Shown: positions 1-64,000, numbered from the stretch's first letter. The stretch: 64,000 nt of DNA from Verrucomicrobiota bacterium (GCA_016195385.1 JACPZS010000057.1:1-64000), one strand, 5' to 3'. The notes: generated from the sequence alone by a model not told the origin. Numbers and translations: made by a program.

Positions 1-2
1 CG

Positions 3-1637
3 ATGGATTACGCGCCAGCCAATCCCGGCGCAGGCTATACTGCGGGTGAATCCGCGGTCATCGGCGTGTTTCGCGGAACGAATTTCCATCTGCACGGCAT
101 TTCCATTCTCGGCAAAGTGCCCGCGCCGGGGGACGCTTCGCTCTACGCCGTGTCGTTTGCGCGCGACTATCCAGGGACTGCCGCCGGCGGCCACGTCAGC
201 GGTTGCTGGATTGGAGTGGCACCCGACGGTGCGACGATTTCCGGGGCCAAATACGGCATCACGGCTTTCCATCACCGCGATGACCAAAGAGCAAACCCGG
301 CCGGCATCGACAACTTGACCGTCGGCGTCCAAACCAATTCGCCTAATCCCGCGGCCGAATTCAACGTCATCGTGCAGTTCGCGATTCCCATCGACATCGA
401 AGGCGATGGCGCCCGCGTGGCGGGCAATTTCATTGGCGTCCTGCCGGACGGATTGCACGACTACAACGTCGCCCTCGACCCGAACTACACCGGCGAATTT
501 CAGTTTGAGGGCGCGATCGACATCGGCCAGCACGGCAAAAATATCGTCATCGGTGTCGATGGCGATGGCGTCAACGACGCCTTCGAGCGCAACGTCATCG
601 GCGGCACGCTGCCCTCGCGACTGAACGGCTACGATCACACCGTCGAACTTTACAGCTTTCCTCCCAGCGCGCACGTCATCATCGCCGGCAATTACATCGG
701 CGTCGGCATCGATGGAAAAACGCAATTCACCAACGGCGTCCCCGCCATCAACGCCGCCGGCGAAAACGCCAGCTACCGCATTGGCTCGGACTTTGATGGC
801 GTGAGCGACGACCTGGAAGGAAATGTGATCGCCAACAATTTTCCGTCCGGGCTTTTCCCGCCCGCCGAATTGGCGGCGCACGCGGAAGACTTGCATTTCT
901 TCGATCAAATTGCGCCCTCGAGCCGGGTTTCCTTCCGGGGCAATTCGCTGATCAACAACGCCCCGTTTCCCGCCGGCCCGTCAATTGAGGATCGGCAGTT
1001 TTTGAAGGATTACTACGGCGAGGTTTTGTTGACGACGACCAACGGTCTGGCACCGGCCTTGTCCACCAACACCACGGCGGCCCGTTTAATCGGCATCCTG
1101 CCTCGTGGCAACCTGGACCATCCTGTGGCAATCCTTGATCTGTATGCGGCCGATCCCGTCGGCCTGACAAACGGCCTCGCGGCGAATATCGTGAATTTGC
1201 CCAACGGCTTCGTGCAAGGACGACGCTACCTTGCTTCGTTTGTCGAAGGTTCAACCAACGATCTGGATCCGGCCCCGGGGGCATTTTCGTTTGACCTCAC
1301 GGGAATTGATCTCGGCGGAGCGACCAACTTGACGGCGACGGCAACCTATTCCAAAGCACAGCCTGGCACTCATAATGACGTTGGTGTCACCAGCCCATTC
1401 TCAGTTCCGGTCGTGATTTCCCCGGCTCCCAGCGGCGGCGTGCTCCACATTTCGGACATCCGCGTGACCAATGGAGCCATCCAACTCGCGTGGAGCGGCG
1501 GTCAGGGGCCGTACGACGTGCAGCAAAAACTGGGTGTCACGAATAATTGGCAGAATGTGGCGACTGTGATCACCAACCGCCAGGCCACTTTGCCGCTCGG
1601 CCAGGCCGCGGCGTTCTTTCGTGTCGCCGGCCACTGA
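3..1637 (+). CDS. Secreted right-handed beta-helix-like repeat protein, C-terminal part (open at the 5' window edge)
   Basis: Long ORF open at the window start; repeated 'N.I.GNFIGV..DG' rungs typical of beta-helix proteins; stop at 1637. Confidence 0.6.
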   Translation: MDYAPANPGAGYTAGESAVIGVFRGTNFHLHGISILGKVPAPGDASLYAVSFARDYPGTAAGGHVSGCWIGVAPDGATISGAKYGITAFHHRDDQRANPAGIDNLTVGVQTNSPNPAAEFNVIVQFAIPIDIEGDGARVAGNFIGVLPDGLHDYNVALDPNYTGEFQFEGAIDIGQHGKNIVIGVDGDGVNDAFERNVIGGTLPSRLNGYDHTVELYSFPPSAHVIIAGNYIGVGIDGKTQFTNGVPAINAAGENASYRIGSDFDGVSDDLEGNVIANNFPSGLFPPAELAAHAEDLHFFDQIAPSSRVSFRGNSLINNAPFPAGPSIEDRQFLKDYYGEVLLTTTNGLAPALSTNTTAARLIGILPRGNLDHPVAILDLYAADPVGLTNGLAANIVNLPNGFVQGRRYLASFVEGSTNDLDPAPGAFSFDLTGIDLGGATNLTATATYSKAQPGTHNDVGVTSPFSVPVVISPAPSGGVLHISDIRVTNGAIQLAWSGGQGPYDVQQKLGVTNNWQNVATVITNRQATLPLGQAAAFFRVAGH

Positions 1638-1905
1638 ACGGGACGGCAAATTTTCCGCAGCCGAGTCGCCTGTAAAGAATCGTCTGTAAAGTTTGATCGC
1701 GCGTCGCGTGGCAAGCACCGCGCTCGTTGCTGTTCGATTCGCTGAACTTGAGCGCAACGCAAATATGTTCTAACGTGTCCAAATTGCTTTCCGATAAGAT
1801 GAGTGCATCGAAGACGAGCGCGGAAATCTGGTTGTGGCGGAGATGGACTTGCTGCGGTTGTTCCATGCTGGACAAAGCCTCCGGGCGAGAGCATTTATTA
1901 CACGT

Positions 1906-4398
1906 ATGAGCGATGAAGCCATGAACAATTTCACGCCGCGGGCGCAGCAGGTGCTGGCCCTCGCGCGCAAAGAGGCGGACCGTTTCAATCATAATTTTGT
2001 CGGCACCGAGCATTTGCTGTTGGGTTTGATCAAGCTGGGCCAAGGCGTGGCGGTGAATGTTCTCCAAAAACTTGGCCTGGACTTGGACACCGTCCGCCTT
2101 GAAGTCGAAAAACAAGTCGGCACCGGACCCGATCAAAAAATGATCGGAAACATTCCGTACACGCCCCGCGTCAAAAAAGTCCTGTCGCTCGCGGCCAAGG
2201 AAGCCAAGGCGCTCAATCATACTTACGTCGGCACCGAACATATCCTGCTCGGCCTGCTGCGGGAAGGCGATGGTGTCGCGGCGCGCGTCTTGAAAAATCT
2301 CGACGTGGACATTGAACAAACGCGCCAGGAAATTTTGAAGGAATTGGATCCGAACTTCACCGCTCAGGAAGAGCACGCGCCGACCGAAGGAGGCGAAAAA
2401 ACGCCCGAGAAAAAGGGCGAGATCAAGACGCCGGCGCTCAAAGCCTTTGGCCGCGACCTCACCGAGATTGCGCGCAAAGGCGAAATGGATCCCGTCATCG
2501 GCCGCCGCAACGAAATCGAGCGCGTCATCCAGATTCTTTGCCGGCGCACGAAAAACAATCCCGTTCTCCTCGGCGAAGCCGGCGTGGGCAAGACTGCCAT
2601 CGTTGAAGGATTGGCACAGGAGATCGCCAAAGGCAATGTGCCCGAAATTCTCCGCGACAAGAAAGTCATCACTCTCGATTTGGCGCTGATGGTCGCCGGC
2701 ACCAAGTACCGCGGCCAGTTTGAGGAACGCATCAAAGCCGTGATGGATGAAATCCGCCGCTCGAAAAACATCATCCTGTTCATCGACGAATTGCACACCA
2801 TCGTCGGCGCGGGTTCGGCCGAGGGCACAATGGATGCCTCCAATATCATCAAGCCCGCGTTGAGCCGGGGCGAGTTGCAATGCGTCGGCGCCACGACGCT
2901 CAATGAGTATCGCAAATACATCGAGAAGGACGCCGCGCTCGAACGCCGTTTCCAAAGCGTCAAAGTCGAAGCACCGACGATCGACGAGGCGATTTTAATT
3001 TTGAAAGGTCTTCGTCCGAAATACGAAGAGCATCACAAAGCTGAGATGACGGACCAGGCGCTTGAAGCGGCGGTCAAGTTGTCCGAACGCTACATCACGG
3101 GACGCTTCCTGCCGGATAAAGCCATCGACGTGATGGACGAGGCGGGTTCCCGCGCGCGCATCGGCGCGATGACGCGGCCGCCGGACGTGAAGGAACTCGA
3201 AGCCGAAATCGAGGAGATCAAGACCCGCAAAGAGCGCGCGATTAAAGAACAGGATTTTGAAGGCGCCGCCGCCATGCGCGACAAGGAAAAGCAGGCGAAG
3301 GAGAAACTCGAAACGCTGCTCGCTTCTTGGAAAACCAATCGCGAGGAAAAGCGCGTCAAGGTGGACGAGGAAGACATCGTTCATGTCGTTTCCAAATGGA
3401 CCGGCATTCCACTGCGCCGCATCGAGCAGGGAGAAGCACAGCGCCTGCTGGCGATGGAAGAGGAGTTGGCGCAGGTCGTCATCGGCCAGCGCGAACCCGT
3501 CTCCGCTCTCAGCCGGGCCTTGCGCCGCTCGCGCGCCGATTTGAAGGATCCCAAACGACCCATCGGCACGTTTGCGTTGCTCGGGCCGACCGGGGTCGGA
3601 AAAACTTTGCTCGCCAAGGCGCTGGCCGAATCGATGTTCGGCGACGCAAAGTCGCTCATCCAGCTCGACATGAGCGAGTACATGGAAAAATTCACCGTGT
3701 CGCGCCTCGTCGGCTCGCCGCCCGGTTACGTGGGTTATGAAGAGGGCGGTCAACTCACGGAACAAGTGCGGCGCAAGCCCTACTCGGTTGTGCTCTTCGA
3801 CGAAATCGAGAAGGCGCATCCCGACGTGATGAACATGCTGTTGCAGATTCTCGAAGAAGGAAAACTGACCGACAATACCGGCCGCGTCGTGGACTTCCGT
3901 AACACGATCATCCTGCTCACGTCCAACGTCGGCGCCGAGACGATCAAGAAGCAATCCACGTTGGGCTTTTCGCCGATCACCAATGAGTCGAGCTACGAAA
4001 AGATGCGCGAAAAAATTCTCGAAGAATCAAAAAAAGCGTTCCGCCCGGAATTTCTCAACCGCCTCGACGACGTGATTGTGTTCCGCTCGCTTACGAAGCC
4101 GGATCTCATCCAGATTCTCGACTTGGAAATTCAAAAGGTCATTGGCCGCCTCAAAGGCAAAAATTTGGAACTCAAGCTCGACGAAAAAGCCAAGGACTTC
4201 CTGGTGGAAAAAGGTTACGACCCCACGTACGGCGCGCGGCCCATGCGGCGTGCGGTCGAACGCTACCTCGAAGATCCGCTCGCCGAAGAAATTCTCAAAG
4301 GCAATCTGCACGACAACGAGCCAATCCATGTGACAGGTGCCGATGGCAAACTTGTGTTCGAGCAGCGCGCCTCCGCGACCGGCGCGCTCACGAGTTAG
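1906..4398 (+). CDS. clpC: ATP-dependent Clp protease ATP-binding subunit ClpC
   Basis: Two Clp-N repeats ([22 protein letters not shown]), two AAA+ Walker A motifs ([16 protein letters not shown]), UVR-like middle domain, [12 protein letters not shown]; start chosen at MSDEAMNNF (1921 also possible). Confidence 0.95.
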
Positions 4399-4432
4399 CT
4401 CGTTTGCGAATCCTTCCGCGTCTTTTTGCGCT

Positions 4433-5386
4433 TCAGTCCGCTTTGCGTATTGATGCGCTTTTGCTTTTTCGCAACTCGGCGCGCAAAAACCCCTCCACCT
4501 GTGATCGGTTTGGAATACCAGCCTGGCCACCGGGCCGGGTGGCTTTCAGCGCCGCCGCCGCCGCTGCGAACCGCAACCGTTCTTCCAATTCCACCCCACG
4601 GGCAAGCGCCGCCGCGTAAGCGCCGTGAAACACATCGCCGCAGCCGGTCGTGTCCACGACCTCGACTTTGAACGCTGGCAAATGCGTCGCCTTCGTCCGC
4701 GCGGCTTCGACAAAATAGCAGCCGCGTTCGCCCGACGTGACCACGACGACTTTGCGCCGCTTGTTCCAAAGTCGTGTCACCGCTTCTGCCGGAGTTCGCG
4801 CGCCGGTGAACTTGCACGCGAAATCCGCCGGCACGATCAAATGATCCACCAGATCGAACAACTCGCGAAAACGTGGAACGTCGCTGCGCTCAAAGTCGCC
4901 GACTACTGGAATGCCCGCCGCGCGCGCAATCTTTGCTGCGCGAATCATTCCATCGAGTCCGTACATATCGACGAACAGCACGCGTGCCGAGCGGATGAGT
5001 TTCTCCGATGGCTTTCGCGCATCCGCGCCGACCACGCCGCTGATGTCGAAAAATATGTTCCGCGTCTTGTGATCCTCGCCGATGACGATGGTGGAACGGA
5101 CCGGGCGCGCGCCCGTTCGCCAAACCGCGTGCGTCACGTCCACGCCTTCTGCCCGCAATCGCTCCCGTACGAAGGCCGACCCCTCGTCTTCACCGAGCAC
5201 GCCGGCGTAAGCGCATTTCGCGCCAAGCCGCGAAGCGGCGACGAGCGCGGTCGAAGTCAAACCGCCGCAGTGCCGCTCGCGCCGCAGCACGCGTCGCTTG
5301 GCGTCGGCCGAAGGAAAATCCGAGACGAACAAAAGCTCATCCACCGCCGTGACGCCGAGGCCGAGGATGTCGAAAGAAGTTTTCAC
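4433..5386 (-). CDS. PfkB family carbohydrate kinase
   Basis: N-terminal 'GLGVTAVDELL', C-terminal 'VDTTGCGDVFHGAYAAAL' (DTxGxGD signature). Confidence 0.88.
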   Translation of the reverse strand: MKTSFDILGLGVTAVDELLFVSDFPSADAKRRVLRRERHCGGLTSTALVAASRLGAKCAYAGVLGEDEGSAFVRERLRAEGVDVTHAVWRTGARPVRSTIVIGEDHKTRNIFFDISGVVGADARKPSEKLIRSARVLFVDMYGLDGMIRAAKIARAAGIPVVGDFERSDVPRFRELFDLVDHLIVPADFACKFTGARTPAEAVTRLWNKRRKVVVVTSGERGCYFVEAARTKATHLPAFKVEVVDTTGCGDVFHGAYAAALARGVELEERLRFAAAAAALKATRPGGQAGIPNRSQVEGFLRAELRKSKSASIRKAD

Positions 5387-5492
5387 CGTTGAACGACAAA
5401 AGAAACCTGAACGCCAAATGTCGAATCGTCAGTCCAGTACGACTGATCGAAATTACCAACCGCTGCTGGCTTCGATTCGATGACGGTCAGCA

Positions 5493-5819
5493 TCATTGTG
5501 ACTGACCTTCCCATCTAACCTCAGTTTTATCGCTTAACACTCCCATCCAGAAACTGCCACAGCGCAACCAACCGGAACGCTCTCGACCCGTTTGGTCTCG
5601 AACACGAACATGATAAATCGTCTGGCCGTTGGAGCTTGTCCAACCAAACGGTCTATTAGCAATCAATGAGAGTTTGAACTCTAAAATCTGGAAACTCTGC
5701 TCACTTGCCCAATGACGAAGGAGAAACCGGGAACGCGAATAGCACCACGATACGTAACCGATCAATCCAACGATTACGGCGATGAGAAAGCCATAGGCGA
5801 ATGCTGATTCCTTACTCAT
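5493..5819 (-). CDS. Hypothetical single-TM protein
   Basis: ORF with N-terminal hydrophobic helix; ATG overlaps the stop of the upstream epimerase gene (ATGA). Confidence 0.5.
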   Translation of the reverse strand: MSKESAFAYGFLIAVIVGLIGYVSWCYSRSRFLLRHWASEQSFQILEFKLSLIANRPFGWTSSNGQTIYHVRVRDQTGRERSGWLRCGSFWMGVLSDKTEVRWEGQSQ

Positions 5820-6463
5820 GGCGCGATGTTGTTTAACCATTTCCGCATCGCCGGCGGATCCTCTTTGAACATCAGCGAGCCGGGCACGATGCAGTCCGCG
5901 CCGGCGGCGGCGAGCAACGGCACGGTTTCACGGCGGATACCGCCATCCGCTTCGATTTCTGTTTTGAGTCCGCGTTGCTGAATGATTTCGCGCGCTCGCT
6001 TGATTTTGCCGGGCACGCTTTCGTCCATGCCCGCGCCCTTGATGCCCATCGCTGTGCCGACGACGCACAGCACGTCGAGGTCGTTCCAGTAAGGTTCAAC
6101 GACTGCGAGCGGTTCGCTGATCAGCAGCGAGACGCCAGCCTTCTTTCCGCGCGACTTGATCGCCCGAAGGACTTCACCGGGATTCTTCGCGGCGTCGAAG
6201 CAGAAGATGATGATGTCCGCGCCGGCTTCCACAAACGGATCAATCCAGCCAAGCGGATCCGTGACCATCAAGTGAACTTCAAACGGCTTCGTCGTCCGCG
6301 GCCGCAATTGCGCGACGAGGTCGGGAAAAAAAAGCAGGGTCTTGACGTAGTGGCCATCGGCGACGTCGAGGTGAAAGCGTTCGGAAAACGGTTCAACGCG
6401 GCGCATCTCCGCGCCGAGATTCGTCAGATCGGCGGACCAGAGAGAAGTGGAACATTTGAGCAT
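5816..6463 (-). CDS. rpe: Ribulose-phosphate 3-epimerase family protein
   Basis: MLKCSTSLWSADLTNLGAEM..., 'FHLDVADGHYV', 'VHLMVTDPLGWI', 'IEADGGIRRETVPLLAAAGADCIVPGS'. Confidence 0.88.
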   Translation of the reverse strand: MLKCSTSLWSADLTNLGAEMRRVEPFSERFHLDVADGHYVKTLLFFPDLVAQLRPRTTKPFEVHLMVTDPLGWIDPFVEAGADIIIFCFDAAKNPGEVLRAIKSRGKKAGVSLLISEPLAVVEPYWNDLDVLCVVGTAMGIKGAGMDESVPGKIKRAREIIQQRGLKTEIEADGGIRRETVPLLAAAGADCIVPGSLMFKEDPPAMRKWLNNIAP

Positions 6464-6572
6464 GGCGGTGGTTTTACCAGCGAAGGCCACGATTGAACAC
6501 GGAATTTTCCGTGATGCGTTTTCAGGAAAACCAAGTTTGACATTCACTCGCATCGGCCTAGAAACATGCTCC

Positions 6573-7364
6573 ATGAATATCTCTCCACTTTTTCGCCACT
6601 ACGTCGGTTCAACCGCGCTGTCGTCGCGCGGCCTTGCCCGGCTCTTCTCAACCTTCAGCCTGCTGACGGCGCTGTGTCTGGCGGCGTCGGTCTTTGCTGA
6701 AGACAAAAAAGATTCGCCAAATCCCGCCGGCACCTGGAAATGGACGATCACGCCGCCCAATGGTCAGCCCTTCGACGCTTCGCTAAAGCTGAAGCTCGAC
6801 GGCGACAAATTGAGTGGCACGTTCATCGGACGCGGCGGAAATGAATCGGCCATTCAGGATGCCAAACTCAGCGGCGATGAAATTTCCTTCAAAGTGGTGC
6901 GTGAGCGCGACGGTCAGAAATTCGTTTCCAATTATAACGGCAAGATTAGCGGCGACAGCATCAAGGGTAAAATCGAGTCGGACTTCAACGGTCAGAAACG
7001 TGAGCGTGATTGGGACGCCAAGCGCGAAGGCGCGAGCGCAGCGGTGAACGCGACCGGGACGTGGAAGTGGAACATCGAACGCGACGGAAATTCGCTGGAG
7101 TTGACCCTCAAGTTGAAACAGGAAGGCGAGAAATTGATCGGCACTTCCGCTTGGAACAACGCCAACGAAGTCACCATCGAGGACGGGACGGTCAAGGGCG
7201 ACGAAGTCGCCTTCCGTGTCGTGCGCGAACGCGATGGTCACAAAATCACCTCGAAGTATCGCGGGAAAATTTCCGGCGACGCGATCACCGGCAAAGTGCG
7301 CACGGACTTCACCGGCGACGAACAGGAATTTGACTGGACTCCGAAGCGGACGGACAAAAAATAA
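6573..7364 (+). CDS. Secreted protein with two tandem ~100-aa copies of a beta-rich domain
   Basis: Signal peptide; internal duplication 'GTWKW...RERDG.K..S.Y.GKISGD.I.GK...DF.G...DW..KR' seen twice. Confidence 0.7.
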   Translation: MNISPLFRHYVGSTALSSRGLARLFSTFSLLTALCLAASVFAEDKKDSPNPAGTWKWTITPPNGQPFDASLKLKLDGDKLSGTFIGRGGNESAIQDAKLSGDEISFKVVRERDGQKFVSNYNGKISGDSIKGKIESDFNGQKRERDWDAKREGASAAVNATGTWKWNIERDGNSLELTLKLKQEGEKLIGTSAWNNANEVTIEDGTVKGDEVAFRVVRERDGHKITSKYRGKISGDAITGKVRTDFTGDEQEFDWTPKRTDKK

Positions 7365-7387
7365 GTGCGTTCAAAGCGCGCGGAAGC

Positions 7388-7735
7388 TCATTTCAATCTC
7401 GCCCACTCCTCTTCCTTGAAGCCCACGAGGCCGCCGTCTTTGGTCACAACAAATGGCCGTTTCACCAGATTGCCATTGCCTGACAGCAGATCGATCGCTT
7501 CGTCCGACGTCATTGTTGACAGTTTGCTTTTCAAATCGAGCCGCCGGTAGTCCTGCCCGGACGTGTTGAACAGCCGGCGCACATCGCCGCGATAGACTTT
7601 TAGCATTTGCTGCAACTCGGCTTGGGTCGGTGGCTGCTCACGAATTGGCGCGGTCGTGAATTTGATTCCACGCGCGGCCAGCCACTTCAGCGCTCGGCGG
7701 CACGTGCTGCAATTCTGGTATGCGTAAATTTTCAC
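7388..7735 (-). CDS. ArsC/Spx/MgsR family protein (arsenate reductase-like)
   Basis: 'KIYAYQNCSTCRRALKWLAARGI' CxxC thioredoxin-fold N-terminus; 'LVKRPFVVTKDGGLVGF' C-terminus; GTG start inferred. Confidence 0.82.
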   Translation of the reverse strand: MKIYAYQNCSTCRRALKWLAARGIKFTTAPIREQPPTQAELQQMLKVYRGDVRRLFNTSGQDYRRLDLKSKLSTMTSDEAIDLLSGNGNLVKRPFVVTKDGGLVGFKEEEWARLK

Positions 7736-7820
7736 TGCGGAACTGACGCATGAACGACTGAGTGCCCTAGTCGAACCGTCCCATCCAACATAGCGAAGTT
7801 GCCAACCGTAGGACAATCAT

Positions 7821-8543
7821 CTACCGCCAGTGTCCGGGCACCCGGCGGTAACCGTGCGGACTGCGATGCCAACCTCCCTGAATCCAAATCGCATGCGGGT
7901 ATGGCGGCACGATCCAATGGCCTGCCATCCATACCCAGCCGCCATTCCAGATCCATTCGCCGCCCACCCAGACATAACCCGGGGGAGGTGCGATGACGAC
8001 TGTTTCAACCGGGGCGGGAGGAGGTGCGGCGGCGACGGCCGTCTGGCTGGTTTGCGCCACGCCGGCCATGGAAGTCGCGGTGTTGATCATAAAGTCGATG
8101 ACTTTTTCGTTCACTCCGGAATTTTTAAGATCGATGATGTCAGCGCTGCTGAGGTGAAAGACGGTGCGTGAGTTGCGAATCTGACTGATGATCACGTCAT
8201 CGCCGATTTTGGACGCCGCCAGCGCTTTCACATCCGCCAGGCTCAAGGGCTGGCCTTGATCCAACCGCGCGTAAGTCTGCGGCGCTTGCTGTTGGAGGCG
8301 GACCCGTGCTTCCTGGTCCATCGAGTGACCGATCAATCCCCCGGTGACTGCGCCGAGCGCTCCGCCCACGACTGCGGCTCCGCCGGGATGTCGTCCGCCG
8401 AGCAATGCTCCGGAGGCCAGGCCGAGTGCCCCGCCCACCAAAGCACCCGTAGAGGTGCGGTCGGGTGTGCCCTCGGGAGTTTCACAACCCGTCAGAACCA
8501 CTGCGGAAGTTCCGACCAATAGGACGAAGATGTTCAATTTCAT
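7821..8543 (-). CDS. Glycine-zipper lipoprotein with C-terminal YXWXP-type repeats
   Basis: Lipobox 'VLTGCET'; 'GALVGGALGLASGALLGG..GGAAVVGGALGAVTGGLIG'; Trp/Tyr/Pro-rich tail. Confidence 0.75.
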   Translation of the reverse strand: MKLNIFVLLVGTSAVVLTGCETPEGTPDRTSTGALVGGALGLASGALLGGRHPGGAAVVGGALGAVTGGLIGHSMDQEARVRLQQQAPQTYARLDQGQPLSLADVKALAASKIGDDVIISQIRNSRTVFHLSSADIIDLKNSGVNEKVIDFMINTATSMAGVAQTSQTAVAAAPPPAPVETVVIAPPPGYVWVGGEWIWNGGWVWMAGHWIVPPYPHAIWIQGGWHRSPHGYRRVPGHWR

Positions 8544-8805
8544 AAAATGTCTTTCCATTCCGATTCTTGCCAAACGCACTCGCCATTATCCTGGCGCGCG
8601 ACATTTTTCGTTAGCCAAAACTGGGCCAGTAACAAGCTCGTTGACGTTGGCGTCCTGGTTGAAATTCACCGGCACCGCCAGACTTCCGATCGATGAATTT
8701 CCTCTCAAGCGAAAAAAGAAACTTGCCGGCACGCACCGGACAGCGGGAAAAAAGTGCGAAACCGAACGGCTGCGTTCTTCGTGGCTCGAAATTGTGAACA
8801 AGATT

Positions 8806-9765
8806 ATGACGGGCTGGCAACTGCTTCTCGAAACAACCGCGCGTCTGCCTTTTGAGCGGCACGATATCGCATCAAACCTTGATGTCCGAGGTCGCTATGA
8901 CGTGGCTTTGGATAAAGAGTTTCCGCTGTTGATCAAACTGTTTCGATACACGTCCAAGCATCATACCCGCGGCGCGACCTGGCACGACCGTCTCGAGATC
9001 TTCATGCCTCTGGACGGGGCGACGCGCTTTCGCATGGGAGATCAAGAGGTGCATTTGCAGAAAGGGGATCTCCTCGTAGTGGACAACTTGAAGTTGCATC
9101 GCGTTGTGGACTTCCGCGGCTTCGATACACGAGTGGTGGTCGTAAGTTTTTTGCCGGAATTTGTCTATAGTCTCGGATCTCCATCCCACGACTACGCATT
9201 CCTCCTTCCATTCTACTCCAAGATTGAGCGCCGCCCCCATGTCATCCGGTCAGGAGAGCCAGTGGCCAACGAGGTTCACCGTGCGATGGCCTGTCTCTTG
9301 GAGTGTTACTTTGCCGGCCAAGCCCGGCCTTTCTTCGAGGCGGGATCGAAAGCCTACCTGCTGCAAGTCCTATATCATATGGCAGGCTATTTCCGAACTT
9401 CGGGTGTTATGAAGTGGGAGTTCATGAAGCAGCAGCAACGTTCTTTGCAACTCAAGAAGTTATTTGAGCACATCAGCGCTCATCCTTGCGAGCGTTTGTC
9501 GGTCGCCGATGCCTCGCGTTTGTCCGGCATGACTCCTCCACGGTTCATGAAGACGTTCAAGCAAGTGGCCGGAACGACACTGGTGGCCTACCTAAACCAT
9601 GTGCGTTTGGCTAACGCCGCGCGCCTGCTGCATGAAACCAACCACTCCATCGCGGAAATAGCGACCACGGCAGGCTTCTCCGATCAGAGTTATTTCGATC
9701 GTCGTTTCAAGCGCGCTTTCGGGCAAACTCCCAAAGACTTTCGGACACGCCGGGTCGGCAAATGA
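8806..9765 (+). CDS. AraC family transcriptional regulator (cupin plus HTH)
   Basis: N-terminal cupin 'HDRLEIFMPLDGATRFRMGDQEVHLQKGDLLVVDNLKLHRV'; C-terminal 'SIAEIATTAGFSDQSYFDRRFKRAFGQTPKDFR'. Confidence 0.9.
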   Translation: MTGWQLLLETTARLPFERHDIASNLDVRGRYDVALDKEFPLLIKLFRYTSKHHTRGATWHDRLEIFMPLDGATRFRMGDQEVHLQKGDLLVVDNLKLHRVVDFRGFDTRVVVVSFLPEFVYSLGSPSHDYAFLLPFYSKIERRPHVIRSGEPVANEVHRAMACLLECYFAGQARPFFEAGSKAYLLQVLYHMAGYFRTSGVMKWEFMKQQQRSLQLKKLFEHISAHPCERLSVADASRLSGMTPPRFMKTFKQVAGTTLVAYLNHVRLANAARLLHETNHSIAEIATTAGFSDQSYFDRRFKRAFGQTPKDFRTRRVGK

Positions 9766-10010
9766 CTCGATTCGAGGTTCAGACGCGCCGGAAAAATTGT
9801 CCAAACTTTCGTTCTGTCCTGTCCTAGCAGTGTCGGGCGAGAATCGATATCGTCAGCCACATGAATCCACACCGGACCTTGGCCAGCCTCGCTTTGGCGA
9901 GGCTTAGACGGGCGGAAAGCCAGATTAGTTGAGGCGAATGGGAACAACCTCCTGTCCGCTCCGTGCAACACCATGACACAACTGCCCTCGCACTATCCCA
10001 GAAAACACTT

Positions 10011-10898
10011 ATGAAACCCATTCCTCATGGCTCTCGACGAAAGCCACGAATCGCTTCATTGCTCAACTTTCCCAACTTTGCCACTCGCGGCGTTCCACTC
10101 GCGCGGTGCCCGGGCTTCACTTTGATCGAGCTTTTGGTTGTCATCGCGATCATTGCGATTCTGGCGTCGATGCTTTTGCCGGCATTGAGCAAAGCCAAGC
10201 AGCGCACCGCCGGCATTGCGTGCATGAATAACGCGAAGCAACTCGGACTCGCCTACACTCTTTACGGTTTGGATTTCAATGATGTCTGCCTCGGACCCTT
10301 TGCCAGCCCGATGGCTCCCGCGTGGGTCGAAGGCGGCATGTTCGCGGCGGCCGACTCGGCGGACATGCGCTACCTTACCAACAGCCCGACCTACAAATAC
10401 CTGAGCACGCCCATGGTGTTTCGTTGTCCGGCCGATCTTGCCATGCTTCGCGTGCAGGGAAAACTCCTGCCGCGCAACCGTAGTTATTCGATGAATGCCT
10501 TCATGGGCGACACCTCCACAAGCTGGGTTACGGACCATGCCAAGACCTTCCAAGTCGCGAGAAAATTTTCCGACTTCAGTTCGCCAGGCGCGAGCGATGT
10601 CTATATCCTGCTCGATGAGCATGAAAACAGCATCAACGATTCGCACTTTTTTCCCTTCAACAATCTGCGCACCTTTGCCAGCAACACTCCGTGGCTCGAC
10701 GCCCCCTCGGGCCGTCACGGAAATGCTGCGGGGCTAACCTTCGCGGACGGGCATTCGGCGATCAAAAAATGGCGAAGCAATGTTTCCGGATTCAAGCGCA
10801 AAGGCGGCGAAGCCGTGGTCAATGACATAAGTTGGTTGCCGAAAGCCGACAAGGCGGATTGGACCTGGTTCACCGAGCACATCGCCTCCCGAAAATAA
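10011..10898 (+). CDS. Type II secretion/pseudopilin-like protein (prepilin N-methylation motif, H-X9-DG C-terminal motif)
   Basis: '[30 protein letters not shown]'; '[14 protein letters not shown]'. Confidence 0.88.
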
Positions 10899-11070
10899 TG
10901 AGTTGCTTGCGGCCATCCTTGGGCCAGTGGGATCGCCAAGGCGGCGTTGCGATTCAAGCTTTACGCCCAACCAGAACCGGCCTTGTGGACTTCGTCGATG
11001 CGGTCCAACCCATCAAAGCCTTCACTCACTAATGACTTTTAACTCTCCCGTCCGTCGGCAACTTTCCAAT

Positions 11071-12492
11071 ATGCGATCAATCTCCACATTCATCTCCTTC
11101 ACGCTCGCGATGGGCGCGCTCATGAGCACCGCTGCGTCACTGCCGCGGTTGAAAGTCAGCGACAACAAACGGTTCCTTGTCACCGCTGACGGCAAACCGT
11201 TCTTCTACCTCGGCGACACGACGTGGGAACTGTTTCACCGCCTGAATCGCGAGGACGCAATCAAGCTCCTCGATGATCGCGCGGCAATGAAGTTCAACGT
11301 CCTTCAGTCGGTGGCCATCGCGGAACTCGACGGCCACACCGACCCGAATCCGTACGGCCATCTGCCCTTCGTCGATCTCGATGTGACCAAGCCCGCTCTG
11401 AAGGACGGGCCGCAGAATGATTACTGGGATCATGTCGATTTCATCGTGACCGAGGCGAACCAGCGCGGACTCTACATTGGCTTTCTGCCGACATGGGGCC
11501 GCTTCTGGCACGACTTGAGCAAGGACCGCAAGCCACTCTTCACCGTGGCGAACGCCGAGGTCTATGGCGAATGGCTCGGTAGGCGTTACAAGGACGCCGG
11601 GCTGATCTGGATCCTCGGCGGCGACCGCAGTGTGGACAACGACGAGCAGAAGGAGATTATTCGTGCGATAGCGAAAGGTCTGCGCAAGGGCGATGGCGGG
11701 GCGCACTTGATGACTTTCCATCCGCCCGGCGGCAACGGTTCCTCGACGTGGTTCCACGACGACGACTGGCTCGACTTCAACATGCGGCAGAACGGCCACG
11801 TCGCCGAGTTCACCGGCCGCTACGACAGCACGCGCAAGGATTACGACAGAACACCGATCAAGCCGGTGATTGACGGGGAACCGATTTACGAAGACCACCC
11901 GGTCTCCTTCGACGCGAAAAAACTCGGCCACTCCATCGCTGCCGATGTGCGCCGACCGCTTTATTGGGATTTGTTCAGCGGCGCGTGCGGCCACACGTAC
12001 GGCAACCACGCCGTCTGGCAGATGTTTGATCCGAATCGTGGCAAACCGATTAACAATCCGCTTATGCCGTGGTCCGACGCCATCAACCAGCCGGGCGCGG
12101 CGCAGATGCAGCATGGCCGTGCGTTGTTCGAGTCGCGCCCGTTCCTCACGCGCATTCCCGACGACTCGATCATCGTGACCGACCGCGTGCCCACGAGCGT
12201 GCCCGGCGCTGGTCGTTATCACTTCGCCGCCACGCGCGACGAAAGCGGCAGCGACGCGATGGTCTATGCGCCGGTGGGCCGCGCGTTCAAGGTGAAGATG
12301 GACAAAATCACCGGCGCGAAAGTGAAGGCGTGGTGGTTCAACCCACGCGACGGCAGGGCGACAGCCATCGGCGAATTCCCCAACACCGGCGAGCGCGAAT
12401 TCACGCCACCCGACAAAGGCGAGATGCTCGACTGGGTGCTCGTGCTCGACGATGCGGCGAAACGATTTCCGCCGCCAGGAACGCGACTGTAA
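11071..12492 (+). CDS. DUF4038 / apiosidase-like (GH140-like) glycoside hydrolase
   Basis: '[44 protein letters not shown]' (DUF4038-type TIM barrel), '[10 protein letters not shown]', collagen-binding-like C-terminal beta domain. Confidence 0.8.
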
Positions 12493-12500
12493 CCATTGAA

Positions 12501-13760
12501 ATGAATCGAACACTCCCAACCCTGCTGTCACTCTTTGCTGCGACGACCTTGCTCCACGCGGAGAACTGGCCGCAGTTCCGCGGGCCGACCAACCAAGGAA
12601 TTTCCGGCGAAAAGGATTTGCCGCTCAAATGGTCGGCTACCGAGAACGTCGTGTGGAAGACCGAACTCCCCGGCGAGTCGTGGTCATCGCCCGTCGTCTG
12701 GGGCGACCGCGTGTTCGTCACCACCGCGACGGAGAACGGCCAGTCGTGCCGTGTCCTTTCGCTCGCCGTGAAGTCGGGAACCATTCTCTGGGACAAGGAA
12801 GTTTTCCACCAGGTGCCCCGCCATAAGCAGGCCCGCAACACCTTCGCGACGCCCACGCCCGCGACCGATGGTGAGCGCGTGTATGCCTGTTTCGGCGACG
12901 GTAGTTTCGCAGCGCTGAACTTCGGCGGCGATGTCGTTTGGACGAATCGCGATTACCCTTTTTATGGCGAACATGGCCTTGGTTCTTCGCCGATTCTCCA
13001 TCGCGGCCTGCTCATCATGGCGCGCGATGGCAGCAACGAGGGCGAAGATAAGAAACTCGGCTGGCAGAAACCGTGGGATCAATCCTATGTCGTGGCGCTC
13101 GACGCGAAGACCGGGCAGGAGCGTTGGCGAGGACGGCGTGGTCTTTCGCGCATCTCGCATGGCGGGCCGAACATCTGGGAGCACGATGGCAAGACAGAAG
13201 TCGTCAGCGAAGCCGGCGATGTCGTGCAGGGATTTGATTTCCAAACCGGCGAACGTCTGTGGAGCAGTGAAGTCATCGGCGAGGGCAAGGTGCCGTCGGT
13301 TGTGCTCGGCGACGGACTTGCGTTCACGTCCGGCGGCTGGGGTGGAAAAGAAACAATCAAAGCCTTTCGGCTTGGCGGCCACGGCGACCTGAAGGAAACT
13401 AGCCTGGTCTGGGAACAAAAGAAGGGGATGCCGAAAGTCCCGTCGATGCTTTACGTGAAGCCGCATTTGTTCGCCCTGACGGACGGCGGCGTCGCAACGT
13501 GCATGAAGGCGGACACTGGTGAACTCATCTGGCAGGAACGCGTGGGAGGAAATTTTTCCGCCTCACCCGTCTGCGCAGCGGGCCGCATCTATTTCGTCGG
13601 TGACAACGGCGAGACCACGGTCATCGAGGCCGGTCCTGAATTTAGAGTGCTCGCGAAAAACCCACTCGGCGAGAAAGTGCAGGCGTCGCCCGCCATTTCG
13701 CAGGGCCGATTTTTTCTTCGCACGGCGAACAACCTCTACTGTCTCGGAGAAAGCCGCTGA
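12501..13760 (+). CDS. PQQ-binding-like beta-propeller repeat protein
   Basis: 'AENWPQFRGPTNQGISGEKDLPLKWSATENVVWKTELPGESWSSPVVWGDRVFVTT' and repeated Trp-containing blades. Confidence 0.85.
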   Translation: MNRTLPTLLSLFAATTLLHAENWPQFRGPTNQGISGEKDLPLKWSATENVVWKTELPGESWSSPVVWGDRVFVTTATENGQSCRVLSLAVKSGTILWDKEVFHQVPRHKQARNTFATPTPATDGERVYACFGDGSFAALNFGGDVVWTNRDYPFYGEHGLGSSPILHRGLLIMARDGSNEGEDKKLGWQKPWDQSYVVALDAKTGQERWRGRRGLSRISHGGPNIWEHDGKTEVVSEAGDVVQGFDFQTGERLWSSEVIGEGKVPSVVLGDGLAFTSGGWGGKETIKAFRLGGHGDLKETSLVWEQKKGMPKVPSMLYVKPHLFALTDGGVATCMKADTGELIWQERVGGNFSASPVCAAGRIYFVGDNGETTVIEAGPEFRVLAKNPLGEKVQASPAISQGRFFLRTANNLYCLGESR

Positions 13761-13763
13761 ATC

Positions 13764-14702
13764 ATGAACCTCAAACTGATTTTCCTAACCTTCGGCTGGG
13801 TGATCGCCGCGACCGCCGCGGACTTGTCCGGCCACAAACTCCTCGTCACCTCCGTCCGCACTGGTGACACCGAAGTCTTCATCGCTGACCCGACGACGGG
13901 CGACATGTTCAACGTTTCGCGGTCGCCGAAGTCCGAGGACCGATACCCGTGCTGGTCGCCGGATGGGAAACAGATTTGCTTCATGTCGGATCGCGAGGGC
14001 ACGACGAATCTCTGGGTCTGCAACGCGGACGGCTCGAAGGTGCGCCGGCTCAATCGCACGCCCGACGTTTGCTACATGCCGAGCTGGCAGAAGACGCCAC
14101 GCGGCGAGCGCATCGTCTTCGGTCAGCACGGCGACAAGCCCGGCATGACGAGCATCAAGCCGGACGGCTCCGACGCGCAAAACCTCGGCGAAGGCCACGA
14201 CCCGACGCTCTCGCCCGACGGCCGGCTCATCACTTACACCGGCCACGAAAGCGGTGGTGTGACCGTCTTCGTGATGAACCACGACGGCACGAACAAGCGC
14301 CAGGTGGTGAAGGAAATCAGCAAGGTGGGCGCGACGTTTCCGAACTGGTCGCCCGATTCGAAGCAGCTCGTCTATTCCTTCCCCGTCGGCGACGCGCTGG
14401 AACTTTTCATCATCAACCTCGACGGCACCGGCCAGCGGCAGCTCACGACGTTCGGCGGCACAAGCGTCTGCACGCCGAGCGCGTGGTCACTGGATGGTAA
14501 ATGGATTTCCTTCCGCCGCACCGATGAGCGCTACTGGAGCAACACGGAGCGAATGCTGAAGATCTATTCCGAGAAGCCCGCCGATAAACGCCCCGTCTGG
14601 GTCATCCGACCGGACGGCACTGAGGCCACACTCGTTGAATCGCTCCGCTTTCAGATGGCGATTGATGGCAGCCGCGCAAGTTGGAAGCCCGCGTCGCGCT
14701 GA
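13764..14702 (+). CDS. TolB-like / PD40 beta-propeller protein
   Basis: Repeated 'SPDGKQICFMSDREGTTNLWVCNADGS'-type PD40 motifs. Confidence 0.85.
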   Translation: MNLKLIFLTFGWVIAATAADLSGHKLLVTSVRTGDTEVFIADPTTGDMFNVSRSPKSEDRYPCWSPDGKQICFMSDREGTTNLWVCNADGSKVRRLNRTPDVCYMPSWQKTPRGERIVFGQHGDKPGMTSIKPDGSDAQNLGEGHDPTLSPDGRLITYTGHESGGVTVFVMNHDGTNKRQVVKEISKVGATFPNWSPDSKQLVYSFPVGDALELFIINLDGTGQRQLTTFGGTSVCTPSAWSLDGKWISFRRTDERYWSNTERMLKIYSEKPADKRPVWVIRPDGTEATLVESLRFQMAIDGSRASWKPASR

Positions 14703-14733
14703 CCACGAACAACTGACAACCAACCAAGAACGA

Positions 14734-15564
14734 ATGAAGACAGTCACCCTCATCGGGGCCGGCGGCAAAATGGGCTGCCGCCTGACCGACAATTTTCTCA
14801 AGACGAACTACAAAGTTCATTACCTCGAAGTCTCGCCCAAGGGCATCGAAAACCTGAAGCAACGCGGCGTCACACTCTCGACCCAGGCCGAAGCTGTGCC
14901 GGCGGGAGATGTGGTCATCCTCGCCGTGCCGGACGTGGCCATCGGCGCCGTCGCGCGGGAAGTGGTGCCGATGATGAAGCCCGGCTCCCTGCTGATGACG
15001 CTCGATCCCGCCGCGCCGCTCGACGATCAGTTGCCGCGCCGCGCCGACATCGGCTGCGTCATCGCGCATCCGTGCCATCCGTCGGTGTTCAACTGGGAAC
15101 CGACGGAGAATGCGTTCCGTGATTTCTACGGTGGCATTTCGGCGAAGCAAGGAATCGTCGTCGCCCTCATGTGGGGCACGGAGAGCTACTACGAACTTGG
15201 CCTCGAAATCTCCACCGCCATGTATGCCCCCGTGAGCCGCGCGCATCGCGTGACCTTGGAACAGATGGCCATGCTGGAACCGGCGCTTGTCGAAACCCTG
15301 GCCCAGACGTGCATGGAAGTGGTGAAGGAAGGTCACGACCGTCTGGTTGTGGCTGGCGTGCCGAAGGACGCGGTGCGTGACTTCGTGCTCGGCCATCTGC
15401 GCATCCAGATCGCTGTGCTCTTCGGCGAGGTGAACGGCACGTTCTCCGACGCCGCCTACAAGATCAGCAAGCGCGCCAAGCCGGTGGTCTTCAAGGAAGG
15501 CTGGCAGAAAATTTTTGAGATGAACGACATCCGGGAACAGGTGCGGGACATCACGAACAAATGA
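14734..15564 (+). CDS. Phosphogluconate-dehydrogenase-like oxidoreductase resembling D-apionate oxidoisomerase (ApnO)
   Basis: 'MKTVTLIGAGGKMGCRLTDNFLKT', 'IAHPCHPSVFNWEPTENAFRDFYGGISAKQGIVVALMWG', 'APVSRAHRVTLEQMAMLEPAL'; Rossmann fold; start at the internal MKTVTLIG. Confidence 0.75.
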   Translation: MKTVTLIGAGGKMGCRLTDNFLKTNYKVHYLEVSPKGIENLKQRGVTLSTQAEAVPAGDVVILAVPDVAIGAVAREVVPMMKPGSLLMTLDPAAPLDDQLPRRADIGCVIAHPCHPSVFNWEPTENAFRDFYGGISAKQGIVVALMWGTESYYELGLEISTAMYAPVSRAHRVTLEQMAMLEPALVETLAQTCMEVVKEGHDRLVVAGVPKDAVRDFVLGHLRIQIAVLFGEVNGTFSDAAYKISKRAKPVVFKEGWQKIFEMNDIREQVRDITNK

Positions 15565-16373
15565 TCCTCGGACTTAGCAGTTACACGTTCGGTTGGGCCG
15601 TCTGCGTGCCAGGACACGCGCCAGCGCACCCACTGGACGAACATGGCTTGCTCGACAAATGCCGCGAGCATGGCATCAAGCTGCTGCAAATCGGCGACAA
15701 CTTGCCGCTGCACACGTTCGATGACGCGCGTCTGAACCGCCTGGCCGAGCGGGCAGCCCACGAAGGCGTGCAACTCGAAGTCGGCGCGCGGCGCCTGACT
15801 TTGGGAAACGTGGAAGCATACGCCGCCATCGCGCGCCGCCTCGGCGCGAAGCTGATTCGATTCGTCATCGACGACGCTGAGTATCATCCCACGCCCGAGG
15901 CAGTCTCCATTGTGCTGCGTCAAAGCGTGCCGCTGCTGGCTGGGCTCAAGCTCGGCATCGAGAATCACGACCGCTTTCCCGCCGCGCTCTTGCGCGAGAT
16001 GATCGAGAGCGCCGGCAGCGACCGCATCGGTGTGTGCCTCGACACCGCGAACTCGCTGGGCGCAGGCGAGGGTCTCGACACCGTGCTGCGCGAACTCGGC
16101 CCGCTGACGGTGAATCTTCACATCAAGGATTTTCACATCGCGCGCGTGTCGCACCTCATGGGCTTCACCGTTGAAGGTCGCCCGTCGGGCAGCGGGATGC
16201 TGGACGTGCCGGCGATGCTCGCAGATCTCGCGCCGTTCAAACGCTGTGACACCACAGTGCTGGAACTCTGGACGCCGCCCGAGACGGACATCGAGCGCAC
16301 CATAGCGAAGGAGGCAGCCTGGGCCGCGCTGAGCTTGGCGTATTTGAAGCCGCTGTTTACAACCAAGGCATGA
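15561..16373 (+). CDS. Sugar phosphate isomerase/epimerase family (xylose isomerase-like TIM barrel)
   Basis: TIM-barrel protein with 'IGVCLDTANSLGAGEGLDTVLRELGPLTVNLHIKDFH'; 4-bp ATGA overlap with the upstream gene. Confidence 0.82.
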   Translation: MILGLSSYTFGWAVCVPGHAPAHPLDEHGLLDKCREHGIKLLQIGDNLPLHTFDDARLNRLAERAAHEGVQLEVGARRLTLGNVEAYAAIARRLGAKLIRFVIDDAEYHPTPEAVSIVLRQSVPLLAGLKLGIENHDRFPAALLREMIESAGSDRIGVCLDTANSLGAGEGLDTVLRELGPLTVNLHIKDFHIARVSHLMGFTVEGRPSGSGMLDVPAMLADLAPFKRCDTTVLELWTPPETDIERTIAKEAAWAALSLAYLKPLFTTKA

Positions 16374-17416
16374 AACCACTCCGCTTCGCCATCTTCGGTG
16401 CGGGATTCTGGGCGCGATGCCAGCTCGCGGCGTGGCGGGAAGTCGGCGGCGTCGAGTGCGTCGCCATCTACAATCGCTCGCGCGACAAGGCGGAGGCGTT
16501 CGCGCGCGACTTGGGGATTCCTGCCGTCTATGTCGACGCCGAGAAGCTACTGCGCGAGGTGAAGCCGGACTTCGTGGACAACATCACCGAGGTCGGCGGC
16601 CACAAGCCGCTTTCGCTGCTCTGCGCGAAGCATCGCATCCCGTGCATCTGTCAGAAGCCGATGGCGGCGTCTCTGAAGGACGCGCGCCAGATGGTCGCGG
16701 CGTTCACGAAGGCGAAGACGCCATTCTTCGTCCACGAAAACTGGCGCTGGCAGTCGCCGATGCGGGCGCTCATCAACACGCTGCGCTCGGGCGTCATCGG
16801 CACGCCGTTCCGGGGCCGGCTGACCTTCACGAACGGTTTCGATGTCTGGGCGAACCAGCCCGCCTTGCGCGACCTGGAGCAGTTCATTCTCACGGACATT
16901 GGCACTCACGTTCTCGACACAGCGCGCGCCTGTTTCGGCGAAGCCGATTCCCTCTACTGTCAGTTGCACCGGACGCTGCGGCCCGCCGTGAAGGGCGACA
17001 ATGTCGCGACAGTGCTGCTCTCGATGGGCGAGGCGCGCACGAGTGTGGTGGTCGAACTGGCCTACGCCAAGACACCCCTGGAGCGCGAGTGCTTTCCCCA
17101 GACACTCGCGTTCGTCGAAGGTCCGCTTGGAAGCATCGAAGTCACGAACGACTACTGGCTGCGCGTCACCACGAAGAAAGGCACGCACACCCGCCATCAC
17201 GCGCCGCCACGTTACGCCTGGGCCGATCCGCGCTACGACGTCGCACAATCCAGCATGGTCGCCTGCCACCGCGATTTGCTGGCGGCGCTGCGCGGCGGGC
17301 GCGCGGCGGAGACGTCCGGGATGGACAATCTCAAGACCATGGAACTCGTATTCGCCGCCTGCGATTCGGCGCGGACAAATTCAGTCGTGACTTTCCCCCG
17401 GATGAGAACGAACTGA
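16370..17416 (+). CDS. Gfo/Idh/MocA family oxidoreductase (D-apiose dehydrogenase-like)
   Basis: 'MKPLRFAIFGAGFWARCQLAAWREVGGVECVAIYNRSRDKAEAFARDLGIPAVY', 'CQKPMAASLKDARQMV', 'HENWRWQSPMRAL'; ATGA overlap with the upstream gene. Confidence 0.85.
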   Translation: MKPLRFAIFGAGFWARCQLAAWREVGGVECVAIYNRSRDKAEAFARDLGIPAVYVDAEKLLREVKPDFVDNITEVGGHKPLSLLCAKHRIPCICQKPMAASLKDARQMVAAFTKAKTPFFVHENWRWQSPMRALINTLRSGVIGTPFRGRLTFTNGFDVWANQPALRDLEQFILTDIGTHVLDTARACFGEADSLYCQLHRTLRPAVKGDNVATVLLSMGEARTSVVVELAYAKTPLERECFPQTLAFVEGPLGSIEVTNDYWLRVTTKKGTHTRHHAPPRYAWADPRYDVAQSSMVACHRDLLAALRGGRAAETSGMDNLKTMELVFAACDSARTNSVVTFPRMRTN

Positions 17417-17455
17417 TTCACACACTGCGAAAAACGCCAGGATGCCATTAACGAT

Positions 17456-18490
17456 ATGAAACTACGCGCTTCTTTCACTGTCACACTTTCCGTTTTCCTT
17501 GGCGTGCTCCTGTGCGGCTGCGGCGGATCGGACTCCGGCGGCAACGGCCGCCCAGCGTCGTCCGCGTCCGGCACGAAGAAGCTCACGATCGGCGTGGCGT
17601 TCGAGACGCTACAGACGGAGTTCTGGGTCGCGGCCTTCGACAAACTCAAGGCCGATTGCGCAGCCAAGGGCATCACCATGCTCGAAGGCGTGGCCGACGG
17701 CGACACAAGCAAGCAATTCGATCAAGTGAAGAGCTTCATCAACCGCAAGGTGGATGGCATCATCATCGTGCCCAAGGACGGCAAGACGGTGATTCCTATG
17801 ATCAAGGCGGCGAACGCGGCGAACATCCCGGTCGTCCTCTACAACCGGCCCGCCGATCCGACCGACGCGCAGCACACCGCCGTCGCCCCGGACAACTTTG
17901 CCATCACGAAAGAGACGGTGAATTACCTCGTGTCGCTCGCGAAGAAGTCCGGCAAGAAGCAGAAGGCAATGATTCTCATGGGCGACCTGAGCGACGTGAA
18001 CGCCATCGGACGCCGCGATGGATTCGAGGCGGCCATCAAGGAAGCCGGAGACGCCGTTGAGGTTGTCGCGCGGATCCCGACCGATTGGAATCAGGAGAAG
18101 GCACTGGCTGGCGTGCAGAGCGCGATGCAAGCGAACCCGGACATTGGCCTTATCTTTACTTCAAGCGACTTCATGTTCCCGAGCATCAAGTCGGTGCTCA
18201 GCAACCTGGGCAAATGGAAGAAGCACAACGCGCCCAACCACGTCATCCTCGGCGGCTTCGATGGCGACGCCACCGCGTATCAGCTCATGGCCGAAGGCTA
18301 CGTGGACGCAACCGGTGTGCAGGATGTGTATTGGGAAGCTGAGCAGGCCATTCAGGTCATCCTCGACGCCAAGGCTGGAAAGGCCGCGCCGTCCCGTATC
18401 GACGACAAAGGCTTCGCCATCACCCAAGCGAACATGAAAGAACTGGAGCCGCGCATGTGGGGAGCAGTGGTGGCGAAGAAGAGAAAGTAG
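17456..18490 (+). CDS. Sugar ABC transporter substrate-binding protein (RbsB-like)
   Basis: Lipoprotein signal 'GVLLCGCGGSDSGG'; 'KLTIGVAFETLQTEFWVAAFDKLKADCAAKGITM' periplasmic binding protein fold. Confidence 0.9.
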   Translation: MKLRASFTVTLSVFLGVLLCGCGGSDSGGNGRPASSASGTKKLTIGVAFETLQTEFWVAAFDKLKADCAAKGITMLEGVADGDTSKQFDQVKSFINRKVDGIIIVPKDGKTVIPMIKAANAANIPVVLYNRPADPTDAQHTAVAPDNFAITKETVNYLVSLAKKSGKKQKAMILMGDLSDVNAIGRRDGFEAAIKEAGDAVEVVARIPTDWNQEKALAGVQSAMQANPDIGLIFTSSDFMFPSIKSVLSNLGKWKKHNAPNHVILGGFDGDATAYQLMAEGYVDATGVQDVYWEAEQAIQVILDAKAGKAAPSRIDDKGFAITQANMKELEPRMWGAVVAKKRK

Positions 18491-18600
18491 TTCGTTGTTA
18501 TTTGTTCGTTGTTCGTCGTTCCCGTATCGGTCGCAGTCAGCTACAAAACGAACGACTGCCTGCGAGCAACAAACAACAAACAGCGAACCAACAACAACTC
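18489..18600. repeat. GTTCGT/ACGAAC-type palindromic repeat, copy A (between rbsB-like and the four-helix-bundle gene)
   Basis: Left arm GTTCGTTGTTATTTGTTCGTTGTTCGTCGTT; right arm GAGCAACAAACAACAAACAGCGAACCAACAACAAC. Confidence 0.75.
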
Positions 18601-18601
18601 T

Positions 18602-18976
18602 ATGCCCCGTTCCAATTTTGAAAAACTTGAGTTCTATCTGGTCGCGGAGAAAATCGCCGACCAGATTTGGGATATCGTTCTTGGCTGGGATGGCTTCGCG
18701 CGGGATACGATCGGCAAGCAGATCGTTCGCGCTGCCGACAGCATCGGCGCCAATATCGCTGAAGGTGTGGGTCGAGGTTCCCACGCTGACAACAAGCGGT
18801 TCGTTCGCACGGCGCGAGGTCCTCTGAACGAGACCATTCACTTCCTCCGACGCGCCTTTCGCAGAAAGCTCCTGAGTAAAGCGCAAACCGACGCGCTAAA
18901 ACCATTGCTGGATGAACTTCCTCCACGTTTGAACGCCTACCTGAAATCCATCGGAAGCTTCCCCGACGACGAGTGA
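18602..18976 (+). CDS. Four-helix bundle protein (S23 / 23S rRNA intervening-sequence protein family)
   Basis: 'NFEKLEFYLVAEKIADQIWDIV', 'GKQIVRAADSIGANIAEGVGRGS', 'RTARGPLNETIHFLRRAFRRKLLS'. Confidence 0.85.
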   Translation: MPRSNFEKLEFYLVAEKIADQIWDIVLGWDGFARDTIGKQIVRAADSIGANIAEGVGRGSHADNKRFVRTARGPLNETIHFLRRAFRRKLLSKAQTDALKPLLDELPPRLNAYLKSIGSFPDDE

Positions 18977-19977
18977 CCACCGTCTCCCCAACAACGAACA
19001 ACGAACGACAAACAACGAACAAACTCGTTGCTTCCGAATACTTTGTCCTGTTCCTCTGCCTCGTCGTCTTCGCCGCGTTCGCCCCATTCACGCCGGACTT
19101 CGCATCATCGGGCAATCTCTGGAACATCTTCACGGCCTGCCTGCCGTTGCTCCTGCTCGCGACGGGACAGACGCTTGTGCTCATCACGGGTGGCATTGAT
19201 TTGTCCGTCACGGCCAGCATTGGATTGAGCAGCGTCGTGGGCGCGCTGGTCATGGGCGGCGACGCGGGCTGGCTGCGCGGCAGTCCGGCGGCGATGCCGG
19301 TGGCCATCGCGGCGATGCTGGCCACGGGCGCGCTGGTCGGCCTGTTCAATGGCGCGTGCATCGCGTGGCTGCGAATGCCAGCCTTCATGGTCACGCTGAC
19401 GACCACGATGTTTTTCAATGGCTTCGCCGTCTGGCTGGCAAAAAGAAATGTGGATGCCGAGAGCATCTACAACTTGCCACCGGCCTTTCTCGCCCTCGGC
19501 ACGCAGGCGTGGCTGGCGGCGTTCCTCGCGGTGGTTGCGGCCCTTGGTGCGCATCTGCTGCTGGCGCGCACGTTGCTCGGACGCTGGCTCTACGCGGTCG
19601 GGCACAACCCGCGCACGTCGCTCATCTCGGGTGTGCCCGTGGGCGGCGTCACCGTGAGCGCCTACATGCTTAACGGCGCGTTCGCCGCAATGACCGCCAT
19701 CCTGCTCACCGCGCGACTGGAGACCGGTTCTCCCAACCACGGCAAGGCGCTGCTGCTCGACGTCATCGGCGCGGCGGTCATCGGCGGCACGAGTCTCTTC
19801 GGCGGCAAGGGCAAGGTGATGTGGACCGTCTTCGGAGTGCTGTTCCTCTCGCTGCTCGGCAACGGGCTGAATCTCCTCAACCTCTCCGACTTCATGATCA
19901 CCATCATCAAGGGCGCGGTCATCCTCATCGCGGCGCTGCTGGATGTGTGGAGGAACAAGTTCGTTCGTGGTTCGTAG
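18973..19977 (+). CDS. Sugar ABC transporter permease (RbsC-like); first ~17 codons encoded by repeat sequence
   Basis: 'LLLLATGQTLVLITGGIDLSVTASIGLSSVVGAL', 'GGTSLFGGKGKVMWTVFGVLFLSLLGNGLNLL'; GTG start overlaps the stop of the four-helix-bundle gene. Confidence 0.88.
   Translation: MTTVSPTTNNERQTTNKLVASEYFVLFLCLVVFAAFAPFTPDFASSGNLWNIFTACLPLLLLATGQTLVLITGGIDLSVTASIGLSSVVGALVMGGDAGWLRGSPAAMPVAIAAMLATGALVGLFNGACIAWLRMPAFMVTLTTTMFFNGFAVWLAKRNVDAESIYNLPPAFLALGTQAWLAAFLAVVAALGAHLLLARTLLGRWLYAVGHNPRTSLISGVPVGGVTVSAYMLNGAFAAMTAILLTARLETGSPNHGKALLLDVIGAAVIGGTSLFGGKGKVMWTVFGVLFLSLLGNGLNLLNLSDFMITIIKGAVILIAALLDVWRNKFVRGS
18989..19026. repeat. ACGAAC-type half repeat, copy B (within the permease 5' end)
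   Basis: CAACAACGAACAACGAACGACAAACAACGAACAAAC immediately after the four-helix-bundle ORF. Confidence 0.75.
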
Positions 19978-20046
19978 TGTGTGGTTCGTTGAATCGCCAT
20001 GAACACGCCCACCAACAACGACGAACAACGAACGACGCACAACGAA
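19958..20046. repeat. GTTCGT/ACGAAC-type palindromic repeat, copy C (spans permease stop and ATPase start)
   Basis: Left arm AGTTCGTTCGTGGTTCGTAGTGTGTGGTTCGTTG; right arm ACCAACAACGACGAACAACGAACGACGCACAACGAAA; ATG 19999 in the loop. Confidence 0.75.
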
Positions 20047-21813
20047 ACCGTCGTTTCCTTCTCCGGCATCGAGAAATCCTTCTTCGGCGTGAAGGTGCTC
20101 AAGGGCGTGAGCTTTGACGTGGGCGCGGGAAGCATCGTGGGATTGGTCGGCGAGAACGGCGCTGGCAAGTCCACGCTGATGAACCTGCTCGGCGGCATTC
20201 TCCAGCCCGATGCCGGGGAACTGCGCGTGAACGGACAAACCTATGCGCCGCGCAATCCAAACGCCGCCCGCGCCGCCGGCATCGCCTTCGTGCATCAGGA
20301 GCTGAACCTGTTTCCGAACCTGAGCATCGCGGAAAACCTGCATCTCACCGACTTCCCGCGCGTCGGAGAGAAGATTGTTCGTGGTTCGTCGTTCGTGGTT
20401 CGTGGCGATAACGAGCCCGCAAGCGCCCCACAACGAACAACGAACAACAAACAACAAACCGGCGGTGGCCTGCCTTGGATTGACCGTCGCACTCTCCGCT
20501 CCCGCACAACGGAACTTCTACGGCAAGTCGGACTCGATCACGCGCCCGACACGCTGGTGGAATGCCTGCCGGCTGGCGAGCGGCAGCTTGTCGAGATTGC
20601 CAAGGCTCTTGGCGCGGATGCGCGCGTGATCATTCTCGATGAACCAACGACTTCGCTCTCGGCCCGTGAATGCGAGCGGCTGTTCACCTTGATGCATCAG
20701 CTTCGAAAGCGCGCCATCGCGATCATCTACATCTCGCACGCGCTCGGTGACGTGCTGCGGATCTGCGACGACCTTGTGGTCCTGCGCGACGGAGAGCGAG
20801 TCGGCGGCGGCGAGACGAAGGAATTCACACACGACCGGCTCGTCTCGCTCATGGTCGGGCGGCAGTTGAACCAGCTTTATCCGGAGCGTTCGTGTTGGGG
20901 AGCACAGGCGCCCTCGCCTGTAGCGGTCGGCGCCCTCGCCGACCACCCCGACGGCGCACGGACGGCAATGATCCAGAATCACGTCGCGAAGGATTCGAGC
21001 GCCCAAACGCGAACCGCGAGGGCGCGGTTCGCAGCAGCCGGGGCGGCTGCGCTCCCCATTCTCTCAGTCCGTTCCCTCACCCAGCCCGGCATCGCGCATG
21101 ACATCTCGTTCGATCTCGCGGCCGGCGAGGTGCTTGGCATCTCGGGCCTGATGGGTGCGGGGCGTTCCGAACTGGCGCGCATCCTTTTCGGACTCGATCC
21201 CTGCACGAGCGGCGAGATTCAACTCGCCGGGCAACTGCTCGATGGCAATCCGCGCCAACGCATCCAACGCGGCCTTGCGTTCCTCACCGAAGATCGCCGC
21301 CAAGAAGGGCTCTGCATGGAGGCATCCATCGCCGACAATATTGCGCTCGTCACGCTCACGCAGCACAGCCGAACCCCGGCGCGCTGGCTCGACTTCGCAG
21401 GCATCAAGTCCGCCGTCAGCCAGATGCGCGAAGCGGTCCGTCTCTCGCCGAAGGCGACCGACTCGCAACCTGTCCGCACGTTGAGCGGCGGCAACCAGCA
21501 AAAGGTCGTGCTTGGCAAATGGCTGCTGGCTGAACCCAAGGTGCTCATCCTCGACGAACCGACGCGCGGTATTGATGTCGGGGCAAAGTTCGAAATTTAC
21601 CAGCTCATCCACCAACTCGCCGATCGCGGGGCCGGTGTGCTGGTCATCTCGTCCGAGATCGAGGAACTCATCGGCATCTGTGATCGCCTGCTGGTGATGC
21701 GTCACGGTGAGCTCACGGGCGAGTTCCGACGCGAGGAGTTCGACCGGGAGAAGATCCTCGGTTCGGCGTTGCACGCGTCCAAACCGTTAGCAGCCGACGT
21801 GAGGAGGCTCTGA
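19999..21813 (+). CDS. Sugar ABC transporter ATP-binding protein (RbsA-like), containing two in-frame repeat-element insertions
   Basis: Two ABC domains (GENGAGKST, LMGAGRSEL, signature LSGGNQQKVVLGKWL); extra segments 'SSFVVRGDNEPASAPQRTTNNKQQTGG' and 'ERSCWGAQAPSPVAVGALADHPDG...RFAAAGAAALP'. Confidence 0.88.
   Translation: MNTPTNNDEQRTTHNETVVSFSGIEKSFFGVKVLKGVSFDVGAGSIVGLVGENGAGKSTLMNLLGGILQPDAGELRVNGQTYAPRNPNAARAAGIAFVHQELNLFPNLSIAENLHLTDFPRVGEKIVRGSSFVVRGDNEPASAPQRTTNNKQQTGGGLPWIDRRTLRSRTTELLRQVGLDHAPDTLVECLPAGERQLVEIAKALGADARVIILDEPTTSLSARECERLFTLMHQLRKRAIAIIYISHALGDVLRICDDLVVLRDGERVGGGETKEFTHDRLVSLMVGRQLNQLYPERSCWGAQAPSPVAVGALADHPDGARTAMIQNHVAKDSSAQTRTARARFAAAGAAALPILSVRSLTQPGIAHDISFDLAAGEVLGISGLMGAGRSELARILFGLDPCTSGEIQLAGQLLDGNPRQRIQRGLAFLTEDRRQEGLCMEASIADNIALVTLTQHSRTPARWLDFAGIKSAVSQMREAVRLSPKATDSQPVRTLSGGNQQKVVLGKWLLAEPKVLILDEPTRGIDVGAKFEIYQLIHQLADRGAGVLVISSEIEELIGICDRLLVMRHGELTGEFRREEFDREKILGSALHASKPLAADVRRL
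20373..20460. repeat. GTTCGT/ACGAAC-type palindromic repeat, copy D (in frame inside the ATPase CDS)
   Basis: Left arm ATTGTTCGTGGTTCGTCGTTCGTGGTTCGTGG; right arm CCCCACAACGAACAACGAACAACAAACAACAAACC. Confidence 0.8.
20896..21058. repeat. 163-bp multi-hairpin element with 8-bp terminal inverted repeats (TGGGGAGC...GCTCCCCA), in frame inside the ATPase CDS
   Basis: Terminal IRs 20896-20903 / 21051-21058; hairpins ACAGGCG-CCCT-CGCCTGT, GGTCGGCG-CCCT-CGCCGACC, GCGAACCGCG-AGGG-CGCGGTTCGC, GCAGCCG-GGG-CGGCTGC. Confidence 0.8.
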
Positions 21814-21834
21814 ATTGAACGCGCACGCCACCCC

Positions 21835-22693
21835 ATGAATCAGAGCCTCGTTACGCCGGCTGCTACGAAGAATGGGCGTGCGCCCCTGCTCCGCCTCCTA
21901 GACTTCGCACCGGTCGCCTTGTTTGCCGTCGTGCTGCTCGTGTTCGGGCTGATGTCGGACAAATTTCTTACCGCGGCCAACCTCACGCAGGTTCTCATTC
22001 AAGCGTCCTCCACTGCCGTGGTCGGCGTGGGCATGACTTTTCGTCACGCGACTCAAACTCGTCGCCTTCATCGCCACCCTCGCGACACTCTACATCGGGC
22101 GCGGGGCGGGCCGATGGATTACCCAGACGCGCGCGATGAACCTGCCCGACTCCTTCCTCGCGCTCGGCTCAGCCAAGTGGCTGGGCGTTCCCCTGCCATT
22201 GTGGATGGCTGGCACGGTCGTCGTCCTCGCGCAACTCGTGCTCTCGCACACGCCGTTCGGCCGTCAGCTCTACGCGCTCGGTCATAACGTTGAAGCCGCG
22301 AAAAAGGCTGGCTTGCGCACCACACGGCTGCTCGCGGCAGTGTATGTGATCTGCGGCGCGTGCGCGGGGCTGGGCGGCATTCTCGCGCTCTCGCAACTCG
22401 GCGCGGTCTCGCCGAAGTTCGGCGAACTTTACGAATTCGACGCCATCACGGCGGCGGTGCTTGGCGGCACGAGCCTGTTCGGCGGACGCGGCCGGGTGTT
22501 TCCCGGCACGGTGCTGGGCGCGGTGCTGCTCAAGAGCATCTTCAACGGCCTAGTCATCGTGCAGGCCGATCCCTATCTCTACCCGCTCATCACCAGCGCG
22601 ATCATCTTCGTGGCCGTGCTGCTGGACAGCCTGCGGAATAATCTCATCGTGCGCCTCGGTCGGCGAAAGATTCGAGTTGAAGAGCCATGGTGA
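21835..22693 (+). pseudogene. Second RbsC-like sugar ABC permease, disrupted by an internal deletion and frameshift
   Basis: 5' part in frame 1 ('APVALFAVVLLVFGLMSDKFLTAANLTQVLIQASSTAVVGVGMTF') and 3' part in frame 2 ('TRLKLVAFIATLATLYIGRGAGRWITQTRAMNLPDSF...GGTSLFGGRGRVFPGTVLGAVLL'); the middle membrane segment is absent. Confidence 0.8.
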
Positions 22694-22952
22694 AAATTGT
22701 CCAAAAGAAGGAGCAAAGGCTTCTAGGGATCCGTCGATGCCTCATGTCCGTATCGCCGCCAACACCCATCTGGGGTGGGGGGACATGTTCTTCCGGATTA
22801 ACGCCATGGTCGAACCCGAATCCGATCTCCGGCCGGAAGTCCGCAGGAGCCGTCCCTTCCCGATGGTTCAACTATTGGTCACCGGTCATTCCGGTGCCGC
22901 TCGCGGATTTCCAGCAGAAGAGGACAAGCTTCAAGTCATGGAAAGGTGGAAT

Positions 22953-24215
22953 CTACGGCTTGGGCTTGATGAACAGGACTTCACCCCGGTCAATCCAGCC
23001 CTTGCGCAAATCGACGCGAAACCAGCCGTCGCTGTTCTTCTTGTGAAAGCGCGTGCCTGAGCGCGGGCCGAAACCAGGCAGATCGTATTGTGCCCACGTC
23101 TTGCCCATGTCGGGCGAGTAGATGAATCCGGTGACGTAGGGCGATGCCGGCGCGTAGTGCGCGGCGAGCATCACGCCGTCCTGGATGATCATGTTTGCGC
23201 ACTCAAACTCGGGGTTAAAAAGCAGAGTGTGCGCGGCGGGATTCGCGATGTCGGCGGGGGCGCACGTAAAGATTCCGCGATCATGCTTGTCGCCTCGTTT
23301 CGGGCCGTTCGCGTCGCTGGCCCAATACAGTTTGCCGCCGACGAAATTGATGCCGCCGGATTTGTGGCGCGAGTCGGAGTTCACGGAGATGAGCACCTTC
23401 CACTCCCACTTGTCGGACTTGGCGTCGTAGGTGCCGCGCAGCCAGTGGCACTCGTCGCCTTGGCCGCGGCTGAGGTCGCCCGTGCAGGCGTAATAGGCGT
23501 TCTCGGCGGGGTTGTAGGCGACGCTGTGGATGTGGCGGCAGACGATCGGATTTTTGGCGTCGCCCAGGAACGATTTCGGCTCCGCTCCTTTTTGCTGAAA
23601 CGCCGGGTTTTGACCGAAGGAATACGCGAGCTTCACGGTCTGTCCGCTGTCGGTGGAATAGTAGATGTTCACCGGGACGGCTCCGCCCACGACATTGCAG
23701 TAATTGCCCCACACGAGCATCTCCGCGCCGTTCACGTCCCAAGTGTGCTCGCCGTCGAGCGGATGGAAATACCAGCCGGGTTCGGCTGGGTTCACCGGCA
23801 GGTGCGGGACGTAATCGCGGCCCTCGCGATCTTTCACAGTGATTGGCCGGTGCGTCCTGAGATTGTCGGTGCTCAGGAAAAGTTTCTCGCGCGTCGCGAA
23901 GAGGATGTTCCCGTTCTTCAGGAGGCAACTGAAGGTGATGTTCTCCGCGTCGGCGAACTCCGCGCGGTGCGGCCACGTCTTGCCGTTGTCTTCGGAAAGC
24001 AAGATTTTCCCGCCGCCAAACCCAAAGGCTTTGTGGTCGCGCTGCGAGTCGATGTATGGCCCGTCGGGCGCGAGGCGATACCAGAAGTGCTTCGTATCTG
24101 CGACGTCGGAAAGCGCGGCGGTGAGATCCATCGTGCCGGGCAGCCAGAGGCCGCCCGCCGTTGCCGCCGTGGCTCGCAGCCACTGCCGTCGCGTGAATTG
24201 TGATGAGTGTTTCAT
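22953..24215 (-). CDS. Tat-exported BNR/Asp-box (sialidase-fold) protein
   Basis: Tat signal 'FTRRQWLRATAATAGG'; Asp-boxes 'SEDNGKTW' and 'SPDMGKTW'. Confidence 0.75.
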   Translation of the reverse strand: MKHSSQFTRRQWLRATAATAGGLWLPGTMDLTAALSDVADTKHFWYRLAPDGPYIDSQRDHKAFGFGGGKILLSEDNGKTWPHRAEFADAENITFSCLLKNGNILFATREKLFLSTDNLRTHRPITVKDREGRDYVPHLPVNPAEPGWYFHPLDGEHTWDVNGAEMLVWGNYCNVVGGAVPVNIYYSTDSGQTVKLAYSFGQNPAFQQKGAEPKSFLGDAKNPIVCRHIHSVAYNPAENAYYACTGDLSRGQGDECHWLRGTYDAKSDKWEWKVLISVNSDSRHKSGGINFVGGKLYWASDANGPKRGDKHDRGIFTCAPADIANPAAHTLLFNPEFECANMIIQDGVMLAAHYAPASPYVTGFIYSPDMGKTWAQYDLPGFGPRSGTRFHKKNSDGWFRVDLRKGWIDRGEVLFIKPKP

Positions 24216-24313
24216 GGTGGCTTGGTGATTGCCGTGTTGCTGTGAATTGGCTTCACTAACGGGCACAACATCGCGCTCTCGCCCTGTTGAATCGTTTTAC
24301 TCATGAAGCAGCC

Positions 24314-25522
24314 ATGAACACACGCCAAATCTGTCTCGCCCTCACGCTCCTGATTTCAGCCATGCACGCCGCGCTTGCGGCGGATGGAAATGCCCCCGCT
24401 TCCGAGAAACCTGTCAGTGCAGGCAAGCCGGCCGGGGCTGTGACCGAGGCCACCAAGCCGGCGGCCAAGCCCAAGCCGAAGTTTCAATACAAGTCTGAAG
24501 GCATCGAGGTGCCGGCGGCGACCGACGACGAGCCGAAGGTGAAGGCGTTCGGGCCGGACACGATTCGCGCGGCCCGGAAATATCTCGATGACGGCGCCCA
24601 CCATTGGGTGAGGGAGAAGAGCTGCATCGCCTGCCACAGCACGGGCACCTACATGGTGGATCGATCCGTGTTGACCCCGCTGCTGGGCAAGCCGAGCGAT
24701 GAAGTGCTCGCCGACTTCATCGACAATATCCCGAAACCAGAAGCCAAGTCCGACATCAGCACCATCTCGTCCGTGTGGCGCAGCTCCGGTCTCGCCTCCT
24801 GGGACAAGCACGTCACCGGCAAGCTGAGTGAACACACCGCCCGCTCGTTGCAACGCACCATGACGCGGCTCGAACCGGAGGGCTTCTTCAAGACTTACAA
24901 GGAGGTGGAGATTCCCTACATCACCACGCACTTTCAACTGACGTTGCAGGCGGCGCGCGCCGTGGTCGCCGCGCCGGGCTGGCTGGCGAATCTCAAGGAT
25001 GCCGACACGCTCGAACGCGTCGCGCGGATGAAGAAGTTCCTCCGCGAGCACGAGCCGGTGAACGATTACGAACTCGCGCTCAAGCTCCAACTCGCCGCAC
25101 TGATGCCCGAGCTGGTGCCCCAGCCGCAACGCGATGCTGCGACCGCGATGCTCTGGCGATTGCAGCAGCCCGACGGCGGCTGGTCCACGCGGCGCATGTC
25201 ACCGGTCATGAAATGGCATGAAGCCGTGGACGCGGAAACCATCGCGATGCTGGCTGCGGAGCCGGATGCCGCCAGCCCGGCAAGCGATCCCTACATGACC
25301 GCCTTTGCCATCGTCCTGCTGCGCGAGAGCGGCGTGCCGACGAGCGATGACCGCATTCAAAAAGGAGTCGCATGGCTCAAGGCAAATCAGCGAGTGAGTG
25401 GCCGCTGGTGGATGAAGTCTCTCTACAAGGACACCTATCACTACATCACCTACATCAGCACCGTGCAGGCACTCCGCGCGCTCGCGCTCTGCGGTGAGGT
25501 GCCGAAGCTCACCGACAATTAA
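24314..25522 (+). CDS. Secreted alpha/alpha-toroid (squalene cyclase-like) protein with one CxxCH motif
   Basis: Signal peptide; 'KSCIACHSTGTYMV'; 'LQQPDGGWSTRR', 'GVAWLKANQRVSGRWW' QW-like repeats. Confidence 0.65.
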   Translation: MNTRQICLALTLLISAMHAALAADGNAPASEKPVSAGKPAGAVTEATKPAAKPKPKFQYKSEGIEVPAATDDEPKVKAFGPDTIRAARKYLDDGAHHWVREKSCIACHSTGTYMVDRSVLTPLLGKPSDEVLADFIDNIPKPEAKSDISTISSVWRSSGLASWDKHVTGKLSEHTARSLQRTMTRLEPEGFFKTYKEVEIPYITTHFQLTLQAARAVVAAPGWLANLKDADTLERVARMKKFLREHEPVNDYELALKLQLAALMPELVPQPQRDAATAMLWRLQQPDGGWSTRRMSPVMKWHEAVDAETIAMLAAEPDAASPASDPYMTAFAIVLLRESGVPTSDDRIQKGVAWLKANQRVSGRWWMKSLYKDTYHYITYISTVQALRALALCGEVPKLTDN

Positions 25523-25524
25523 CC

Positions 25525-25647
25525 ATGAGCACCCGTCGCCAATTTCTCAAACAAGCTGGAGCCGCCAGCGCCGCCCTCTCCACCCTGGGCACCCCGCTCC
25601 TCAAGAGCCGCCGGCATCTCCTAGTCCTGAAAGCCATCTTCGCCTGA
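25525..25647 (+). pseudogene. Remnant of a Tat-signal protein N-terminus (DUF1501-type or oxidoreductase)
   Basis: ATG...: MSTRRQFLKQAGAASAALSTLGTPLLKSRRHLLVLKAIFA* - a Tat leader ending after 40 codons. Confidence 0.6.
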
Positions 25648-25665
25648 CCACCTGTTGGTTGATCC

Positions 25666-26274
25666 ATGAAACTTCGGTTCAAGATTGCAGCCTGTGCTCT
25701 CGCCGTCGCCTTGCTGGCCTCTGCGAGTGCGGGCGCGGTGGACTTCGAGAAGGACATCAGCCTACTGCTCGTCGAGCGCGGCGTGTCGTGTCACGGTGAG
25801 AAGAAGCAGAAGGCGTTGCCGCAACTCGACCGACGGGCCGATGCGATGAAGGGCGGCGAGAATCCGTATCGCGAACTGCCCGTGCGCGCCATCCGCCTCG
25901 TCTTCTGCGAACTCACCCCGAACCACGACCTGCCTGACGCCGAACTCCGCGCGCGTCTGGGCCGCGAACTCTTCAGCCCCGGCTGGCAGCCCGCGCAAGT
26001 GGATGACTTGTTTTTTCTCTTCCAGGTCTTCAACACCGACCGCGACTGGTCCCTGCCCGGCGCATTGACCACGCCTGGCTTGGTGCGTCATCGTGCAGAG
26101 CATGGCCGTTTCGACACCAGGAAGCGTGTCCTGCTCCGCGATCAACTCGCCCGCGTCCAGGCCATCGCCGCGCGCCATCGCGACGCGACGAGCGGCGGCG
26201 CGAAGGCACTTCAACGCATCGCGCAATGGCTGGCCGATCAATGGACGTCGGAAAATGCCGTCGTGCTGAATTGA
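25666..26274 (+). pseudogene. Degenerate planctomycete-cytochrome (PSCyt1)-like fragment joined to unrelated sequence
   Basis: 'VDFEKDISLLLVERGVSCHGEKKQKALPQLDRRADAMKGGE' resembles the PSCyt1 start but the first Cys of CxxCH is replaced (GVSCH). Confidence 0.5.
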
Positions 26275-29200
26275 TGAACCCGCTATACTCCAAACATCTC
26301 CTGCTCGTCGTCGGGCTGTTGCCATGCCTCCCAGTTGGAGGCCTGCTGTTCGCGCAAATTCCGAAACCCACCGACGCGCCGAAGGCGAAGACGCCGGAGC
26401 AAAGCGCGGCGGCGTTCAAATTACCGGACGGCTTCCGCATGGAAGTCGTCGCGAGCGAACCGCTCATCGCGTCGCCGTCAGCGGTGTGCTGGGATGAGCG
26501 CGGGCGGATGTTCGTGAGCGAACTCCACGGCTACAATCTCGCCGGGCAGCTCGACATTGAAGAACTCAACCAGACCGGGAAACTCGACACGCAGGTGCGC
26601 CGCGTGCAGGCGGACGAGAAGTTCAAGCAGGCGGCCCAGCGCGGCACCTACGGCGTGGTGAAGTTGCTCCGCGACACCAACGGCGACGGGCGCATGGACG
26701 TGGCGGACGTGTGGGCCACGAATCTGCCGCCGGCCTATGGACTCGTGCCGGCGCGCGGCGGCGTCATCGTGGCGTGTGCGCCGGACATCGTGTTCCTCGC
26801 CGACCGCGACGGCGATGGCGTGGCCGAAGTGCGCGAGAAACTGTTCACCGGCTTTCCCACCGGCGAACTGGAGCGCGGCATCAATGCGCCGCAATGGGGT
26901 GGCGACGGCTGGATTTATTTCGGTCGCGGCTGGGGCGGTGGGAAAATCACCGGGCCGCATCTGCCCGCGCCGGTGCAGTTGCCCGGATCGGACTTCCGCA
27001 TTCGCGCGGACGGCAGCGCCATTGAACCCGTCACCGGCAGCACACACACGTTCGGCTTCGCGATGACGGAGACTGGCGACCGCTTCACGGTGACGACGAC
27101 CGTTCCCGGCATCTACATCGCGCCGTTGCCGTGGCGTTATCTCTCGCGTAATCCCGATGCGGCCACGCCGTCGCTCGAAGCCGCCACCGGCGACCGCCGC
27201 GCCTATTCAATCTCGAAGCCGCATCCGTGGCGGCAGAAACGCGCCGATGATCCGGCCTATTTCAAATACTACAACTCGCGCTACGGTGCGGCGGAGAGCG
27301 AAGCCGACGGCTGGTTCACCGCCGCGTGCGGGCCGATGATTTATCAGGACCGCGCGTTGCCGGGATTGCACGGGCAATACTTCGTTTGCGAACCGTCGGG
27401 CAATCTCATCCACCGCGCGCTGGTCGAAACGGACGGCCCGGCGCTGAAACTCCGCCGCGCGCCGGGCGAGGAGAAATCCGAGTTCGCAGCGACCAGCGAC
27501 CAGTGGAGCCATCCGATGAACCTCACCCATGGACCGGACGGCTCGATCTGGGTCACCGACTACTACCGCGAAATCATCGAGGACTACTCGGCCATCCCGC
27601 GCCATCTCCAGCAGCAATATGGCGTCTATGCCGGCCACGACCGCGGTCGAATCTACCGCCTCACGCACAGGGACGCGCCGCGCCCGCCGTCGCCCGACCT
27701 GAGCCGGCTCGGCGGAAAGGCGCTCGCCCGCGAATGTGCCAGCCCGCTGTTCTGGCGGCGGCAAACCGCGCAACGGCTCCTCGTCGAACGCGGAGAAAAG
27801 TCCGCCGCGCCGTCACTGCGCCGATGGCTCGCTGACAAGAGCGCTGCCCCTTCCACCATCATCACCGCGCTCCGCACGCTCGACCAACTCGGCGCGCTCA
27901 CGCCGCGCGACGTTCAGCCCTTCCTCACCCACGGAGACGCCGCCGTGCGCGTTCACGCGCTGCAACTCGGCGACCGTTGGTTCGGCAAGGACGAGGGCAA
28001 CGCCCTGCTCGACGCCGCGTTGATGGCCGCGCCCGCCGAGCAAAATCCCCGAGTGCAAATTCAGTTTGCCCTGAGCCTCGGCGAGGCCCGCGACTCGCGC
28101 GCCTTCGCCCTGCTCGCGAGCTTCGCGCGCTTGAAACTGGCCGTGCGCTGGATGGACGCGGCGTTGTTGTCGTCGCTGCACGGACGCGGCACGGAGATGC
28201 TTGCCGAACTGCTTCGCGAAGCCGGCGGCTCCGCCAGGTTCCTCGCGCCGCTCGCGCAATCCATCGCCGCGCGCCGCGATGAACCCGAACTCGCCCGCGC
28301 GTTCACCCTCACCGCCACCGCGAAACCGGACACCCAGGCCGCCGTGCTCAACGCCCTCGTCAAGGGCCGCAAGAACGCGCCCCGCAAACCGCTCGCCGAC
28401 AAATCCGCTCGCGCGTCCCTTGCCTCACTCGCCGCAAGTCCAAGTTCCGAAGTTCGCAAAGCCACGCGCGCACTCGAAGACACCTTCATCGCCACCGTCG
28501 CCGATGACGAGGCGCTGGTGCCTGCCGGCAAACTGCCCGCCGCCGAAACCATCAGCGACGAGGCGTTCCGCAAATTTGTCGCCGCGCTCGCCGCTCCACG
28601 CGACCTCAAGCGCGGCCACGAATTGTTCACGCAAGCGTGCGCGACCTGTCATCGCATTGGCACCGAGGGCCACGACGTCGGCCCCGATCTGCTCGGACAA
28701 CTCGGCATGGCGGAGGACTCATTGCTGAAAGACATCCTCATGCCGAACGAACGCATCCGCCCCGGCTACGAAACGACACTGGTGCAAACATCCGACGGCA
28801 GCGCCATCACCGGCATCCTGAAGGACGACGGCGCGACGAGCCTGACGCTGGCCCTGCCGAACGGCGTCGAGCAGGTGCTGCTGCGCAAAGACGTGACCGG
28901 CGTGCGCCGGCTCGCCGCTTCGCTCATGCCGTCCTTCGCCGAAGGACTCACCCCCGCCGACGTGGCGAACGTGCTCGCTTGGTTGCGCAGCAATCTGGGC
29001 GCGGGCGCGCCGAAGCAGGCGCAGGGCTACTTGGAATTCCGCCTCTACACCGTCACGTCGAACAAGATGGAAGGCGTGCTCGAACGATTCCGCGACACGG
29101 TGGAGCCGGTGCGTCGCCGGCACGGCATCAAGACGCTCGGCTACTGGAGCGCGCCGGGCACGACAAACGGTGGGACGTTCGCGTATCTGATGGCGGCGGC

Positions 29201-29705
29201 GAGCCAGGAGGAGTTGCAGACGCAGGAGAAGGCGTTCGGCGCGGACGAGGACTTCAAGAAGGGATACGCGGCCTCGAATCAGAAACACGGCAAGACGGTG
29301 GATTCGATTGTGGCGCTGCCGCTCGGCGTGGATGCGACGGCGCAGTTCGATTTTGCCGCCAGCCCGAAGCCGCGCGCGTTCGATCTGCGCGTCTATTCGG
29401 TGCTGCCCGGCAAGCTCGACGCCTTTCGTGCCCGCTGGCGCGATTACGCCATACCAATTTACGAACGTCACGGGCTGCACAGTCTCGGCTGGTGGGTCGT
29501 GGAGAAGAAGGACGCGGCAGGGAACGAACAGTTCGTCTGTCTGCTGGCGGCTGAAAGCATCACGGCGATTCAGAAATCCATTGGCGGATTCCATCAGGAT
29601 GCCGAGTGGCAGCGTGTGGAGAAGGAAACCGAGCGCGACGGCAAACTGCGCAGCGACGTCGAGGCATTCAAACTCACTCCAACGGATTTTTCGGCCCTGA
29701 AGTGA
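26274..29705 (+). CDS. PVC-type heme-binding CxxCH dehydrogenase (beta-propeller, HEAT-like, cytochrome c) fused to two C-terminal NIPSNAP-like domains
   Basis: 'FKLPDGFRMEVVASEPLIASPSAVCWDERGRMFVSELHGY', 'ACATCHRIGTEGHDVGPDL'; C-terminal 'YLEFRLYTVTSNKMEGVLERF' and 'FDLRVYSVLPGKLDAFRARWRDYAIPIYERHGLHSLGWW'. Confidence 0.88.
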   Translation: MNPLYSKHLLLVVGLLPCLPVGGLLFAQIPKPTDAPKAKTPEQSAAAFKLPDGFRMEVVASEPLIASPSAVCWDERGRMFVSELHGYNLAGQLDIEELNQTGKLDTQVRRVQADEKFKQAAQRGTYGVVKLLRDTNGDGRMDVADVWATNLPPAYGLVPARGGVIVACAPDIVFLADRDGDGVAEVREKLFTGFPTGELERGINAPQWGGDGWIYFGRGWGGGKITGPHLPAPVQLPGSDFRIRADGSAIEPVTGSTHTFGFAMTETGDRFTVTTTVPGIYIAPLPWRYLSRNPDAATPSLEAATGDRRAYSISKPHPWRQKRADDPAYFKYYNSRYGAAESEADGWFTAACGPMIYQDRALPGLHGQYFVCEPSGNLIHRALVETDGPALKLRRAPGEEKSEFAATSDQWSHPMNLTHGPDGSIWVTDYYREIIEDYSAIPRHLQQQYGVYAGHDRGRIYRLTHRDAPRPPSPDLSRLGGKALARECASPLFWRRQTAQRLLVERGEKSAAPSLRRWLADKSAAPSTIITALRTLDQLGALTPRDVQPFLTHGDAAVRVHALQLGDRWFGKDEGNALLDAALMAAPAEQNPRVQIQFALSLGEARDSRAFALLASFARLKLAVRWMDAALLSSLHGRGTEMLAELLREAGGSARFLAPLAQSIAARRDEPELARAFTLTATAKPDTQAAVLNALVKGRKNAPRKPLADKSARASLASLAASPSSEVRKATRALEDTFIATVADDEALVPAGKLPAAETISDEAFRKFVAALAAPRDLKRGHELFTQACATCHRIGTEGHDVGPDLLGQLGMAEDSLLKDILMPNERIRPGYETTLVQTSDGSAITGILKDDGATSLTLALPNGVEQVLLRKDVTGVRRLAASLMPSFAEGLTPADVANVLAWLRSNLGAGAPKQAQGYLEFRLYTVTSNKMEGVLERFRDTVEPVRRRHGIKTLGYWSAPGTTNGGTFAYLMAAASQEELQTQEKAFGADEDFKKGYAASNQKHGKTVDSIVALPLGVDATAQFDFAASPKPRAFDLRVYSVLPGKLDAFRARWRDYAIPIYERHGLHSLGWWVVEKKDAAGNEQFVCLLAAESITAIQKSIGGFHQDAEWQRVEKETERDGKLRSDVEAFKLTPTDFSALK

Positions 29706-30241
29706 AGCCACGGCGGAGAACCGAGTGTGAAAGAATCAATAAACTTCAGCAGCTTGTTCAGGAGCGCGCGGGTCATGTTCGGAAGTTCGCCGTGTTCTCC
29801 GCTCACGAATAAGCGAGAATCGACGTCAGCTCGTTGACCTGCGGGTCGTGCCCTTCTTCGTGATGAGTGACACGCCTTGATTCATCCAAAAGCGGAAGAT
29901 CGAGGACGTGCGAATGCATCATGTGAAGGGGGACAACGCGAAGGCCTTTGGCGTGTTCATCGAGAAACGCTTCACGCGTTTCAAGACGTGATGTGGATGC
30001 GCGTCGGCGACTGGAACCGCGGCGTGCGCTGCAACGGACGCGCCTTTCCCGAACTCAGCGAAAAGCGTGAAAAACGTGCTTGACCGCCGCCGGCGGAGGC
30101 GCAGTTTCGCTGGAAATGAACCCGACGCAAAGGCAATCCTCCCTGAACCGCGCAGCGTCAACAAAGCAACTTCCTATCAGTGCAGGGCACCCGATGTGCA
30201 AGTAGGAAATGGAAATGCCACGCGCTATGCTAAACGACACG

Positions 30242-32977
30242 ATGAGGGTGGCATTGTTGGGATTCTGGCTGCTTCTGGTGTCGGCTGTGCTGCCGGTGAA
30301 CGCGGCCTTTGGCGGAACGGTGGTGGCATGGGGACGCAAAGCCGAGGGTGGAACTGCCGTTCCTGTCGGCTTGAGCGGCGTGACGGCCATTGCAGCGGGT
30401 AACGGTCACACTGTGGCCTTGAAGAGCGACGGCACGGTGGTGGCGTGGGGAAACAACACTTATGGTCAAACGAACGTGCCGGCTGGCCTGAGCGGAGTGA
30501 CGGCCATTGCGGCAGGTGGTCTTCATACTGTGGCTTTGAAGAGCGATGGGACAGTCGTGGCTTGGGGTTACAGTTCTGATGGTGAAACAAACGTTCCTTT
30601 CGGCTTGAGCGGTGTGAAAGCCATTGCAGGGGGTGATTATCACACTGTTGCCTTGAAGAACGATGGCACGGTGGTGACGTGGGGATACAACCTCTTTGGT
30701 CAAACAACCGGAACCCCTACTCCAACGTTCCCCTATATGGCCACTGCAAATCCCGTCACATTGAATGGGCAAACTTTGGGTGCAGTTACGGACATTGCGG
30801 CGGGTGCTTTCCACACCGTGGCGTTGAAGAGCGACGGCACAGTCGTGGCATGGGGAAACAATGGCTCTGGTCAGACGACCGTTCCCGCAAGCCTCACTGG
30901 AGTGACGGCCATTGCGGCGGGTGCTGATTACACCGTGGCCTTGAAGAACGATGGCACAGTGGTGGCATGGGGATTGAACGGCTATGGTCAAGCGACCGTT
31001 CCTGCCGGCTTAAGCGGGGTGATGACCATTGCAGCGGGTTATCTTCACACTGTGGCTTTGAAGAGCGACGGCACTGTGGTGGCGTGGGGGTACAACGGCG
31101 AGGGTCAAACGAATGTTCCGGCTGGCTTGAGCGGGGTAACGGCTATTGCGGCTGGCCAGTTTTACACCGTGGCACTCGTCGGTACGGCACCGCCTGTTGA
31201 TCCCACCATCATCACACAACCAGTGAGCCAGACTGTGAAAGCGGGGCAGAACGCGAGCTTCACCGTAACGGCCACCGGCACCGAACCGTTGAGCTATCAG
31301 TGGCGGTTCAATGGCGTGACTATTCCCAGTGCGACCAGCACCACGTTGACTTTGAATTCCGTCGGCGCGGGCAATTCGGGCGGCTATTCCGTCATCGTCT
31401 CCAATCCGTATGGTTCGAAAACCAGTGCGACTGCCACGCTGGCCGTATTGGCCAATCCAACCGGCGGTGTGCCGCCCACGCCGCCCACGTATTCTCCTCC
31501 CCCGGCGAAACAAACCGGCAAAGACAGCCTGATTCTCATCACGCATGGCTGGCAGCCGCTGGGTGGATATGAAGCTTGGACGGATAACACAGGTTGGGTG
31601 GACGACATGGCGAACGCCATTAGTCAAAATCTCGTCAGCCGTGGCTTCAACAACTGGCAGGTAAGTCCCTACAAGTGGTTGGTTGGAGCAACTGCAACCT
31701 TTCCCTGGCTTGCACAGGTTAGCGGATACAACGAAGGGGAGAAAGTGGGGCAAACCATCGTCAATCAAGGATTCACACACGTTCACCTCATCGGCCACAG
31801 CGCTGGAGCGGCCTTGGTTCAAGGCGCTTTGCAAACAATCAAGTCGAAGGCATCGACAACGGTTGTCCACACCACTTTTTTGGATCCCTATGTTGGCCCC
31901 GGCAACGATTGGCGCAGTGTGTATGGTCTGGGAGCAGACTGGGCCGACAGTTACTTTTCCATTGATTTGACTGGCTCCACCACCGAAGGAGCGCTTGGCG
32001 GGGCATTCAACGTGGATGTGACTTGGCTCGACCAGAACAAGACAGTGCAAGCGGTCTATTGTTCATCACCGTCTTCGACGCCCGCCACACTCACTCCGTG
32101 TTCGTATCAGGCTATCTCGTCGCATCCTTGGCCGCACGATTTCTACACCGCAACCGTGACAGGCAGCCTCGGCGGTACAGAAGGGCTTGGCTTTCCGTTA
32201 AGCAAGGAAGGCGGCGGCTGGGATAATCGGAGCACTTATCCGCGCGGGCTTGCGCCGCGAGTGCTGGGCAGCATGCCAATCTTGACGCAAGGCATATTTC
32301 CAGTGCGGTCGGATCCTTTGCTGGGTCTCAACACGTTGTTGTCGGCGAACAGCGGGAATGGAACCGTGCAGTTGACCGACAAGAGCTTCTCTTTTTTGAC
32401 CTTGCCGGCATTGGCTCCGCAGTCGCTGACGAAGAGCGCGAGGCTTGCTCAAATCGGGACGGCTGCATGGCTGTCAATCGGGGTGCCGGTCACGAACCAA
32501 GTCAACTTCGTGTCCTTCGACGCGCAGTTCACCAGCGAGGCGGGAGCGACGGGATTGCTCACGGTGTATTGGAACACAAACCAAATCGGCGTGGTGGATG
32601 AAAGTGTGACGCTGGCGGGATTGCACAGCTACACGTTCGCGCTCCCGGCGGTGTTTGAGGCGGGCCATTACGCGCTGGGGTTCGCCCTTGACCCGTTCAC
32701 CAATGTTGTTTCCAGCGTTACTGTCACGAATGTCGGCACCGGCTACGCCGGACTCACCAATCCCATCGCCTTGAGCGCGACGAATTCCGCGAGCAACGTA
32801 ACTCCCGTTCTCACTCTCACCGCTGATGCCGGCTTCAATTACTTGATTCAAGCCTCCACGAACTTGTTTGATTGGACGCCGTTCGCCGTGCTGCTGAACA
32901 CGAACGGCGCTGTGCAATTCACCGATCCGGCCATCACGAACTTGAGCCGCCGGTTTTACCGCGCTGTCGTGCCGTAA
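30242..32977 (+). CDS. Secreted RCC1-repeat plus Ig-like plus alpha/beta-hydrolase-like protein
   Basis: Seven 'GTVVAWG...VTAIAAG..HTVALKSD' units; Ig-like 'ITQPVSQTVKAGQNASFTVTATGTEPLSYQWRFNG'; 'LILITHGWQP' and nucleophile elbow 'HLIGHSAGAAL'. Confidence 0.85.
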   Translation: MRVALLGFWLLLVSAVLPVNAAFGGTVVAWGRKAEGGTAVPVGLSGVTAIAAGNGHTVALKSDGTVVAWGNNTYGQTNVPAGLSGVTAIAAGGLHTVALKSDGTVVAWGYSSDGETNVPFGLSGVKAIAGGDYHTVALKNDGTVVTWGYNLFGQTTGTPTPTFPYMATANPVTLNGQTLGAVTDIAAGAFHTVALKSDGTVVAWGNNGSGQTTVPASLTGVTAIAAGADYTVALKNDGTVVAWGLNGYGQATVPAGLSGVMTIAAGYLHTVALKSDGTVVAWGYNGEGQTNVPAGLSGVTAIAAGQFYTVALVGTAPPVDPTIITQPVSQTVKAGQNASFTVTATGTEPLSYQWRFNGVTIPSATSTTLTLNSVGAGNSGGYSVIVSNPYGSKTSATATLAVLANPTGGVPPTPPTYSPPPAKQTGKDSLILITHGWQPLGGYEAWTDNTGWVDDMANAISQNLVSRGFNNWQVSPYKWLVGATATFPWLAQVSGYNEGEKVGQTIVNQGFTHVHLIGHSAGAALVQGALQTIKSKASTTVVHTTFLDPYVGPGNDWRSVYGLGADWADSYFSIDLTGSTTEGALGGAFNVDVTWLDQNKTVQAVYCSSPSSTPATLTPCSYQAISSHPWPHDFYTATVTGSLGGTEGLGFPLSKEGGGWDNRSTYPRGLAPRVLGSMPILTQGIFPVRSDPLLGLNTLLSANSGNGTVQLTDKSFSFLTLPALAPQSLTKSARLAQIGTAAWLSIGVPVTNQVNFVSFDAQFTSEAGATGLLTVYWNTNQIGVVDESVTLAGLHSYTFALPAVFEAGHYALGFALDPFTNVVSSVTVTNVGTGYAGLTNPIALSATNSASNVTPVLTLTADAGFNYLIQASTNLFDWTPFAVLLNTNGAVQFTDPAITNLSRRFYRAVVP
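30314..31186 (+). repeat. Tandem RCC1-like coding repeats, seven units, mostly 117 bp (39 aa); unit 4 expanded to 57 aa
   Basis: Direct reading of repeated codons. Confidence 0.85.
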
Positions 32978-33005
32978 AGGGATCACCCATTAGCGCGCGG
33001 TCAAG

Positions 33006-33044
33006 TTGTGAAAAAGCATCGCTCTCAAACAGCCTTTTTCACAA
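33006..33044. terminator. Stem-loop between convergent genes, candidate bidirectional terminator
   Basis: TTGTGAAAAAG (33006-33016) / CTTTTTCACAA (33034-33044), 11-bp perfect inverted repeat. Confidence 0.5.
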
Positions 33045-33151
33045 AGGTCCTCGTTGTCTCTGACCGATGCGGCGGCGTTCAAGACGCGATTCCTCCTGTC
33101 ATTTCAGGTGTCGATTCAGATGCACGAGCGAAGCCAAGTGCGTGACTTTGG

Positions 33152-34261
33152 CTACCGCGCGATCCATCCGCCGCCCACCACAACTTCGCCGTCGTAAAAG
33201 ACGCACGCTTGGCCCGGCGTGATCGCGCGCTGCGGTGTATGCAGTTTTACTTTGGCGGAACCGTTGGGGCCGGTGTGGATCGTCGCGGGAGTGCCGGGAT
33301 GATTGTAACGAATTTTCGCGGTGACTTGCAGTTCGGCGGGCGGTGCTTCGAAGGGGATCCAGTTGCAGCGCTCGACGTTGAGCTCATCGCGATCCAGCGC
33401 CGAGTCGTCGCCGACGATGACGCGGTTGGTCGCCGGGTCGAGGTCGATGACATAAAGCGGTTTCGGGGCGGAGATATGCAGCCCTTTGCGCTGGCCGATG
33501 GTGAAGAACTCGATGCCGTCGTGGTGACCCAATACGCGTCCGTGCAGATCGACGATCTCGCCTTGGTGTTTTTTCACCAGCCCGGCCTGGTCGAGAAACT
33601 TTCCGTAGTCTTTGTCCGGCACGAAACAGATTTCCATGCTCTCCTCTTTCTCGGCGGTCTTGAGCTGGGATTGCCGCGCGACGTCGCGCGTGTCGCTTTT
33701 CAGCAATTCACCGAGCGGCATCAGCGAGCGGGCGAGTTGATCCTGCTTGAGCGAAAAGAGGAAATAACTTTGATCCTTGCGCGGGTCACGGCCGCGCTTG
33801 AGCAACGTGCGCGAGCCATCGGCGTTTTTCTCAATGCGCGCGTAATGGCCGGTCGCGATGTATTCAGCGCCGAGCTGTCTGGCGCGGCTGATGAGCGTGC
33901 CGAACTTGAGCTTCTCGTTGCACATCACGCACGGGTTCGGCGTGCGGCCGGCTTTGTATTCCTCGGCGAAGTAACCGATGACTTGCTTCTGAAATTCGTC
34001 CGCCTCGTCCACGAGATAATACGGCACGCCGAGCTTGTGGCAGACGGCGCGGGCGTCGGTGACTGCTTGCGGGCCGCAGCATTTGTCCTCGGCGCGCGAC
34101 ACGCAATCCTGCGGCCAGAGCTTGAGCGTGATGCCGACCACGTCGTAGCCCTGCGCCTGCAAGAGTGCGACGGCGGCGGACGAATCCACGCCGCCACTCA
34201 TGCCGACCACCACGCGAATGTTTTTCTTTTCAGTCACCGGGGCGCGAAGATAGGCGTCCAC
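33152..34261 (-). CDS. mnmA: tRNA 2-thiouridine(34) synthase MnmA
   Basis: 'VVVGMSGGVDSSAAVALLQAQGYDVVGITLKLW', 'NPCVMCNEKLKFG', 'DQSYFLFSL', 'FTIGQRKGLHI', 'QACVFYDGEVVVGGGWI'. Confidence 0.96.
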   Translation of the reverse strand: MDAYLRAPVTEKKNIRVVVGMSGGVDSSAAVALLQAQGYDVVGITLKLWPQDCVSRAEDKCCGPQAVTDARAVCHKLGVPYYLVDEADEFQKQVIGYFAEEYKAGRTPNPCVMCNEKLKFGTLISRARQLGAEYIATGHYARIEKNADGSRTLLKRGRDPRKDQSYFLFSLKQDQLARSLMPLGELLKSDTRDVARQSQLKTAEKEESMEICFVPDKDYGKFLDQAGLVKKHQGEIVDLHGRVLGHHDGIEFFTIGQRKGLHISAPKPLYVIDLDPATNRVIVGDDSALDRDELNVERCNWIPFEAPPAELQVTAKIRYNHPGTPATIHTGPNGSAKVKLHTPQRAITPGQACVFYDGEVVVGGGWIAR

Positions 34262-34556
34262 CAGCCGGCTGTAAAGATGGACTGAGTGTTTCGCGGTGAA
34301 CTTGACTTGCCGTTGTCAAACACCGGCCGGGATGCGCAAATTGCCGTCGAACTTGGCGGGCCTTTTCAGGGCAGATCTCTTGCGGCAGCTAAATTGCCCG
34401 GCGCGTTTTAGCGCACCTTGTCCATGAACATGATGGCCGCGAGCTTGCGTTGTTCGGTGTTGTTGGCCGGCATGAATTCTCTGCGTTTGCCGTGAAGCTA
34501 GTTAACTGATGGCGCCCAAGAAAGCAGAAAGGAGCGACACGGAACGCGCCAAGCCG

Positions 34557-35498
34557 CTACTCGCCGAAGAACGGAAAGAGTTTTTTCAGTTCCGCCTGAT
34601 CGGGCTGGCGGCCATATTCGCACGTCTCAAACGCTTCGGCGTGCTGAATTTTTTCGGCGGCGTCTTTGCCGTAGAAGTCGGCGAGTTTCGCGCGGAAGCG
34701 CGTGGCGATGTCGCGGTTGCGTTTGTCGAATCCGGCCCGCACCGCGCGCCGGCGCTCCTTTTGTTTCGCGGGATCGCCGGGCACGTCCTCAATGGAACCA
34801 TTGGCGCCGCCTTCGTAGAATTGTGATTCCAGCGCGTCGAGCGCATTGAGTTTCTTCTCGATCACGGAGTCGATGGACACCGCGACGTCGGGCTGGAACG
34901 GATTCGGTTTTTGAAAACGATCAGGATAATACATGAACACCGGATTTTTCTTGAGCGCCGGAACGTCGGGACAAAAAAACGGCACGGTGACCATGAAGGC
35001 AGCGTCCTGCACGAGCACGCCGGTGTAACGATGGTCGGGGTGATAATCATTCGGGCGCGGACTCAGCACGAGGTCGGCGTTCCATTCGCGAATCAGGCGC
35101 GTGAGCATGCGGCGGTTTTCCAGCGTCGGCTCCAGTTCACCATCGTGGATGTCGAGCGCGGCAGTCGCGATGCCGAGAATTTTCGCCGTCTCGATGATCT
35201 CGGTCCGACGGCGGTTCGCGAGCGGCCCGCCGGCTTCGCGCCAATGGCCGATGTCGCCGTTCGTCACCGAAACGAATTTCACGCGATGGCCTTTGGCGGC
35301 CCACATCGCCGCCACGCCGCCTGCCTGGATTTCGCAATCATCCGGATGCGCGCCAAAGCAGATGATGCGCAGCTTGGGGTCGTTGGAGATGGACGCGGCG
35401 GATGACGTCCGCGCGCCGAAACGCGCGGCGAGCAGAGCCAGCGCCGCGCCGCCAAGGAAGCGCCGGCGGTTAATTGAAGTAAAATGATGCGGAAACAT
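34557..35498 (-). CDS. PIG-L deacetylase family protein
   Basis: 'IICFGAHPDDCEIQAGG', 'VLSPRPNDYHPDHRYTGVLVQDA'. Confidence 0.9.
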   Translation of the reverse strand: MFPHHFTSINRRRFLGGAALALLAARFGARTSSAASISNDPKLRIICFGAHPDDCEIQAGGVAAMWAAKGHRVKFVSVTNGDIGHWREAGGPLANRRRTEIIETAKILGIATAALDIHDGELEPTLENRRMLTRLIREWNADLVLSPRPNDYHPDHRYTGVLVQDAAFMVTVPFFCPDVPALKKNPVFMYYPDRFQKPNPFQPDVAVSIDSVIEKKLNALDALESQFYEGGANGSIEDVPGDPAKQKERRRAVRAGFDKRNRDIATRFRAKLADFYGKDAAEKIQHAEAFETCEYGRQPDQAELKKLFPFFGE

Positions 35499-35652
35499 AG
35501 GTGCCTTTCATGGTTGATGGTTGACTCCATTCATTTCAAGAACGGGAACAGGCGCAAGACTTCTTTTCGTTGACGGGGTGGACGCAATGGCGAATCTCTC
35601 CACAACTTTGCTCTGCATCCGTGTGGCGCGCTCATTCGTAGAGTTCGAAGAA

Positions 35653-36564
35653 ATGAAAAATGCAAAGCAGAACTTGATGCGTGGATTTACGCTTACGGAA
35701 TTGCTGGCGGTCATCGGCACCATCGGCATTCTGGCCGCGATGCTTCTGCCGGCACTGGCCACCGCCAAGAAACGCGCGCATCAAACCACCTGCCTCTCCA
35801 ACTTGCGCCAGGTCGCCACAGCCGCGCGACTTTACATGGACGACTACAACGGCGGCTTGTTCCATCATCACGAAGGCTGGGTGCTCGACGACGGCACGCA
35901 GGTCGATGAACTACCGAGCAGCCCGGCGGCGGCCGCTGGCGGCGGCGCGGGCAACAGCCAGGCCGAAAAACCGTGGGCCGTGATTCTCCAGCCGTATTTA
36001 CAAAATCGCGCCGTCGCATTTTGCCCGTCCGACCGCACGCCGCGTTCGCGGTTTCTGGCCACCGACATGAAGGGCTACAACGGCGGCATTGCGGAGTCCA
36101 CCCAGGAGCCGCCGCCAGCGAGCGAACTGGCGCTCGCGCGGAGCGGGCATTTGAACACGCAAAGCTATCTGCTCAATTCGATTTTCACACACAAATGCGC
36201 GCGCTACGCCGTGGAAGGCGTGCTGCGTGGTTTCGCCACCGATGCGGTGGTCAACGCGCTGCCCAATCCGAATTTGATCATGTTCAGCGAGCGCAACTCG
36301 GAGGCGTTGAACGCGGCCGACAATCCCGATTACGGCAATGTCGGCCAGGATGACTACGATGCGTGGGTCGGCGAATCGGCGTTGGTGCAATGGGGTTCCG
36401 GCAATTACGCCAGCCAAGGCTGGATCCGTCACGACCGGCACGACGGCGCGGCCAACTACATCTACACCGATGGCCACGTCGAAAAGCTTCACTGGCGACA
36501 GGCACGCAAAGACCATTTCCCCGACCATCGCGTCCGCAATCCACTTGCGGGCCCGCCGCTGTAA
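35653..36564 (+). CDS. Type II secretion/pseudopilin-like protein (H-X9-DG)
   Basis: 'GFTLTELLAVIGTIGILAAMLLPALATAKKRA'; 'RHDGAANYIYTDGH'. Confidence 0.85.
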   Translation: MKNAKQNLMRGFTLTELLAVIGTIGILAAMLLPALATAKKRAHQTTCLSNLRQVATAARLYMDDYNGGLFHHHEGWVLDDGTQVDELPSSPAAAAGGGAGNSQAEKPWAVILQPYLQNRAVAFCPSDRTPRSRFLATDMKGYNGGIAESTQEPPPASELALARSGHLNTQSYLLNSIFTHKCARYAVEGVLRGFATDAVVNALPNPNLIMFSERNSEALNAADNPDYGNVGQDDYDAWVGESALVQWGSGNYASQGWIRHDRHDGAANYIYTDGHVEKLHWRQARKDHFPDHRVRNPLAGPPL

Positions 36565-36668
36565 GAAATTCCCGGAATGTCCGGCTGAGGTGGTTGGCTC
36601 CGTGTCGCTTCATTGCCTCGGTTCTCGCTTGCGCTCACGGTGGCGCGTCCCCACCATCGCGCGCTCGA

Positions 36669-38612
36669 ATGCTCACGATTTCCGGTGTCAGCAAAAACTT
36701 TGGCGGACGCGCGCTGCTTTCCGCAGTCGATCTTCAAGTCAACCGTGGGGAACGCATTGGACTCGTCGGTCCGAACGGCGCGGGCAAGACCACGTTGTTC
36801 TCGTTGATTCTTGGGGTCGCGAGCGCAGACGAAGGCACCGTCACGCTCGAGCGCGGCGTCACGCTCGGTTATCTGCCGCAGGAGAGCGCGCCCGCAGGTG
36901 AAGAAACCGTGCTGGACCTCGCGACTGGAAATTTTTCCACCGCCTCCCCCGCCGACGCGACGACCGCCCATCCTGAAGTTCATCACTCGCTGCTTGCTGT
37001 GCCGGCGGATGGCCAGGCGACCGCGAAGGCGAAGCGCATTCTATCCGGCCTCGGTTTTCGGGAGCGCGATTTTGAGCGGCCCGCGCGCCAACTCAGCGGC
37101 GGCTGGGTGATGCGCGCGCACCTCGCGCGTCTGCTCGTGCAGGAGCCGGATTTGCTGATGCTCGACGAGCCGACGAATCACCTCGACCTCGAGGCGCTGC
37201 TCTGGTTCCAGGAGTATTTGAAAAATTATCCCGGCGCGATTGTGCTCATCTCGCACGACCGCGAGTTTTTGAATCAACTCGTCGGCAGCATCGTGGAGAT
37301 TCGCCAGAGCAAGCTGTTTCGCTACCGCGGCAATTACGAAGACTACCTCGTGCAACGCCAGGCCGCCTACGATCAGCAACTCGCCGCCTACAAAAATCAG
37401 CAGCGCGAGATTGCGCACTTGATGGAGTTCGTCGATCGCTTCCGCGCGAAGAACACGAAGGCGGCGCAGGCGCAGAGCAAGCTCAAGCAGATTGAACGCA
37501 TGGTAAAGATCGAAGCGCCGGAGGACGACACTCGCCAGATCAGTTTCTCGTTTCCGCAGCCGCAGCGCAGCGGGCTGAAGGTGATTACGCTGAAGCAGAT
37601 TCACCACGCGTACGGTGAGAACGTGGTTTATCGCGGGATCGATTTCGCCGCCGAGCGCGACCAGCGCATGGTACTCGTCGGCCCGAACGGCGCGGGAAAA
37701 TCCACGTTGCTCAAATTGTTGGCGGGAGTTTTGCCGGTGCAGGCGGGCGAACGCATCCTCGGCCACAACGTGAAGGAAGGTTATTACTCGCAGAACCGCG
37801 TGGAGATGCTCAAGCCGGAGCGCACGGTCTTCGAGGAGGCGGCTGACACGCCGCAGCGCGTGACGGAGCAATTCATCCGCACGATTTGCGGGTGCTTTCT
37901 GTTTCGCGGTGACGATGTCTTCAAGCGCGTGAGTGTGTTGAGCGGCGGCGAAAAAAGCCGGCTCGCGCTGGTGAAATTGCTGCTCGACCCGCCGAACCTA
38001 TTGCTCATGGACGAGCCGACAACGCACCTTGACATGGCGAGCATCGACGCGCTCGTCAGTGCTCTGAAACAGTTTCAAGGCACGCTCATTTTCATCAGCC
38101 ACGATGTCTATTTCATCCGCGCGCTGGCGAATCACGTCGTCCACGTCAACGCCGGCCAGCTCACGCATTATTCAGGCGACTATCAGTACTACCTCGACAA
38201 AACTTCGGCGACTTCCGCGCGCGCGGCGCTGACTTCCGCCGGCACAAACGCGAACCGGCACATGGTCCGTCCGCAGGAAACATTTCAAAATGAGGCCGAC
38301 GGCGACGCGACGATTTCGCGCAAAGAGCAAAAACGCGTTGAAGCCGAGCTGCGGCAGGCGCGTTCGCGTGAGCGTCGCGAGCAACAACAACTCGTGCATC
38401 GCTTGGAGAAGGAAATCGCCGAACTGGAAAAGCAGCAGGAAGAACTTTCGATGGAGCTGGAGAAGCCGGAGACGTACGCCAAAGCCGGCGCGGCAATGCA
38501 CATCAATCGCGAACTGTCCGCCGCCGTCGAGCGGTTGGAACAAGTCAGCGCCGAGTGGGAGGCCGCCGCCACGAAGCTCGCCGCAATGGATGGCGAAACT
38601 CACGACACCTGA
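36669..38612 (+). CDS. ABC-F family ATP-binding cassette protein
   Basis: Two ABC domains (GPNGAGKTT, GPNGAGKST), signatures LSGGW and LSGGEKSRL, linker region, C-terminal coiled coil. Confidence 0.92.
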   Translation: MLTISGVSKNFGGRALLSAVDLQVNRGERIGLVGPNGAGKTTLFSLILGVASADEGTVTLERGVTLGYLPQESAPAGEETVLDLATGNFSTASPADATTAHPEVHHSLLAVPADGQATAKAKRILSGLGFRERDFERPARQLSGGWVMRAHLARLLVQEPDLLMLDEPTNHLDLEALLWFQEYLKNYPGAIVLISHDREFLNQLVGSIVEIRQSKLFRYRGNYEDYLVQRQAAYDQQLAAYKNQQREIAHLMEFVDRFRAKNTKAAQAQSKLKQIERMVKIEAPEDDTRQISFSFPQPQRSGLKVITLKQIHHAYGENVVYRGIDFAAERDQRMVLVGPNGAGKSTLLKLLAGVLPVQAGERILGHNVKEGYYSQNRVEMLKPERTVFEEAADTPQRVTEQFIRTICGCFLFRGDDVFKRVSVLSGGEKSRLALVKLLLDPPNLLLMDEPTTHLDMASIDALVSALKQFQGTLIFISHDVYFIRALANHVVHVNAGQLTHYSGDYQYYLDKTSATSARAALTSAGTNANRHMVRPQETFQNEADGDATISRKEQKRVEAELRQARSRERREQQQLVHRLEKEIAELEKQQEELSMELEKPETYAKAGAAMHINRELSAAVERLEQVSAEWEAAATKLAAMDGETHDT

Positions 38613-38756
38613 TCGAAAAAGCAGGGTGCGCCTTCAAACGCACACTCGTTTTCAGTTCCAAATAGGGCAAAACTCCCGAAAAGTTTTTGACATCTTTTGG
38701 CCAGACTGTTAGCAACGACCGAAACCTAAGCCCAAAAAAGCTTTATCATTACAATT

Positions 38757-39647
<891 letters not shown>

Positions 39648-39669
39648 TCTTCAAGACTGTCCTCAGCGA

Positions 39670-40026
39670 ATGATTCACCGCATCAAAAAGTCGAGTTGGT
39701 TGGCCGTTGTAATCTCCGGCGTGTGTCTAGCCGGACTTGCCGGTGGCTGCGCCAAACGGCCGACGGTTGATCCAACGGCGGTCGAAGCGGCGTCCAAACT
39801 GCCGGGCGCGGCCGACGTCATGGCTGCGCTGGCCAAGAAAGATTATGACGGCGCGATGGCCGCTTTGATGAAAGTGAAAGAGGCCGCGACCGGCGAGGAA
39901 CAGACTGTCCAGTTCGGTGTCTTGTCCAGCCAGGTAAAATCCAAACTGCTCGAAGTGGCGGACCAGGATCAAAAAGCGGCTGATGCGTTGAGCGTGCTTC
40001 GCGCGATGGCCAGTGGCGGCCGCTGA
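39670..40026 (+). CDS. Small lipoprotein
   Basis: Signal with lipobox 'LAGGCAKRP'; followed by a strong terminator. Confidence 0.65.
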   Translation: MIHRIKKSSWLAVVISGVCLAGLAGGCAKRPTVDPTAVEAASKLPGAADVMAALAKKDYDGAMAALMKVKEAATGEEQTVQFGVLSSQVKSKLLEVADQDQKAADALSVLRAMASGGR

Positions 40027-40048
40027 GACGACAATTTAGTTCCTGCAC

Positions 40049-40081
40049 AAAGACGCCCGGCAAATGCCGGGCGTCTTTTTT
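40049..40081 (+). terminator. Rho-independent terminator
   Basis: AAAGACGCCCGGC-AAAT-GCCGGGCGTCTTTTTT. Confidence 0.92.
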
Positions 40082-40114
40082 CTTGTTTTCTTGCTGCGAG
40101 GAATGGTTCTGGCA

Positions 40115-42013
40115 TCACTCCCGTAATCGTACCGGCCGCTCGTTTCGCTGGCGAACTAAGCGCTGCAGCGTCGCTTGCGTTTCCGCCGAATCGCCCAAGG
40201 TGACCAGCGCGCGATCCGGAAGTTTCAGATTCGGCATTGCGAGAGTTTTCTTGCGCCAGTTCTCGACAACCGTAGATCGAGCCGACGCTCGTGTCTCCGG
40301 CGCAATGGTGTAGTCGTAGCCAGGCGGGATCACGTCCGCGATTTGTTTGAGCGACCGTTCAGCCACGCAGCGCACTGCCGCGTACGGATCATCCAGCAGT
40401 TGCGCCAGGATGACCGGACTCCACGATTTGCCGGAGATTTGCGCGGCCGGCTCCCAACCGAAATGCCACGCGAGGAGCGCGCGTTGCCCGGCGTCACCGG
40501 TGAGCGCGAGGCGGACGGAATTCGCGACGGCGGTTTGGTCATCGGAGAGTTTTGATGCCGGCTGGCGGTACCACTGCGAAAGTTTTTCCGCCGTCCACGC
40601 GAGCGTTTGGTCGAGGTGGCAAAGGTTGCACGCGTTGGGACGGCCGGTCGCAAGTTCATCGGCGACCCTCGGACTGCTGATTTGATGCGCGCGGATCGCC
40701 GTCAACACGCCATAGGTCGTGTGCGGCATGTGGCAGTTGTAGCATTCGCTCCCGCTGGAACCGGCGGCATGATGAGTGTGCGCGGTCAACTGGCTTTCGG
40801 CGCGGAATTGCTCGTGGCATTGCGTGCAGGCGCGGTTGTCCGTGCGGTTGCGCGCGAGCATGTCGTCCGGTTCGCTGTCGTGAAGCGAATGGCATGACAA
40901 GCATGAAAATTTACCCCCGTGATAGCAAGGCGACTCGATCAATCCATTGTATTCGCGGCCGCTCACACGAATCATGCCGTCGTCCCAAAAGAAATCGCGG
41001 AAGATCTCGGGGTTCTTCGTCAGCACGTTTTTGAGCCAGGGCTGGTTCTCGACTTCCTTTGGCCGGATGATCGGCGTGCTGGCTTCGAGATCATCGCCGG
41101 GGCGATAGCTGAAGCCGCGCTCCGGCCAGCCTTCGGCGCGATCCCACCATTTCATCGAATGGCAGAAACCGCAAATCTGTGAGGCGCGGGCCGGCGGGAT
41201 TTTCTCGGGATGCACGATGAATAAATTTTCCCCGCGCGGTTCCGCTTTTTTGCCACGCCGTTTCCAATCACGCTGCTGGGTGGCGTGGTGTTCGCCCGGG
41301 CCGTGGCAGGCTTCGCACGCGATGCCGAAGTCGGCGACCTGCGTGAGCCACGTCTTGGTTTCGCGGCTGTAATTTGGCTGCGTGCCCGTCGCGTGACAAC
41401 GCGAACACACGTGGTTCCACGTCTCCGGCTGATGCGCGAGGGCTGGCGGACGAATGAACGTCGAGTTGCGCGGCACCCAGCGTTTTTCTGGAATCAGCCA
41501 CGTGAACGGAAAACCCATCTGGCAACTGCCCAGCCCGTTCGGCAGCCAGAACACCTGCATGTGATGCGAGCCAGTGACCAGGCCGAGCGGCACGTCCTCC
41601 GGCTCGGGCGCGGGATTGCCCGGCGGACCCGGCCCGATGCTTTCCAAATGCACCCAGAATTCATTGCTCCTTTGAATGAGCGTGTAGCGGACGGCGGCGT
41701 TCGTGAGCACGACGTGATTGAAATCCGCCAGCACCGTTCCGGGCCGCGGCAGTTGGGTCATCGTGCGATGAAAAGTTTTCTGCCAGCTCGCGTGTTGGTC
41801 CGCGTGGCATTCCTGGCATTGCTTCGCGCCGACGTAACCCGTGACCTCGCCGACGTACGGCAAAAAACTGTCCACCGCGACTTCGTTCGTGGCGGAAATC
41901 AGCGCGGCGGCATTGGTGGACGTGGGCGCGGGCACCGTCTGCTCACGTGAGCAGTCCGTGAGCAGCCACGCCATCGAAAGCGCGGCGAGCCAGAGGAAGC
42001 GGCACCGGTGCAT
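40115..42013 (-). CDS. Multiheme c-type cytochrome lipoprotein (eight CxxCH motifs)
   Basis: CQECH, CSRCH, CEACH, CGFCH, CLSCH, CTQCH, CYNCH, CNLCH in one ORF; signal with lipobox-like 'LLTDCS'. Confidence 0.88.
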   Translation of the reverse strand: MHRCRFLWLAALSMAWLLTDCSREQTVPAPTSTNAAALISATNEVAVDSFLPYVGEVTGYVGAKQCQECHADQHASWQKTFHRTMTQLPRPGTVLADFNHVVLTNAAVRYTLIQRSNEFWVHLESIGPGPPGNPAPEPEDVPLGLVTGSHHMQVFWLPNGLGSCQMGFPFTWLIPEKRWVPRNSTFIRPPALAHQPETWNHVCSRCHATGTQPNYSRETKTWLTQVADFGIACEACHGPGEHHATQQRDWKRRGKKAEPRGENLFIVHPEKIPPARASQICGFCHSMKWWDRAEGWPERGFSYRPGDDLEASTPIIRPKEVENQPWLKNVLTKNPEIFRDFFWDDGMIRVSGREYNGLIESPCYHGGKFSCLSCHSLHDSEPDDMLARNRTDNRACTQCHEQFRAESQLTAHTHHAAGSSGSECYNCHMPHTTYGVLTAIRAHQISSPRVADELATGRPNACNLCHLDQTLAWTAEKLSQWYRQPASKLSDDQTAVANSVRLALTGDAGQRALLAWHFGWEPAAQISGKSWSPVILAQLLDDPYAAVRCVAERSLKQIADVIPPGYDYTIAPETRASARSTVVENWRKKTLAMPNLKLPDRALVTLGDSAETQATLQRLVRQRNERPVRLRE

Positions 42014-42185
42014 GGCGTAAATTTTCGGGAAACTGGGCTTGAATGCAATCCCGGAACCGCGTGTCTCACCCGGCGCGCACGACGGCACCCGCTTTTCCAA
42101 ATGGGAACTTGACGCTGCGCAGCACCACTCCTAGCTTGCTGCGAATTTGCACAGCGAGGATCAACCCGGCGCTGAGTTTTTAATC

Positions 42186-43787
42186 ATGAACACACCCAGA
42201 AAATTGTGGTCCACGCTCGCCGCCGCGCTGCTTTTGACGGCCCGCCTTTCCGCCGCGCCGGTGACGCTCAACGACGGCACGACGACGGCGAACCTCGCCA
42301 AAATCTCCAACGCCAATGGCACCGCCGGAGCCAGCGTCGAACTCCTCAGCACCAATGGAGTGCTGGTCGCAGCGCAAACCTTCGTCAGCGCGGACTTTCC
42401 GTTGCGCGCGGTCTGGTTCCCTGCGAGCCGTTACGCGACGGACGCCGTTTACACCGTGTCCGCCGACTTTAAACCACAGGATGTCTCGCCAAAAAATCGC
42501 GGCGGTGTGATGGGCTGGTTTGATTTAGCGACGCAAACTGGAATCGGATTCGTTTCCAGTCCGTCGGACGATCCGACGACGGGCGCTTTCCAACTCGCGA
42601 CGGTTGATTTTACCGCTGCCGATGACGCGAGCAACGAAAGCCTGCAGCATCTGTTTAATCTCGACGGCACGCCCGCCACGAGCGACGTGACTTCCGCGTG
42701 GTCCGACTTGAGTGGTTATGACGCGACGCGATTTGCGACGTTCCAGCTCACTTTTTCGAAGCCGACGACGGCGGAACAGTCCGCGTTGACGAACAAAGCC
42801 ACGGCGCATGTCACCGCCAAAGTGATGCAGTTACTCGGCCCAACGCAAACTCAAGTCGGCCGCACTCTGGAACTGCTGACGGATTTGCCGCAGCCCGCCG
42901 GGGGCAATCATCGCTTCGGTTATCACGCCTATTGGGCTTCCATTTTCGTCGAAGGCTCGACAATTGGGCAACTCGACAACTTGGTATTCGATGGTGCGCT
43001 GGGCACCGCCGCGAACTTGCCACCGACCGTTGCCCTCACTTCGCCGGCGGACGGCTCAGTCCTCGGCGTGCCCACCGATCTGACGATCAACGCCACCGCC
43101 AGTGACTTCGATGGCAGCGTTCAGCAAGTGGAATTTTTCGCCAACTCTGTTTCGCTCGGAGCTGTGAGCAACACGGGCGTTCCCTTCAGTCTGACTTGGA
43201 CGAACGTCCCTCCGAACACGTACAAGCTCACCTCGAAGGCGACCGACAACGGCGGCGCCACTGCCATCTCGACGAACCTCGTCAGCGTCACCATCTCCAA
43301 CACTCCGCCGACCGTCAGCTTGCGCACCCCGGCGAACGGTGACACGACGGTCGCGCCCGGCGCCTTCACACTGGCAGCCGATGCGTCCGACGTGGACGGA
43401 TCGATCAGCGCCGTCGAATTCTACGCCGGCACGAATTTCGTCGGCGTCGGCACGAGCGAGCCGTTTAGCGTGGCTTGGACAAACGTCCCGGCCGGGACAT
43501 ACGCGATCACCGCGCAGGCCATCGACAACTGGGACGCCGTCACGGTTTCGACCGAGCTAGTCACCGTCACGGTGACCGTGCCACCAACGAGTGAACCGCC
43601 GAAGCTCGTGATCGCTTCTGCGAACAACAGCGTGACCGTTTCGTGGCCGGCGGCGACAGTCGGCTTCAAGCTACAGTCGAATACAAATTTACTGACGGGG
43701 ACCTGGGTCGATGTGCCGACGGCGAGCAACCCATTCACTCAAGCGGCCACGAACGGCACTCGCTTCTTCCGGCTGAAAAATCTGTAA
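42186..43787 (+). CDS. Secreted protein with two bacterial Ig-like domains
   Basis: 'PPTVALTSPADGSVLGVPTDLTINATASDFDGSVQQVEFFAN' and 'PPTVSLRTPANGDTTVAPGAFTLAADASDVDGSISAVEFYAG'. Confidence 0.85.
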   Translation: MNTPRKLWSTLAAALLLTARLSAAPVTLNDGTTTANLAKISNANGTAGASVELLSTNGVLVAAQTFVSADFPLRAVWFPASRYATDAVYTVSADFKPQDVSPKNRGGVMGWFDLATQTGIGFVSSPSDDPTTGAFQLATVDFTAADDASNESLQHLFNLDGTPATSDVTSAWSDLSGYDATRFATFQLTFSKPTTAEQSALTNKATAHVTAKVMQLLGPTQTQVGRTLELLTDLPQPAGGNHRFGYHAYWASIFVEGSTIGQLDNLVFDGALGTAANLPPTVALTSPADGSVLGVPTDLTINATASDFDGSVQQVEFFANSVSLGAVSNTGVPFSLTWTNVPPNTYKLTSKATDNGGATAISTNLVSVTISNTPPTVSLRTPANGDTTVAPGAFTLAADASDVDGSISAVEFYAGTNFVGVGTSEPFSVAWTNVPAGTYAITAQAIDNWDAVTVSTELVTVTVTVPPTSEPPKLVIASANNSVTVSWPAATVGFKLQSNTNLLTGTWVDVPTASNPFTQAATNGTRFFRLKNL

Positions 43788-43823
43788 CTTCAGAAGCCGT
43801 CGCCCAGCAGAAAAGGAGCGCTT

Positions 43824-43892
43824 GAAGTAGGAACTCAAGGAGTCAGGAAATTTTTTCTGGCTACCTTTCCTGAGTTCCTGAGTTCCAACTTC
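43824..43892. repeat. Palindromic short-unit repeat (GAACTCAGG-type) forming a 27-bp-arm hairpin
   Basis: GAAGTAGGAACTCAAGGAGTCAGGAAA (43824-43850) versus TTTCCTGAGTTCCTGAGTTCCAACTTC (43866-43892), 23/27 complementary. Confidence 0.8.
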
Positions 43893-43962
43893 TCATTTTC
43901 CTTGCGTGGAATGGCGGTGGAAATTTTTTGCAATTTGGTTCCACCTCTCCCAAGCTCGCCGC

Positions 43963-44337
43963 ATGACGTCGCCGCTCGCGCTCCTCGTTTACGAGAACCT
44001 GATGCCCGGCAGCCAGTTGGTGAACCGGCTGCAGGACTTGGGGTATCGGGTGCAGACGCTCAACGACGCGCGGCAGTTGGTCGCCACGGCGGAAAGCGAA
44101 AAGGCGCTGGTGGTGATTGTGGATCTGCGGGCGAAAAATTCCGACGTGAACGAAGCGATCCAAAATCTGAAGGCGCATCCGGCGACGGCGCACATCCCGG
44201 TCATCGCGTTCGTTGACCCGAAGCAGACCGGGCCGCACGCGGCGGCGCAGGCCGCCGGCGCGAACTTGGTTGCCAGTCCCGCGACCATTTTGCAGCACCT
44301 GCCTCAGTTTTTAGATCAGGCCCTTGAGTTGAATTAG
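43963..44337 (+). CDS. Response-regulator receiver-like protein
   Basis: 'LALLVYENLMPGSQLVNRLQDLGYRV', 'ALVVIVDLRAKN', 'IPVIAFVD' alpha/beta receiver fold. Confidence 0.6.
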   Translation: MTSPLALLVYENLMPGSQLVNRLQDLGYRVQTLNDARQLVATAESEKALVVIVDLRAKNSDVNEAIQNLKAHPATAHIPVIAFVDPKQTGPHAAAQAAGANLVASPATILQHLPQFLDQALELN

Positions 44338-44355
44338 CTTCAGCGTCGATTTGCA

Positions 44356-45195
44356 GTGAGCGACTTCCCGAAAAATTTTATGAGCTTTCCTGTCATCAAA
44401 CTCGATCGCGGCATCCACGTGATGCATTTGTTCTACCGCATCGATCGCGTGCGGTGGTCGCAATTGTCGGCGGAAAAATCCACGGACACGCGGACGCGGC
44501 TCGAAGCACTTTGCGCGGCGAATTCTGCGGCGTCGCACCCACGCCTGACGACCTTCGCCAACGTCGGCGGCAAGGCGGATCTGGTTTTTATGCTCTTCGC
44601 GGCGGACTTGGTGCAGTTGGGCCGGATGCACCGTGATTTGGAAAATTGTTTTCCGCCGGGGACGATTGAAAAAGTTTACAGCTTCCTGAGCGTCACGGAA
44701 TTGCCGGATTACGTGAGCACGGATGAAGATCATCAACAGATGCTGGCTCGCACCGAAAAGCTCGAACCCGGCTCCGAAGCGTTCACGAAGCGCCTCGCCG
44801 AACTGCGCGCGAAGCAGGCTGAGTACGAACAGTATCGCCTCTATCCGGAACTGCCCGATTGGGAGTTGATGGCGTTCTACCCGATGAACAAACGCCGCGC
44901 CGGCGCCGACAACTGGTATTCGCTCGATTTCGCCACGCGCAAAAAATTGATGGGCGGCCACGCGCGCGTCGGGCGTAAATTCACCGGGCGCATCTCGCAG
45001 TTGATCACCGGCTCGACCGGCATCGACGACTGGGAATGGGGCGTGACGTTGATGGCGCATCAAGCCGACGCGCTGAAAGAAATTGTTTACGAAATGCGCT
45101 TCGACGAAGTCAGCGCGCGCTACGGCGAGTTCGGCCCGTTCTACGTCAATCTGCGCCTGACGCCGGCGCAACTGTGGGATCATCTCCGACTGTGA
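44356..45195 (+). CDS. hemQ: Chlorite dismutase-like / HemQ-type heme protein
   Basis: 'VMHLFYRIDRVRW', 'ADLVFMLFAADL', 'FYPMNKRR...NWYSLDFATRKKLMGGHARVGRKFTGRISQLITGSTGIDDWEWGVTLMA'. Confidence 0.85.
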   Translation: MSDFPKNFMSFPVIKLDRGIHVMHLFYRIDRVRWSQLSAEKSTDTRTRLEALCAANSAASHPRLTTFANVGGKADLVFMLFAADLVQLGRMHRDLENCFPPGTIEKVYSFLSVTELPDYVSTDEDHQQMLARTEKLEPGSEAFTKRLAELRAKQAEYEQYRLYPELPDWELMAFYPMNKRRAGADNWYSLDFATRKKLMGGHARVGRKFTGRISQLITGSTGIDDWEWGVTLMAHQADALKEIVYEMRFDEVSARYGEFGPFYVNLRLTPAQLWDHLRL

Positions 45196-45219
45196 ACTGG
45201 CGCGTGACACGCGCTCACA

Positions 45220-46410
45220 ATGCGGCTCGCCTTCCTCACCCACGAACCGTTTTTCCCGCCGTCGGGCGGCGGCTCCGCCGAAGCTGTTTATCTAGTCCGC
45301 GAGATGCGTCGGCGCGGGCACGAAGTGCATCTGTTTTGTCCACGCGTGGCGGACGCGAAAGCCATTGAGCGCGACTTCGGCGTCAGTTTGACGGAGTTCA
45401 AGCTGTGGCGCATGGGGCGCTACGCTGCGCTGAGAAATTTCAAATACCTGCTCTACCCGTTTTTCCTCGAACGACTGGTCGAACGCCGCGCGCGCGCCGT
45501 CAAATTCGATCTCATTTTTTCGCAGCACGCGATCGCGGCGGTCGCCGCCGGTCGCTTGCGCGCGAAACTGCAAGTGCCCGTCGCGATGAATTTTCTGGAT
45601 TACCTGACGGGCTTCATGGAGACGTGGCCGGGCTACCTGGCGCCGAAACCGTTCCTCGCGGCGATCAAAAAATTTGAACTATCGCTCCCATCAAAATACC
45701 AGGCTGACGCCGTGCTCACGGTGTCGGACACGCTGGCGGACTATTTCGCCGACGCGGGTTATCCACGCACGCGCCTGCTGCCAATCTACTACGGCTACGA
45801 TGCCGAGCTTTTTCCGTTGCGCTCGCCGAAGCCGGTTGGCCGGCCGGTTGTCGTCATGCACGGTTCGTTTGACCATCACCACCTGGGGCCGATTGCGAAG
45901 ACGGCCTTGTTGATGGTAGCGCAGACGAAACCGGAAACGATCTTTCGTTTCGTCGGCCAGCGAACTCCAGCCTTGAATAAATTGATCGCTCAACTCGCGC
46001 CAGCGATTGCGTCCGAACGAATCGAATGCACCGGATTCGTGCCGTACCAGGAAGTCGCGCGGCACCTCGCAAGCGCGGACGTCGGCATCGTGCCGTATGA
46101 AGCTTCCACGGGCACGCATTGCGCGTTCGTGGCGAAAATCGTCGAATACCTCGCGCTGGGTCTGCCCGTTGTGAGCACGCCGCTGAACAGCGCGTTGCGT
46201 TACTTTGGCCGCGAGCCACTCGTGCGCTTCTCAGAATTTCACGGGCAAAGTTTTGGCGAAAAAATCCTCGCCTGGCTCAACGAAACCGCCGTCCGGCGTG
46301 ATTCACTCGCCGCCGCCGCGAATGCGCGCGTGCGAGCCGAGCTGGACTGGCAGGCCATCAGCCGGCGCGCCGTCGATTTCGTCGAACGCACCGCGCAGCA
46401 GTCGAAGTGA
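45220..46410 (+). CDS. Glycosyltransferase (GT4-like)
   Basis: 'EPFFPPSGGGSAEAVYLVREMRRRGHEVHLF', 'IVPYEASTGTHCAFVAKIVEYLALGLPVVSTPL'. Confidence 0.85.
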   Translation: MRLAFLTHEPFFPPSGGGSAEAVYLVREMRRRGHEVHLFCPRVADAKAIERDFGVSLTEFKLWRMGRYAALRNFKYLLYPFFLERLVERRARAVKFDLIFSQHAIAAVAAGRLRAKLQVPVAMNFLDYLTGFMETWPGYLAPKPFLAAIKKFELSLPSKYQADAVLTVSDTLADYFADAGYPRTRLLPIYYGYDAELFPLRSPKPVGRPVVVMHGSFDHHHLGPIAKTALLMVAQTKPETIFRFVGQRTPALNKLIAQLAPAIASERIECTGFVPYQEVARHLASADVGIVPYEASTGTHCAFVAKIVEYLALGLPVVSTPLNSALRYFGREPLVRFSEFHGQSFGEKILAWLNETAVRRDSLAAAANARVRAELDWQAISRRAVDFVERTAQQSK

Positions 46411-46501
46411 CGACGCGGACTTGAATAGCCCGCGTAGCCGATTTCGTCGTAGATTCTCCGCTCGCGTTGCGGTAAGCATTGGAATCATTCGTCACACAGT
46501 T

Positions 46502-49500
46502 ATGTCCTTTTGGAATTTGAACTGCATCAAACCAGGCCTGGCGGGTCGCCGATCGTTTTGTGGTCTGGCTCGCGTCGTTGCTTCGCTCGTGTTGATCGCC
46601 GGTATGGACTGTTATGCCGCGTCGGCTGCGAAAGCCGGCGCTCCCACCGTGATCGATTTCAATCGCGAGATTCGCCCGATTCTTTCGGAAAATTGTTTTG
46701 CCTGTCACGGCCCGGACGAAACCAAGCGCAAGGCGGGCTTGAGTCTCACGTCGCGGGAAGCGGCGATGAAGCCAGCCAAGTCCGGCGCGGTCGCGGTCGT
46801 GCCGGGCGACGTGGCGAAGAGCGAGTTGATCAAGCGCGTGACCACGACGGACGAAGACGAGCACATGCCGCCGGCCAAGACCGGCAAGAAACTTACACCG
46901 GCGCAGGTCGAGTTGCTGAAGCGCTGGGTTGCTCAAGGCGCACCGTGGAAACAGCACTGGGCTTACGTGAAACCGGAGCGCCCGGCGCTGTCGTCGATTC
47001 AAAACAAAAAATGGCCGCGCAACGAAATCGATCACTTCGTGCTCGCGCGTTTGGAAAAGGAGCGTTTGCATCCGTCGCCCGAGGCGGCGCGGGAAACTTT
47101 GATTCGCCGGCTCAGTCTGGACTTGATCGGCCTGCCGCCGACAACCGAGGAAGTGAGTGCGTTCGTCCACGATCAGCGTCCGGGCGCGTATCAACTGCTC
47201 GTCGAGCGATTGCTGGACTCGCCGCACTACGGCGAGCGCTGGGCGCGGCCGTGGCTCGACCAGGCGCGTTACGCCGACTCGAACGGCTACGAAGCCGACA
47301 ACCGCCGCACGATTTGGCCGTATCGCGATTGGGTCATCAACGCCTTCAACCGCGATTTGCCATTCGATCAATTCACCATCGAGCAACTAGCGGGCGATCT
47401 GCTACCCAACGCGACGCGCGAACAAAAAATTGCCAGCGGCTTTCATCGCAACACGATGGTCAACACTGAAGGCGGCACCGACGAGGAGGAGTTCCGCGTG
47501 GCCGCCCTCGTTGATCGCGTGAACACGACCTACGCCATCTGGATGGGCACGACGATGGGTTGCGCTCAATGCCACACGCACAAATACGATCCATTCACGC
47601 AGAAGGAATACTACCAGTCATTCGCGTTCCTGAATCAAACGAAGGACAAGGGCCGCAGCAACGAACCCGAAATGCCGCTGCCGTCCCCCGAGCAAAAGAA
47701 AAAGTCCGACGAACTCAAAGCTCAGATCGAGCCGTTGCAAAAAATACTCGACACGCAAACTCCTGAGCTGGACGACGCATTGGCGAAATGGGCCGCGGAA
47801 TTGCGCGAGCAGTGGAAGAAAATCAGTGCGAGTTGGACGACGCTGGAACCGCAGGATTTGAAGGCCACCGAAGGCGTGACGCTTGAAAAATTGGCGGACA
47901 ACTTGGTGTTTTCTTCTGGCCCGACGCCCGACAACAGCAATTACGAAGTCGCCGCGAACACAGCAACAAAGGCGATTACCGCCGTTCGCGTGGAGGCGCT
48001 GATCGATGATCGGCTGCCTCAGAAAAGTTCCGGCCGCAGCGAGGACGGCGATTTTGTGCTGACGGATTTTTCCGTCGAAGCCACGGCGGCCAACGCGCCG
48101 AAAGTCGCGGCGGTGGAATTGCCGGAGATGAGCGCGTGGCAAATGGTCGGGCCGTTTCCCGCCGCGTCGAAGATCGAAGCATTCGAGAAAGATTTCATCG
48201 CGACGAAGGACATCGATTTGAAGCATACCTACGCCGATGGAAAATTGCGTTGGACAAAGAAAACGGAATTCACCGATGGCGAAGTTCATTCGTTGAGCGG
48301 CGAAGTTTCTGCGACGTATTTGTATCGCACGATCTCAACAAAGGAGGCGACGATACTAGACGTCGGCCTCGGCAGCGACGACGGTCTGCAAGTCTGGCTG
48401 AACGGCGAAAAGATTTTGTCGCGCGATGTCGAGCGCGGCGTCGCGCCAAATCAAGACACTCTCAAGCTTGCGTTGCTCAAGGGCGAAAACCGGCTGCTGC
48501 TCAAGATCAGCAACGGTGGTGGCGATTCCGGTTTTTACTTCGGTCTGGCGAATGACGCGCGCGTGCCATTCGAGACGGCTTACGCCGATTTTTCCATGGA
48601 GCGTTACGGTGTGAAGGATGCCATCGATGACAAACCGAAAAGCGGCTGGGCCATCGCGGCGCACGAGGCGACGAATCGCGTGGATCATCACGCTGTATTC
48701 GTCGCGAAGAAATCTTTCGGTTTCAACGACGGAACAAACCTGCGCTTTCGATTGAAGCAGGAATCAGATCGCGCCCAGCATTTGCTCGGCAAATTTCGAC
48801 TGTCGGTTTCGATCGCGCCCGCCGACGTGCATCGCGTTTGGGGTAAAGTTCCCGACCGCATTCGCGGCCTGCTCGTGATGACTCCCGACAAATTGACCGA
48901 CGAGCAAAAGAAGGATTTGGCAAAACATTATCGCTCCATCGCGCCGACTCTCGACATGACGCGCGAGCAAGTCGCGGAGTTGGAGAAGCAGAAGCCCAAG
49001 GACATTCCCACGACGCTCGTGATGGAGGAAGTTGAGAAGCCGCGCGACACGAAAATTTTGATTCGTGGCAGCCATTTGAATCCCGGCGACGTGGTTGAAG
49101 CCGCCACGCCTTCCGTGTTGCACGCATGGCCGGCGGGCGAGCCGACGAACCGGCTGGGCTTTGCGCGCTGGGTGGTGTCGCCGGAAAACCCGCTCGTCGG
49201 GCGCGTGACGATGAACCGCATCTGGGCGCAGTACTTCGGACGCGGCCTCGTCGAGACGAGCGAGGAATTTGGCGCACAGGGCGAGCCGCCGACGCATCCT
49301 GAGTTGCTCGACTGGCTGGCGACGGAGTTGGTGCGTCAGGGCTGGAGCTTGAAGGCGATGCACCGGCTCATCGTGAATTCCGCGACGTACCGGCAATCCT
49401 CCATCGTGCCGCCCGCGCTCGCGCAGTCCGATCCGTTCAACCGACTGCTGGCGCGCGGGCCGCGGTTTCGCCTGGAGGCCGAGATGGTGCGCGACAACGC

Positions 49501-50086
49501 ACTCGCGGTTAGCGGACTTCTCAATCGCAAGATCGGCGGGCCGAGCGTATTTCCCGCGCAGCCCGACGGCGTCTGGAATTCGCCTTACAACAACGAGCGC
49601 TGGCCGACGAGCAAGGACGGCGATCAATTTCGCCGCGGCCTCTACACGTTCTGGAAACGCACGGCGCCTTACGCGTCGTTCATGGCGTTCGACGCGCCGA
49701 GCCGCGAAGTCGTTTGCGAGCGTCGCGCGCGCTCGAACACGCCCGTGCAGGCGCTCGTGACGTTGAATGATCCGGCGTTCCTCGCGCCCGCCGCCGCGCT
49801 CGCCCGTCGCATCGTGACCGACGGCGGTCGCACGGAAAAAACGCGACTGGAATACGCGTTCCGGCGTTGCGTGGCGCGCTCGCCAAACGCCCAGGAAGCC
49901 GAACCGTTGCTCAAACTTTACCGCGAGAATTTGAAAAAATTTGCGAACGATACGAAGGCCGCCAAAGCGATGGCCACGCCGGGATTACCTGAGCCGGATG
50001 CCAAAGCAAATCTGCCGGAGCTGGCCGCGTGGACGGTGATCGCAAACGTGTTGCTTAATCTCGACGAGACTTTGACGAAAGGCTGA
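46502..50086 (+). CDS. PSD1 / planctomycete cytochrome C domain protein (DUF1549/DUF1553)
   Basis: 'VIDFNREIRPILSENCFACHGPDETKRKAGLSL', 'RWARPWLDQARYADSNGYEADNRRTIWPYRDWVINAFN', 'CAQCHTHKYDPFTQKEYYQ', 'VSPENPLVGRVTMNRIWAQYFG'. Confidence 0.93.
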   Translation: MSFWNLNCIKPGLAGRRSFCGLARVVASLVLIAGMDCYAASAAKAGAPTVIDFNREIRPILSENCFACHGPDETKRKAGLSLTSREAAMKPAKSGAVAVVPGDVAKSELIKRVTTTDEDEHMPPAKTGKKLTPAQVELLKRWVAQGAPWKQHWAYVKPERPALSSIQNKKWPRNEIDHFVLARLEKERLHPSPEAARETLIRRLSLDLIGLPPTTEEVSAFVHDQRPGAYQLLVERLLDSPHYGERWARPWLDQARYADSNGYEADNRRTIWPYRDWVINAFNRDLPFDQFTIEQLAGDLLPNATREQKIASGFHRNTMVNTEGGTDEEEFRVAALVDRVNTTYAIWMGTTMGCAQCHTHKYDPFTQKEYYQSFAFLNQTKDKGRSNEPEMPLPSPEQKKKSDELKAQIEPLQKILDTQTPELDDALAKWAAELREQWKKISASWTTLEPQDLKATEGVTLEKLADNLVFSSGPTPDNSNYEVAANTATKAITAVRVEALIDDRLPQKSSGRSEDGDFVLTDFSVEATAANAPKVAAVELPEMSAWQMVGPFPAASKIEAFEKDFIATKDIDLKHTYADGKLRWTKKTEFTDGEVHSLSGEVSATYLYRTISTKEATILDVGLGSDDGLQVWLNGEKILSRDVERGVAPNQDTLKLALLKGENRLLLKISNGGGDSGFYFGLANDARVPFETAYADFSMERYGVKDAIDDKPKSGWAIAAHEATNRVDHHAVFVAKKSFGFNDGTNLRFRLKQESDRAQHLLGKFRLSVSIAPADVHRVWGKVPDRIRGLLVMTPDKLTDEQKKDLAKHYRSIAPTLDMTREQVAELEKQKPKDIPTTLVMEEVEKPRDTKILIRGSHLNPGDVVEAATPSVLHAWPAGEPTNRLGFARWVVSPENPLVGRVTMNRIWAQYFGRGLVETSEEFGAQGEPPTHPELLDWLATELVRQGWSLKAMHRLIVNSATYRQSSIVPPALAQSDPFNRLLARGPRFRLEAEMVRDNALAVSGLLNRKIGGPSVFPAQPDGVWNSPYNNERWPTSKDGDQFRRGLYTFWKRTAPYASFMAFDAPSREVVCERRARSNTPVQALVTLNDPAFLAPAAALARRIVTDGGRTEKTRLEYAFRRCVARSPNAQEAEPLLKLYRENLKKFANDTKAAKAMATPGLPEPDAKANLPELAAWTVIANVLLNLDETLTKG

Positions 50087-50089
50087 CTC

Positions 50090-51538
50090 ATGAATCTCCA
50101 CGAAGAAAAGTTGAAGCTGATCACACGACGGCAATTTTTCCGCGACTGTGGCACGGGCGTCGGTTCCATCGCGTTGGCGTCGCTGCTCAACGAAAATTTG
50201 CTCGCCACTCCCGCCGCTTCTGCGGACCCGCTGCTGCCGCACGCGCCGCATTTCGCGCCCAAGGCAAAGAACATCATTTACCTCCACATGGCCGGAGCGC
50301 CGTCGCAGCTCGATTTGCTCGACTACAAACCGAAGCTGCGTGAGTTGAACAATCAGAAAGTTCCCGAGGAGCTAATCAAGAACGAGCGCTTCGCGTTCAT
50401 CAAGGGCGTGCCAAAAATTCTCGGCACTCCGCACCGGTTCATGCGCCACGGCCAATCGGGTCAGGAAATTTCCGCCGCGTTGCCGCATCTCGCGACGGTG
50501 GCCGACGAAATCGCCATCGTGCGTTCGATGAAAACAGATCAATTCAACCACGCGCCGGCGCAGTTGTTCGTTCACACCGGCTCGGCGCGCCTGGGCCGGC
50601 CCGGCATGGGCGCATGGCTGTCCTACGGGCTGGGCACCGAAGGCCGCAACCTGCCGAGTTTCGTCGTGATGGTTTCGGGAAAGAACGGGCCGGACGGCGG
50701 CGCGTCGCTGTGGGGCAGCGGCTTCTTGCCGACGATTCATCAGGGCGTTCGTCTGCGCTCGCAGGGCGAACCAGTTTTATTTTTATCGAATCCCGAAGGC
50801 ATGGATGCCGAGATGCGCCGCCACACGCTCGACACGATTGAAACGTTGAACAAGATCCAGCTCGGCCGTGTGGGCGATCCCGAAACGGTGACGCGTATCG
50901 CGCAATATGAGATGGCTTATCGGATGCAAGTCAGCGTGCCCGATCTCGTGGACGTCTCAAAGGAGCCGGCTTCCATTCACAAGCTTTACGGCACTGAGCC
51001 GGGCGGGTCTGGCTTCGCGAACAACTGCCTGCTCGCGCGCCGGCTCATCGAGCGTGGCACGCGTTTCGTGCAGCTTTATCACTGGGGCTGGGACTCGCAC
51101 GGCGATGCGAAGGAGAACGACATTCGCTACGGCATGGTGGATCGCTGCCGCGAGGTTGATCAGCCGGCAGCGGCGCTGATCAAGGATCTCAAGCAAAAAG
51201 GTCTGCTGGATCAAACGCTCGTCGTGTGGGGCGGCGAGTTTGGGCGCACGCCGATGAACGAGGCGCGCAATCGCGACGGCTTTCTTGGCCGCGATCATCA
51301 TCCGCACGCATTTTCGATTTGGATGGCGGGCGGCGGCGTCAAGCCCGGCATCACTTACGGCGCAACGGACGAACTGGGTTATCACGCAGTCGAAAATCCG
51401 GTTCACGTTCACGACTTGCAAGCGACGATTCTCCATCTCTGCGGGCTTGATCACAAGCGGCTCACGTATCGCTTCCAAGGCCGCGACTACCGGCTCACGG
51501 ACGTGCATGGTGAAGTGGTGAAGGGGTTGCTGGCTTGA
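50090..51538 (+). CDS. DUF1501 domain-containing (sulfatase-like) protein
   Basis: '[22 protein letters not shown]', '[22 protein letters not shown]', '[14 protein letters not shown]...[19 protein letters not shown]'. Confidence 0.93.
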
Positions 51539-51637
51539 GCGTGGACGAGCGCGGTTCTTTCCGTGCCGCTTGTTGCACCGCTCCAAGTTCGCTATCGACA
51601 CGTTCTGGTTTTTTAGGGACAACCAACCAATTCACTT

Positions 51638-53131
51638 ATGAAACTTTCGATCAAGTTCGCCACAACTCTGTTGCTCCTCTGCGCCGTCGTCATCAGCCGT
51701 GCCGCCGACAAACCCGCGCCCGCGCTCCCGCGTAGCGCGCCCGAAGCGCAAGGCGTGTCGTCCGCTGGTGTGCTGGCGTTCATTGAAGCCGCCGATCAAA
51801 TCGACGCGATGAACAGTTTCATGCTCGTACGCCACGGCCGTGTCGTCGCCGAAGGTTGGTGGACGCCGTACGATGCGTTGAGCAACCACGAGCTTTATTC
51901 CTTGAGCAAAAGTTTCACTTCGACTGCCGTTGGCCTGGCGGTCGGCGAGGGGAAACTGAGCGTCGATGACGAGGTGTTGAAGTTTTTTCCCGAGGACGCG
52001 CCCGCCGAGCCGAGCACGAACTTGAAGGCGATGCGCGTGCGCGATTTGCTTTCAATGTCCGCCGGGCATCAGGACGAGACGTCGTCTGCGGCCGATAAAA
52101 TTTCCGCCAAGTCATTCCTTGCGCACCCGGTGCCGCATCTGCCGGGGACGCATTTCAAATACAACACGCCCGCGACGTTCATGCAGTCGGCCATCGTGCA
52201 AAAGCTGACGGGCCAGAGCGTGCTGGACTATTTGCGGCCGCGTCTGTTTGAGCCGCTCGGCATCGAGCATCCGGTGTGGAACGCGAATTTCCAGGGCATC
52301 TCGCTCGGCGGTTACGGGCTGCGCGTGCGCACCGAGGACATCGCGAAGTTCGGCCAGCTTTATTTGCAAAAGGGCAAATGGCAGGGCCGGCAACTCATTC
52401 CCGCGTCGTGGATCGAGGCGGCGACGGCCCGGCAGGTTTCCAACGGCAGCAATCCCAAGAGCGATTGGAACCAGGGCTACGGCTACCAATTCTGGCGCTG
52501 CCGCCACAATGCCTATCGCGGCGACGGCGCGTTCGGTCAATACTGTATCGTGGTGCCGGAGCAGGACGCCGTGATCGCGATCACCAGCGGAGTGAAAGAC
52601 ATGCAGGCCGTGATGAACCTGATTTGGGACATTTTGCTCCCGGCCTTGCAACCGCGCCGGCTGCCCGCCGATTCGCTCAATCGTAAAATGCTCGAAACGA
52701 AACTAGCGCACCTCACCGTGCGCACGCCGGAAGGCAACGCGTCGTCTTCGCTCGCCGCGAGAGTGCAGGGCAAAAAATTTGCGTTCCCGGAGAACGATCA
52801 AAAGTTGGAATCCATCGCGCTGACGACTGACGCCAGCGGCGGCCTCGCGATCACGCTGAAATCCAGTGCCGCCGAAAGCCGGTTCGCGTGCGGTCACCAC
52901 GAGTGGAAAAAGGGACGCGGTGCGTTCGGCACTTATCGCGATGAGCCGGTCGCCGCGAGCGCAGCCTGGACGAGCGATGACACCTGCGTCGTGAAGCTTT
53001 GCGCGTACGAGACGCCGTTCTACGCGACGCTCAAACTTCGCTTCGATGGCGATCAAGTTTTCTTCGACTCCGAGCAAAACGTCGGCTTCGGTTCCACCAA
53101 ACGGCCGCAACTTGTCGGACAAGTGAAGTAA
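51638..53131 (+). CDS. Serine hydrolase (class C beta-lactamase-like)
   Basis: 'ELYSLSKSFTSTAVGLAVGEGKLSVDDEV' (SxxK: SKSF), 'FKYNTPATFMQSAIVQKLTG' (Y-x-N). Confidence 0.9.
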   Translation: MKLSIKFATTLLLLCAVVISRAADKPAPALPRSAPEAQGVSSAGVLAFIEAADQIDAMNSFMLVRHGRVVAEGWWTPYDALSNHELYSLSKSFTSTAVGLAVGEGKLSVDDEVLKFFPEDAPAEPSTNLKAMRVRDLLSMSAGHQDETSSAADKISAKSFLAHPVPHLPGTHFKYNTPATFMQSAIVQKLTGQSVLDYLRPRLFEPLGIEHPVWNANFQGISLGGYGLRVRTEDIAKFGQLYLQKGKWQGRQLIPASWIEAATARQVSNGSNPKSDWNQGYGYQFWRCRHNAYRGDGAFGQYCIVVPEQDAVIAITSGVKDMQAVMNLIWDILLPALQPRRLPADSLNRKMLETKLAHLTVRTPEGNASSSLAARVQGKKFAFPENDQKLESIALTTDASGGLAITLKSSAAESRFACGHHEWKKGRGAFGTYRDEPVAASAAWTSDDTCVVKLCAYETPFYATLKLRFDGDQVFFDSEQNVGFGSTKRPQLVGQVK

Positions 53132-53196
53132 ATGGTGCCACGCGAAGCAGCACAAATTTCAATCGACAGATCACGGGAGATGGTTACGTTTTGCAA

Positions 53197-55593
53197 GTGA
53201 AGCCGATTGGCCGCGAAAATCTGATCCAGCAGCGGGCTCATTGGCTCTGGCGTGAGTTTCTGGTCGCCAGCCTCCTGCTCTCCGTCCTTGCCACGACACG
53301 AACGAGTCTTTGCGCGCCAGCACCGACGACTGTGCTGTCGCCAACGCCGGCCATTAAGACTGTCGGGCTGACCAACGATCCGCTGTGCGCGCCCGGCACG
53401 ACCAATCTGCTTCGCCCGCAACAGGCGGGCACGCGACGGATGGTGGAACGGCTGGCCAAAATCCGGGACGAGGCCGATCCGCGTCTAAATCCATTTTTGA
53501 GCGCCGAGGCGGTGCCGATGCTCCGCGCTGCGCTCGCTTCGGCAAAAACACCCCAGCAGATCGTTGCGATACGACCAATGCTCGCTGAGCAGTTGCTCCA
53601 AGCGGGTCAGAGCGAAGCCGCGCTCCAGGAATTTGACGCCCATGTGGACTTTGTCAAAAAGTTGGGCGCGCAACTCGATTCAAAGCAGCGCAGTTTGCTG
53701 GATGTTTATCGCGCGCTCTGTTACCTGCGCATTGGCGAACAGGAGAACTGTCTCACGAACCACACTAGCGATTCGTGCCTGCTGCCCATCCGCGAGGGCG
53801 GAGTCCACAAATTGACGCGTGGTTCCCAAGGCGCAGTCAAAATTTTGTCGGAACATTTGGAACGCTACGAACAGGATTTGCGCGCGCGCTGGCTGCTCAA
53901 CATCGCACACATGACGCTCGGCGAATATCCAGACAAGGTTCCCGCGAAATGGCTTATCCCGCCCAAGACCTTTGAATCTGACTACGACATTAAACGGTTT
54001 CCGGACATCGCGGGCGCCGTTGGATTGGACGTCGAAAATTTGTCAGGTGGCTGTGTGGTTGAAGATTTCGATGGCGATGGTTTTCTCGATCTTATGATTT
54101 CGTCCATCAGCCTCAGCGGCCAACTGCGGCTGTTTCATAACAACGGCGACGGAAGTTTTACCGAGCGCACGGCTGAGGCGGGGCTGACCGGTTTGTTCGG
54201 CGGGCTCAATCTCATTCAAACTGATTACAACAACGACGGCTTTCCGGACGTGCTCGTATTGCGCGGCGCGTGGATGGGCGCGGGCGGGCATCACCCGAAT
54301 TCGCTCTTGCGCAACAACGGCGACGGCACGTTTGACGACGTGACGGAAGAAGCCGGCCTGCTGAGTTTGCATCCCAAACAAGCAGCGGTGTGGTTTGATT
54401 TCAACGGTGATGGCTGGGTGGATTTGTTTGTTGGCAACGAAAGCAGCAATGCCGAGGAAATTCATCCGTGCGAGCTCTATCGTAACAATGGCGACGGCAC
54501 TTTCACCGAGTGCGCCGCGGAATCCGGCCTCGCCGTCAAGGCGTTCATCAAAGGCGCAGCCAGCGCGGACTACAATCAGGATGGCCGGCCGGATCTGTTC
54601 TTGTCCGATCGCGTCGGCGGTAATTTTCTCTTTCGCAACGCCGGCCCGATCGAACCAGGTGCCAGTCCCAAGTCGAAGTGGAAATTCACCAATGTCACCT
54701 CTGCAGCCGGGGTTGAAGAACCCATGCACAGCTTCGCGACCTGGTTCTTCGATTACGACAACGATGGCTGGCCCGACCTCTTCGTCGCGGGCTACAGCAT
54801 CCGCGACGTTGGCGATGTCTGCGCGGACTATCTGGACTTGCCGCACAGCGCGGAACGCGCCCGGCTGTATCACAATAATCACGACGGCACGTTCCGCGAT
54901 GTGACCAAAGAGGCCGGCCTTTACAAAGTAATCCACGCGATGGGCTGCAACTTTGGCGACCTAGACAACGACGGTTGGCTCGACTTCTACGCCGGCACGG
55001 GTGATCCGGACATCGGCACGCTCATTCCCAATCGCATGTTCCGCAACGCCGACGGCAAGCGCTTTCAAGAGGTCACCACTTCGGGTGGCTTTGGTCATCT
55101 GCAAAAAGGCCACGCCATTGCTTTTGCCGATCTTGACAACGACGGCGACCAGGATGTCTTCGAGCAAATGGGCGGCGCCTACAGCGGCGACACCTATCGT
55201 AACGCGCTTTATTTAAATCCGGGACATGGCAATCACTGGCTTACGCTTAACCTTGAAGGCGTGCGCTCCAATCGCGCCGCCCTCGGCGCGCGCATCCGCG
55301 TCATCGTCGCGACGGCGGAAGGTGAACGATCCATTTACAAAACCGTCAGCAGCGGTGCCAGCTTTGGGGCTTCGCCTCTGCGGCAGGAAATTGGACTCGG
55401 CCAGGCGAACGCAATTCGTTCGGTGGAAATTTTCTGGCCGGCAACCGGCAAGACCCAGATCATCGCCGATTTATCGATTGATCGCTTTTACAAAATCCGC
55501 GAAGGCGATCAGGCTGCCATCGCTTGGAATTTGAAAACATTTCAGTTGCCGACGAAAACGATTCCCGGCCAGCACTTGCACGCTCGCGAATAA
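53197..55593 (+). CDS. CRTAC1-like FG-GAP/VCBS repeat protein
   Basis: Repeated 'DFDGDGFLDL', 'LFRNNGDGTFTE..AGL' motifs, C-terminal ASPIC/UnbV-like 'VRSNRAALGARIRVIVATAEG'; GTG start inferred. Confidence 0.85.
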   Translation: MKPIGRENLIQQRAHWLWREFLVASLLLSVLATTRTSLCAPAPTTVLSPTPAIKTVGLTNDPLCAPGTTNLLRPQQAGTRRMVERLAKIRDEADPRLNPFLSAEAVPMLRAALASAKTPQQIVAIRPMLAEQLLQAGQSEAALQEFDAHVDFVKKLGAQLDSKQRSLLDVYRALCYLRIGEQENCLTNHTSDSCLLPIREGGVHKLTRGSQGAVKILSEHLERYEQDLRARWLLNIAHMTLGEYPDKVPAKWLIPPKTFESDYDIKRFPDIAGAVGLDVENLSGGCVVEDFDGDGFLDLMISSISLSGQLRLFHNNGDGSFTERTAEAGLTGLFGGLNLIQTDYNNDGFPDVLVLRGAWMGAGGHHPNSLLRNNGDGTFDDVTEEAGLLSLHPKQAAVWFDFNGDGWVDLFVGNESSNAEEIHPCELYRNNGDGTFTECAAESGLAVKAFIKGAASADYNQDGRPDLFLSDRVGGNFLFRNAGPIEPGASPKSKWKFTNVTSAAGVEEPMHSFATWFFDYDNDGWPDLFVAGYSIRDVGDVCADYLDLPHSAERARLYHNNHDGTFRDVTKEAGLYKVIHAMGCNFGDLDNDGWLDFYAGTGDPDIGTLIPNRMFRNADGKRFQEVTTSGGFGHLQKGHAIAFADLDNDGDQDVFEQMGGAYSGDTYRNALYLNPGHGNHWLTLNLEGVRSNRAALGARIRVIVATAEGERSIYKTVSSGASFGASPLRQEIGLGQANAIRSVEIFWPATGKTQIIADLSIDRFYKIREGDQAAIAWNLKTFQLPTKTIPGQHLHARE

Positions 55594-56078
55594 CGCTCGA
55601 CGACACGGCACCGAGCCGCAGGAAGTTCCAGCCGTGACTTGGGATCCGCATCGCTCCAGTTCGTTTGGGAAACTTGGAGACGTGTTCTTCAAAGATGGCG
55701 GCCAAAACCTTGAGTGTCGCGGCGTATTTTCCCCCTCGTTGTCCAATGCGAGCGCAGGAATCGGTCGAAGTTCGAGCGTCCGTGCGCAAAGCGAAAAACG
55801 CCAGCGCACAAGCTCGACAAATCGTGCCGAGCGCGCTTGCGTGAAAATCTTTGCTCTTGGTTGTCAAATGGACCGGTTACTTTTTAAACTCGCGCCACCT
55901 TTATCCTTGCAACTGAGGGTTGGATGCGACAATTAAAACTCGACTGTGCGCCGCGGCCAATCCACGCAGGTCGCTGATTCAATCCTGTAAAAAGGGGTGA
56001 TACAGCGAGTGCGTGGCGCGCAGCGCAGATGGGTTGACGCTTGTTTTCGATTTTTGCGATAGTATTGGACATCCGGGC

Positions 56079-56153
56079 GGCGGGGTAGCCAAGTGGTAAG
56101 GCACGGCTCTGCAAAAGCTGCATTCGTCGGTTCGATTCCGACCTCCGCCTCCA
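56079..56153 (+). tRNA. tRNA-Cys (GCA), CCA encoded
   Basis: Cloverleaf: acceptor GGCGGGG/CTCCGCC, anticodon loop CTGCAAA, TPsiC GGTTCGATTCC, 3' TCCA. Confidence 0.93.
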
Positions 56154-56258
56154 ACTTCAAGTTGCACTTTTGCAACGGGGATTCGCAGCCCGTTTGGTGT
56201 AGCTGATACACCCAAGGCCACGTTCAGTTTCATAGCTTCGGACAGAAAGTCTGAACTT

Positions 56259-57335
56259 ATGAAACGTCGTTTCATCCTCTATCGCCGCAAACTCGGCGGC
56301 GTATTCTACGTCGAAGACACACAAACGCGGAAGCAGGAAAGCCTGGGCACAAAAAATCGCGCCGAAGCGGTGTCGTTGCTCAACGCTCGCAATGAATCCG
56401 TCCGCCAGCCGCAACTGAATCTCCAAATCGCCAAGGCATATCTGGCCGGAACGGATTCAGGCGTCTCAACGCGGACGTGGCAAAATGCGCTTGATACCAT
56501 CGTCGAAACCAAGATCGGTTCAACCCAGGATCGCTGGCGGCGCGCGGCGAAAGAAACCGCATTGGACTCCATTCGTCACCGCATCATTCTTGAAACTCAA
56601 GCCGAGCATCTGCTCGCTTGCCTCAAGGCGGGCACGGTCAGCACGAATGTCCATCTGCGGAAACTCCACAACTTTTGCCTTTCAATGAACTGGCTGCCGT
56701 GGCCGCTCATTCCCAAGCGTCTCTGGCCGGAAGTGCGCTTCAAGGAAAGACGCGCCATCACCAGCGAAGAACATCAGCTCATCATTGCGAGGGAAAAGAA
56801 CCCGGAGCGACGCAGCTTCTACGAACTGTGCTGGCATCTCGGCGGTTCGCAAACCGACATCGCCAATCTCAAGGCGGAAGACATTGACTGGCCCAACCAA
56901 ACCATCGCCTATGCCCGGCAAAAGACCGGCAGCCTCGCGATGATCCACTTCGGCCCGGACATTGAGGCGATTTTGCGCCGGCTCAACTCAACGGGATATT
57001 TGTTCCCATATCTGCAATCGGTTCGCTCTGGCGACCGCGCCACGGAATTCAAGCAACGGTGCGATGGATTGGGCATCAAAGGCGTGTCGCTGCACTCCTA
57101 CCGCTACGCTTGGGCGGAGCGGGCGAAAACGTGCGGCTACCCGGAGCGGTTTGCACAAGAAGCGCTCGGTCACAACAGCAAGGCCGTGCATCGCTCCTAT
57201 TCGCGAAAGGCCAAGGTGAGGTTGCCCTCGTTGGAAAGCTACGAAAAACAAAACATGGAAGGCCGCATTATTCCGTTGTGCCAGCCCCCGCCCAAACCCG
57301 AAAACAATGGTCACTCGATTTCAGCGGCTGGCTAA
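56259..57335 (+). CDS. Tyrosine-type site-specific recombinase/integrase
   Basis: C-terminal 'LHSYRYAWAERAKTCGYPERFAQEALGHNSKAVHRSYSR' (HxxR, LGH, catalytic Tyr); adjacent to the tRNA-Cys 3' end. Confidence 0.85.
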   Translation: MKRRFILYRRKLGGVFYVEDTQTRKQESLGTKNRAEAVSLLNARNESVRQPQLNLQIAKAYLAGTDSGVSTRTWQNALDTIVETKIGSTQDRWRRAAKETALDSIRHRIILETQAEHLLACLKAGTVSTNVHLRKLHNFCLSMNWLPWPLIPKRLWPEVRFKERRAITSEEHQLIIAREKNPERRSFYELCWHLGGSQTDIANLKAEDIDWPNQTIAYARQKTGSLAMIHFGPDIEAILRRLNSTGYLFPYLQSVRSGDRATEFKQRCDGLGIKGVSLHSYRYAWAERAKTCGYPERFAQEALGHNSKAVHRSYSRKAKVRLPSLESYEKQNMEGRIIPLCQPPPKPENNGHSISAAG

Positions 57336-57716
57336 TGTCGGCCTTTCCGCAATCCGCACCGTCGGCAAGGGCGCACGCGGGACGCTGGCCATTAGTTCGA
57401 TCACACCGGCGACCGGAGAATCGCGGTTTCCCGGTGGCGAACGGTGCAGGAATTGCCATAGGCGTTTGAGCAGAAGAAAAAAACTTAAACTATTTTTCGC
57501 CCTGTGAACATTGGATGAAATTAGTGTCGAAACCGGAAATCAGCAAAGTTACCCCGGGTAAAATCAGCGTGCTTTTGTGTCAAGTGTCGGCAGTAACAGC
57601 GGTTTTGTTCAATGTTTGCAGGGCTTCGGTTGCCCAATTCGCAGTTCAACAAAAGTGCGCCTGATAAAATAGTGGTGTCGTTGAATGAATCAGCGACGCA
57701 ACCAAGAAAGCAAAAT

Positions 57717-57944
57717 ATGGAAACAACTGAAATGACGGACACGCTCAAAAGCATCAACACAACTCCACATCTTTGCCGGAGCAAGGTAAAGCAAACCGCG
57801 CTGGAAATTGCCTCGGCGATCCGGCCCGCCAATAAATTCAGCCGAGTTGGCAGGAGCTTCGTTGAACGCATCGAGGCGAAAGTCCGCGTTGCCATCCGTG
57901 AGGAAGTCAGGATTCATCCCAGCAAAGGCAAGACACTTCTATGA
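57717..57944 (+). CDS. Small hypothetical island protein
   Basis: ORF METTEMTDTLKSINTTPHL...; basic C-terminal helix. Confidence 0.45.
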   Translation: METTEMTDTLKSINTTPHLCRSKVKQTALEIASAIRPANKFSRVGRSFVERIEAKVRVAIREEVRIHPSKGKTLL

Positions 57945-57962
57945 TGCGTTGAACCGGTTGCG

Positions 57963-58262
57963 TCACGCGCGCCCGCTGGCCCTTTGCCGGCGGGCGTTTC
58001 TTTCCCGCCAATAGTTCGCGATGGCATCGCTGGCGCGGGCGAGCCATTTTTCGTCGCGGCGGAATTGCTCCAATGTTTCGGTGGCGAAGAACTTCGTGCT
58101 GTTGCGGGCGGGATGGCCGAGCGGTTTCAACAAGCCTGCCGCAACGAGCATGGGAATTTCTTGTGGTTCAAAGCCGAGAAACCATGCCGCCTGGGTTGCA
58201 TCAAGACGAGCGGGAACAATCTTCCAGCCGAGAAATTCGGATTGTTGCGCGGTCACATTCAT
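57963..58262 (-). CDS. Winged-helix/excisionase-like DNA-binding protein
   Basis: 'LDATQAAWFLGFEPQEIPMLVAAGLLKPLGHPARNSTKFFATETLEQF' AlpA/MerR-like helix-turn-helix; ATGA overlap with the methylase stop. Confidence 0.6.
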   Translation of the reverse strand: MNVTAQQSEFLGWKIVPARLDATQAAWFLGFEPQEIPMLVAAGLLKPLGHPARNSTKFFATETLEQFRRDEKWLARASDAIANYWRERNARRQRASGRA

Positions 58263-61200
58263 ACGCTCACAGCCGCCCGGCGCTTGGGCCGGGGCGAATG
58301 TGCATGGGTTTGTTTTTCGGAATTCTTCTGTGCGGTTTCATCAAGCGCATCGGCATCAACCTGGCTGGGGGCTTGGTTCTTGGTCAGGTCGAGTTTTTCT
58401 TCGATCTCACTCTGACGGCGGGTCAATTCCTGGTAACGCTCCTCGCGCTCGAAGTGCGCGCCGACTTTGGTTTCCAATTCTTTCGCACGTTTGGCAGCGT
58501 CGGCGATGTCGTATTCAAGTTTCGACGCACGCTCCTCGAATCCTTGGACGTTTGCTTCGAGCGAACGGATTGTGCCCTGCGCCGTGTCTGTCACGCGCGC
58601 GGCGTAACTGTTCTTCCCGCGCACAATCATCTCGACGTTGTTGTTGAAGGTGGGACGCAGAAACAAATCGAAGCCTGCAAAGCGCCCAACCCTCACGTCG
58701 TCGCCGAAACGATTTTTGATCTTCTCGGCGCGGCGGACAATCAATTCCCCTGCGATGCCACGGTTGTCGAGGGTTTGGCCGTCAATTTCGATGCTGAACT
58801 TGTCACCGGAAGTGTCCTGCCGCGTGGCGATGTCCTGACGCAAGTTTGTGAGCCGGCCTGTGAACGCCTCGGCGTCCTCGTGCGAGCGCCGGAGATTGGT
58901 GCGGATGCGGTATTGCTCCTCGGCGTGCGCGGAGCGGAGTCGCGTGAGCCGAATCAACTCTGCGTCCACTTGGGCTTTCTCAATCACGAGCGGATTGCCT
59001 GATGCGATGGCCTTGACTTCGGCGTAGGTCAGTGCGGCCGAGTCCAAGTCCTCAAGGCGGCGAATTGTCATATCGCCGCTCATCACCTGCGCGATGAACT
59101 TGGCTTTCGTTTCCAAGGTTTGCCACATATACGCGTCGAACGAGCCTTCGGTGACGTAGCGGTAAATCGAGATGACCTCGTTTTTGTTTCCCTGTCGGAG
59201 AATCCGCCCCTCGCGCTGTTCCACGTCAGCCGGACGCCACGGAGCGTCGAAGTGATGTAGCGCGATGAGTCGCTCCTGAACATTCGTGCCCGAACCCATT
59301 TTCTGCGTGCTGCCGAAAAGGACGCGAACTTTGCCCGCCCGCACGTCGCGAAACAACGACAGCTTGCTCGCGTCTGAATCATAGTCCTGGATGAAGGCGA
59401 TTTCTGCGCTCGGCACTCCAAGTCGCTCCAACTTCTCCGCCGCGTCCCGATAAACCGAGAAGCCTCTGTCCTTCGGCGTGGAGAGGTCGCAAAAGACGAG
59501 TTGCGCGGAACGCTCCGGCTTCGACTCCTGCCAGGTGCGAAAAATATTTGCGACCGCCTGATTGACCTTGCCCTGCGGGTCGTCCGACGCGGAAGGTTTC
59601 ATCAGCCGGAGATCCAAAGCCGCCTTCCTCCCCTCCGACGTGATTTTCAGCATGTTGTCTTCGCTCGGATCAACGCGATTGGTTTTCAACCTTTCAGCAC
59701 GCGCGGCAAGTTCCTGAACGAACGCCTTCAGCTCCGGCGTTGCGGGTGCGTTGCGAATGGTGGGCTTTTCACCGTCGAGTTTTGGACGCGGCAAGTTAAG
59801 CATCGCGGCGGTTTGCACGTCGGCGGATTGACGGAAAATCTGCATCAATTCCGGGACGTTGATGAAGCGGGCAAAGCGGGTATTCAAACGATAGCCAGCG
59901 CCATCCGGCGAAAGTTCCATCGCCGTCACCGGCTCGCCGAAAGTTGCCGCCCACGAATCAAAGTGATGCAGGTTGTGTTTTTTCAAATCATCCGGTTGCA
60001 GGTAACGCTGCATCGTGAACATCTCGGCCATGCTGTTCGCGATCGGCGTGCCCGTGGCGAAGACGACACCCCCGCCGCCGTTCATGGACTGGACGTGGCG
60101 CACCTTGAGATACATATCGAACGCACGTTCGCTGGCGGTCTGCGGTAGTCCGGCAATGCGCGTCATCTTTGTGAGATAAAACAGATTCTTGAAGTAGTGC
60201 GCCTCGTCCACAAAAATGCGGTCCACACCAAGTTCCTCGAACGTCAGCGTGTTGTCTTTTTTGTGGTCAGCGGCCAGAGCCTGAAGCTTGGCTTCGAGCC
60301 GCTTCTTCGCCTTTTCCAGTTCCTTCACCAAGCGGCGATTGGAACTGTCGGCGTGCTCCAGCCGGATCATCTCCAACTCGTGAAGCTGTTCGTCGAAGAA
60401 CCGCTTTTGCGTGTCGTATGAGAGTGGAATACGCTCGAAACCGGAATGGGTGACAATCACTGCGTCCCAATTTCCCGTTGCAATGCGGCTGAAAAGCTTT
60501 TTCCGATTCTGCGACTCGAAATCCTCTTTGCCCGCGACCAGGATGTTTGCTCCCGGATACAGCGTGAGTAATTCAGTCGAGAACTGGCCGAGCATGTGGT
60601 TCGGCACGGCAAACATCGGCTTGCGGGCGAGGCCGAGCCGCTTCAATTCCATCGCAGCGGCGACCATCGTGTAGGTTTTGCCCGCGCCTACCACATGGGC
60701 GAGCAACGTGTTCGGCGTTTGCAGAATCCGCCAGACGCCGGCCTTTTGATGGCGATGGAGTTGAACTGCCTGGCTTGCACCGGGCAACGTCAGGTGATCG
60801 CCGTTGAATGTGCGAAGCCGGGTGTGGTTGAACGTGTCGTTGTAAAGGCGGCACAGTCGCTCGCGCCTTGAATCGTCGGACCAAACCCATTCCTTGAACC
60901 GTTCCTTGATGCGCTCTTGCTTCTCGCGCGCGGCCTCGGTTGCCTGTGCATTGACGACGGGCTTTTTATCCACCATGTCATACACGGTCGGAGTCTTGAG
61001 ATTGAGCGCGTCCTCGATGAGTTCGAGGCCGGTGTAACGATCTGTTCCCCAATCCGTCGTGTTGGAAGTCGCGTTGCGTGCGTCCCAATCTGCGTTCATG
61101 TGCCAAGAGCCGAGCGCGTGGACGTGCCCGATTTCGACACCGGATGAGACGTTGAGGAGCTTGTGAATGAATTGCTTCACGTCGTCCGGCGGCAGCCACG

Positions 61201-63406
61201 AAGCACCCAGCCGCACGTCTATTTCCGTCGCAGGCAAATCCTCCGGCTGAATTGATTTCAACGCCTCGACGTTCTCGTGATAGCGCCCGTCAGTCACCGC
61301 CGCTGCATCGGCAACAGCTAGTTTCTCCCGCACGTTGCCGGATAAATACTGGTCGTCGGTTTCCCACTGATTCGTTTGCGGGTTCAGGAAAATGATGCCC
61401 TTCAAATCGGGCAAGAATTCCTCCGTCGGTTTGTTCAACAAACTGGCCATGTGGTCGAGATCAACTCGGCCCTGTTCGTTCAAGGAAACCAGGAGAGCTT
61501 CCTTCGGCTCGCCGACGGTTTCCACCGGCTTCCGATGATGAATTGTCCGCTCGTGGAAAATCGTGGCTTTGGTTGCGCGCTTCGTTTCTTCGTTGTAGTT
61601 CTCCAGCGAAAGCAACAATGGCAGGTCGGGATCGCCGTCGAAGGCGCGCTGGTTGGCGCGGAGATTGACCGGGCCAAAGCGACCAACAAACATTCCGTAG
61701 GCATGATTGAGTTGTTGCCGGGCCTCCACGACTTGCGCCTCGTCGCTGCCGTCCATTTGAGAGCGGAGACATGATCGCACCGCATCCCGCACCGGAATCA
61801 AATGCCGGATTCGCGAGCGCGTCTCGCTGGGCAGGTCGGTGAGCGGACGAAGAACATTTTCCTCCCGGATGCAAACCATGCCGTCATGAAGACAGTAAGC
61901 GTTGGGTTTGATGTAGTCGGGGGCGGGAACGGTTTGGTCGAAGGTTGGCTCGGCAACCTGGCGGGTTTGAGATTCGTAAATGGTCTGCGGTAATCGCGCG
62001 ACGGCCTGTGCGAGCGCCTCACCCAAATCGCGCTTATCGGATTCGAGCGTCGGCTCGTTGTCCCGATACATCCGCCCGGACAATCGCATCCGGCCAAGCA
62101 TCATTTCCGGGCGCGTGGCGAAGTATTCGTTGAGGTTGAAATCCTCGCCGATGTCGTTGGCGTAGTCCGCCGTCTCTTTCCAAGCCGGGCCGGTGGGTGC
62201 TTCGCCGGGGCGGAGCTTGCGGAGCATGATAATGTCCGTCGTGACTTCCGTGCCGGCGTTTCGTTTGAAGGCATCGTTTGGCAAACGAATCGCGCCGAGC
62301 AACTCCGTGCGCGTGGAAAGCAACTCACGTAACGTCGAGTCCAGCTTGTCCATCGTGCCTCGCGACGTGATAAACATCATCAGCCCGCCCGGACGCACCT
62401 TGTCCAGCGATGCCGCGAAGAAATAATCGTGGATGGGAAACTTGTAGTTGTTCCAGCGCGGATCGTGAACGGTGTAATCACCGAACGGGACGTTGGAAAT
62501 GGCGAGGTCATAAAAGCCGTCGGCGAGTTTGGATTGCTCGAACGGCTGCCCGCGAATGTCGGAATCTGGATACACCGCTTTTGCGATGCGCGTGGTTAGC
62601 GGATCAATCTCGATGCCGGTGATGGTTGAGCGTCGAAGAATATCCTCTGGCACGAGTCCGATGAAATGGCCGACGCCGCATGCTGGCTCAAGGATGCGAC
62701 CGCCTTGAAATCCGAAGCGCGCCAATGCCTGATACATTGCGCCAATGACAACGGGCGCGGTGTAATGTGCGTTCAGCGTCGTCGAACGGGCGAACTCGTA
62801 TTCCTCCTTCGTCAGTTCTGTGCGAAGCGCCTCGCGCTGTTCCAACCACAGGACATTGAATTCATCGAAGACCTGGGGCAACGCACCCCAGCCGACATAT
62901 TTGACGAGCCTCGTCTTTTCTTCCTCGGTCGCGGGACGTGATTCCGATTCAAGCTTCCGCAGCGTCCTGATGGCGGCGAGATTCTGCTGAAACTTTTGCT
63001 TCGGTCCACCGTCGCCGAGCCGGTCGGCTTCTGTGATGCGGTAATTGTTTAGATTCTTCGGCGGTTCTTCCTGATGACGCTTGGCTACTCTTCGGGCGGG
63101 AGCAGGATGTATTTCTCCCTCACCATCTCCCAAGCCTGGTCGTGGGCTTGTTGCGCCGTTGATCCCCGCTGCATCAACTCCGTGCGCAGCGTGGCCATTT
63201 CGTCCTTCGTCTTTTCCTCCGCCTCCAGAAGCATCTGGTGCAGGCGTCCCGTTTGTTCCAGTTCGCGCACCATCTTCGGGCGGTGTTCGCGCCAGTGTTT
63301 CTCGGCCATCTGGCCGTATTGCGTCAGTGTTGTCATGCGTCGGCCTTTGGGTTGAGAAAAGGTCAAGCTGCGCGTCCGAACTTGGAATGTTTCGCCGGGC
63401 GGCCAT
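58259..63406 (-). CDS. N12-class adenine-specific DNA methylase / SNF2-type helicase (mobile-element type)
   Basis: MTase motifs 'ILEPACGVGHFIG' and 'ISNVPFGDY'; helicase 'LAHVVGAGKTYTMVAAAMELKRLG', 'VDEAHYFKN', 'DAPWRPADVEQREGRILRQGN'. Confidence 0.9.
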   Translation of the reverse strand: MAARRNIPSSDAQLDLFSTQRPTHDNTDAIRPDGRETLARTPPEDGARTGTNGTPAPDASGGGGKDEGRNGHAAHGVDAAGINGATSPRPGLGDGEGEIHPAPARRVAKRHQEEPPKNLNNYRITEADRLGDGGPKQKFQQNLAAIRTLRKLESESRPATEEEKTRLVKYVGWGALPQVFDEFNVLWLEQREALRTELTKEEYEFARSTTLNAHYTAPVVIGAMYQALARFGFQGGRILEPACGVGHFIGLVPEDILRRSTITGIEIDPLTTRIAKAVYPDSDIRGQPFEQSKLADGFYDLAISNVPFGDYTVHDPRWNNYKFPIHDYFFAASLDKVRPGGLMMFITSRGTMDKLDSTLRELLSTRTELLGAIRLPNDAFKRNAGTEVTTDIIMLRKLRPGEAPTGPAWKETADYANDIGEDFNLNEYFATRPEMMLGRMRLSGRMYRDNEPTLESDKRDLGEALAQAVARLPQTIYESQTRQVAEPTFDQTVPAPDYIKPNAYCLHDGMVCIREENVLRPLTDLPSETRSRIRHLIPVRDAVRSCLRSQMDGSDEAQVVEARQQLNHAYGMFVGRFGPVNLRANQRAFDGDPDLPLLLSLENYNEETKRATKATIFHERTIHHRKPVETVGEPKEALLVSLNEQGRVDLDHMASLLNKPTEEFLPDLKGIIFLNPQTNQWETDDQYLSGNVREKLAVADAAAVTDGRYHENVEALKSIQPEDLPATEIDVRLGASWLPPDDVKQFIHKLLNVSSGVEIGHVHALGSWHMNADWDARNATSNTTDWGTDRYTGLELIEDALNLKTPTVYDMVDKKPVVNAQATEAAREKQERIKERFKEWVWSDDSRRERLCRLYNDTFNHTRLRTFNGDHLTLPGASQAVQLHRHQKAGVWRILQTPNTLLAHVVGAGKTYTMVAAAMELKRLGLARKPMFAVPNHMLGQFSTELLTLYPGANILVAGKEDFESQNRKKLFSRIATGNWDAVIVTHSGFERIPLSYDTQKRFFDEQLHELEMIRLEHADSSNRRLVKELEKAKKRLEAKLQALAADHKKDNTLTFEELGVDRIFVDEAHYFKNLFYLTKMTRIAGLPQTASERAFDMYLKVRHVQSMNGGGGVVFATGTPIANSMAEMFTMQRYLQPDDLKKHNLHHFDSWAATFGEPVTAMELSPDGAGYRLNTRFARFINVPELMQIFRQSADVQTAAMLNLPRPKLDGEKPTIRNAPATPELKAFVQELAARAERLKTNRVDPSEDNMLKITSEGRKAALDLRLMKPSASDDPQGKVNQAVANIFRTWQESKPERSAQLVFCDLSTPKDRGFSVYRDAAEKLERLGVPSAEIAFIQDYDSDASKLSLFRDVRAGKVRVLFGSTQKMGSGTNVQERLIALHHFDAPWRPADVEQREGRILRQGNKNEVISIYRYVTEGSFDAYMWQTLETKAKFIAQVMSGDMTIRRLEDLDSAALTYAEVKAIASGNPLVIEKAQVDAELIRLTRLRSAHAEEQYRIRTNLRRSHEDAEAFTGRLTNLRQDIATRQDTSGDKFSIEIDGQTLDNRGIAGELIVRRAEKIKNRFGDDVRVGRFAGFDLFLRPTFNNNVEMIVRGKNSYAARVTDTAQGTIRSLEANVQGFEERASKLEYDIADAAKRAKELETKVGAHFEREERYQELTRRQSEIEEKLDLTKNQAPSQVDADALDETAQKNSEKQTHAHSPRPKRRAAVSV
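63085..63336 (-). CDS. TnpV-like small alpha-helical protein, overlapping the methylase ORF in another frame
   Basis: MTTLTQYGQMAEKHWREHRPKMVRELEQTGRLHQMLLEAEEKTKDEMATLRTELMQRGSTAQQAHDQAWEMVREKYILLPPEE. Confidence 0.65.
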   Translation of the reverse strand: MTTLTQYGQMAEKHWREHRPKMVRELEQTGRLHQMLLEAEEKTKDEMATLRTELMQRGSTAQQAHDQAWEMVREKYILLPPEE

Positions 63407-63415
63407 GAGACTTTC

Positions 63416-63754
63416 CTATTTTTTGGCGGGATGAGCAAGTCGCGCTCTGGTGCGAGGGCGGCGATTCGGACAGGGTCGCCGGGTGACGATCTTCATATCC
63501 AAGCCAACCATCCTGCCCTTTAAGCGTCGCTTTTCAGGGAACAAACTGCCCTCCTTTATGCCAAAGACTTCTGCGAGAAACTCAATCTGCTTGTCGGTGA
63601 CAATGGAGCGTTGCGTTTCGATGTTGGCAAGGATGTCGCGGGTCATGTAGCAGCCAAGCAATTGCAGTTTTCCCACAAGCTCGTCCTGCGTCCAACCACG
63701 CTGATAACGAAACTTTGCGACGTTCTGGCCAATAACATTTTCGTCGCGGTGCAT
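63416..63754 (-). CDS. Xre-family HTH transcriptional regulator
   Basis: 'IGQNVAKFRYQRGWTQDELVGKLQLLGCYMTRDILANIETQRSIVTDKQIEFLAEVFGI'. Confidence 0.88.
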   Translation of the reverse strand: MHRDENVIGQNVAKFRYQRGWTQDELVGKLQLLGCYMTRDILANIETQRSIVTDKQIEFLAEVFGIKEGSLFPEKRRLKGRMVGLDMKIVTRRPCPNRRPRTRARLAHPAKK

Positions 63755-63855
63755 TAGCACCTCCTCCAATAGTTATGAGTGTGGCTTCATGGTGTTGAAC
63801 AACAGGAAGGCCCACGGAAACTTGAACCCAACCAGTGTCGTGATGCGGCTGGGAG

Positions 63856-64000
63856 TTAATGGTCGGGGTGCTCCTCAAACGGCGGTGGTTCTGGATCAGG
63901 CTCACGTCGTGGCGCATCGCCCAACGGGAGAATCACAACCGGAACGTCATGCACCGGATGTTTGCGACGGCGCACAACAATCCAGGTGATGATGAGGAGA
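63856..64000 (-). CDS. C-terminal fragment of a membrane-associated protein (open at the window edge)
   Basis: Minus-strand reading '...LLIITWIVVRRRKHPVHDVPVVILPLGDAPRREPDPEPPPFEEHPDH*' ending at TTA 63856-63858. Confidence 0.35.
   Translation of the reverse strand, partial: LLIITWIVVRRRKHPVHDVPVVILPLGDAPRREPDPEPPPFEEHPDH

What the first reader, a model, noticed from the sequence alone, without database searches (positions are those of the whole stretch)
18489..20460. Family of GTTCGT/ACGAAC palindromic elements colonising one transporter operon
Four copies within 2 kb share the arms (GTTCGT[T/G/C]GTT)n and (AACAACGAAC)n: 18489-18600, 18989-19026 (half), 19958-20046 and 20373-20460. They sit between or across gene boundaries and inside a CDS, always in the orientation whose right arm reads as open T/N/Q/E/R-rich peptide (TTNNERQTTNK, NNDEQRTTHNE, PQRTTNNKQQT). 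This resembles mobile palindromic elements that tolerate insertion in ORFs (as in Rickettsia), but with a distinct short-unit sequence. I do not recognise it as a named family.
Basis: partly seen in the sequence, partly recalled or inferred. Interest (0 to 1): 0.82.

Follow-up and report, generated by a model that had tools for sequence, protein, structure and literature searches.

The report
Mobile S23-gene element with heptamer arms
The four repeats are the hairpin arms of a small mobile element that carries one helical-bundle gene (S23) plus stripped-down copies of it; the same design, with a different 7-letter repeat each time, turned up around S23 genes across many bacterial phyla, and may explain the long-puzzling 7-letter repeats scattered through bacterial genomes.

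Summary
The only five 7-periodic arrays in the 64-kb window are these arms. This is one S23 element plus two S23-less palindromes (C, D). Other S23 genes in the same genome have arms of other heptamers. In 79 S23 loci from many phyla, 71% have inverted tandem-repeat arms across the gene, against 1-5% of controls; the period is 7 nt in 46 of 53 strong cases. On cyanobacterial plasmids 97.6% identical, the occupied and empty sites show insertion at a stop codon with a 5-bp duplication (GTAAT). In orthologous transporter operons the S23 element and the in-frame palindrome D are present in some genomes and cleanly absent in others. The element resembles 23S rRNA intervening sequences (S23 ORF in an RNA stem-loop), but lies in protein operons. 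I found no paper linking heptanucleotide repeats outside rRNA to S23. Mobility is shown by comparison; that S23 drives it, and that RNase III cuts the hairpin from mRNA, is inference.

The parts
18490..18521 (+). 5' (G/T-rich) arm of the S23 element, degenerate (GTTCGTN)n; starts directly at the TAG stop of the substrate-binding protein gene (18488-18490)
   Evidence: pairs with 18989-19024 and with 18565-18599
18565..18599 (+). inner 3' (A/C-rich) arm that closes the small hairpin A just before the S23 start codon
   Evidence: same layout in G051, absent in G038
18602..18976 (+). S23 / 23S_rRNA_IVP four-helix-bundle gene, 124 aa; its stop overlaps the GTG start of the permease ORF (GTGA)
   Evidence: Pfam PF05635 E=2e-22; PDB 2gsc E=2e-5, 2rld E=1e-3; dN 0.17 / dS 1.53 against G038
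18989..19024 (+). 3' arm of the S23 element, degenerate (ACGAACN)n; encodes the N-terminus of the permease ORF (TTNNERQTTNK)
   Evidence: conserved as a half-copy in G051 and G038
19958..20046 (+). S23-less palindrome C at the permease/ABC junction; carries the stop of the permease and the ATG of the ABC gene
   Evidence: also in G051, G038, G014; absent in G136, G154; fold z only -0.9
20374..20459 (+). S23-less palindrome D, in frame inside the ABC ATPase CDS (about 33 extra codons)
   Evidence: also in G051; absent in G136, G154, G038, G014, G013; fold z -2.9
17456..18490 (+). host operon: periplasmic sugar-binding protein gene
   Evidence: PF13407 E=4e-48
18973..19977 (+). host operon: permease gene
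   Evidence: PF02653 E=4e-31
19999..21813 (+). host operon: sugar ABC ATPase gene that carries insertion D
   Evidence: PF00005 E=2e-56

Best explanation
The region holds one S23-encoding mobile element (18490-19024: 5' heptamer arm, small hairpin, S23 gene, 3' heptamer arm) and two S23-less palindromic derivatives (C, D) with the same heptamer, all in one sugar-transporter operon. It belongs to a widespread class of elements. SHOWN by comparison: S23 genes lie inside inverted arms of degenerate 7-nt (sometimes 8-nt) tandem repeats; the unit differs from element to element and goes with its own S23 gene; the elements insert mostly in co-directional gene junctions, at or beside the upstream stop codon, once with a clear 5-bp target duplication; and S23-less versions occur at the same sites. 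INFERRED: the element has no promoter of its own and rides on the host mRNA. The two arms pair in any register because they are tandem repeats, giving a long RNA (or ssDNA) hairpin with S23 in the loop, as in 23S rRNA intervening sequences, which RNase III cuts out. S23, a toroidal pentamer in its solved homologue, binds the arms or loop and helps the element, and in trans the S23-less palindromes, to copy into new sites. Stop codons in most arms close the upstream gene; the GTTCGTN unit is stop-free and so can also sit inside a reading frame (D).
For: S23 identity. Other S23 genes in the same genome have arms of GGTTAGT, GGATTTT, GCGGATT and TTTGGGG. 29 of 35 Verrucomicrobiota-phylum loci and 56 of 79 loci from many phyla score >=28, against 1.3% of 539 shifted controls and 5.3% of 113 control ORFs, p=5e-22. 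Period 7 in 46 of 53. Shared unit grammar G[T/G]NN T Y A, 2.07 bits against a null maximum of 1.52, and polarity G>C in 40 of 44. Heptamer arrays >=5 in 36 of 78 S23+ and 0 of 37 S23- genomes. Of 56 strong loci, 49 are co-directional with the upstream gene and 44 with the downstream gene. Empty sites, 5-bp GTAAT duplication, S23-less and internally deleted forms at the same sites. The same cyanobacterial element (77-82% DNA) stands at three different plasmid sites. Two different S23 elements, a solo palindrome and empty versions of one junction within one genus. Orthologous operons with and without. S23 under purifying selection.
Against: No experiment. Only one junction gives a clean target duplication; one is ambiguous and others show small target deletions or divergence. 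S23 has no known catalytic domain, so a host or unknown factor may do the moving. About 29% of S23 loci lack detectable arms, and the sampling was not corrected for phylogeny. Stop codons within the arms partly force the short stop-to-arm distances. S23 is pseudogenised with arms kept in some species, so S23 is not always needed for the arms to persist. RNase III cutting is known only for the rRNA-borne relatives (PMC4990558).
Confidence: 0.72

Rival explanations
1. The arms are REP/MITE-type palindromes moved by a RAYT or other transposase; the S23 gene is an unrelated passenger.
For: Palindromic, partly intergenic, some inside genes; the genome has Y1-transposase (RAYT-type) genes.
Against: The Y1-transposase genes of this genome have their own, non-7-periodic palindromes or none. 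The heptamers carry no GTAG/CGTC-tagged REP structure. S23 genes across phyla are inside such arms and control genes are not.
Confidence: 0.08
2. The heptamers are ordinary simple-sequence repeats grown by polymerase slippage, with no element behind them.
For: 7-nt repeats are the commonest long SSR class in many genomes (literature cited in PMC4679880, PMC4692102).
Against: Slippage does not make inverted pairs with the same unit on both sides of one gene family, nor fixed polarity, nor empty sites and a target duplication, nor zero S23-less genomes with five or more arrays.
Confidence: 0.06
3. S23 elements are real insertions, but S23 is a regulator or RNA-binding protein kept for host benefit, with mobility supplied by host recombination or template switching; the arms are mainly an mRNA processing or stability device.
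For: Purifying selection on S23; strong tie to operon junctions; GTGA/ATGA start-stop overlap of S23 with the next gene in the window operon and its relatives; no transposase or RT domain.
Against: Patchy presence, S23-less copies, the same element at different plasmid sites and pseudogenes look selfish.
Confidence: 0.3
4. The GTTCGT palindromes are ancestral native sequence of the operon.
For: Site C is shared by four genomes.
Against: Clean absence in orthologous operons of G136 and G154, absence of D in five genomes, and absence of the S23 gene in five.
Confidence: 0.03

Closest known systems
23S rRNA intervening sequences (IVS) with an S23 protein ORF (Leptospira, Coxiella, Brucella)
   Same: Homologous S23 ORF in sense orientation inside a long stem; in Coxiella tandem heptamers (GACAGAT) lie just before the ORF (PMC4990558).
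   Different: Those sit in rRNA and replace a small loop; these lie in protein-coding operons at stop codons, with arms of tandem heptamers on both sides and S23-less derivatives.
Heptanucleotide repeats: cyanobacterial STRR, Nostoc trnL intron P6b, TAACTGA of Beggiatoaceae, GGGAATC of Xanthomonas
   Same: Degenerate 7-nt tandem units; inverted pairs in Xanthomonas (70-75 per genome), close to stop codons and between co-directional genes; hairpin pairing in trnL P6b.
   Different: Those papers name no protein or mobile element; the Beggiatoaceae paper states that no transmission mechanism is evident.
Rickettsia palindromic elements (RPE)
   Same: Palindromes tolerated in frame inside genes (from general knowledge).
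   Different: No S23 gene or heptamer arms are known there; different sequence (not compared here).
REP / RAYT (GTAG- and CGTC-tagged palindromes)
   Same: Small palindromes near gene ends, mobilised in trans.
   Different: REPs are 20-40 bp hairpins with a tag and a tyrosine transposase (PMC3733652); here tandem 7-mers and S23.
Avd of diversity-generating retroelements
   Same: Four-helix-bundle pentamer related to S23 (from general knowledge).
   Different: No reverse transcriptase gene is found in this genome.

Membership tests
23S rRNA intervening sequence (IVS) | lies within an rRNA gene | tested here: not met
   no Rfam hit in window 15000-24000; no rRNA in 17 S23 loci of other phyla
23S rRNA intervening sequence (IVS) | terminal complementary arms forming a stem round the insert | tested here: met
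   across loci
23S rRNA intervening sequence (IVS) | S23 ORF in the sense strand of the host transcript (ORF-bearing IVS) | tested here: met
   PF05635, co-directional with the operon; 49 of 55 upstream neighbours co-directional
23S rRNA intervening sequence (IVS) | excised by RNase III | not testable with these tools
   needs RNA data
REP / RAYT | GTAG or CGTC tag beside a short hairpin | tested here: not met
   sequences of all copies
REP / RAYT | repeats flank a RAYT gene | tested here: not met
   three Y1-transposase genes of the genome lack 7-periodic arms
MITE | terminal inverted repeats and target duplication | tested here: inconclusive
   arms yes; 5-bp duplication clear at one plasmid site of a related element, not definable in the window
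MITE | parent DNA transposon with a transposase | tested here: not met
   the only gene between the arms is S23
heptanucleotide STRR | degenerate 7-nt tandem repeats | tested here: met
Diversity-generating retroelement (Avd) | reverse transcriptase | tested here: not met
   no PF00078 in the genome, 94.6% complete
Rickettsia palindromic element | sequence family of RPE-1 to RPE-8 | not tested
   no RPE sequences were compared

The most novel reading that the evidence does not exclude
S23 is the mobility factor of a hitherto unnamed class of mobile element, found across many bacterial phyla, that has no transposase, integrase or reverse transcriptase of its own, uses a hairpin of tandem 7-nt repeats as its recognition structure, inserts at stop codons in operons, and is the source of the heptanucleotide repeats (STRR, TAACTGA, GGGAATC) known for decades without a mechanism. 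rRNA IVS would be one special case of it.
Probability: 0.42. Interest if true: 0.94.

Novelty: new variant of a known kind. Interest (0 to 1): 0.85.

Why it matters
Two old puzzles meet here: what the very common S23 ('four helix bundle') genes do, and where the heptanucleotide repeats of cyanobacteria, xanthomonads and others come from. If S23 and the heptamer arms form one mobile element, both become testable in the laboratory, and thousands of annotated 'four helix bundle proteins' and odd N-terminal peptides (TTNNEQR-type) get an explanation. It also adds a class of element that inserts within operons without breaking them.

Tried and rejected
10-mer unit: rejected, the period is 7. Genome-wide GTTCGT family: rejected, nearly confined to this operon. 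Strict palindrome scan of the window (score >=34): does not list copies A, C, D because of mismatches, so palindrome strength alone is not the evidence. Density of solo palindromes in 200-kb samples of S23+ and S23- genomes: too few to judge. The reversed 'control' pattern is no neutral control, since it is itself a 7-periodic pattern and also tracks S23. In-place turnover of arm units at one site: rejected, because different arms go with different S23 genes, 57% or 70% aa identity. First S23 alignment too divergent to scan with. Genus searches centred on named loci are not possible. Phages: no S23 hit.

Full report
1. What is in the window. Four stretches at 18490-18599, 18989-19024, 19958-20046 and 20374-20459 are built of degenerate 7-nt tandem repeats, GTTCGTN on the left and ACGAACN on the right. 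A search for 7-periodic arrays over the 64-kb window finds five, all here; shuffled windows give 0-1. Between the first and second stretch lies a 124-aa gene of the 23S_rRNA_IVP / S23 family (PF05635, E=2e-22), with solved relatives 2gsc (XCC0516) and 2rld. The S23 stop overlaps the start of the permease ORF (GTGA; ATGA in two relatives), whose first residues are read from the right arm. RNA folding pairs the outer arms round the S23 gene. Hairpins A and D are better than all shuffles; C is not.

2. Are they insertions? Orthologous operons were taken from eight genomes of the same order. The S23 gene with arms stands between the binding-protein and permease genes in the window genome, G051 and G038 (70-74% aa identity) and is missing in G119, G014, G013, G136 and G154. 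Palindrome D, in frame in the ABC ATPase, is in the window genome and G051, and absent in G136, G154, G038, G014 and G013, where the flanking codons join directly. Palindrome C is in the window genome, G051, G038 and G014, and absent in G136 and G154. G119, the closest relative (82.5% in the binding protein), has an insert of like length but other sequence at D, and its binding-protein/permease gap resembles the 3' end of the S23 element (score 37, none of 300 shuffles as high, maximum 35), so it probably lost the element; this is suggestive only. In the window genome the GTTCGT heptamer is nearly confined to this operon. S23 is under purifying selection (dN 0.17, dS 1.53 against G038).

3. 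The general pattern. The genome has other S23 genes. Each of the four inspected lies between inverted arrays of a different heptamer: GGTTAGT, GGATTTT, GCGGATT, TTTGGGG. In 35 S23 loci of this phylum, 29 have an inverted match of score >=28 across the gene. A scan of bacterial and archaeal species genomes gave 80 loci from many phyla. Of 79 usable ones, 56 (71%) score >=28, against 1.3% of 539 shifted control centres and 6 of 113 other ORFs of 90-260 aa in the same loci (Mann-Whitney p=5e-22). Among the 53 with score >=30 the arm period is 7 nt in 46, 8 nt in 6 and 9 nt in 1. The units share a weak grammar, G-T/G-N-N-T-Y-A, with 2.07 bits against a null maximum of 1.52; the 5' arm is the G-rich one in 40 of 44. 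Over 115 genomes of the phylum, arrays fitting the pattern or its reversal number five or more in 36 of 78 genomes with S23 and in none of 37 without (Spearman 0.58); phylogeny was not corrected for.

4. Where they sit. In strong cases the upstream gene is co-directional in 49 of 55 and the downstream gene in 44 of 53; for 34 of the 49 co-directional upstream genes the 5' arm begins within 15 nt of the stop codon, and the 3' arm mostly ends 0-30 nt before the next start codon. My ORF caller is crude and most arms contain stops, so part of this is forced. But annotated examples agree: cas6-[S23]-cas4 and cas10-[S23]-cmr3 on cyanobacterial plasmids, and by reading the flanking proteins nuoC-[S23]-nuoD in Bosea and sdhA-[S23]-sdhB in Capnocytophaga. 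None of 17 loci checked lies in rRNA.

5. Mobility. S23 is on 39 plasmids, mostly cyanobacterial. Trichormus variabilis plasmid C and its 97.6% identical relatives in Tolypothrix PCC 7601 and Nostoc linckia give an occupied and an empty site. Empty: GTTAAAAAGTAATTAACAAAT. Occupied: GTTAAAAAGTAAT | AAATCAGAATTCAG...S23...GAGTTCTTCTTT | GTAATTAACAAAT. GTAAT is duplicated, over the TAA stop of the upstream gene. Nostoc C052 plasmid E has an internally deleted remnant at this site. At a second junction Nostoc C052 plasmid D and N. edaphicum have the S23 element, C057 is empty, and ATCC 53789 has an S23-less palindrome. The same kind of element (S23 CDS 77-82% identical, same AGTCAGR heptamer) stands at three unrelated plasmid sites. 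Other junctions show short target deletions or an ambiguous TTCTA duplication. In one Verrucomicrobiota genus a single junction holds two different S23 elements (57% aa identity, different arms), S23 pseudogenes with intact arms, a solo palindrome, or nothing. So the arms belong to their S23, and S23-less forms exist, like C and D in the window.

6. How it may work. Tandem repeats in both arms pair in any register, so the stem survives gain and loss of units. The homologous rRNA IVS is cut out by RNase III and carries heptamers before its S23 ORF (PMC4990558). I infer the same hairpin in operon mRNA and S23 as the protein that recognises it and aids movement, in trans for S23-less copies. Neither step is shown. 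Only 5 of 46 arms at S23 loci are stop-free in all frames; the GTTCGTN unit is of that kind, which fits the survival of D inside a gene.

7. What is known. Heptanucleotide repeats are described as STRR, as pairing units in the Nostoc trnL intron (PMC4476775), as TAACTGA in Beggiatoaceae and cyanobacteria, 'no mechanism is evident' (PMC4679880), and as GGGAATC in Xanthomonas, with 70-75 inverted pairs and a stop-codon bias, and not tied to mobile elements (PMC4692102). The IVS paper reports heptamers with S23 only in rRNA. Within the open library searched I found no work joining the two; subscription journals are largely not covered.

Noticed in passing
window 20896-21058: A second, unrelated palindrome (GGGGAGCACAGGCGCCCTCGCC...GAGGGCGCGG) gives the same ABC ATPase gene about 50 extra in-frame residues that all relatives lack; its core 19-mer is single-copy in the genome.
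   Followed up: partly
window about 21835-22693: The second permease gene is split into two ORFs in different frames, and relatives have extra sequence at the break: a pseudogene or an assembly error.
   Followed up: no
window 16370-18490: Mosaic identity: the oxidoreductase gene is 85% identical to G038 and G014 and 78% to G119, while the next gene, the binding protein, is 58-61% to G038/G014 and 82.5% to G119; suggests recombination at this locus.
   Followed up: no
L323, L332: S23 elements interrupt CRISPR-Cas operons on cyanobacterial plasmids (cas6|cas4 type I-D; cas10|cmr3 type III-B).
   Followed up: partly
L348 (Dolichospermum plasmid, cas6-cas4 gap): At the junction where Anabaena sp. 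90 has an S23 element, a different long palindrome without heptamers is present.
   Followed up: no
G274 and G296 genomes: More than 200 consensus or reversed-pattern heptamer matches each, with only 2 and 9 S23 genes: candidates for heavy spread of S23-less copies.
   Followed up: no
L319 (G000:C163): A Y1-transposase (RAYT-type) gene flanked by long non-7-periodic inverted repeats with a CCCGGCTTCAGCCGGG core.
   Followed up: no
L031, L101 (G051:C116): G051 holds a second, partial ABC gene copy with palindrome D on another contig than its main operon.
   Followed up: no
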